Assembly (NCBI GenBank): GCA_938011445.1
Contig: CALLUH010000236.1
Coordinates: 1 to 32,759 of the forward strand
Reading direction: 5' to 3'
DNA from: an uncultured Hyphomonadaceae bacterium
GTDB lineage: Bacteria; Pseudomonadota; Alphaproteobacteria; Caulobacterales; Hyphomonadaceae
Length of the DNA: 32,759 nucleotides
A program made the translations under genes and the position numbers. Numbering within the stretch: the stretch's first letter is position 1; every line of letters begins with the position of its first letter. Shown here in pieces: positions 1 through 32,759 of this stretch. The notes under the pieces were generated by a model. The model had not been told where the DNA came from and searched no databases. It was given only the letters and a program-made list of their open reading frames with translations.

Positions 1-612
1 TCTTTCCCGCTTCTATATTATGTGGATGCTGAACCGGACCTTGCGAAGATAGCCTCCGGTGAGGTGGATGCCAGCGCAGAAGAGCGCGCGGCCGCCGCTG
101 ATGGCTGGGTTACGGTCAAGGCGCAGGGCAATCAGTGGAACTGGACCTATAGCTATCCGGACGAAGTGGACGGCGATGGGTTTCCGCTAGAATTTACATC
201 CAACCCGATCCATTATGGCTTGAGTACGGACCCTGACATTGGCGAGAAATATCTGTCGGTCGATTACCCGCTTGTGGTCCCTGCCGGACGTTATGTGCGT
301 TATTATACGGCAGCATCAGACGTCATCCATTCTTTCGCGATGCCAAGTTTCGGGATCAAGACCGATGCGGTGCCCGGGCGGTTGAATGAGGGGTGGTTCA
401 AAGTTGATGAGCCGGGCGTCTATTATGGCCAATGCTCGGAATTGTGCGGCAAGAACCACGCCTTTATGCCGATTGAAATTCGGGCTGTCCCGCAGAGCCA
501 GTATGATGAGTGGCTTAATGTTATGCGCTCGGGTGATTTTGATGCTGCGGCGGGGCGGGTTGCCGAAATTGACACAGACCAACAATTTGCGCGCCTTCCG
601 GCTGCCGACTAA
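1..612 (+). CDS. coxB: Cytochrome c oxidase subunit II, 5'-truncated
   Basis: This is the C-terminal part of subunit II of an aa3-type oxidase, the periplasmic domain that takes electrons from cytochrome c through the dinuclear CuA centre and passes them to subunit I. The reading frame is open from base 1 (a hydrophobic SFPLLYY stretch, the end of a transmembrane helix), so the gene begins outside the window and the GTG at 22 is not its start. The CuA ligand set is visible: the His of DVIHSF near base 330 and the CSELCGxxHxxM motif near 436-470. WNWTYSYP is the aromatic patch expected near the electron-entry site. The stop is 18 nt before coxA, which has a purine-rich ribosome binding site, so the two are co-transcribed. 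Identification is firm. Confidence 0.97.
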   Translation, partial: SFPLLYYVDAEPDLAKIASGEVDASAEERAAAADGWVTVKAQGNQWNWTYSYPDEVDGDGFPLEFTSNPIHYGLSTDPDIGEKYLSVDYPLVVPAGRYVRYYTAASDVIHSFAMPSFGIKTDAVPGRLNEGWFKVDEPGVYYGQCSELCGKNHAFMPIEIRAVPQSQYDEWLNVMRSGDFDAAAGRVAEIDTDQQFARLPAAD

Positions 613-630
613 GTAAGAGAGAGAATAGCC

Positions 631-2313
631 ATGCCAATGGATGAAGTCGCCCTCGACCATGCCCATGATGATCATGACCATAAGCCCGGATTTTTCGTGC
701 GCTGGTTCATGTCCACAAACCATAAAGACATTGGGACGCTTTACCTGATTTTTGCGTTGATTGCCGGGATTGTCGGCTATGCTCTGTCCGGTCTGATCCG
801 CTGGGAGCTGGCTTCGCCGGAGATCGGTCCGCTCATGGGCATGATGGAATTTTTCTATGGGCTTGAGGGCGATGCGGCCCGTGAACAGGCCAAGCAGTTC
901 TATAATACTGTGATCACCTATCATGGCTTAATCATGATTTTCTTCATGGTGATGCCCGCGCTGATCGGCGGATTTGGTAACTGGTTTGTACCGCTTATGA
1001 TTGGCGCGCCGGATATGGCGTTTCCGCGTATGAACAATATTTCGTTCTGGCTCACGGTGGCTGGTTTTGCGCTTTTGATCATGTCGATGTTTGTGCCGTC
1101 GGGGAATGGCGGGAACGGATTTGGTGGCGGCTGGGTGCTCTATCCGCCGCTTTCAGGGCTGAAGGGGCATTCTGGGCCGGCTATGGACCTTGTGATCTTG
1201 TCGCTACATACGGTGGGGATTGCGTCCATCCTCGGCGCGATCAACTTTATTGTGACCATTTTGAATATGCGGGCGCCGGGCATGACGATGCACAAAATGC
1301 CGCTCTTTGCGTGGTCTATTCTGGTGACGGCGGCATTGCTTCTGCTCGCGCTACCCGTGCTGGCAGGCGCATTGACCATGCTGTTGACAGACCGGAATTT
1401 TGGATCGCAGTTCTTCGTGCCTGAAGGCGGCGGTGATCCGATCATGTTCCAGCATTTGTTCTGGTTCTTCGGACATCCTGAAGTTTATATCATGATCCTG
1501 CCAGGCTTTGGCATTGTCAGCCATATCATTTCGACCTTCTCCAAGAAGCCGATCTTTGGCTATCTCGGCATGGCTTATGCGATGGTGGCGATTGGGGTGA
1601 TCGGCTTTATCGTCTGGGCGCACCATATGTATACGGTCGGCATGCCGGTCGATATGAAAGCCTATTTTGTCGCGGCAACCATGGTGATTGCGGTGCCGAC
1701 GGGGATCAAGATCTTCTCGTGGATTGCAACCATGTGGGGCGGCTCGATCACTTTCGCTGTGCCGATGCAGTGGGCGATTGGCTTCATCTTCCTGTTCACG
1801 CTGGGCGGCGTAACCGGCGTTGTGCTTGCGAATGCAGGTGTCGATCATGCGCTGCATGATACTTATTATGTGGTGGCGCACTTTCACTATGTCTTGTCGT
1901 TAGGGGCCGTGTTTGCGCTGTTTGCGGGCTGGTATTATTGGTTCGAGAAAATGTTCGGCGTGAAATATAACAGCTTCCTTGGGGCGGTGCATTTCTGGAT
2001 TACCTTTATCGGCTCGAACATGATTTTCTTCCCGCAGCATTTCCTCGGGCTGAACGGCATGCCGCGGCGCTATATCGACTATCATCCGGCTTATGAATAC
2101 TGGCATTACTGGTCGTCTGTGGGCTATGCCGTCTCGGCGGTCGGCACGCTGATCTTCTTTGTTGCCATGGCGGAAGCCCTGATTCGGCGGCGTAAAGCGG
2201 AAGCCAACCCTTGGGGCGAGGGCGCAACGACGCTCGAATGGACGCTGCCATCGCCGCCGCCGTTCCACCAATATAATACGCTGCCGCGCGTAACCGAGAC
2301 GGACGATCATTAG
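631..2313 (+). CDS. coxA: Cytochrome c oxidase subunit I (aa3 type)
   Basis: The 560-residue catalytic subunit of the terminal oxidase reduces oxygen to water and pumps protons across the inner membrane. The start at 631 follows a GAGAGAG purine run. Metal ligands are in place: H98 (heme a), H282 with Y286 in HPEVY (CuB and the cross-linked Tyr), H331-H332 (CuB), and H417/H419 in VAHFHY (heme a3 and heme a). The length and the [13 protein letters not shown] opening, after a His/Asp-rich head, are typical of alphaproteobacterial and mitochondrial-type subunit I. The gene is followed by an intrinsic terminator, so coxB-coxA form a transcription unit that can be separated from the assembly genes downstream. 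Confidence 0.99.
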
Positions 2314-2339
2314 CAGCCGGTAAGCCCAATCTATCAATC

Positions 2340-2372
2340 AACCCTCCCTTGGATTTTCAGGGAGGGTTTTTT
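2340..2372 (+). terminator. Rho-independent terminator after coxA
   Basis: A perfect 10-bp stem (2340-2349 pairs with 2359-2368, AACCCTCCCT with AGGGAGGGTT) has a 9-nt loop and runs into a T tract to 2372. It lies 27 nt after the coxA stop and should end most coxBA transcripts. Confidence 0.93.
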
Positions 2373-2386
2373 GTGGGAGGTGTTGT

Positions 2387-2415
2387 CTGACAGGTTGCCG
2401 GACAGCGTGTAGGAT
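2387..2415 (+). promoter_or_regulatory. Candidate promoter for the ctaB-thrC assembly operon
   Basis: CTGACA (2387-2392) is separated by exactly 17 bp from TAGGAT (2410-2415), a fair match to a sigma70-type -35/-10 pair. It lies directly behind the coxA terminator and about 110 nt upstream of ctaB, where a new promoter would be needed. This rests on a consensus match and position only. Confidence 0.4.
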
Positions 2416-2504
2416 ACGGGCCACTATGTCACGCTGATTGGGACTCTGGTCTTTGCTACACAGGCAGCAAGACTTAGGCGAAAGACTCTCTTAAGAGCGC
2501 ACAA

Positions 2505-2549
2505 ATGAGCGAGATTGCGTCCGATGACAGACCAGACCCTCACCCCTGA
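2505..2549 (+). other. Possible 14-codon upstream ORF overlapping the ctaB start
   Basis: An ATG at 2505 with an AAGAG purine run (2493-2497) at good spacing opens a 14-residue frame (MSEIASDDRPDPHP) that stops at 2549. The frame passes over the ctaB ATG at 2524 in another frame. It could be a leader peptide coupled to ctaB translation, or chance: the ctaB start has a weak ribosome binding site of its own. Confidence 0.25.
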
Positions 2550-3468
2550 AGCCCCGCGCTATGCCACGGCGGGCGACTATGTTGAACTGATGAAGCCGCG
2601 CATCATGATGCTGGTTGTGTTTACCGCTTTGGCTGGCCTTGTGGCTGCGCCCGGCGTGATGAACCCGGTCATGGCAGGAATTGCGATTTTGGCGGTTGCG
2701 CTCGGTTCGGGCGCGGCGGGGGCGCTCAACATGTGGTATGACGCCGATATTGACGCGATTATGACGCGCACTTCGACGCGGCCGATTCCTTCTGGCGCAG
2801 TGCCGCGCGGGGAAGCTTTGGCGCTCGGGCTGATTATGTCGGGTGTCTCGGTCTTGCTCATGTGGATGGCGAGCAATTGGGTGGCTGCCGCATTGCTCGG
2901 ACTGTCGATTGCCTATTATGGCTGGTTCTACACCATGTTGCTCAAGCGACGGACGCCGCAGAACATTGTCATTGGCGGGGCGGCGGGGGCGTTCCCGCCT
3001 GTGATCGGCTGGGCGGCTGTGACCGGCTCGACCCCGCTTGATGCGTGGATATTGTTTGCGATTGTTTTCTTCTGGACCCCGCCGCATTTCTGGGCGCTGT
3101 CTCTTCTGGCGCATAAGGAATATGAGAAGGCCGGTGTGCCGATGTTGCCGGTGACGCATGGGGCAAAGGCGACGCGGCTGCAAATCTTGCTTTATACGCT
3201 TTTGCTTGTACCGCTTGGGCTCGCGCCGGTGGTAACGGGGCTTGGCGGTTGGCTTTATGCTGTTACGGCTGGCGGGCTGGGGCTGGCGTTTCTTTATGGT
3301 GCGGCCCGAGTCTTTTGCTCGAAGGCGGGGGATGTGGATGCGCCGGGCGGCGACATGAAAAAGGCGCGCAATCTGTTTCTGTTTTCGATCCTTTACCTGT
3401 TTGTTGTCTTCGCAGCATTGCTGGTCGAGCATGCCGGCTTTGGCGTGTATTTTCCGGTGGGAGGCTAG
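2524..3468 (+). CDS. ctaB: Protoheme IX farnesyltransferase (heme O synthase)
   Basis: This polytopic UbiA-family prenyltransferase adds a farnesyl group to heme b to make heme O, the precursor of the heme a used by CoxA. The product is 314 residues from the ATG at 2524; a TTG at 2515 would add three residues. The first Asp-rich motif is visible as NMWYDADIDAIMTRT with the following RPIPSG, and the second as the region around HKEYEKAGVPMLP. About eight or nine hydrophobic segments are present. It opens the second half of the oxidase cluster, 3 nt upstream of a small membrane-protein gene, and is probably transcribed from the promoter behind the coxA terminator. Confidence 0.97.
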   Translation: MTDQTLTPEAPRYATAGDYVELMKPRIMMLVVFTALAGLVAAPGVMNPVMAGIAILAVALGSGAAGALNMWYDADIDAIMTRTSTRPIPSGAVPRGEALALGLIMSGVSVLLMWMASNWVAAALLGLSIAYYGWFYTMLLKRRTPQNIVIGGAAGAFPPVIGWAAVTGSTPLDAWILFAIVFFWTPPHFWALSLLAHKEYEKAGVPMLPVTHGAKATRLQILLYTLLLVPLGLAPVVTGLGGWLYAVTAGGLGLAFLYGAARVFCSKAGDVDAPGGDMKKARNLFLFSILYLFVVFAALLVEHAGFGVYFPVGG

Positions 3469-3471
3469 GGC

Positions 3472-3666
3472 ATGAGCAATGTGTCTGAAGCAAGCGAGCG
3501 CGCGGGCGACCAATCGGCTAAAGCGGTTGAAGACGCGCGGCTGGCCGCTCAGAAGAAGCGCAATGTCTGGCTCGGGCTGGCCTTGCTCGGCTTTGTCTTG
3601 CTGGTGGGTGTTGTCTCGGCATTAAGGCTGGCGGAGAATATTCAACGCGTGAGCGGGGCGGGCTGA
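3472..3666 (+). CDS. Small single-helix membrane protein, CoxF-like
   Basis: The protein has 64 residues: a charged N-terminal half rich in Glu, Lys and Ala, then one hydrophobic helix (about residues 34-51, starting VWLGLALLG) and a short tail. Small proteins of this kind, often called CoxF, sit between ctaB and ctaG in alphaproteobacterial oxidase operons and are thought to help assembly; their biochemical role is not established. The stop overlaps the ctaG start by one base (TGATG), showing translational coupling. The identification rests on position and topology, not on a catalytic motif. Confidence 0.8.
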   Translation: MSNVSEASERAGDQSAKAVEDARLAAQKKRNVWLGLALLGFVLLVGVVSALRLAENIQRVSGAG

Positions 3667-4238
3667 TGGCGATCAAACCGGCAAGTCAGGCTTTTATCGC
3701 TGCGGGTGTGGTGGGAGCAATGCTTGCGCTGACCTTCGCGTCCAAACCGCTTTATGACACGTTTTGCCGTGTGACGGGCTTTGGCGGCACGACGCGCGTG
3801 GCCACCGAGGCGCCCGACCGCGTGCTTGAGCGCACCGTGAATGTCCGGTTTGACGCCAATGTCTCAGATGCGCCGATACAGTTTCGCCCTTCGCAGGTGA
3901 ATTTTGATGTCGCGCTCGGGCTGCACAGTTTGGCTTCTTATGAAGTGGTCAATTATTCGGACAGCGATATATCGGTGATTGCGAGCTATAATGTCACCCC
4001 GCACACGGCGGGGCGGTATTTTAACAAGCTTGAATGCTTCTGTTTTGAGGAGCGGGTGCTCAAAGCGGGCGAGCGCAAGACGCTGCCAGTGGTGTTCTTT
4101 GTGTCGCCGGACCTTGATGATGATCCGCTGATGAAGACACTTTCAACCATTACGCTGTCATATACGTTTTACCAGACCGATGATTTTGAGGGTGCGACGA
4201 AATCAGCCGCCCTTGCGAACACGGTTGCGCGGCCCTAG
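3666..4238 (+). CDS. ctaG: Cytochrome c oxidase assembly protein CtaG (Cox11 family)
   Basis: This 190-residue copper chaperone is anchored by an N-terminal transmembrane helix (about residues 9-26), with a periplasmic immunoglobulin-like domain. It delivers copper to the CuB site of subunit I. The copper-binding CFCF motif is present (C124 and C126 in KLECFCFEE), with the conserved YDTFCRVTGFGGTT segment near the membrane anchor and the PVVFFVSPDL segment typical of the family. The start overlaps the stop of the preceding small gene. It lies between ctaB and coxC as in other alphaproteobacteria. Confidence 0.97.
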   Translation: MAIKPASQAFIAAGVVGAMLALTFASKPLYDTFCRVTGFGGTTRVATEAPDRVLERTVNVRFDANVSDAPIQFRPSQVNFDVALGLHSLASYEVVNYSDSDISVIASYNVTPHTAGRYFNKLECFCFEERVLKAGERKTLPVVFFVSPDLDDDPLMKTLSTITLSYTFYQTDDFEGATKSAALANTVARP

Positions 4239-4286
4239 AGGGTCGGGGTAAAGGAAGACGAGAGAACGAGATTCGGGGTTTTGATT

Positions 4287-5159
4287 ATGGCTCATGACGA
4301 AGTAAGACACGATTATCATCTGGTGAACCCGTCGGCTTGGCCGCTTCTGGGCTCGCTGGCCGTGTCCACGCTGGCCATTGGCGGCGTTACTTATATGAAA
4401 GGGCTTTTCGGGTTTGAGGAAGGCTCTTGGCATATTATGGCGTTCGGCTTCGCTTTTGTCGCCTATGTCATGTTTGGCTGGTGGCGCGAAGTGATCAAGG
4501 AGAGCCGGGGCGGGGATCATACGCCTGTGGTTCAGATCGGTCTGCGCTATGGCATGCTGATGTTCATTGCCTCCGAGGTGATGTTCTTTGTGGCGTGGTT
4601 CTGGTCGTTCTTCGAGATGACGATTTTCCACGGTGCGCGCGCGGGGCTGACCTTTGACAGCGCCAATGTGCTTTATGAGGGTCTGTCGGCCTGGTCATCA
4701 TGGCCGCCGCCGGGCGTTGAGACGTTCAACCCGTTCCACTTGCCGCTGATTAACACGCTGATCCTGCTCTTGTCGGGGACCACGGTGACATGGGCGCACC
4801 ATGCATTGCAGCATGGCAATCGCAAGGACACGCGCACAGGGCTGATCCTGACGATTTTGCTCGGCGCGCTGTTTACCACGGTTCAGGTGATCGAATATGC
4901 CGAAGCGGGCTTTAGCTATTCGGGCACGCTTTATGGCTCGGCCTTTTTCATGGCCACGGGCTTTCATGGCGCGCATGTTTTGATCGGGACCATTTTCCTT
5001 GCGGTCTGCTTGTTCCGGCTGATGGCGGGCGGGTTTACACCGCAAAAGCATTTCGGCTTTGAAGCGGCCGCCTGGTATTGGCACTTTGTTGATGTCGTCT
5101 GGCTGTTCCTCTTTGCCTTTGTCTATGTTGCGCCCTATCTGATCCTCGAAGGCGGATAG
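4287..5159 (+). CDS. coxC: Cytochrome c oxidase subunit III
   Basis: This 290-residue, seven-helix membrane subunit stabilises subunit I. The sequence begins MAHDEVRHDYHLVNPSAWPL, a typical subunit III opening, and contains the conserved WPPPGVETFNPF segment, the FMATGFHGAHVLIGTIFL helix and the C-terminal AAWYWHFVDVVWLFLF segment. A TTG two codons upstream (4281) is also open, but the ATG at 4287 gives the canonical N-terminus. It is separated from SURF1 by only 40 nt. The DUF983 gene often found here in relatives is missing. Confidence 0.97.
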   Translation: MAHDEVRHDYHLVNPSAWPLLGSLAVSTLAIGGVTYMKGLFGFEEGSWHIMAFGFAFVAYVMFGWWREVIKESRGGDHTPVVQIGLRYGMLMFIASEVMFFVAWFWSFFEMTIFHGARAGLTFDSANVLYEGLSAWSSWPPPGVETFNPFHLPLINTLILLLSGTTVTWAHHALQHGNRKDTRTGLILTILLGALFTTVQVIEYAEAGFSYSGTLYGSAFFMATGFHGAHVLIGTIFLAVCLFRLMAGGFTPQKHFGFEAAAWYWHFVDVVWLFLFAFVYVAPYLILEGG

Positions 5160-5199
5160 GCATGTCGGGCAGTGTCTTGCCTGTTCTGGCAGGGACGCT

Positions 5200-5874
5200 A
5201 TGAGCTTTCGTCCGCTACCGGTTATGACGGTCTGCGTCGTTGTCTCGCTGGGCATTTTGTTGATGCTCGGGCATTGGCAATGGCAACGCTTTTCCGAGAA
5301 AGAGGGTGCGCTTGCGGCGGTGCCCGAATGGACTGCGCTTGAGGGCGGAGAACTGGCCTCGAATGGCGTGTTTTATATGTCTACGATCCTGAACGGGCGT
5401 GCGGCGTGGCGGGAGATACTGGCCATGGATATGGGCGAGGAGCTTGTGCTGGTGACCAATGGGGTTGTGTTCAGCATTGATCCGCCGGAGGTGCCTTTGT
5501 TTGATCCTGAAGACAGTGAGCCCGAATTTGGCGAAGGGTTGTTTCGCACCCCGCCTGAACCGGGTGCATTTACGCCGCCGTCCGATATTGGGAAACATCT
5601 CTTGTTCGGGTTCGATTTTGACGCGCTGGACGCGGAGCTTGGACGGGCTGTGCGTCGGCAAGTGTTCGAGCCGAGGCGGCTGATGGCGCGCGACGAGACG
5701 GGCGAGGGGATGATTGACAATCCGCAGGCTGATCCGGCGCTCGCTGATCCGCTGCCGCCTGCGCGACATCTGGGCTATGCGCTGACATGGTGGGGGATGG
5801 CGCTGGCGCTGCTCATTATGTATTTTGTCTATCATGCAAGCACGGGGCGGCTGAGCTTTAGGAACACGGTATGA
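5200..5874 (+). CDS. SURF1 family oxidase assembly protein
   Basis: This 224-residue inner-membrane protein with two terminal helices (about 6-23 and 192-212) helps heme a insertion into subunit I. The family signature LGHWQWQR follows the first helix, and LGYALTWWGMALALLIMY with a basic tail closes the protein, as in SURF1. The periplasmic middle part is short and divergent. An AGGGA ribosome binding site lies 5 nt before the ATG. The stop overlaps the thrC start in an ATGA junction, so SURF1 and threonine synthase are translationally coupled. Confidence 0.92.
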   Translation: MSFRPLPVMTVCVVVSLGILLMLGHWQWQRFSEKEGALAAVPEWTALEGGELASNGVFYMSTILNGRAAWREILAMDMGEELVLVTNGVVFSIDPPEVPLFDPEDSEPEFGEGLFRTPPEPGAFTPPSDIGKHLLFGFDFDALDAELGRAVRRQVFEPRRLMARDETGEGMIDNPQADPALADPLPPARHLGYALTWWGMALALLIMYFVYHASTGRLSFRNTV

Positions 5875-7259
5875 AATATATCTCGACGCGCGGCGGGGCG
5901 GAGCCTGTTGATTTTGTGAGCGCCTGTCTGGCGGGGCTCGCCCCTGATGGTGGGCTTTACATGCCGCAAAGCTGGCCGCAGATCACCCCGCCCGCGCCGG
6001 ACGAGGCTTATACGGTAACGGCCGCGCGGGTGTTTGCCGGCTTTGCGGGAGAGACGATTGCGCACGCGGATTTGCTGGCCATGTGTGAGCGGGCCTATAG
6101 CAGTTTTGCCCATCAGAGCGTTGCGCCGCTGACCGAGCTTGGACGTAATGTCTGGATGATGGAGCTGCATCATGGGCCGACATTGGCGTTCAAAGATGTC
6201 GCCATGCAGATTATTGCACAGATTTATGACCATGCGCTTGAGCGGTCGGGCGAGCGTCTGTCGATTATTTGCGCAACGTCGGGCGATACGGGCGGGGCAG
6301 CGGCGGCGGCATTTGCGGGGGCGCGGCATTCGGATCTCTATATTTTGCACCCGCATGAACGGATTAGTCCGGTACAGCGGCGGTTCATGACGACGACGGG
6401 GCTCGCCAATGTGCATAATCTGGCGATTGATGGCGATTTTGATGATTGTCAGGCGATTGTCAAAGCGCTGTTTGCGGACAAGGGTTTTGTTGCCGAGGTC
6501 GGGCTTTCGGGAGTGAACTCGATCAATTCGGCGCGGATTGTGGCCCAGGCGGTTTATTATGCGAGCGTGCAGGTAAAGATCGGGAGCAAGGCCCGGTTTA
6601 TTGTGCCGAGCGGGAATATGGGTGATGCGCTGGCGGGCTATGTGGCGGCCAAGTGCGGCCTGTTGCCTTACGGGTTTGAGTGCCATTGCGCGGTGAACGA
6701 GAATGATGCGCTTGCGCGGATTTTGAATGCGGGCGAGATGAAGCGGGAGGCGGCGGTGATGACGCCAAGTCCGGCGATGGACATTTCGGTGCCGTCGAAT
6801 TTCGAGCGGGTCTTGTATGAGGCGTCCGGCGGGGACGCGGATTTTGTGCGCCAGACTTATGAGGCATATGGCCGGTCAGGTGAGGTTGCCTTGCCGGACA
6901 GTATTGTGGCCGAATTTGCCGCGCTTGGCTTTACCGCAGCGCGGGTGAGCAATGCTGAGACCAAGGCCGAGATGGTGCGTGTGCTCGACGAGACGGGTTG
7001 GCAGATCTGCCCGCATACGGCGGTCGGCACGTTTGAGGCGCGGCGCGAACCGCGTGGCGATGTCGTGAGCGTGGTATTGGCAACGGCGCATGCGGCGAAG
7101 TTTCCTGAAACGGTGAAGGCGGCGACGGGGCAGGACGCGGCGCTACCAGCCCGCTGCGGCGACATTGCAAGCCGCGCCGAAGTGTTCGAGCGATTGCCGG
7201 CCGAGCTTGGAATTGTGGGCGACTATGTTCGCAAGCATAGTGGCAAAGGCGCGATGTAA
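5871..7259 (+). CDS. thrC: Threonine synthase
   Basis: This 462-residue PLP enzyme converts O-phospho-L-homoserine to threonine, the last step of threonine synthesis in the cytosol. The N-terminus MKYISTRGG and the SACLAGLAPDGGLYMP segment are family hallmarks. The PLP lysine is K108 in GPTLAFKD, and the phosphate-binding loop reads SGDTGGAA. It lies in the oxidase assembly operon with a 4-nt overlap with SURF1. There is no riboswitch or attenuator-like leader, so its expression probably follows that of the oxidase genes. Confidence 0.97.
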   Translation: MKYISTRGGAEPVDFVSACLAGLAPDGGLYMPQSWPQITPPAPDEAYTVTAARVFAGFAGETIAHADLLAMCERAYSSFAHQSVAPLTELGRNVWMMELHHGPTLAFKDVAMQIIAQIYDHALERSGERLSIICATSGDTGGAAAAAFAGARHSDLYILHPHERISPVQRRFMTTTGLANVHNLAIDGDFDDCQAIVKALFADKGFVAEVGLSGVNSINSARIVAQAVYYASVQVKIGSKARFIVPSGNMGDALAGYVAAKCGLLPYGFECHCAVNENDALARILNAGEMKREAAVMTPSPAMDISVPSNFERVLYEASGGDADFVRQTYEAYGRSGEVALPDSIVAEFAALGFTAARVSNAETKAEMVRVLDETGWQICPHTAVGTFEARREPRGDVVSVVLATAHAAKFPETVKAATGQDAALPARCGDIASRAEVFERLPAELGIVGDYVRKHSGKGAM

Positions 7260-7261
7260 GA

Positions 7262-7876
7262 ATGATCGGGCGCGCGTTCCGGCTTGAGGCAGAACAGATT
7301 TATCTGCGTTTTCCCAAACGGAGCGACTTTGCCGAATGGCGCCGGATCCGCAATCGAGACCGCGCGCATCTGATGCCATGGGAGCCGCTATGGGCGAGCG
7401 ACGCCAATTCGAGGCGCGAATGGCGACAGCGCATGGAAGGCTGGAAACGGGCGCGGCGAGAGGGCACTGGCTACGGCTTTCTTGTTTTCTCCCGAATGGG
7501 CGAACGCTTGCTTGGCGGGATTGCCTTGACGCATGTTCGCCAGGGGTCAGCGCGGACGGGCACTTTGGGTTATTGGCTTTCGGCTGAGGCGCAGGGACAC
7601 GGATTTATGAGCCAGGCTGTGAAACGGATTTGCATATTTGGCGAGACAGAACTTGGCCTCAAGCGGATCGAAGCTGCAACAATGGTCGACAATACCCGCT
7701 CGCAGAGCGTGCTTGAACGCTGCGGCTTTGAACGTGAAGGTTTGGCGCGTAGCTATTTGCAGATTGCCGGAGCCCGCCGTGATCATATACTGTTTGGGCG
7801 TGTTTCGGATTCAGAGACAATATATTCGGGGACAATATATGGTGAAACAGATGAGCAAGGTTCCAGAGAAAACTAA
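7262..7876 (+). CDS. GNAT N-acetyltransferase, RimJ/RimL type
   Basis: This 204-residue acetyltransferase resembles the enzymes that acetylate the N-terminal alanine of ribosomal proteins, using acetyl-CoA in the cytosol. The sequence shows the start LEAEQIYLRFPKRSDFAEW, the acetyl-CoA-binding motif region GYWLSAEAQGHGFMSQAV (motif A) and the VDNTRSQSVLERCGFEREG motif typical of RimJ-like proteins. It starts 2 nt after thrC and is co-transcribed. The last residues carry a duplicated five-residue unit (TIYSG/TIYGE) encoded by a 15-bp repeat, and the 3' end overlaps the start of the EAL gene by about 38 nt. The actual substrate is unknown. Confidence 0.88.
   Translation: MIGRAFRLEAEQIYLRFPKRSDFAEWRRIRNRDRAHLMPWEPLWASDANSRREWRQRMEGWKRARREGTGYGFLVFSRMGERLLGGIALTHVRQGSARTGTLGYWLSAEAQGHGFMSQAVKRICIFGETELGLKRIEAATMVDNTRSQSVLERCGFEREGLARSYLQIAGARRDHILFGRVSDSETIYSGTIYGETDEQGSREN
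7816..7840 (+). repeat. Two direct copies of GACAATATAT, 15-bp period
   Basis: GACAATATAT occurs at 7816-7825 and again at 7831-7840, in frame with the acetyltransferase C-terminus, where it gives a repeated TIY-containing pentapeptide. The second copy runs into the likely EAL start codon at 7839. It may be a recent slippage duplication. Confidence 0.8.
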
Positions 7877-8882
7877 AAATCCGCAAATTGGCCAATGGCA
7901 TTGGGATGTTGGCGAAAGCAAATTATCGGTCCAGACCGAGCCGTCCGGTCCGTTTCGTGATTTGGCTGGCGAGTGGAATGTCGATGCATTTGGCGTGCAG
8001 CTTGACGGGTTGAGCCGGTCTCGGCTGGGACGAACATTGTCCGCGCGGGCCGGAAATGTGTCGTGTGCGCTTGGCCTGTCTGACGGACGACGGGTGCAAT
8101 TGTCTGGCGGCTTTGATGCCGATGGTAATGGGCAGGGGCATCTGTTTTGTGAAGGGAGCAGTTTGAAAGCCATGGCCCGGCCCGGCCCTTTGCTGGTGCC
8201 CGCTTATCAGCCGATCATTTCCTTGCGCACGGGGCGCGCGGCGGGGTTTGAGGCTCTGGCGCGCTGGGACGGCGACGCTGCGGGGATTGATGGCTCGTTT
8301 GAAGATCCGGCATTGGCAACGAATATGCTGATCCATGCCACGCAAAGCCTTGCCGAGTGGCATGCTGAAACCGGACGGCGCGATTTGTTTGTGCAGGTAA
8401 ATCTGACCGCGCGCGATCTGGCCGAGGGGATGGTTGCAGACCTGATCGAGACATTGCTACAAGGCTATGCTTTGCCCGATGGGAGCTTGAAAGTCGAGCT
8501 AACCGAACAGGCCGCCCTGCGCAATATGGATGAGGCGTTGAAGGCTGTTTACGCGATCAAGAAAGCGGGTGCCGGGCTGGTGCTTGATGATTTTGGCTCG
8601 GGGCATTCGAGCTTTGCCTGGCTTGCCGATATGCCCGCTGATGGGTTGAAAATTGATTCAAGCCTGACCGCGCGGCTCGGGGATAAGCGGACCGAACATA
8701 TTCTGGAGGCGATTACATTGCTGGCTGGACGGCTTGGCATGGTGGCGACGGCTGAAGGGGTTGAGGATAAGGCGGTGGTGCACCGGCTGCGCGCGCTTGG
8801 CTTTACCCATGTTCAGGGTTTCGCTTTCTCCAGACCGATGGATAAGGATGAGGCGCTGGCGTTTCTGGAGGGGGAGGTCTGA
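7839..8882 (+). CDS. EAL-domain cyclic-di-GMP phosphodiesterase, probably active
   Basis: The product is about 347 residues. Residues 1-115 form a sensory-type region that looks like a degenerate PAS fold (GQWHWDVGE near the start). Residues ~120-347 form an EAL domain. Catalytic motifs are intact: FEALARW (E138-A139-L140), the Asn of VQVNLTARDL, the Glu of VELTEQ, D250-D251 in DDFGSGHS, K271 in LKID, and the EGVE and QGF motifs near the end. Hydrolysis of c-di-GMP to pGpG is therefore expected. No transmembrane helix or GGDEF domain is present. The ATG at 7839 has a GGGGA upstream; an ATG at 7851 behind GGTGA is a close alternative. The start overlaps the acetyltransferase gene. Confidence 0.9.
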   Translation: MVKQMSKVPEKTKNPQIGQWHWDVGESKLSVQTEPSGPFRDLAGEWNVDAFGVQLDGLSRSRLGRTLSARAGNVSCALGLSDGRRVQLSGGFDADGNGQGHLFCEGSSLKAMARPGPLLVPAYQPIISLRTGRAAGFEALARWDGDAAGIDGSFEDPALATNMLIHATQSLAEWHAETGRRDLFVQVNLTARDLAEGMVADLIETLLQGYALPDGSLKVELTEQAALRNMDEALKAVYAIKKAGAGLVLDDFGSGHSSFAWLADMPADGLKIDSSLTARLGDKRTEHILEAITLLAGRLGMVATAEGVEDKAVVHRLRALGFTHVQGFAFSRPMDKDEALAFLEGEV

Positions 8883-8905
8883 TCTGTGGGCCGCTGCTGC
8901 TCTTT

Positions 8906-9010
8906 TAGAGCGCGTTCTTATATATCGCGACCAAAGGGGTATTCTGGCTCTTTTGGTTTTCGGTGCATTATAGGCTCAAAACCAGTTCCCACTTTTGTGC
9001 ATGCGCTCTA
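8906..9010. repeat. Intergenic repeat element with TAGAGCGC/GCGCTCTA ends
   Basis: TAGAGCGC at 8906-8913 is the exact reverse complement of GCGCTCTA at 9003-9010, bounding a 105-bp segment between two convergent genes. The interior contains CCAGTTCCCACTTTTG (8982-8997). This layout resembles the short TAGAGCG-ended intergenic repeats scattered through many alphaproteobacterial genomes. The right arm contains the CaiB/BaiF stop codon (9008-9010). No second copy is in this window, so repeat status is by resemblance. Confidence 0.55.
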
Positions 9011-10216
9011 GGCATTATACTGAGCGACAATACCCTGATTTTTAAGCTCTTCTATCTCTTGGGTGGATAGGCCAAGATTGGACAATATGATTTCGGAATG
9101 TTCGCCCAGTTTTGGCGCAGGGCCTTTGGGGCCATCGTCGGCATCCTGGAAACGGACCGGAGAGGCGGGCGTCTTGAAGGCTGCCTGACTGCCGCTGGCG
9201 GGGATCTGCGCGATGGCACCTGCGGCTGCGACTTGGGGATCGGCGGCAACTTCGGCGAGGGTTTGAAGGGGCGCCCATGCGATTTGTTCAGTATCAAGGC
9301 GTGCGCCGATTTGCGCTCGTGTGAAAGCGGCAAAGCCTGCGTCGAGAGCGGCGACGAGATCTTCGGAATTGTGCCTTCGGCCCTTGGCAGACGTATAGCG
9401 TTCGTCATGGATCAGCGCGTCAAGGCCTGTGGCGCGGCACAGAGGTTCCCAATCGACATTGCCTTGGCGGGCGACGATGCAAATCCATTTGTCATCGCTT
9501 GTTTTGAAGAAATTCATGATCGGTACAATTTGCTCGGTGCGGGATTTGGTTGAGCCGATGCGACCAAAAAATAGCTGGATGGCGAAATCACTTCCCATCG
9601 CGTAAAGCGCGGTACGTAGCAAAGAGGCTTCAACGAGGCGACCCTTTCCAGTTTTCGCCGCTTCAACCAGGGCTGCGCAGATGCCTGCGGCGGCGGCCAT
9701 GCTGGTGGTGTGGTCGCCGAAGGCTGTGCGCAAGGGGAAAGGGTCGCCGCCTTTGGGGATTGTCAGATTGGCCACGCCAGCGCGCGACCAGAAAGAGGCG
9801 ATGTCGAAACCGGGCTTGTCGGCGTCAGGCCCGGTCAGGCCATAGCCGGTGAGCGAGCAATAAACGAGTTTGGGATTGGAGGCTTTCAGGCTGTCATAGT
9901 CGAGCCCGGAACGGCTGAGCCCACCGGGGCGCACATTGGTCAGGAAAACATCGGCAGTGGCGGTCAATCGGCGGAGGATATCCTGACCTTGGGGTGTTGC
10001 TGTGTCGAGGCTGAGGGATTTCTTGCCGCGATTGTCAAAGGCGAAAACCGGATTTTCGGTGATGTCGGTGCCGATGGTTTTGAAGAAATTCCGGATTGGA
10101 TCGCCACTAATTGGCTCAATTTTGATGACGTCTGCACCCCAATCGCTTAGGATGCTTCCAGCGCCTGGCGCTGCCATATATGTTGCGTATTCGATCACGC
10201 GGAGGCCTTCGAGCAT
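9008..10216 (-). CDS. CaiB/BaiF family (class III) CoA-transferase
   Basis: The 402-residue protein belongs to the family that moves CoA between carboxylic acids, as in formyl-CoA:oxalate, carnitine and bile-acid CoA-transferases. The start MLEGLRVIEYATYMAAPGAG, followed by LSDWGADVIKIEPISGDPIR, is the classic family N-terminus. Further marks are FDNRGKKSLSLDTATPQG, VFLTNVRPGGL and the LTGYGLTGPDADKPGFD segment that should carry the catalytic Asp. The frame is open upstream to 10549, but the conserved N-terminus fixes the start at 10216. The substrate cannot be told. The gene is divergent from the DUF2336 gene, and its stop lies inside a repeat element. Confidence 0.9.
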   Translation of the reverse strand: MLEGLRVIEYATYMAAPGAGSILSDWGADVIKIEPISGDPIRNFFKTIGTDITENPVFAFDNRGKKSLSLDTATPQGQDILRRLTATADVFLTNVRPGGLSRSGLDYDSLKASNPKLVYCSLTGYGLTGPDADKPGFDIASFWSRAGVANLTIPKGGDPFPLRTAFGDHTTSMAAAAGICAALVEAAKTGKGRLVEASLLRTALYAMGSDFAIQLFFGRIGSTKSRTEQIVPIMNFFKTSDDKWICIVARQGNVDWEPLCRATGLDALIHDERYTSAKGRRHNSEDLVAALDAGFAAFTRAQIGARLDTEQIAWAPLQTLAEVAADPQVAAAGAIAQIPASGSQAAFKTPASPVRFQDADDGPKGPAPKLGEHSEIILSNLGLSTQEIEELKNQGIVAQYNA

Positions 10217-10264
10217 AAATCCGTCTTTCCAGTAGAGTGTTTTTCTTTGGTAAACGAAATTTAA

Positions 10265-10297
10265 CCCAATTGGGGGAAATTTACAGGCAAATGCCTG
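10265..10297. promoter_or_regulatory. Two short palindromes in a divergent promoter region
   Basis: CCCAATTGGG (10265-10274) is a perfect palindrome, and CAGGCA-AA-TGCCTG (10284-10297) is a 6-bp inverted repeat with a 2-nt centre. Both lie in the 106-nt gap between the divergent CoA-transferase and DUF2336 genes, where operators would be expected. Function is inferred from position only. Confidence 0.35.
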
Positions 10298-10322
10298 AAC
10301 ACCTGATTTCGAGGTAAGACTA

Positions 10323-11471
10323 ATGACCGTTGCTGCGATGCGCCCTGAATTGAGCGAAGCTGATATTCGCCGCCTGATCAAGGGCGACTCACCGGAGGAG
10401 CGCGCCTCGGTTGCCCATCGTCTGTGCCGACGGATTGCTTCGGATGTGCTAAGCGATGAAGAACGGCAATATGCCAAGGATATTATGGCGTTTCTCGCCA
10501 ATGATATGGCTGAACTTGTCCGCCGGACCCTGGCTGTTACTTTGTGCAACTCGCCGAGACTGCCGCGCGATCTGGCTTTGAAATTGGCTCATGACGTTGA
10601 GTCCATTGCCATTCCTGTGCTTGAAGCGTCGCCGTCTTTCACCGAGGAAGATATGATTGAGCTTGCCTTGTCAGCGACTGTGGCAAAACAGGCTGCGATT
10701 GCGGGGCGTCCGCGCGTGCCGGAATCTGTTGCTGAAGCGATTGCCGAGCATGCCGGGCTGGAAGCAGTGCGTGCGCTTGCAAGAAATAAGGGCGCAGAGT
10801 GGACGGACAAGGTTTTTGCGGACTCGCTTTTGCGGTATGGCGAGGATTCTCAATTGCAGGAGGGGATTGTCTTACGCGACCAGATCCCGGTGCATATTGC
10901 GGAGAAGATGGTCAGTCTTGTTTCGGGTCAGGTTTTTGATTTGCTGGTCAACAAGCATGAACTGCCGGCGCAAGTGGCGATTGATATTGCGGCTGGAGCA
11001 CGCGAGCGGGCGACCATTGATCTGGTTGAGCAAGCGGGCCGGACGCAGGATTTGCCGCGTTTTGCCCAACAATTGAATTTGAATGGACGGTTGACACATT
11101 CGCTTATCGTGCGCGCCTTGTGCACAGGGCAGATGCCCTTTGTCGAACATGCATTGGCTGAACTGTCAGGTGTTGCGCACAAGCGTATCTGGCTGCTCAT
11201 TCATGATGCCGGACCGCTGGGGCTTCAGGCCGTGTTTGATCGGGCCGGGTTGCCGCGTAAGCTGTTGCCAGCCTTCAAGATTGCGGTGGCGACTTATCAT
11301 GAAACCGAATTTGATGGTGAGCAGGGCGACAGGGAACGCTTCAAGATCAGAATGATCGAACGCGTGCTTACGCAGTATCAGGCGATTGCGAAGGATGATC
11401 TGGATTATCTGCTTGAAAAGCTCGACGCGTATTCGGACCAATACGGGCAAGATGATAGCGACGCGGCCTGA
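10323..11471 (+). CDS. DUF2336 family protein
   Basis: This 382-residue cytosolic, almost wholly alpha-helical protein of the alphaproteobacterial DUF2336 family looks like HEAT-type repeats (repeated units such as RRTLAVTLCNSPRLPRDLALKLAHD and VPESVAEAIAEHAG). There are no membrane segments or catalytic motifs. The acidic tail (YGQDDSDAA) is probably disordered. A GAGG ribosome binding site lies before the ATG at 10323; the ATG at 10338 is an alternative. The family has no settled biochemical role. Here it converges (13 nt apart) on a degenerate EAL gene and sits within a group of signalling genes, which hints at a signalling or scaffold role. Confidence 0.85.
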   Translation: MTVAAMRPELSEADIRRLIKGDSPEERASVAHRLCRRIASDVLSDEERQYAKDIMAFLANDMAELVRRTLAVTLCNSPRLPRDLALKLAHDVESIAIPVLEASPSFTEEDMIELALSATVAKQAAIAGRPRVPESVAEAIAEHAGLEAVRALARNKGAEWTDKVFADSLLRYGEDSQLQEGIVLRDQIPVHIAEKMVSLVSGQVFDLLVNKHELPAQVAIDIAAGARERATIDLVEQAGRTQDLPRFAQQLNLNGRLTHSLIVRALCTGQMPFVEHALAELSGVAHKRIWLLIHDAGPLGLQAVFDRAGLPRKLLPAFKIAVATYHETEFDGEQGDRERFKIRMIERVLTQYQAIAKDDLDYLLEKLDAYSDQYGQDDSDAA

Positions 11472-11484
11472 TCGGGCCTTGGTG

Positions 11485-12168
11485 CTAGGCGTCTGCGTAG
11501 GGCGAAATTCCAAATTCGATGCCAGCGCGGGCAAGCGCGTCTCCGTCACGCCATCTGGGTTTCTCGGCTATGATGGACACACCTGCGTCAACCGCGAAGG
11601 CGATCATATCTTCGAGGGTTTCGTCGAGGCCCATCGGATGGGCGGGCACCCGCAAAGTATCTATCATCAACCAACTCATGGGCTGCAATTGGCAGTGCCA
11701 GCTTTGTCTGGCGTCCATAGAGATGCGCAGACCGCGCGTGCGCAAAGCGCGCAACAAGCCGAAATCATATCCCGTATTGCGGACCATATCGGCGTCGGTA
11801 AACTCAAAGGCCAGCTCCTGGGGGCAAAGTTTGGTTTGTGAGAGTGTATCCAGACATGCATTTATCAGGCTCGGCGTCTCCAGAACGCTTGCGGGCACCG
11901 GGAGTATCAAGGGCCGCTGCTCTATTTGATTGGTTTGGCAAAGTTCCGCGAGCCGCTGTATCTGACCGAGCAGGCGTGCGCCCAGATCGTTTTCCAGTGT
12001 GTCTTCCTGGCGCGGACCGAAGCTGGGTCTGTCATCAAGCTGAAACATAGGCTCTACGAAGACGCCAATGGTTTCACCTTGCCCTAAATGGACGGCATGT
12101 TTGAGCCGGAGCGGACAGTCCAGAGCCGGTATTGCGCGAGCAGATTCCTTTGTTGTCGTTTGTTGCAT
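11485..12168 (-). CDS. Degenerate EAL-domain protein, probably catalytically dead
   Basis: This 227-residue protein shows the order of EAL-domain motifs without the catalytic residues. EAL reads EPM, the ELTE position reads EFTD (LAFEFTDADM), the metal-binding DDFG reads MDAR (ISMDARQSWH), the lysine of LKID is lost (LMIDTLR), and EGVE reads EKPR. Loss of the metal ligands argues against c-di-GMP hydrolysis, so it may bind nucleotide or a protein partner instead. The start at 12168 (MQQTTTKES) is chosen over an upstream TTG at 12261, which would add a hydrophobic, Ser/Pro-rich stretch without family character. It is divergent from the Nudix gene and convergent with the DUF2336 gene. Confidence 0.8.
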   Translation of the reverse strand: MQQTTTKESARAIPALDCPLRLKHAVHLGQGETIGVFVEPMFQLDDRPSFGPRQEDTLENDLGARLLGQIQRLAELCQTNQIEQRPLILPVPASVLETPSLINACLDTLSQTKLCPQELAFEFTDADMVRNTGYDFGLLRALRTRGLRISMDARQSWHCQLQPMSWLMIDTLRVPAHPMGLDETLEDMIAFAVDAGVSIIAEKPRWRDGDALARAGIEFGISPYADA

Positions 12169-12278
12169 GGGATTTGCCAGTGCTCTAAGTGGAAGACGAC
12201 AATAACAAAACGATATGAAGATCGGGCTTGGCTGCGACGGCTGATTTTGACTAAATTTCAATAAAGTCTGGAGACGAT

Positions 12279-13079
12279 ATGACCGATATGCCTGCCAAGC
12301 CGAAGCTTTCGGCCACCGTGCTTCTGGTGCGTGACGAGGCCACGCTAGAAGTCCTGATGGTGGCGCGACATTATGAAATTGATTTTGCTTCAGGCGCGCT
12401 CGTCTTTCCGGGTGGCAAGGCCAATTCCGAAGACGAGGCGGATGATTGGGGCGGTTTGGTTGACGGACAGTTTGATGGCACCCAGCGGGCTGCGAGAATC
12501 TGCGCGATTCGTGAGGCGTTTGAAGAATCGGGAGTTTTGCTTGCGCGCGAGCGCCATGCGCGGGGGACTGACGCCGACCTTATTGGGCCAGATATTGCCG
12601 AGCGGCTTGCACCTATGCGCGGGGCGGTTGATCGGCAAGAGCAGAGTTTTTTAGAGCTAATCGGTGACAATGGTCTGGTTCTAGCGCTCGATACGCTGAT
12701 CCATTTTGGGCATTGGATTACCCCGGCGATGATGCCGAAGCGATTTGACACGCATTTCTATCTTGCACCGACCCCATCCGAACAGATCGCCTCCCATGAT
12801 GGCCGTGAAACAACGGATGCGCGCTGGCTGAATCCTCAAATGGCGCTGGATCTGGCTGCGCGGGAGGAGGCGACCATCATATTTCCAACGCGCATGAATT
12901 TACGGAAACTGGCGACCGCTCAATCCGTGATGAGCGCGCGGGAGTTGTTTTCTTCTGCAAATGTGGTGACGGTCGAGCCGCGTCTTGGTAAAAACGAAGA
13001 TGGGGAGGCGTGCCTGTTTATCCCCGAAGAGGCCGGATATGGTCAGACAACGGAGCGTTTGGATAGTGTCATGCGCTAA
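12279..13079 (+). CDS. Nudix hydrolase, NUDT19/CoA-pyrophosphatase-like
   Basis: The 266-residue protein has an extended Nudix box. The GALVFPGGK segment (residues ~44-52) and the core REAFEESG (R78-G85) are separated by an insertion of about 20 residues, a pattern seen in the NUDT19-like branch. The box supplies the Glu residues that bind Mg2+ for cleaving a nucleoside diphosphate linked to another group. CoA or a CoA ester is a possible substrate, but this is not shown by the sequence. It has a GGAG ribosome binding site 5 nt before the ATG. Its stop overlaps the stop of the opposing Hpt gene by 3 bases. Confidence 0.88.
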   Translation: MTDMPAKPKLSATVLLVRDEATLEVLMVARHYEIDFASGALVFPGGKANSEDEADDWGGLVDGQFDGTQRAARICAIREAFEESGVLLARERHARGTDADLIGPDIAERLAPMRGAVDRQEQSFLELIGDNGLVLALDTLIHFGHWITPAMMPKRFDTHFYLAPTPSEQIASHDGRETTDARWLNPQMALDLAAREEATIIFPTRMNLRKLATAQSVMSARELFSSANVVTVEPRLGKNEDGEACLFIPEEAGYGQTTERLDSVMR

Positions 13080-13660
13080 GACGCGTTTTGGATGTGTTTG
13101 GTTAGTTGGTTGACTTGCGCGTCGAGGGCATCACAGACGGCGCTTGAAACCTCGTCAATTTCATCATCACTTGCCGGGGCATGATTTGCCGCTGCCCGGC
13201 AGGCATCAATGTGCAAGTCTATCAGTTTTAACTGGCGGTGCCATGACTTGGTTTTGAGTAGCTTGTCGAGTGAATTGGCGAGCCTCGAAATTGCCGGATA
13301 GCCGTAGATGGTGGCCATTCCTTTGAGGTCATGAGTGGCAAGGCGCAGTTGTTTGAAGTGCGAAAGGTCTGTTATGTCGCTGCCAATAGCATGCCGGGCT
13401 TTGATCAAGCGAGACAAGTCGCGCTCAAGCCATGCCTGATATCTCTCATCAAGGGATTCAGGCGGGTCCTGGACGAGCTGTGTTTGATCGTCCGTTTTGG
13501 CGCGGGCCGTCCAAACCTTATCATCTGTCGCCGTGCGGGCTGTTTCGGCTTTGGTCTTTTGACGAAAGCTGGAGATGAGGCGGGCAATCTCGATATTGAA
13601 GCCATTGAACGGAGCCGCTGTGCCTCGGCGCTTTGATAGATTTCGCAGTCTACTGATCAT
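13076..13660 (-). CDS. Hpt-domain phosphotransfer protein
   Basis: The protein has 194 residues. The N-terminal ~70 residues are polar, basic and probably disordered. The C-terminal ~120 residues form a helical Hpt module with the motif ATHDLKGMATIYGY; the phosphoacceptor is H110, followed by the K-G pair that marks Hpt domains. Such proteins carry phosphate between response-regulator receiver domains and histidine kinases. No kinase or receiver gene is in the window, so partners lie elsewhere. It lies 66 nt downstream of nadK on the same strand and may be co-transcribed with it. Confidence 0.85.
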   Translation of the reverse strand: MISRLRNLSKRRGTAAPFNGFNIEIARLISSFRQKTKAETARTATDDKVWTARAKTDDQTQLVQDPPESLDERYQAWLERDLSRLIKARHAIGSDITDLSHFKQLRLATHDLKGMATIYGYPAISRLANSLDKLLKTKSWHRQLKLIDLHIDACRAAANHAPASDDEIDEVSSAVCDALDAQVNQLTKHIQNAS

Positions 13661-13726
13661 GGAAAAGAGACTAGCAGGTTTTGTTTAACAGCTTCCTGAT
13701 ATGGGGGTGTAATTTTCGGTGTTCTG

Positions 13727-14491
13727 TCAGACGCGGAATTGTTCGCTCAGGATGCGTTCGTCAAGCGCGTGGCCGGGATCGAAAAGTAGAACGAGATTGC
13801 GTGATTTGTCTTCCTGAATATCGACGGAGACAATGTCGCGGACTTCCACATTGTCTGCGGTTGCCGAGACGGAGCGGTGTTCGGGGTCGATAACGTCAAG
13901 GCGGACATGAGCGGTTTCATCCAAAAGAGCGCCGCGCCAATGACGTGGGCGAAACGCGCTGACGGGGGTTAAAGCGAGTAAATTGGCTCCGATCGGCAGG
14001 ATTGGACCATAGGCTGAGTAATTATAGGCCGTTGATCCGGCGGAGGTTGCGACCATGACGCCATCGCATGCGAGTTCAGACAGGCGCTCTTGATGGTCAA
14101 CGATGATGCGGATTTTCGCCGTCTGGGCAGTCTGGCGCAAGAGCGAGACTTCATTTATGGCGAGGTGATGGTGGCGATTGCCATCGGTGTCGGTGGCAAT
14201 CATGCGCAAGGGCGACAGGGTGAGCCTTTCTGCTGCGTTGAGGCGGGCGGGCAGATCATCTTCGATATATTCATTCATCAAAAAGCCGACCGTGCCGCGA
14301 TGCATGCCGTAAACGGGTTTTTCGTCATCGAACCGCCGCCTTAGCGCGTCCAGCATGGCGCCGTCTCCGCCAAGGGCAACGATGACATCCGCCTCATCTT
14401 CGCCGACGGTGCCATAGCGTTTGTTTAGTATTTGCAAGGCGTGCTGGGCTTCGGGGCGCTGGCTTGCGGAAAAGGCGATCTTGGGTGTCAT
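13727..14491 (-). CDS. nadK: NAD kinase
   Basis: This 254-residue cytosolic enzyme phosphorylates NAD to NADP. It shows the GGDG motif (IVALGGDGAMLDALRR), the NE motif in LAINEVSLLRQ, and the VATSAGSTAYNYSAYGPILP segment that matches the conserved GSTAY region binding the adenine and ribose of NAD. The length is typical of short bacterial NAD kinases. It starts at an ATG (14491) and is divergent from the class II aldolase gene. An Hpt-domain gene follows 66 nt downstream. Confidence 0.95.
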   Translation of the reverse strand: MTPKIAFSASQRPEAQHALQILNKRYGTVGEDEADVIVALGGDGAMLDALRRRFDDEKPVYGMHRGTVGFLMNEYIEDDLPARLNAAERLTLSPLRMIATDTDGNRHHHLAINEVSLLRQTAQTAKIRIIVDHQERLSELACDGVMVATSAGSTAYNYSAYGPILPIGANLLALTPVSAFRPRHWRGALLDETAHVRLDVIDPEHRSVSATADNVEVRDIVSVDIQEDKSRNLVLLFDPGHALDERILSEQFRV

Positions 14492-14603
14492 GGCTTTAGG
14501 TGGCCAGAGTTTGAGCGAGGGTCAAGCGTCTTGGCGCGGAAATTTGACCTTGATGGGAAAAAGAATAACACTGAAGCAAATTGGTCAGAAAATGGAGATC
14601 CTG

Positions 14604-15380
14604 ATGGCGGACGGCGCAAAAGCGATTGATGTGAAAGCTTCGGTGAGCGAGGCGGAATGGAAGGCGCGGGTCGATCTGGCGGCGATGTACCGCTTAACGG
14701 CGCTGCATGGCTGGGACGATATGATTTTCACGCATATCTCCATGCGCGTACCCGGGCCGGAGCATCACTTTCTGATCAATCCTTATGGCTGGTTCTTCGA
14801 AGAGATCACGGCTTCCTCGCTGGTCAAGGTTGATCTTGACGGGAATGTCGTCAGTGAAAGCGATGCGATGGTCAACCCGGCTGGATTTACCATTCATTCG
14901 GCGGTGCATATGGCGCGGGAGGATGCGGTGTGTGTGATGCATGTGCATACTGATGACGGGGTTGCCGTATCGGCGCAAAGCCATGGCCTGCTGCCGATTA
15001 GCCAGACGGGCATGATTGCGATGTCGGATGTGGCGTATCATGATTATGAGGGGGTGGCGCTGGACCATGATGAGCGCGAGCGGATTGTCGCCGATATGGG
15101 CGAGAAGTCGCTGTTGATCTTGCGCAATCATGGGACATTGACGTGTGGCGCGTCGGCGGGACAGACCTTTATGCGGATGTTCTTTCTGGAGCGGGCTTGC
15201 GCGATGCAGGTGCGGGCGCTGTCGGCGGGGCGGGAAAACCTGATCGAGTGCGGGTCGGACATTCAGGATGTGGTGAAAGGACAATCGAACCCGCAAGGTA
15301 TGAAAGTGTTGGCGGATATGCTGGCGTGGCCGGGCCTGTTGCGACGGCTGGACCGCCAAATGCCGGGTTATGACAGCTAA
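14604..15380 (+). CDS. Class II aldolase/adducin family protein
   Basis: The 258-residue protein has the metal-binding fold of fuculose-phosphate aldolase and alpha-adducin. The zinc ligands are visible as the His pair in CVMHVHTDDG and the His of ILRNHGTLT. The ARVDLAAMYRLTALHGWDDMIFTHISMRVPG opening region is the usual N-terminal part, and FLINPYGWFFEEITASSLVKVDLDG also fits. The frame is open back to 14421 with several ATGs, but the ATG at 14604 has GGAG with a 6-nt spacer, and the upstream extension would run into the nadK gene. The substrate is unknown; this adducin-like branch may not be an aldolase at all. Confidence 0.88.
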   Translation: MADGAKAIDVKASVSEAEWKARVDLAAMYRLTALHGWDDMIFTHISMRVPGPEHHFLINPYGWFFEEITASSLVKVDLDGNVVSESDAMVNPAGFTIHSAVHMAREDAVCVMHVHTDDGVAVSAQSHGLLPISQTGMIAMSDVAYHDYEGVALDHDERERIVADMGEKSLLILRNHGTLTCGASAGQTFMRMFFLERACAMQVRALSAGRENLIECGSDIQDVVKGQSNPQGMKVLADMLAWPGLLRRLDRQMPGYDS

Positions 15381-15429
15381 TTAGGCTATTTTCGGGGGGA
15401 GAGGGCATATTCGGAACAATTCGGGCCGG

Positions 15430-16143
15430 ATGAATTGGTCAGCGCGGGCTATGGCGCTTGGCGGTGGGCTTGGGCTGTCGCCTGTGTTTGGTGGCGACGC
15501 GATTGCTGGACCTTGGGGGCAAGGGGCGGGGCGGACTTATGCCGAGATTGCGGTGCTGGGCCAACGGATTGATGGTGTGGGTGCGGTGCGCGGGGAGCTT
15601 TACGCCGAATATGGGGTTTCGGATAAATGGACCGTGATTGGCCAAGCCGAAGGCGTCCGGTTTCCGCAATTGTCTGGTCAGGATCAATATGCGTATCGGG
15701 CAACGGTTCGGCGTCAAATCTGGCAAAAAGGACGGTTTACAGCGGCTTTGGAGGGGGGAGTTGTTGGCGGCGAAGCGATCGGCGGGACGATTGGGGGATG
15801 TGATAGCGTGGGCGGCGAAGCGCGGCTTTCAGTGGGCGCGGCGGGCCGGACGCGGCGGGCGGACCGAAACTGGTTTGCATTTGCTGATGCGATTGTACGC
15901 GAACATGGCAATTGTCGTCGCCAGCGGCTTGAGTTGGGCTATGGGCAGGAAGTGATCCCGAAATGGTGGAGTGTGAACAAGGTCTATGTCGAGACAGGAA
16001 CGGGGGATGCCCGCTCAATCAAGCTGGATTCGAAGATTTCACGCACATTTGGACGTAATGAACTAGGCCTTGGTTACAGGCAGGAGGTTTCTGGCCGATT
16101 TCGCGAGATCGGTGTGGTGGTGAGCCTTGTCCGGCGATTTTAG
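15430..16143 (+). CDS. Predicted outer-membrane beta-barrel protein
   Basis: The 237-residue protein starts with a signal peptide (cleavage probably after AIA near residue 26). The rest consists of alternating amphipathic strands with Gly and aromatic residues (TYAEIAVLGQ, GELYAEYGVSDKW, RLELGYGQE, NELGLGYRQE) and ends in the phenylalanine (LVRRF) that outer-membrane proteins use as an insertion signal. I do not recognise the family; it resembles small alphaproteobacterial barrels of unknown function. Two cysteines in the centre (GGCDS and HGNCRR) may form a disulfide. It ends 1 nt from the stop of the convergent cytochrome gene. Confidence 0.7.
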   Translation: MNWSARAMALGGGLGLSPVFGGDAIAGPWGQGAGRTYAEIAVLGQRIDGVGAVRGELYAEYGVSDKWTVIGQAEGVRFPQLSGQDQYAYRATVRRQIWQKGRFTAALEGGVVGGEAIGGTIGGCDSVGGEARLSVGAAGRTRRADRNWFAFADAIVREHGNCRRQRLELGYGQEVIPKWWSVNKVYVETGTGDARSIKLDSKISRTFGRNELGLGYRQEVSGRFREIGVVVSLVRRF

Positions 16144-16144
16144 G

Positions 16145-16708
16145 CTATTGGCCCGCTTCCCAGCCGGTTTCGGCCATCAAATAGGCGATAACGGCCGTTC
16201 TGTCGGCTGGTTTGCGCACGCCCTGAAAAGTCATGCGATTGCCGGGGAGAAATTCGCGGGGGTTTTCCAGCCATTGATCAAGCTGCTCCGGTGACCAGAT
16301 AAAGTCGGCATCTTTTACGGCGTTCGAGTAGTTGAAGCCTTCTGCCGAGCCGACCTGGCGGCCAAAGATCTGATATAGATTGGGGCCGATTGTGTTGGGG
16401 CCGTCCTCGGTGACGGTGTGGCATGTCGAGCAAAGTTTGAAAACGCGCTTGCCTGTTGCGTAGCTCGCCTCGCTGTAGGGGGCTGGTAAATCTGCAAATT
16501 CCGGTGACAGCTCAGCTGCCTGCGGCGCAGGCGCGGGTTCGGAGCGGGTTGCCTCTTGAATGGCTGATGCGGTGCGTGAAGACTCTGGGTTTGTCGATTG
16601 TATTTGAACGCTATTTTCTTGATTGCTCGTCCCTGCGGCTGGGCCGCCACAGGCTGCCAGGATGAGGCCAAAAGTGAGGAAGACTGGGCTGAAAGGTCGT
16701 TGCGCCAT
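16145..16708 (-). CDS. Lipoprotein class I cytochrome c
   Basis: The 187-residue protein has a lipobox (LILAAC, C20 as the lipidated residue), a Ser/Gln/Glu/Pro-rich linker of ~55 residues, and one class I cytochrome c domain. Heme is attached at CSTCH (C93, C96, H97), and the Met ligand is probably in PGNRMTF. NTIGPNLYQIFGRQVGS and a C-terminal RTAVIAYLMAETG helix complete the fold, close to cytochrome c2/c550 proteins. It should sit on the membrane facing the periplasm and carry electrons, possibly to the aa3 oxidase encoded 14 kb away. A linker this long would let the domain reach a partner. Confidence 0.92.
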   Translation of the reverse strand: MAQRPFSPVFLTFGLILAACGGPAAGTSNQENSVQIQSTNPESSRTASAIQEATRSEPAPAPQAAELSPEFADLPAPYSEASYATGKRVFKLCSTCHTVTEDGPNTIGPNLYQIFGRQVGSAEGFNYSNAVKDADFIWSPEQLDQWLENPREFLPGNRMTFQGVRKPADRTAVIAYLMAETGWEAGQ

Positions 16709-17018
16709 GGAAAATACCCTAATTCAAAGCTATTTCCCTATTATAGCGGGGTTTGGAGGGTGTCCGCAAGGCTCTGGCTGTGTGGCATTTGGAGGATAGA
16801 ATGGGTGTTATCAGCCTCTATTGCGCATGCAAAACCGTCCTATCTGCCTGATGCGATGTGTTATGGTATCGCTCTAGTGCTTGGAATTTTAACAAGTAAT
16901 TTTCTGTTGATATTCCTCAAGGTAATCGTTTCGGGCGTTTGGTAAGTGCCGTGGGAGAAGCGGAATATTAACCATAATCAGCTAGACTTCGCCCATAAAT
17001 GCAAGAATGGGTGATGTA
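16709..17018. other. Intergenic region without a recognised gene
   Basis: The gap between the divergent cytochrome gene and the small secreted-protein gene is AT-richer than its neighbours. A short frame reading rightward through it lacks protein-like composition. Promoters for both flanking genes should lie here, but I see no convincing -35/-10 pair or terminator. Confidence 0.5.
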
Positions 17019-17429
17019 ATGAAACGGGTAATTATTGGTATGACGGCAATAGTCGCGACCATTTCTAACCCTGCTTTGGCCGAGCCGGCAGATGCGAATC
17101 TGTGGGTTGGTCTGGAGAATGGCAGGGATGGTGTCCTTCTGGACGAAAAAACGGGCGAGGCGTGGCTTACGGGCACATGTCTGAAGCCTATCGCAAAAGC
17201 AACGCAAACCGGCACAGTCTGGCGTTCGCACACGGTGGAGCTTGTCTCCATCGGGCGGACAAAAATTGTGCTCGACCAAACCTTTACGCTGGAGACGCAA
17301 AGTGCGGCCCCGAGCCTGATGGTTGAAAGTGTCGATCGTGGTGGCCTGCAAAGCTTTCCAGCAATTGTCGAGACGGCTTGCCAGTCGTCTGCCAAATGCC
17401 GGGCACTTCTGGATGCGCCGGCCTGCTAG
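17019..17429 (+). CDS. Small cysteine-containing secreted protein, unknown
   Basis: The protein has 136 residues from ATG 17019, which gives a clean signal peptide (MKRVIIGMTAIVATISNPALA, cleaved after residue 21); an ATG four codons upstream is also open. The mature part has four cysteines (C54, C121, C127, C136, the last being the C-terminal residue), suggesting two disulfides in the periplasm or outside the cell, and a predicted beta-rich core. I do not recognise a family. It ends 34 nt before the 1036-residue outer-membrane gene with no terminator between, so the two are probably co-transcribed, and it may be an accessory part of that system. Confidence 0.7.
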   Translation: MKRVIIGMTAIVATISNPALAEPADANLWVGLENGRDGVLLDEKTGEAWLTGTCLKPIAKATQTGTVWRSHTVELVSIGRTKIVLDQTFTLETQSAAPSLMVESVDRGGLQSFPAIVETACQSSAKCRALLDAPAC

Positions 17430-17463
17430 GCTTTAGCGGGCCCTAGGCCCTCTACACGCAAAC

Positions 17464-20400
17464 ATGAATTGCTCGACCGCCATACGCGCGGTCGTTTTTG
17501 CGACCGCAATGGGGCTGTGTTCCCCTGTTTTTGCCCAAACTGTTGGGACAGAGGGTGTATCTGCGCGCAGCGTCGAGGCGTCGATTGACGCACCTGTCAG
17601 CATTGAGACCGGCCAGCCGTCTGGCGTCGTTACGGCTGATGAAGATGCCGCCCCTGATGCCCCGCTGCAAATCGGCTTCGAGCATGCGCCCGATCAGGCC
17701 ATGTCGATCGAACATATTGATATTATTGTTGAAAACGAAACTCTATCTGTGCGCTCGCGACGCACGGACACTGACGGTGTCCTCATCGAGGCCAGCCCGA
17801 TCTTCACCCATTTGAAGGGCAAGGTCACGCTTGAGGGCACCGTCCTTTCTAATTTGCGTTTTCAGGATGGTGCGGTGATGTCGCTTGATGTCAGCAATGG
17901 CATTGTGCGGGCAAATGGGACCGAGCTCGGGGCCTTGCCTGATTTTGAACCGCTTGAAGCGGCGACGACGTGGATCAGCCCGAACACAATCGGTATTTTG
18001 ACTGGCACGGTGCCCGAGCAGAGTGAGGCGGGCGACTGGACGTTTACGCTCGACGATCGCCTGCGTCCGCGCTTTGACCTTGATTTGTGGATCAATGGCG
18101 AGCGGACGGTGACGCCCGAGGTAGAACCGCGCACGATCGGGCCGGTTTTGCTGGTGCCGCTGGAGACGGTGGCTGAAGCGCTCGGACATGCGCTGGAGCG
18201 TTCGGACGGCAATGTCATTACGGTGACGCGGATACAGGATGCGGCGCGCATCTCGCTCGATCTGTCTACGGGACTTGTGACGGTGAACAATACGCCGCGT
18301 GGGGTGACGCCGAACATTGCTTATGCCGACCCTGATTTACTGCTATTGCCATTTACGGCTGTCGAGACGCTGACGGGCACGCATATTTTGCTGGAGCCAG
18401 GTACGAGCGATATTGTGGTGACGCTGGACGATAGGCTGGGCGGGGGCGCATTGCCCGGAGAACGCGTTGTCGATGAGGCGGCGGCGACCGGCTGGGTGCC
18501 CGAGCAATTGCAGTTTGCGCTGAGTGATCGCGGGCCAGCGACTTTGCAGCTTGATTCGCGGCTAAGCTCGCTGAACACGCAGCTACGCTATGAGACGGTG
18601 GGCGGGCTGACGCGGCCCGAGGAACTTGCACCGGGCTGGGTGTCGCTGGAGGCCCAATCGCTTAATGGCTGGGTTGGCTCTGTGGGGGATTCAAATTCGC
18701 GGTTCCGCGAACTGAGCGGGGTTGACGAAAACCGCGTGCGCGGTGTCAGCTTCCGGACGCGGCGCGAGAAGACCGGCGATATTATTGCGCTGGCCGCTGG
18801 CGTGCCGCTAAGTGGGTCGCGCGAAGTATCGTCTACGGCGTCGCGGCCGGTGTTTTCAGGCTTTGCGGGTGGGGCGCGATGGATCGCTGCGGAAGGCGAT
18901 CAAGAGTTCGGGATTTCGGCGGCGAGTACGGAAGACGGTGGCGGTAAGCGCGTTGTGATTGGCGGGCAGAAGCATTTTCGTGGCTCGGGCGAAGAGACGG
19001 GGCTACAGCCTTTCTTTGTGGCGGCGGATGCGGGCGTGTTCAATACGGTCACGGGCACGGGTGTTGATTTTCGCGGCCGCGCACAGGGGGGATACAGGTT
19101 TAACCGGCAAGCGGGTGTTCAGGCGAGTTTGAGCTATGATGGCGGACGGTTTAATCAAGGCGGCGGGCTGTCTGGCAGCGCGAGCCTTGAGGGTGCGTTG
19201 AACGGGCCGTCGGCGTCGCGCTTTGTTGGTTCGGTTTCGACCGATTGGCGGGCGGTGAAAGATTGGGGGCCGGTGTCTAATGTAGCCGCCGGTATCCGCA
19301 CAAATTATACTCGAACGGGTGGTGATAATGGGTCGTCTTCAGTGACGGTTTCGAGCGCCTTTAATGGCCGGATTACGCCGCTTGATCTGAATGTGTCCGT
19401 AGACGCATCATATTCGAATACGAAGTCGGGGGATGTCAGAGGCTCGTCACGTTCGATTGGGGTGCGGGCGTTTCGGCGGTTTGACTGGGGCAATGTGCAG
19501 GCGTCCTATTCCAACACTGTGGCAGGCGGAGAAACCACGCAGCGATTGGTGTCGAGTGTTTCCGTTTTGCCATTTCGCAAGAATCTTGGGCAAGGTGCAA
19601 GCGTTGCGGCGGGACCAACAGCGTCTGCTGTGTGGTCGCCGGAGCGGTCATTTGCACGTGTTGGGGCAACGGTTTCGGCCAATAGCGGGCAGCGTTTCGG
19701 GGAGCGCTTTAATGTGCAGGGGCAGTTCTCGGCATTGCAGTCGGTTGATCCTGAAGATTCGCGCACGCAATTCTTTGCGTCGGTGAATGCTGGTTATGCG
19801 CTCACGCGGTTTATCCGGCTTGAGAGCACTTATTTTGACAATTTCTCTGGCGCACGGGACTTTTCAGTCGCGCTGCGCGGGCGGGTGACGTTTAACGAAC
19901 CGCGCAAGCATACAAAGCCAAAAGAGGGCTTGGGCATTTTGCGGGGATCTGTTTATTTTGATCGTAATAGAGACGGGATCCGGCAGCCTGATGAGGAGGG
20001 TGTGCCGGGGGTTCGTATTCAGGTGACAGGTACAAGGCTGGCACTTGGGGTGGACAGGGACGGTTTGTTTACGATCCAGAATATGCGCACTGGGCTTTAT
20101 GGGGTGACAGTGGACCGGCGGACTTTGCCGCTGGGGCTTCTGGTGCCTGATGATGTGTCGGCGCGGGCGACGATCGGGGATGGGCGAGTGACCGAGCTTG
20201 AGATCCCGATTGTGGCAAGCGGGCAAGTGCGCGGGGCGCTGTTTGTTGATGAAAACGGGGACGGCGAGGTCACGCCCGGAGAGCATCGGGTCGAGGGCAT
20301 GTTCGTGTCTTTGTTGCGGGTTGATGAGGACGCGAAAGAGGATGAGGAGCCGGTGTCCGCCATATCGGCCTCATTCGGGCAATATAGTTTCGAAAATCTG

Positions 20401-20574
20401 TCGCCGGGGCGTTATGAGCTGAGTGTGAATTTCAAAGGCGTTATCTATTCGCGGACGGTGGAACTTGGTGAGGATAATCTTTTTGTGGTACGGCCATTTG
20501 ATCTGCCGGCGGAGGAAAGCTATGGCCCCGGCGGGGAAGACGATTATTCTGGCGGGGTGATCGGGGAAGCCTGA
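17464..20574 (+). CDS. Large outer-membrane protein, usher-like architecture
   Basis: The protein has 1036 residues with a signal peptide cleaved after VFA (residue 24). In order: a beta-rich region (~25-200); a domain like the copper-amine-oxidase N-terminal/stalk fold (~202-325, with WINGERTV and VPLETVAEALG); a long run of amphipathic, Gly/Ser/aromatic strands (~345-815) that reads as a large beta-barrel; and two SdrD/CNA-B-like sandwiches (~825-915, GSVYFDRNRDGIRQPDEEGV; ~920-1015, GALFVDENGDGEVTPGE) with calcium-loop-like Asp/Asn motifs. The tail is acidic and Gly-rich. Classical ushers have a periplasmic domain, a 24-strand barrel and two C-terminal sandwiches; the match in layout, with a PapD-like chaperone gene nearby, suggests an analogous role. 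No standard usher signature is seen, so function is inferred. Adhesin or surface anchor are alternatives. Confidence 0.72.
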   Translation: MNCSTAIRAVVFATAMGLCSPVFAQTVGTEGVSARSVEASIDAPVSIETGQPSGVVTADEDAAPDAPLQIGFEHAPDQAMSIEHIDIIVENETLSVRSRRTDTDGVLIEASPIFTHLKGKVTLEGTVLSNLRFQDGAVMSLDVSNGIVRANGTELGALPDFEPLEAATTWISPNTIGILTGTVPEQSEAGDWTFTLDDRLRPRFDLDLWINGERTVTPEVEPRTIGPVLLVPLETVAEALGHALERSDGNVITVTRIQDAARISLDLSTGLVTVNNTPRGVTPNIAYADPDLLLLPFTAVETLTGTHILLEPGTSDIVVTLDDRLGGGALPGERVVDEAAATGWVPEQLQFALSDRGPATLQLDSRLSSLNTQLRYETVGGLTRPEELAPGWVSLEAQSLNGWVGSVGDSNSRFRELSGVDENRVRGVSFRTRREKTGDIIALAAGVPLSGSREVSSTASRPVFSGFAGGARWIAAEGDQEFGISAASTEDGGGKRVVIGGQKHFRGSGEETGLQPFFVAADAGVFNTVTGTGVDFRGRAQGGYRFNRQAGVQASLSYDGGRFNQGGGLSGSASLEGALNGPSASRFVGSVSTDWRAVKDWGPVSNVAAGIRTNYTRTGGDNGSSSVTVSSAFNGRITPLDLNVSVDASYSNTKSGDVRGSSRSIGVRAFRRFDWGNVQASYSNTVAGGETTQRLVSSVSVLPFRKNLGQGASVAAGPTASAVWSPERSFARVGATVSANSGQRFGERFNVQGQFSALQSVDPEDSRTQFFASVNAGYALTRFIRLESTYFDNFSGARDFSVALRGRVTFNEPRKHTKPKEGLGILRGSVYFDRNRDGIRQPDEEGVPGVRIQVTGTRLALGVDRDGLFTIQNMRTGLYGVTVDRRTLPLGLLVPDDVSARATIGDGRVTELEIPIVASGQVRGALFVDENGDGEVTPGEHRVEGMFVSLLRVDEDAKEDEEPVSAISASFGQYSFENLSPGRYELSVNFKGVIYSRTVELGEDNLFVVRPFDLPAEESYGPGGEDDYSGGVIGEA

Positions 20575-20596
20575 TTGTTTTGGTGGCAATGGTCCG

Positions 20597-21460
20597 TTAA
20601 TTGCGGAAGAAGTCGAATTCGATCTGGTAACGCAAATCACCAGCGCCAAGAGACAAATCATAGCCTTCAAAGCCGTAGACATAATCAAAGCGAATGGACT
20701 GTTCGGGCAGATCATCGTCGAATTCGCGTCGGATCGCGGTCGGAAATTCGGCGATGAATTGTGCGCTTGACGAGAGCGGGCCAAGGCTGTCGAAATTGCC
20801 AAGCTTGCGGAAACCACCCTGGGTGGCTGCACCGCCAAAGGCCATGCCGTCATCATTGCCTTGGGCGGTGATGCCATAATCGAAGCGGACATTGTTCAGG
20901 CGTGACACCTGATTAAGCGCGTCGGTGCCGCCGGTCAGCGTGGAGCGGGCAGAGATGCGGAAACCTGTTGTGCGCGAGGAGATGTAGAAGCTGCGCTGGG
21001 TTGAGGTATCGAGTACGCGCAGTGTGGTGTTCTGGTTGAGCTGGACCGTGCCAAAGACATCTCCCGCATCGAGAAAACCATTGCTGTTTCCGATGGCTTG
21101 AAGGTCTGGCGTGCCATTGCCGTTTTGATCAAAGCCCAGACGAGCGCCTTGTGTGTCGGTGGCGATGACGTGGAAGCCTTCAGTGCGGGAGCCTGTGAAG
21201 ACGGGATTGACCTCGCCTGTTCCCTGAAATGGATTGCCCGTCCACGGAATAAGTTCACCGCCGGGGGGGACGGTGCCATTATTGGTGAAAATGTGGACGT
21301 CATAGACATCGAAAGAGAAGCCGTCATGGACAATGACGCAGCCCTTTACGCGGCAGAAGAAATCTGAATCCAGAAAAGATGCATGTGCGGGTGCACTAAC
21401 CAGACAGGCCGGGCAAAGCGCCCCCAGTAGCAGGGCCGAGCGGCGTGCGCGGCCAGCTAT
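20597..21460 (-). CDS. Secreted protein with calcium-loop motifs, ATA start
   Basis: An unbroken frame runs leftward to the stop at 20597 but holds no ATG, GTG or TTG that would include its signal peptide; the first GTG is at 20908, deep in the protein. Reading from an ATA at 21460, which overlaps the chaperone stop, gives 287 residues with a perfect signal peptide: basic AGRARRS, a hydrophobic core, and cleavage after PAHA (residue 27). Mature features are a Cys pair (C36, C41), a calcium-loop-like DQNGNGTPD (111-119) followed by NSNGFLDAGD (125-134), many beta-strands, and an aromatic C-terminus (IEFDFFRN). It is probably a substrate of the upstream chaperone. I do not recognise the family. 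An assembly error or CTG start are alternatives. Confidence 0.7.
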   Translation of the reverse strand: MAGRARRSALLLGALCPACLVSAPAHASFLDSDFFCRVKGCVIVHDGFSFDVYDVHIFTNNGTVPPGGELIPWTGNPFQGTGEVNPVFTGSRTEGFHVIATDTQGARLGFDQNGNGTPDLQAIGNSNGFLDAGDVFGTVQLNQNTTLRVLDTSTQRSFYISSRTTGFRISARSTLTGGTDALNQVSRLNNVRFDYGITAQGNDDGMAFGGAATQGGFRKLGNFDSLGPLSSSAQFIAEFPTAIRREFDDDLPEQSIRFDYVYGFEGYDLSLGAGDLRYQIEFDFFRN

Positions 21461-22314
21461 GGATTCAGCTCTGTGCTGTCGGTGCCAGCACCAGGTTCTG
21501 ATGGGCGGACAGATTGGGACACGCGATAAGGCGGCAGAGCCAGTGTTTCGCCATTTGTCTGCGGGGCGAAAATATTGTTCAGGCGCACTTCAATCGAGGC
21601 ATCGTCGGACAGATTGTCGGGCAAGCGTGTGACGTAATCGCGGCGACCTTCATGCAGCACAACGAGATTGGAGACCGGCACGGTTTCGGTTGCACCGCCG
21701 GACGTGATCTCGATTACCCCTTGCAGGCGGGCGTGGGCATTGCCGGAGTTTTCGATGCCGAGATGTAGATTGCGCACGCCTTCATCATTGATGCTGACCT
21801 CGCCGCCCGTAATGGTCGCTTCGCTTTGGGCCGAGCCGGTGGTCAGATAGAACAGGGTGGCAATCTGATACTTCTTCCAGACGCCCGATTGGCCGGTGCG
21901 CTCCTCTGGCAGAACCGTCGAGGCGAGCAAGGCAAAGCGGTAGTCGCCAGACCGGCTCAGCCTTGTTGGCGTTGACATATCGACGATGACCTGTTCGGCT
22001 TCGCCGGGCTTGAGGGTGAGGAAAGCGGGGCTGAAGCGTGCCCATCCGGCAGCCGAAGAGGCCGTTTCGTCTGGCGGGGAGAGCTGGATCTGACCATTAT
22101 CGTCGAGCGACCAGTCGGCAAGGCCGAGCGTGAGCGAAATGGTTTTTTCGGTATGGACGTTTGCGATATTGACAACTTGCCGATTGCGTTCGCCCGGGGC
22201 GACTTCGATTTCGACGGTGGTGGGCTGTAGCCCGATGCCGAACGTCCATGCGGGGAAAGCCGCAAGGCCGAGTGCTGTGGCCAGAACAAATGTGCGAAAC
22301 GACAAGATGCGCAT
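21457..22314 (-). CDS. PapD-like periplasmic pilus chaperone
   Basis: The 285-residue protein has a signal peptide (hydrophobic core residues 9-20, cleavage near 22-24) and a two-domain immunoglobulin-like fold. IGLQPTTVEIEVAPGERNRQVVNIAN resembles the first strands of fimbrial chaperones, and LTLKPGEAEQVIVDMSTPTRLSRSGDYRFALLAS is the F/G-strand region typical of the PapD superfamily. A second beta domain starts around SEATITGGEVSI. The Arg and Lys that anchor the substrate C-terminus in PapD are not obvious: the first strand has QPTT and the strand before the second domain reads YQIATLFYL. It should protect secreted subunits in the periplasm. It is followed, with a 4-nt overlap, by the secreted protein gene. 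Confidence 0.82.
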   Translation of the reverse strand: MRILSFRTFVLATALGLAAFPAWTFGIGLQPTTVEIEVAPGERNRQVVNIANVHTEKTISLTLGLADWSLDDNGQIQLSPPDETASSAAGWARFSPAFLTLKPGEAEQVIVDMSTPTRLSRSGDYRFALLASTVLPEERTGQSGVWKKYQIATLFYLTTGSAQSEATITGGEVSINDEGVRNLHLGIENSGNAHARLQGVIEITSGGATETVPVSNLVVLHEGRRDYVTRLPDNLSDDASIEVRLNNIFAPQTNGETLALPPYRVSQSVRPSEPGAGTDSTELNP

Positions 22315-22345
22315 GTAAGATTAACCCTCATTAACTGTGCGCTGG

Positions 22346-22377
22346 AACCTTGCCACAAAGTTCGTTACCGCAAGGTT
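22346..22377. promoter_or_regulatory. 8-bp perfect inverted repeat in a divergent promoter region
   Basis: AACCTTGC (22346-22353) and GCAAGGTT (22370-22377) form a perfect inverted repeat with a 16-nt spacer, two helical turns from centre to centre. It lies 32 nt from the chaperone start on one side and about 60 nt from the phosphatase start on the other. A dimeric regulator could bind here. Confidence 0.4.
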
Positions 22378-22438
22378 TACATCAGTTAGGCCGCTTGGGT
22401 CTTGTGACAACTTGGCGGCGGGTGCTAAGCGCACTGGC

Positions 22439-23131
22439 ATGGGCAAACGCCGCAAGAATCGCAAGCCGCACATTGTAGCGGATCTGGGCACGCCCGAGGG
22501 CCGTAAGCGCGCACGAGCCGAGATGATTTGGGGCGATCACGGATTTTTGCGGGCGCGATTTTCCAATTTGCACGCGATTTCAGAGGAGATGTGGCGGGCC
22601 AACCAGCCCTCGCCGCGCCAGATTGCAGGGCACAAGGCCGAGCGCGGTATTCGCACGATCATTAATTTGCGTGGGGTTTCGACGCGCGGATATTATTTGC
22701 TGGAACGCGAAGCCTGTGCGGCGGCGGGCATTGAGCTTCTTGATTATCAAGTGTTTTCGAGGGACACGCCGACACGAGAGACGGTTTTGGGCGTGCGGGA
22801 GCTGTTTGAGGGGCTTAGCTATCCGGCTTTGATGCATTGCAAATCCGGTGCAGACAGGGCGGGATTGATGGCGGTTCTGTATTTGATTGCCCGTCAGAAT
22901 CTGCCAGTTTCAGAGGCGATTGGGCAGCTTGGTTTCAAATATCTGCACGTTAAACAGGGTAAGACAGGGATGCTGGACGCGTTTTTCGCCGCGGCGCTGG
23001 CTGCGGGTGCGGATCGGCCTGAGGATTTTTTTGCATGGATTACTTCTGATTATGACCGGATGGCGATCAAGGGTGCTTTTCTGGAACGGCGGCAAAGGCT
23101 CGATCTGGCGTGGATTTTAGGGCGGGAATAG
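22439..23131 (+). CDS. Dual-specificity/tyrosine phosphatase family protein
   Basis: The 230-residue cytosolic protein has the cysteine phosphatase loop HCKSGADRAG; C134 is the nucleophile and R140 the phosphate-binding arginine, with the general-acid Asp likely in the FSRDTPT segment. GIRTIINLRGVSTRGYYLLEREACAAAGIELL upstream is the usual fold core. The N-terminus MGKRRKNRKPH is strongly basic. The ATG at 22439 is chosen although the frame is open to 22337, since the extra part is unlike a phosphatase and covers the promoter region. Relatives act on phosphotyrosine, phosphoinositides or cell-envelope precursors; the substrate is unknown. It is divergent from the chaperone gene. Confidence 0.88.
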   Translation: MGKRRKNRKPHIVADLGTPEGRKRARAEMIWGDHGFLRARFSNLHAISEEMWRANQPSPRQIAGHKAERGIRTIINLRGVSTRGYYLLEREACAAAGIELLDYQVFSRDTPTRETVLGVRELFEGLSYPALMHCKSGADRAGLMAVLYLIARQNLPVSEAIGQLGFKYLHVKQGKTGMLDAFFAAALAAGADRPEDFFAWITSDYDRMAIKGAFLERRQRLDLAWILGRE

Positions 23132-23247
23132 CGCGCAGGCTGGTCTTTTGGGGTGTAAATATCATTTCCAAACCGTAAATTTCCATATGTCAATCTGCCG
23201 AGTTTGCTTGATTAAACATTAAGCCAAGGCGATAATCCGTTCCAGTT

Positions 23248-23273
23248 ATCTGCAAAATGCAGATTTGGAGGGA
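23248..23273 (+). promoter_or_regulatory. Hairpin and strong RBS before the small membrane-protein pair
   Basis: ATCTGCA (23248-23254) pairs with TGCAGAT (23258-23264) around an AAA loop, and GGAGGGA (23267-23273) follows at once, 6 nt before the ATG at 23280. A 5'-leader hairpin packed against the ribosome binding site could stabilise the message or modulate initiation. Confidence 0.45.
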
Positions 23274-23279
23274 TGAATT

Positions 23280-23552
23280 ATGAAGTTCTTGATCATCAAC
23301 AGTTTCCGCTCAATGATTTACGTGGCTTATATTGCAATCATTGTATTCGGCGTGCTTGTCGGGGTCCATTCGCGTGGACGGGTTGCGGCGGAAATTCCCG
23401 GTGTGGACGGCTCTTTGGCGGCGGCGCTGGATGTCGTGTTTGGCCTGTTTGCGGGCTGGTTGGCGTCGAGCCTGATTTGCGGGCTGATTGTGACCATTCT
23501 CGATATTCGCGATGATCTGAACGATCGCCTTCCCGAAGAGAAGAAGTCTTAA
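23280..23552 (+). CDS. Small two-helix membrane protein, first paralog
   Basis: The 90-residue protein has two hydrophobic segments (~11-28 and ~48-71), a positively charged extreme N-terminus (MKFLIINSFR) and a charged C-terminal tail (LDIRDDLNDRLPEEKKS), which should be cytoplasmic under the positive-inside rule only if the protein is a hairpin. I do not recognise the family. The start has an excellent GGAGGGA ribosome binding site. A second copy with ~59% hand-counted identity (53 of 90 positions, no gaps) follows 40 nt downstream; the LDIRDD-NDRLP tail is the best conserved part. Possibly a small envelope or complex-associated protein. Confidence 0.85.
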   Translation: MKFLIINSFRSMIYVAYIAIIVFGVLVGVHSRGRVAAEIPGVDGSLAAALDVVFGLFAGWLASSLICGLIVTILDIRDDLNDRLPEEKKS

Positions 23553-23592
23553 TGGGGGCCGCTAAGGCGCTGGCCGATGAGGAATTAGCACA

Positions 23593-23868
23593 ATGAAATT
23601 TTGGATTATCAACAGTTTCCGGACGGCCGTTTACACTGCGTTCTTTGCGATTATTGCTTATGGCGTGGTGTTTGGCGTGGTCAATGGCGGCAATGTAACA
23701 TCGCAACTGCCCGGCATAGAGGGCGATCTGGCGGTGGCGCTCGATGTGGTGGTCGGCCTTGTTGGCGGCTGGGTGGTTGCAAGCCTTGTCTGCGGGCTGA
23801 TTGTGACGTTTCTTGATATTCGTGACGATATTAATGACCGTTTGCCAGATGCGCGCCGTGATGATTAG
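23593..23868 (+). CDS. Small two-helix membrane protein, second paralog
   Basis: The 91-residue tandem paralog of the preceding gene has two hydrophobic segments (~12-30 and ~48-72) separated by a short hydrophilic loop (NGGNVTSQLPGIEG), and the same conserved ends: MKFWIINSFR at the N-terminus and LDIRDDINDRLP near the C-terminus. GAGGA precedes the ATG. Most differences fall in the loop and the lipid-facing residues, so both copies appear to be under selection as proteins. An intrinsic terminator 25 nt downstream closes the pair as its own transcription unit. Function unknown; hetero- or homo-oligomers are possible. Confidence 0.85.
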   Translation: MKFWIINSFRTAVYTAFFAIIAYGVVFGVVNGGNVTSQLPGIEGDLAVALDVVVGLVGGWVVASLVCGLIVTFLDIRDDINDRLPDARRDD

Positions 23869-23892
23869 CGGTTTGTCGGCCTAGATGATTTG

Positions 23893-23929
23893 AAAGCCCC
23901 GACCAAAACGGTTCGGGGCTTTTTCTTTT
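23893..23929 (+). terminator. Rho-independent terminator after the tandem membrane genes
   Basis: AAAGCCCCGA (23893-23902) pairs with TCGGGGCTTT (23913-23922), followed by TTTCTTTT. The stem can be lengthened by CC/GG pairing toward an AAAA loop. It separates the small membrane-protein unit from pmbA. Confidence 0.92.
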
Positions 23930-23976
23930 GAGCTTTGATATGTTGCGTTCGGAGCCAAGCGAGGGCATCTAGCGCT

Positions 23977-25323
23977 ATGACAAAATTTTATCTGCCGCCC
24001 GCTGATCTTCTCAACTCTGTTCTGGAGGCGTGCACGCGCGCCGGTGCGAGCGATGCGGATGCACGGCTCGGGGTGTCTGAGGGCGTCAATGTGTCAGTGC
24101 TTGACGGCAAGCTGGAAACGATTGAGCGGGACGAGGCGGCGGGGCTGGCGCTGCGGTGCTTTTTTGGCCAGCGGCAGGCGAGCGTCTCGGGCTCGGATTT
24201 GAGTAAGGAGGGGCTTGAGGGGCTGGTCGAACGCTGTGTCGCGATGGCCGAAGCGGCGCCTGAAGACCCCTATTGCGGATTGGCGGCGGCTGAAGATTTG
24301 GCGACGGATTTGCCAGCGCTGGAGCTTGAGGGTGATGAGGGCGAGACGGCCGAGCGGCTTGAGGCTGAAGCACTTGAGGCGGAAGCGGCCGCGCTCGGAG
24401 TGTCGGGTGTTAAACAGGTGGCTGGATGCGGGACAGGGTGGAGCCGGTCTGAGCGCTGGGTGGCGGCGACGAACGGATTTGCCGCACATAAGGCGGGCGG
24501 CTCGTCTGGGGTGGGGCTGGCTGCATTGGCTGAGCAGGACGGCGCGATGGAGCGCGATTTTGCGTCGCGCACGACGCGTAAACGGGCCGACAGGTTAAGC
24601 CCGCGCGAGATTGGCGTTCTGGCGGGCGAGCGGGCGGTGGCGCGGCTTGGGCCGACCAAAATGGAGAGCCGGACGGCACATGTGATTTATGATGCGCGGG
24701 TGTCGGCGAGCCTTATTGGCGCGTTTATCAGCGCGATTTCGGGGCCGTCGATCGCGCGCGGGGTGAGCTTTCTGAAAGAGCGGATGGGCGAGCAGGTTTT
24801 TGCCAAGGGTGTCTCGATTATTGATGATCCGTTTCGGGCCAAAGGCATGGGCGGGCGCAATCATGACGGGGAAGGATTGCCGGTTTCGCGCACGGCGCTG
24901 GTTGAAGATGGCGTGCTGAAGACGTGGCTGCTTAATGGGCCTTCAGCGCGGCAATTGGGGCTTAGGCCAAACGGGTTTGGCGGCATGGGCTTTGGCGATC
25001 CGCCCGGGGTTTCGACATCGAATCTCTATCTTGAAGCGGGGACGAAGACACAGGCGCAATTGCGTGCCGATGCCGGCGAAGGCTTGTTGGTGACGAGCAT
25101 GTTCGGGCCGTCGATCAATCCCAATTCGGGGGACTATTCTGTGGGTGTATCGGGGGTATGGTTTGAAGGCGGCGAGCTTGCCTATCCGGTGGCCGAGGTG
25201 ACGATTGCGGGCGATTTGCCGAGCATGTTTGCGCGGATGATTTGTGGCAATGATGTGGAATTTCTCGGCTCTCGCGATGCGCCGAGCGTGTTGATTGAGG
25301 ATATGACCCTTGCCGGAGCCTGA
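23977..25323 (+). CDS. pmbA: TldE/PmbA family metalloprotease subunit
   Basis: This 448-residue protein is the PmbA (TldE) partner of the TldD/E protease, which processes modified peptides such as microcin precursors and helps clear CcdA-type antitoxins in enterobacteria. As expected for TldE it lacks the HExxxH zinc motif found in TldD. Family features are NVSVLDGKLETIERDEAAGLALR near the N-terminus, SFLKERMGEQVFAKGVSIIDDP, and the C-terminal PNSGDYSVGVSGVWFEGGELAYPVAEVTIAGDL. The ATG at 23977 is preferred to an upstream open stretch that enters the terminator region. It overlaps the next gene by 14 nt and heads a four-gene operon; tldD is not in the window. Confidence 0.93.
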   Translation: MTKFYLPPADLLNSVLEACTRAGASDADARLGVSEGVNVSVLDGKLETIERDEAAGLALRCFFGQRQASVSGSDLSKEGLEGLVERCVAMAEAAPEDPYCGLAAAEDLATDLPALELEGDEGETAERLEAEALEAEAAALGVSGVKQVAGCGTGWSRSERWVAATNGFAAHKAGGSSGVGLAALAEQDGAMERDFASRTTRKRADRLSPREIGVLAGERAVARLGPTKMESRTAHVIYDARVSASLIGAFISAISGPSIARGVSFLKERMGEQVFAKGVSIIDDPFRAKGMGGRNHDGEGLPVSRTALVEDGVLKTWLLNGPSARQLGLRPNGFGGMGFGDPPGVSTSNLYLEAGTKTQAQLRADAGEGLLVTSMFGPSINPNSGDYSVGVSGVWFEGGELAYPVAEVTIAGDLPSMFARMICGNDVEFLGSRDAPSVLIEDMTLAGA

Positions 25324-26128
25324 TCTGGCCGCTGATCTGGAATTGATGCGACGTGCTGCGCTGGAAGCAGGGGCATTGGCCATGAGCTTTCGGCGCGACG
25401 GGGCAAAATCATGGGATAAGAGCCCGGGCCATCCTGTGACCGAGGCGGACTTGGCCGTCAACGCATTGCTGCTGGAGCGGCTGGGGCAGGCGCGGCCTGA
25501 TTATGGCTGGCTGTCGGAGGAGACGGCGGACAAGGCCGAAGCCCGCTCGCAGATGCGGACATGGGTGGTCGATCCGATAGACGGGACGCGGGCCTATATG
25601 CGGCCAGCGGACCCGAACTGGTGCATTGCGATTGCTTTGGTCGAGGCGGGCGAGGCCATTGCGGGTGTGCTTTATGCGCCCATGCATGAGGAGCTTTTCG
25701 AGGCGAGCAAGGGCGGCGGGGCGTTTGTGAACGGGGCGGCTTTGTCGGTCAGCGGGCGGGCCGAGGAAGCGGGCGCGAGGGTGATTGTTGACGAGGCGGT
25801 GGTCAAGCATCCTGAATGGCCAACACCCTGGCCGGAGCTTGTCTTGCCGAAACCGAAGCCGAACGCCACGCTTTACCGGATGGCGCTCGTGGCGGCGGGG
25901 CGGTGGGACGCGACCTTTGCGCTGATCAGGAAATCCGACTGGGATCTGGCGGCGGGGGCGGTGCTTGTGGCCGAAGCGGGCGGGATTGTGAGCACGCATA
26001 ATGGGACGCCCTTAAGCTTTAACGGTGATATACCGGCGCAGCGATCTATGCTGGCGGCTGGAAAGGGCTTGCATGGTTTGCTATTGGACCGGATGAAACA
26101 TCTCGATTTGCCGGACCCGAACGGGTAA
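25310..26128 (+). CDS. Inositol monophosphatase family phosphatase, CysQ-like
   Basis: This 272-residue Mg2+-dependent phosphatase has metal-binding motifs in order: the Glu pair of WLSEET, WVVDPIDGTRAY (the DPIDGT motif), and the later KSDWDLAAGAVLVAEAGG. Relatives hydrolyse inositol phosphate or 3'-phosphoadenosine 5'-phosphate (CysQ); the sequence does not settle which. The start is a TTG at 25310 inside the end of pmbA; an ATG at 25346 is possible but would cut the first helix. The overlap shows translational coupling. The pmbA-phosphatase-DUF4170 order is common in alphaproteobacteria beside lipid A/Kdo genes. Confidence 0.9.
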   Translation: MPEPDLAADLELMRRAALEAGALAMSFRRDGAKSWDKSPGHPVTEADLAVNALLLERLGQARPDYGWLSEETADKAEARSQMRTWVVDPIDGTRAYMRPADPNWCIAIALVEAGEAIAGVLYAPMHEELFEASKGGGAFVNGAALSVSGRAEEAGARVIVDEAVVKHPEWPTPWPELVLPKPKPNATLYRMALVAAGRWDATFALIRKSDWDLAAGAVLVAEAGGIVSTHNGTPLSFNGDIPAQRSMLAAGKGLHGLLLDRMKHLDLPDPNG

Positions 26129-26171
26129 TGTTCAGACGGCATTGGCGCGAACAAGGATTGGACAAGAGATT

Positions 26172-26426
26172 ATGAGTGAAGACGCAAACACAGCGAAACA
26201 ATTGCTGCACATTGTGATCGGCGGCGAGCTGCGCGATGTCACCGAGGTCGAGTTCGAGGATTTGAGCGCGATTGATTTTGTCGGCGCCTATCCCAATTAT
26301 GCCGCAGCATATGATGCGTGGAAAAACGCCGCCCACCGGACGGTGGACAATGCCGAGACGCGCTATTTCATTCTGCACGCGCATAAGCTGCTTGATCCGG
26401 AGACCGGGACGCATCACCACGTCTAG
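26172..26426 (+). CDS. DUF4170 domain protein
   Basis: This 84-residue cytosolic protein matches DUF4170 by length and segments: KQLLHIVIGGELRD near the start, the VEFEDLSAIDFVGAYPNYAAAYDAWKNAAHRTVDNAETRYFI core, and a His-rich end (HHHV). Its function is unknown. In alphaproteobacteria it usually lies between an inositol-phosphatase-like gene and lipid A/Kdo genes. The ATG at 26172 follows GAGAT. It is 43 nt after the phosphatase and followed at once by the ABC exporter. Confidence 0.88.
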   Translation: MSEDANTAKQLLHIVIGGELRDVTEVEFEDLSAIDFVGAYPNYAAAYDAWKNAAHRTVDNAETRYFILHAHKLLDPETGTHHHV

Positions 26427-26466
26427 GCCTCAAACGGGGAGCCTGAAACGGCTTCTGGGGCAGCAT

Positions 26467-28188
26467 ATGTTGCCGCACTGGCGCTGGTTTGGCGCTGGCG
26501 CTTTATGTGCGCTCGTGACCTCTGCGGCCGTGGTGTCTTATGGATGGCTGATCAAGCGGTTGGGGGATTTGCTGCAAGGGCTGATCGAGAACGGGACACG
26601 AGAGACGGAGATTGTTGGCTCGGAGCAGATGCTGTGGCTGTTGCCGCTCTTGATTGTGGCGGCGGCAATCGTACGGGCGATTTCGCTCTATCTGATGACG
26701 ATTTTTAACAATACGGGCGTGCAGCGGGCGCTGGTTGATGTCTCGGATCATCAATATTCGGCGCTGATTGGCGGGGATTTTTCGCGGCTGGCCGATGGCG
26801 CGTCGGGCGGCTTTGTCTCGCGCTTTGTCAATGATCTGAACACGCTGCGCGACGCGGGGTTGCGGCTGGCCAATGGCGCATCGAAAAGCGTTTTGACCTT
26901 GATTGGCGCTCTGGCGGCGATGGTCTGGATGGACTGGCAATTGGCCCTTATTCTGGTCGTGATTTATCCGATTGCGTTTGCCCCAGTGGTGGCGCTTGGC
27001 AATCGGGTGCGCAAACAGGCCAAGCGGTCCCAAGAGCAGATGGAAGAAGTCACCTCGCTTCTTTCGGAGGGGTTCCAGTCGGCGCGGACGGCCCGTGCCT
27101 TCGGGCTGGAGCCTTATCAGAAAGAGACAGCCGCGCGCGGATTTCGTCAGCGGGCGGGCTTGTTTCTCAAAGTGCTCAAGAACAAGGCGGCGGTTGATCC
27201 GATATTGGAGGTTGCGGGCGGGGCGGCGATTGCGGGCGTGCTGGCATTTTCGGCGTGGCGGATTTCGAGCGGGGCATCAACGATTGGGGATTTCCTCGGC
27301 TTTATTGCACTGATCGCGATTGCTGCGCCGGAGGTGCGTTCGCTGGGTGGGTTGAGTGCGCTCGCGCAGGAGGCGCAGGCGGCGGGCGAGCGGTATTATG
27401 AGATTGTCGATGCGCCTTTGCGGACCGTTGACGGGACGGGCAAGCTGGGCGCGGTGGCGGGCGCAATTGCGTTTGAGGATGTGCACTTTTCCTATGGCGG
27501 GGCGGGCGGCGAGGCGGCGCTTTCAGGGCTTGATTTCGATGTGAAAGCGGGCGAGCGGGTGGCGATTGTTGGCGCGTCGGGGGCGGGTAAATCCACGCTG
27601 TTTAACTTGCTTTTGCGGCTTTACGATCCATCGGCAGGGCGGGTGTTGGTTGATGGGGTGGATGTGCGCGAAGTGCGTTTGGCCGACTTGCGCGGGCGTA
27701 TGGCGCTGGTCGAGCAGGAGCCGGTTTTGTTTGACGATACGGTGGGCGCGAATATCGGTTTTGGGCGGCTCGGCGCGGGGCCGAGCGAGATTGAAGCTGC
27801 GGCAAAGCTTGCGCATGCGGATGGATTTATCGGCGAGCTTGACGCGGGGTATGAGGCACGCGTGGGCGAGCGTGGCAATCGGTTGTCAGGCGGGCAGAAG
27901 CAGCGCATTGCATTGGCGCGGGCGTTCTTGCGGGATGCGCCTATTTTGCTGCTCGATGAGGCGACGAGTGCGCTGGACGCGACAAGCGAAGCGGCGGTTC
28001 AGGACGCTTTGCAGGCGTTCGGAGTTGGGCGGACCGTGCTGGTGATTGCGCACACGCTGGCGTCTGTGCGCTGGGCGGACCGGATATTGGTGCTGGAAGC
28101 GGGGCGTGTCGTGGAAAGCGGGACGCATGAGGAGTTGCTGGCGCGGGACGGGGCTTATGCGCAGCTTGCGCGCGACCAGTTGAGCTAG
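26467..28188 (+). CDS. ABC exporter, fused membrane and ATPase domains (MsbA-like)
   Basis: The product has about 573 residues. Six transmembrane helices lie in residues ~10-310, followed by an ATPase domain: Walker A GASGAGKST (369-377), signature LSGGQKQR (from 473), Walker B ILLLDEATSALD (D497, E498) and the H-loop IAHTLASV. It forms a homodimer or heterodimer in the inner membrane and exports a lipid or drug. With pmbA, the phosphatase and DUF4170 as neighbours, an MsbA-type lipid A exporter is a reasonable guess. The ATG at 26467 is chosen; the frame upstream (SLKRLLGQH before the Met) also resembles an exporter N-terminus and might be translated from a non-ATG start just after DUF4170. 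Confidence 0.9.
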   Translation: MLPHWRWFGAGALCALVTSAAVVSYGWLIKRLGDLLQGLIENGTRETEIVGSEQMLWLLPLLIVAAAIVRAISLYLMTIFNNTGVQRALVDVSDHQYSALIGGDFSRLADGASGGFVSRFVNDLNTLRDAGLRLANGASKSVLTLIGALAAMVWMDWQLALILVVIYPIAFAPVVALGNRVRKQAKRSQEQMEEVTSLLSEGFQSARTARAFGLEPYQKETAARGFRQRAGLFLKVLKNKAAVDPILEVAGGAAIAGVLAFSAWRISSGASTIGDFLGFIALIAIAAPEVRSLGGLSALAQEAQAAGERYYEIVDAPLRTVDGTGKLGAVAGAIAFEDVHFSYGGAGGEAALSGLDFDVKAGERVAIVGASGAGKSTLFNLLLRLYDPSAGRVLVDGVDVREVRLADLRGRMALVEQEPVLFDDTVGANIGFGRLGAGPSEIEAAAKLAHADGFIGELDAGYEARVGERGNRLSGGQKQRIALARAFLRDAPILLLDEATSALDATSEAAVQDALQAFGVGRTVLVIAHTLASVRWADRILVLEAGRVVESGTHEELLARDGAYAQLARDQLS

Positions 28189-28202
28189 GGTTTTGCACAA
28201 AG

Positions 28203-28233
28203 AAAAATCGGCGACCCTGTGGAGCCGCCGATT
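28203..28233 (-). terminator. Rho-independent terminator for the minus-strand barrel gene
   Basis: Read on the minus strand, AATCGGCG (28233-28226) pairs with CGCCGATT (28213-28206) around a 12-nt loop and is followed by a T run. It lies 24 nt past the stop of the outer-membrane gene. On the plus strand the stem lacks a T tract, so it should not stop the ABC-gene transcript efficiently. Confidence 0.85.
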
Positions 28234-28256
28234 GATGATCTTAAATGGCCTGAACC

Positions 28257-29051
28257 TTAGAAGCGCAAACGCACACCCGCAGACAGGGTGAACCCGTCGG
28301 GCCGGTCTGATACGTCGGCATTGAACAGATCAGCATTGCCGCCGCCCAGGAAACGGCGTTCTGCACCAATGCCATAGGTCTTCAGATAACGGCCTTCGCC
28401 ATAAAGTTCGAGCTGTTCGGTCAGCACCACGGTCGCACCAATGGCGGTCTGGGTCGCAAAGCCCGTGTCATCGCCAATCACCCCAAAGGCCGGAGCAGGC
28501 GCAAATGGCGCGGCAGGCGGCACATAGAGGATATTTGTGTCGATAAAACCGACACCGAAACCGCCGCCGAAATAGGGGATGACAAGCTGGTCGTCGCGCC
28601 ATTTGATGTCGGTGTAATTATTGGCGAAGATGAACAGGCTTTCCTGCGAGCCGGAGAAAATCTGGTTGCCGCCATTGAAACTGCCGCCATCAATATCTGC
28701 GTCGAAATAGCTGACTTCCAGCTCGATGCGTGGATGGAACAGGCCCCAGAACTGGAAGGGGAGCTGGTAGCCGATCGCGCCGCCAAAATAGATGTCTGTC
28801 TCAAATTCGGCGATCGCGCTGGCTGGGGCACCCGCGACGCTGCCGCCGACTGTGGCAGGGATGGCCGGGTCCGGGTTCTGGGTGCCTTCGAAGCTGGCGT
28901 CGCCGGGGAAAGTTGCGCCGACAAAAGCGGACACGTAGAGGCTGCTTTCGGCAGGCTCGGAGCCAAACAGCCCTTGGGCCATAGCGGGCGTCGAAAGACA
29001 TGTAGCGGCGAAAAGGGAGGCGCAGCCGAGTTTCTTCATCATGGATGGCAT
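28257..29051 (-). CDS. Outer-membrane beta-barrel protein
   Basis: The 264-residue protein has a signal peptide ending in PAMA (residue 25) and a mature part of alternating strands that start SLYVSAFVGATFPGD and end FTLSAGVRLRF, with the C-terminal Phe used in outer-membrane insertion. FETDIYFGGAIGYQLPFQFW and IELEVSYFDADIDG are typical strands; the layout resembles OmpA/OmpW-size eight-strand barrels. No ligand-binding motif is recognised. ATGs at 29051, 29042 and 29039 are all open; the first has AAGGA 11 nt upstream. It has its own terminator and is divergent from pyrC. Confidence 0.82.
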   Translation of the reverse strand: MPSMMKKLGCASLFAATCLSTPAMAQGLFGSEPAESSLYVSAFVGATFPGDASFEGTQNPDPAIPATVGGSVAGAPASAIAEFETDIYFGGAIGYQLPFQFWGLFHPRIELEVSYFDADIDGGSFNGGNQIFSGSQESLFIFANNYTDIKWRDDQLVIPYFGGGFGVGFIDTNILYVPPAAPFAPAPAFGVIGDDTGFATQTAIGATVVLTEQLELYGEGRYLKTYGIGAERRFLGGGNADLFNADVSDRPDGFTLSAGVRLRF

Positions 29052-29111
29052 TGTAATTCTTGTCCTTTTTTACTTTGCAGGATTTTGGCAGTTGCCGTTT
29101 CTGTTTATCAT

Positions 29112-29133
29112 TAATCTGGCGAAACCCAGATTA
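29112..29133. promoter_or_regulatory. Perfect 8-bp hairpin in the porin-pyrC divergent gap
   Basis: TAATCTGG (29112-29119) pairs with CCAGATTA (29126-29133) around a 6-nt loop, midway in the 237-nt gap between the divergent barrel gene and pyrC. It may be an operator or a leader hairpin; the T run needed for termination is missing. The rest of the gap shows nothing else I can name. Confidence 0.35.
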
Positions 29134-29288
29134 CATTGTCGTGATATTTGTAAGAAACGGCTTCTGTTGCCCTAGGGACACAATCGGCGGCGCTTTGACG
29201 ATGGAAAATCTTGGGCGCGGCTATTGTGATGGTCTGGTAAAAGGGCCAAAGCATAGCGCGTGAATAGCGGATTTTAAGGTGGATGGTG

Positions 29289-30629
29289 ATGGCTCAGATT
29301 TATGATGTGTTGGTACGTGGAGGCATGGTGGTGACGCCCGGCGGCGAGGCACTGGCTGACATTGGCGTGACGGGCGGTAAGATCGTGGCCATTGGTGCGC
29401 TAGGGACGGCATCTGCGGGTGAGGTGTTCGAGGCGCGCGGATTGCATGTTTTGCCCGGCGTGGTGGACAGTCAGGTGCATTTCCGTGAGCCGGGGCTTGA
29501 GCATAAGGAAGACCTGGAGACGGGTGCACGCTCGGCCGCGCTTGGGGGTGTGACGGCGGTGTTTGAAATGCCAAACACGAACCCGTCTACGACAACGCCG
29601 GAGCTGATGGAAGACAAGCTCGCGCGGGCCAAGGGGCGGATGGATGTGGACCATGCGTTTTATGCCGGCGCAACAAAAGAGAACCCGCATTTGCTGGCCG
29701 AGATGGAGCGGATGGCGGGCTGCTGCGGAGTGAAAGTTTTTATGGGGTCTTCGACGGGCTCTTTGCTGGTGGATGATGATGAAGGCGTTGAGGCGGTGCT
29801 CAGGGCGATCAAGCGGCGCGCGGCGTTCCACTCTGAAGACGAGTTCCGGCTGAAAGAACGCGCAGGGCTTGCGGTGCAGGGGGACTGGAACTCCCATCCG
29901 GTGGTGCGCGATGTCGAGACGGCGGTGTCGTCTACGCGGCGGCTGATCGGCATTGCGCGCAAGACGGGCAAGCGGATCCATGTTTTGCATATTTCGACTG
30001 CCGAGGAGTTGGAATTGCTGCGCGAGGCAAAGGATGTGGCGAGTGTGGAATGTCTGCCCCAGCATCTGACTTTGGCAGCGCCGGATGTTTATGATCGGCT
30101 GGGCGCTTATGGTCAGATGAACCCGCCAATCCGCGAGATACGTCATCAAGAGGCTTTGTGGCGGGCGCTGAATGCGGGGATTGTCGATGTGATGGGCTCT
30201 GACCATGCCCCGCACACAATCGAGGAGAAGGCGAGGCCCTATCCGGCGTCACCATCGGGCATGCCGGGGGTGCAGACCATGGTGCCGCTTATGTTGACCC
30301 ATGTGGCCAATGGCAAGCTGACCTTGCAACGCTTTGTCGAGCTGACCAGCGCGGGGCCGCAGCGCGTGTTTGGCATGGCAGACAAGGGGCGTATTGCGGA
30401 AGGCTATGATGGGGATTTCACGATTGTTGACCTCAAGCGTAAGGAGACCATTACGACAGAATGGTCCAAATCGAAATCTGGCTGGACGCCATTTGACGGT
30501 TTTGAGGCGACCGGCTGGCCAATCGCAACGATCATTCGCGGGCGCGTTGTGATGAATGAGGGCGAAATTTTGCTCAAAGGCGGTGGCAAGCCAGTGAGAT
30601 TTAATGAGACGCTCGCAGCGCATGGCTAG
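29289..30629 (+). CDS. pyrC: Dihydroorotase (class I)
   Basis: This 446-residue zinc amidohydrolase closes carbamoyl-aspartate to dihydroorotate in pyrimidine synthesis. Metal ligands are visible: the first His pair region QVHFREPG (H64 and the preceding residues), the likely carbamylated lysine K149 in GVKVFMG, HVLHIST and GSDHAPH (Zn-binding Asp/His). PHTIEEK and PASPSGMPGVQTMVPLML are family signatures. The ATG at 29289 has AAGGTGG 6 nt upstream; the earlier ATG at 29283 would leave no spacer. It stands alone here, next to no other pyr gene, and is convergent with the helicase. Confidence 0.97.
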   Translation: MAQIYDVLVRGGMVVTPGGEALADIGVTGGKIVAIGALGTASAGEVFEARGLHVLPGVVDSQVHFREPGLEHKEDLETGARSAALGGVTAVFEMPNTNPSTTTPELMEDKLARAKGRMDVDHAFYAGATKENPHLLAEMERMAGCCGVKVFMGSSTGSLLVDDDEGVEAVLRAIKRRAAFHSEDEFRLKERAGLAVQGDWNSHPVVRDVETAVSSTRRLIGIARKTGKRIHVLHISTAEELELLREAKDVASVECLPQHLTLAAPDVYDRLGAYGQMNPPIREIRHQEALWRALNAGIVDVMGSDHAPHTIEEKARPYPASPSGMPGVQTMVPLMLTHVANGKLTLQRFVELTSAGPQRVFGMADKGRIAEGYDGDFTIVDLKRKETITTEWSKSKSGWTPFDGFEATGWPIATIIRGRVVMNEGEILLKGGGKPVRFNETLAAHG

Positions 30630-30683
30630 ATGAACACTGCACAACAGGGTGGATTTGGGGCGTGAATATGACTATAGAAGCGT

Positions 30684-30784
30684 CTGAAGCGGGACTACAC
30701 TTGCTTCAGCCATAATCCCCTTCTTGGCAGATTTGGCTCACAATCGCCGGACGTTCTATTTGGAATGACTTCGATTGTGAGCCA
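30684..30784. repeat. Two inverted repeats between convergent pyrC and helicase genes
   Basis: CTGAAGC (30684-30690) and GCTTCAG (30703-30709) form a 7-bp stem. Further on, TGGCTCACAATCG (30734-30746) is the exact reverse complement of CGATTGTGAGCCA (30772-30784), a perfect 13-bp inverted repeat with a 25-nt spacer. There is no strong T tract on either strand, so a plain intrinsic terminator is unlikely. Together they could block read-through between convergent genes or be a repeat element. Confidence 0.65.
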
Positions 30785-30839
30785 TGATCTTTGGTTCTTC
30801 GCCGACCTTGCTCTGGGGCAATGCATTGTCTTGAAATGA

Positions 30840-32759
30840 TTATTTTTTGGATTGGGATTTCTTCCGCAGGCGGCTTTTCATGGTTGATGTCTTCTTGAGA
30901 GCTTTAGAGGTGGGCGCAGCTGAACTTGCGCGTTTGGCCTTGTAAGGGGCGTTGCCGCCGGATTTTGGGCCTTTGCGTTTGAATGGTTTATCCTCGCCTG
31001 ACTGTGGGCGATTATTGGTATCGCGATTTGGCTTGGCGGATTTATTGTCGGGTTTGGATTGGCCATGCGGGGCGTCCTTGCCGCGATACTCTGTGTTTTT
31101 GCCGTCCGGTTTGCGGCCGCCAAATTTCTTTCCGCCAGGTTTGCCGCCGCCGGGGCGACGAGCTGTACGTGGGCCGGAGGGACGCTTGGTGCGGGGGGGA
31201 CGGGCGTCACCCGCGTCTTCGGTGAGGACTTGGGGGATGCCGTCGATTTTGGTGACGGAGATGGATTTTTCGAGCAGCATGTCTTTGCCGATGGCTTTGA
31301 GGAAGCCTTCCGTGCTGGCGGGGGCAAGCTCTACGAATGTGACATTTGGATGGACGCGGATGGCGCCGATGGCGGACTTGTCGAGCTTGCCTTCCTTGCA
31401 GAGCATGGGCAGAAGCCAGCGGGCTTCGGCGGTCTGGTTGGCACCGACCGAAAGGGAGAACCATTCGCCATTTGCGAAATCATCGGCGCGGGGTTTGCGT
31501 TCGCGCGGGGCCCGGTCTGATCTTTCAGGGCGTTCGCCGCGTTCCTTTTTGTCGCGGGCGGGGCGTTGATCGCGCACATCGCGCAATTCTTCGGGGGCGG
31601 ACTTTTCGTCACGTTTGATGCGGACAAGGGCACCGGCGATTTGTTCCGCGCCATAGCGTTCGAGCAGGGCTGCGGCGAAGGCTTTGTCTTCTTCGCGGAC
31701 GGGTTCGGCGAAGATCGGGTTTTCCAAAAGGCGCTCATTGTCCTTGTTACGGACATCTTCGGCGGAGGGCGGCTTGACCCAATCGGCGTCGATTTTGGCG
31801 TTTTGTAAGAGCCGTTCGGTGCGGCGGCGGTCGGACGGGCCAGTGATGAGGGCTGAGACGCCTTTGCGGCCTGCGCGGCCTGTGCGGCCTGAGCGGTGGA
31901 GCAGTCCTTCGCGGTTTTTCGGCAGGTCGGCATGGATGACAAGTTCGAGGTCTGGCAAGTCGATGCCGCGCGCGGCGACATCTGTGGCGATGCAGACTTT
32001 GGCGCGTCCGTCGCGCATGGCTTGCAAAGCGTGGCTGCGCTCTTTCTGGCTGAACTCACCGGAGAGCGCGACGGCGGAAAAGCCGCGATTGTTCATGCGG
32101 GCATGGATGCGGTTGACCGCCGCGCGGGTGGCGCAGAAGACAATGGCGTTTTTGGCGTCATAATAGCGCAGGACATTAACAAGCGCGTTTTCCTTGTCGC
32201 CATGGGCAACGGTGATGGCGCGGTATTCAATGTCACTGTGTTGGGATTTTTCGGCAACCGTGTTCACGCGGACGGCCGCGTTCTGATAGGTCTTGGCGAG
32301 ATTGGCGATGGAGCGCGAAACGGTGGCCGAGAACATCAGCGTGCGGCGGTTTTCGGGGGCGGCATCGAGGATGGTCTGCAATTCGTCGCGAAAGCCCATA
32401 TCCAGCATTTCGTCAGCTTCATCGAGGGTGATGATTTTTAGCTCATCCATATTGAGTGAGCCGCGCCCGACATGATCGACAAGGCGGCCCGGAGTGCCGA
32501 CGACGATATGTGCGCCTTGGCCGAGCGCGCGGCGTTCGTCGCGCATGTCCATGCCGCCCACGCAAGAGGCGATTTTTGCGCCCGCTTTGGCGAAGAGCCA
32601 TTCCAGCTCGCGTTTGACCTGGAGGGCCAACTCGCGGGTCGGCGCGATGACCAGCATGAAAGGCAGGTCTGCGCGGGGCAGACGGCCATCTTCGCAGAGC
32701 ATGTCGGCGGCAGCGGCGATACCGAACGCGACCGTTTTGCCCGAGCCGGTCTGGGCGGA
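30840..32759 (-). CDS. DEAD-box RNA helicase with DbpA-type RNA-binding domain, partial
   Basis: The minus-strand frame runs off the right edge of the window; the first visible residues contain AQTGSGKT, the ATP-binding motif, so only the N-terminus (Q motif) is missing. Following motifs are PTRELA, LDEADEMLDMG (DEAD), SAT, and the C-terminal helicase HRSGRTGRAGRKG. Next comes a basic, charged linker and a DbpA-like RNA-binding domain (about 31270-31470, with IGAIRVHPNVTFVEL). The last ~120 residues are low-complexity Lys/Gly/Pro/Ser (GGKPGGKKFGGRKPDGK). Such helicases remodel ribosomal RNA during large-subunit assembly or help cold growth. The gene is convergent with pyrC. Confidence 0.95.
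   Translation of the reverse strand, partial: SAQTGSGKTVAFGIAAAADMLCEDGRLPRADLPFMLVIAPTRELALQVKRELEWLFAKAGAKIASCVGGMDMRDERRALGQGAHIVVGTPGRLVDHVGRGSLNMDELKIITLDEADEMLDMGFRDELQTILDAAPENRRTLMFSATVSRSIANLAKTYQNAAVRVNTVAEKSQHSDIEYRAITVAHGDKENALVNVLRYYDAKNAIVFCATRAAVNRIHARMNNRGFSAVALSGEFSQKERSHALQAMRDGRAKVCIATDVAARGIDLPDLELVIHADLPKNREGLLHRSGRTGRAGRKGVSALITGPSDRRRTERLLQNAKIDADWVKPPSAEDVRNKDNERLLENPIFAEPVREEDKAFAAALLERYGAEQIAGALVRIKRDEKSAPEELRDVRDQRPARDKKERGERPERSDRAPRERKPRADDFANGEWFSLSVGANQTAEARWLLPMLCKEGKLDKSAIGAIRVHPNVTFVELAPASTEGFLKAIGKDMLLEKSISVTKIDGIPQVLTEDAGDARPPRTKRPSGPRTARRPGGGKPGGKKFGGRKPDGKNTEYRGKDAPHGQSKPDNKSAKPNRDTNNRPQSGEDKPFKRKGPKSGGNAPYKAKRASSAAPTSKALKKTSTMKSRLRKKSQSKK

Follow-up and report, generated by a model that had tools for sequence, protein, structure and literature searches.

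The locus and its four-base junction

The DNA analysed here (the window, 32,759 nucleotides in length) is contig 236 of a MAG that is 88% complete, and the relatives used for comparison are members of the Hyphomonadaceae, including Henriciella. On its minus strand, the window carries a gene for a putative periplasmic chaperone followed by a gene for a putative secreted protein. The stop codon of the first overlaps the proposed start codon of the second, with the junction letters CC-ATAG-C. The features are as follows.

21457 to 22314, minus strand: upstream chaperone gene, 285 amino acids, predicted periplasmic two-domain beta-sandwich with a PapD/CsuC-like fold, ending ...ELNP-TAG
21468 to 21473, minus strand: weak Shine-Dalgarno (SD)-like CAGAGC, 7 nucleotides upstream of the ATA (-2.1 kcal/mol)
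21457 to 21459, minus strand: chaperone stop codon TAG overlapping the ATA (ATAG in the window, ATAA in sister species G002)
21458 to 21460, minus strand: proposed ATA start codon of the secreted-protein gene; aligned ATA in G002 without a canonical alternative, ATG at the equivalent place in relatives
20597 to 21460, minus strand: secreted-protein gene, which has 287 codons and a stop codon when read from the ATA and is without a known family
21380 to 21460, minus strand: predicted signal peptide from the ATA, kept in G002 with a different sequence (dN/dS 0.45)
20906 to 20908, minus strand: GTG, the frame's first canonical codon, not accepted as the start (dN/dS 0.12 upstream of it)

The secreted-protein frame comprises 330 codons that are open from 21589 to 20600 and end at a TAA codon (20599 to 20597), and its earliest ATG, GTG, or TTG is the GTG at 20908, which is codon 228 of the 330. 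This long run without a canonical start codon had been described in the original prediction, whose bounds (21587 and 20599) were off by one or two bases. Reading from the ATA gives a product that begins (M)AGRARRSALLLGALCPACLVSAPAHA, continues after the predicted cleavage site with SFLDSDFFC, and runs to 20600. At its N-terminus, a basic n-region leads into a hydrophobic core, and the cleavage motif is AHA. The sharing of bases between this ATA and the chaperone TAG at 21459 to 21457 is also as originally described, and a gene caller limited to canonical codons would indeed begin at 20908, dropping the signal peptide and two thirds of the protein.

A structural model of the chaperone (pLDDT 80) yields Foldseek matches to CsuC and CfaA (the top matches), FimC, and PapD with E values of about 1e-8 to 1e-6, and its two Ig-like domains are structurally similar to those of PapD/CsuC (TM 0.4-0.5). 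Searches of family profiles returned no Pfam match and only a sub-cut-off NCBIfam match to choice_anch_T. Because there is no match to a PapD profile, we describe the protein as one that, judging from its model, probably works like the PapD/FimC type, and do not file it as a member of that family. When a pilin fold or profile was looked for in the secreted protein, there was no Pfam or NCBIfam match and no significant match to PDB sequences, and the model (pLDDT 41) is too poor to be informative. A plasmid search gave no match.

The chaperone-secreted pair is conserved in the relatives examined, and in most of these loci a divergent phosphatase-like gene is conserved alongside it. The window copy of the latter (22337 to 23131, plus strand) is syntenic with the pair across Henriciella relatives; similarity begins only at residue ~35-40 of the open reading frame, and the real start is probably downstream of the listed GTG. 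Convergent with the pair lies a gene (17464 to 20574, plus strand) for a 1036-amino-acid secreted protein with SdrD_B and carboxypeptidase-regulatory-like domains, which among the loci examined was found only in G002 and not in the flanks of the sampled relatives. Distant paralogues of the secreted protein under study, with about 30-37% identity, occur at L002 (1471-2298), L011, and L009; these are located elsewhere in the same or related genomes and start with canonical ATG codons.

Conservation and selection at the proposed start

The sister species G002 (CALLCD010000022.1) has 80% DNA identity to the window at a dS of about 0.8. It also has ATA at the aligned start position, again inside the chaperone stop codon, which there is TAA. 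The secreted-protein frame of G002 is closed upstream by an in-frame TAG and TGA, the TGA being located 14 codons before the ATA. The codons that follow this TGA are TGC GCC CGC GAC AGA GGC CAT CCA AGC GGA GCC AAC TCC ATA ACG CGC GCG CTT ... TAT GCC / TCT TTC CTC GAT (the slash marks the start of the mature protein), and there is no ATG, GTG, or TTG among them ahead of the mature protein, just as there is none in the window before 20908. The sole AUG-like codon located at the same place in both species is the ATA, which precedes the mature start by 27 codons in the window and by 26 in G002.

Thus, the ATA is retained in both of the sampled congeneric genomes that carry the gene, although this conservation concerns one species pair and both carriers are incomplete MAGs. 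The conservation of three bases within a region of 80% identity would be weak evidence for a start codon on its own. The pattern of substitutions between the two species adds to it. Over the 158 mature codons ahead of the GTG at 20908, dN/dS is 0.12, compared to 0.07 after this GTG and 0.45 in the signal peptide; for the whole secreted protein it is 0.13 at a dS of about 0.8. Because purifying selection is strong before the GTG, this stretch is evidently translated and functional, as judged from the substitution pattern. This removes the GTG start and makes readings based on a pseudogene or a base error unlikely.

Ten distinct relatives outside the genus (L005, L006, L007, L008, L017, L020, L021, L022, L030, and L031) have the same chaperone-secreted pair, and their secreted-protein gene begins with an ATG that is in frame and where it would be expected, about 22-35 codons ahead of the mature protein. 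For example, ATG GCG GGC of L006 aligns with ATA GCT GGC of the window. The original prediction, which held that ATG at this junction in relatives would speak against an ATA start, therefore receives a divided answer, with ATA found in the congener and ATG outside the genus. Since the congener has ATA, the difference reads as a lineage-specific replacement of the start codon.

The ATG in these relatives, together with the origin of the window from a MAG, might instead suggest that the window contains a base-calling or assembly error and that the true codon is ATG. This seems very improbable, because the ATA recurs in a separate MAG, that of the sister species, amid surroundings of 80% identity and with TAA in place of TAG, and because ATG in the window would remove the chaperone stop and add about 37 codons to that frame. 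Similarly, loss of an ATG is a usual first step of gene decay, and congener G001 lacks the secreted-protein gene, so one could imagine a gene that has lost its start codon and no longer yields protein. We regard this as equally improbable, given that the frame is intact in both species, the overall dN/dS remains low despite the divergence, and both the signal peptide and the final residues of the protein are kept in each.

It had also been proposed that a single ATG-to-ATA change created the chaperone stop and the rare start together. In support of this idea, the ATA and TAG of the window share the base concerned, and an ATG would convert the stop to TGG. However, the stop of G002 is TAA, and with an earlier ATG there the chaperone would have ended at TGA all the same, which means that its stop may be older than the ATA. 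With two genomes to compare, either change may have come first.

Proposed initiation at the overlap

We consider it probable that the secreted-protein gene is translated from the AUA at 21460 to 21458 by reinitiation after termination of the chaperone, and the two parts of this proposal differ in strength. The AUA start codon is well supported by the sequence comparisons, because the ATA is shared, neither species has a canonical start, and selection acts on the part of the protein encoded before the first canonical codon. Termination-reinitiation at the AUAG/AUAA overlap is plausible and the likeliest mechanism, being suggested by the four-base geometry of these co-directed genes, which is that of AUGA pairs. 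Stop/start overlaps of this kind couple translation by termination-reinitiation in Escherichia coli and Haloferax (PMC6728339).

An AUG at a four-base overlap would demand UGA as the chaperone stop, whereas AUA permits UAA or UAG. Because the window's chaperone would lose its stop if the ATA were ATG, the ATA and the stop hold each other in place in this species. In G002, the ATA is retained although the stop does not depend on that base. The sequence aligned with CAGAGC is CGGAGC in G002, where the SD pairing is moderate (-5.8 kcal/mol) and stronger than in the window; on this scale the median of random sites is -1.5 and the best 5% reach -5.1 kcal/mol. RNA structure at the junction is not convincingly better than shuffled sequence in both species (z -1.2 and -2.0). 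The Pro codon CCA at the chaperone end was considered as a signal of constraint and set aside, since it makes up about 12-16% of Pro codons and is thus too common to be informative.

The fair SD pairing of G002 bears on another possibility, which is that ribosomes start at CTG or ATC codons within the signal peptide, or begin de novo at the ATA by way of the SD-like GAGC without coupling to the chaperone. CTG codons are present in the h-region of the window and ATC in that of G002. However, these other near-cognate codons (CTG in the window; ATC, ACG, or CTG in G002) are not at the same place in the two species, and a protein begun within the hydrophobic core would have no basic n-region. Although we regard this mode of initiation as improbable, it survives better than the other alternatives, and de novo initiation at the ATA would leave the claim for the start codon standing.

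Since the secreted-protein frame is -1 relative to that of the chaperone and is open upstream in the window, a programmed -1 frameshift near the chaperone end could in principle yield a fusion of the two proteins. This has almost nothing to commend it, given that neither species has an X-XXY-YYZ slippery heptamer in the last 150 nucleotides, the G002 frame is closed by the TGA upstream of the ATA, relatives make separate proteins from ATG, and a fusion would bury the signal peptide. Equally hard to credit is translation from the GTG at 20908, the first canonical codon of the frame and the start that a caller restricted to ATG, GTG, and TTG would choose, because it forfeits 184 codons that include the signal peptide and the 158 aligned mature codons, on which purifying selection is strong, and because the first canonical codon of G002 is elsewhere.

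Translation from the AUA might proceed as follows. Having completed the chaperone at UAG (UAA in G002), ribosomes would start again at the AUA that overlaps this stop, and there the formyl-Met initiator tRNA would pair inefficiently, with a third-base mismatch, as at the infC gene of this lineage. AUA starts are weak, and synthesis of the secreted protein would therefore reach a fraction of the chaperone level while remaining coupled to it; its output would also be sensitive to initiation factor IF3. Such sensitivity is plausible. The signal peptide would then direct export of the product, and the PapD-like chaperone would handle it.

AUA starts in the lineage and in known systems

The infC gene, which encodes IF3, is essential and autoregulated in E. 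coli. At its homologous start, 26 of 30 family loci have ATA and the other four have ATC. The ATA is near-invariant across the Hyphomonadaceae (loci L044, on the minus strand with ATA near 1757, L045, and L069-L096), the four ATC loci belong to genus g4, and at the level of the order ATA, ATT, and ATC are all present. In congener G001, the frame reads stop-CCC-ATA-GCC, such that no canonical codon is possible, and in L088 it reads TGA-GCT-ATA. The infC site of the window's genome is CCC ATA GCC CGC; TTG codons occur further upstream in this frame, so the start was assigned by homology. Because infC begins at ATA in this lineage, its ribosomes evidently start at AUA, to judge from these alignments. 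The ATA start with signal peptide that was originally predicted is thus supported by the ATA of G002, the ATG of ten relatives, purifying selection, and the use of AUA by infC.

Start codons were surveyed in gene pairs whose proteins are reciprocal best matches, drawn from about 0.77 Mb of the window's genome (G000) and 0.33 Mb of G002. Among 124 gene pairs with complete 5′ frames, the present locus is the only clear non-canonical start, and no other pair comes near it in the length of conserved protein that precedes any canonical start (60 residues where it is shorter). Inspection by eye accounts for the 19 further pairs that were flagged: their upstream runs are short, the similarity is antisense-like, or a canonical codon is evident where the conserved protein begins. 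Because no other clear case was left, AUA starts appear to be rare in the genus rather than general. The enzyme TilS makes the tRNA-Ile that reads AUA. Its gene is present, so internal AUA codons should still specify Ile. Recoding of AUA throughout the lineage is unlikely, given tilS and the absence of any other clear non-canonical start among the 124 pairs.

Natural AUA starts are a known but rare kind, and the variant described here is a conserved AUA fused to a UAG or UAA stop at a chaperone-secreted pair. Like the secreted-protein gene, infC keeps a rare AUH start (AUU, AUC, or AUA, including in the Hyphomonadaceae) across species, and in this genus that start is AUA. However, infC has a strong SD here (-6.2 kcal/mol in the window's genome), whereas the present gene is an export gene whose start lies inside a stop codon. 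Natural AUA starts outside infC also occur in Staphylococcus aureus ccpN and citZ, where they dampen translation, and S. aureus reporters with natural AUA starts reach about 10-30% of the level seen with AUG (PMC13009471). Those starts were mapped experimentally and have extended SD motifs, and the available portion of that report describes no start/stop overlap (PMC13009471).

In Listeria, an ATG-to-ATA change in the start of rsbW lowers translation; there too a downstream gene that overlaps its upstream partner (rsbV) starts at ATA, and the ratio of the partners is lowered (PMC13068326). Those are mutants within a species with a 17 bp overlap, in contrast to the fixed, four-base ATAG/ATAA of two species (PMC13068326). 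AUGA (-4) pairs with termination-reinitiation share the geometry of the chaperone-secreted pair, whose products plausibly act together; AUG at -4 permits UGA only, whereas AUA here permits UAG or UAA (PMC6728339, PMC10666635).

Apart from infC, conserved AUA starts have rarely been documented in bacteria, and gene callers limited to ATG, GTG, and TTG cannot see them. In the AUAG/AUAA fusion, nature provides a test of whether ribosomes that reinitiate will accept near-cognate start codons. We speculate, with considerable doubt, that in this genus an IF3-sensitive AUA start is common to infC and the secreted-protein gene, which would form a small IF3-controlled set fixed by evolution. If so, export of the secreted protein would be tied to IF3 activity by way of a start codon that lies within the upstream gene's stop codon.
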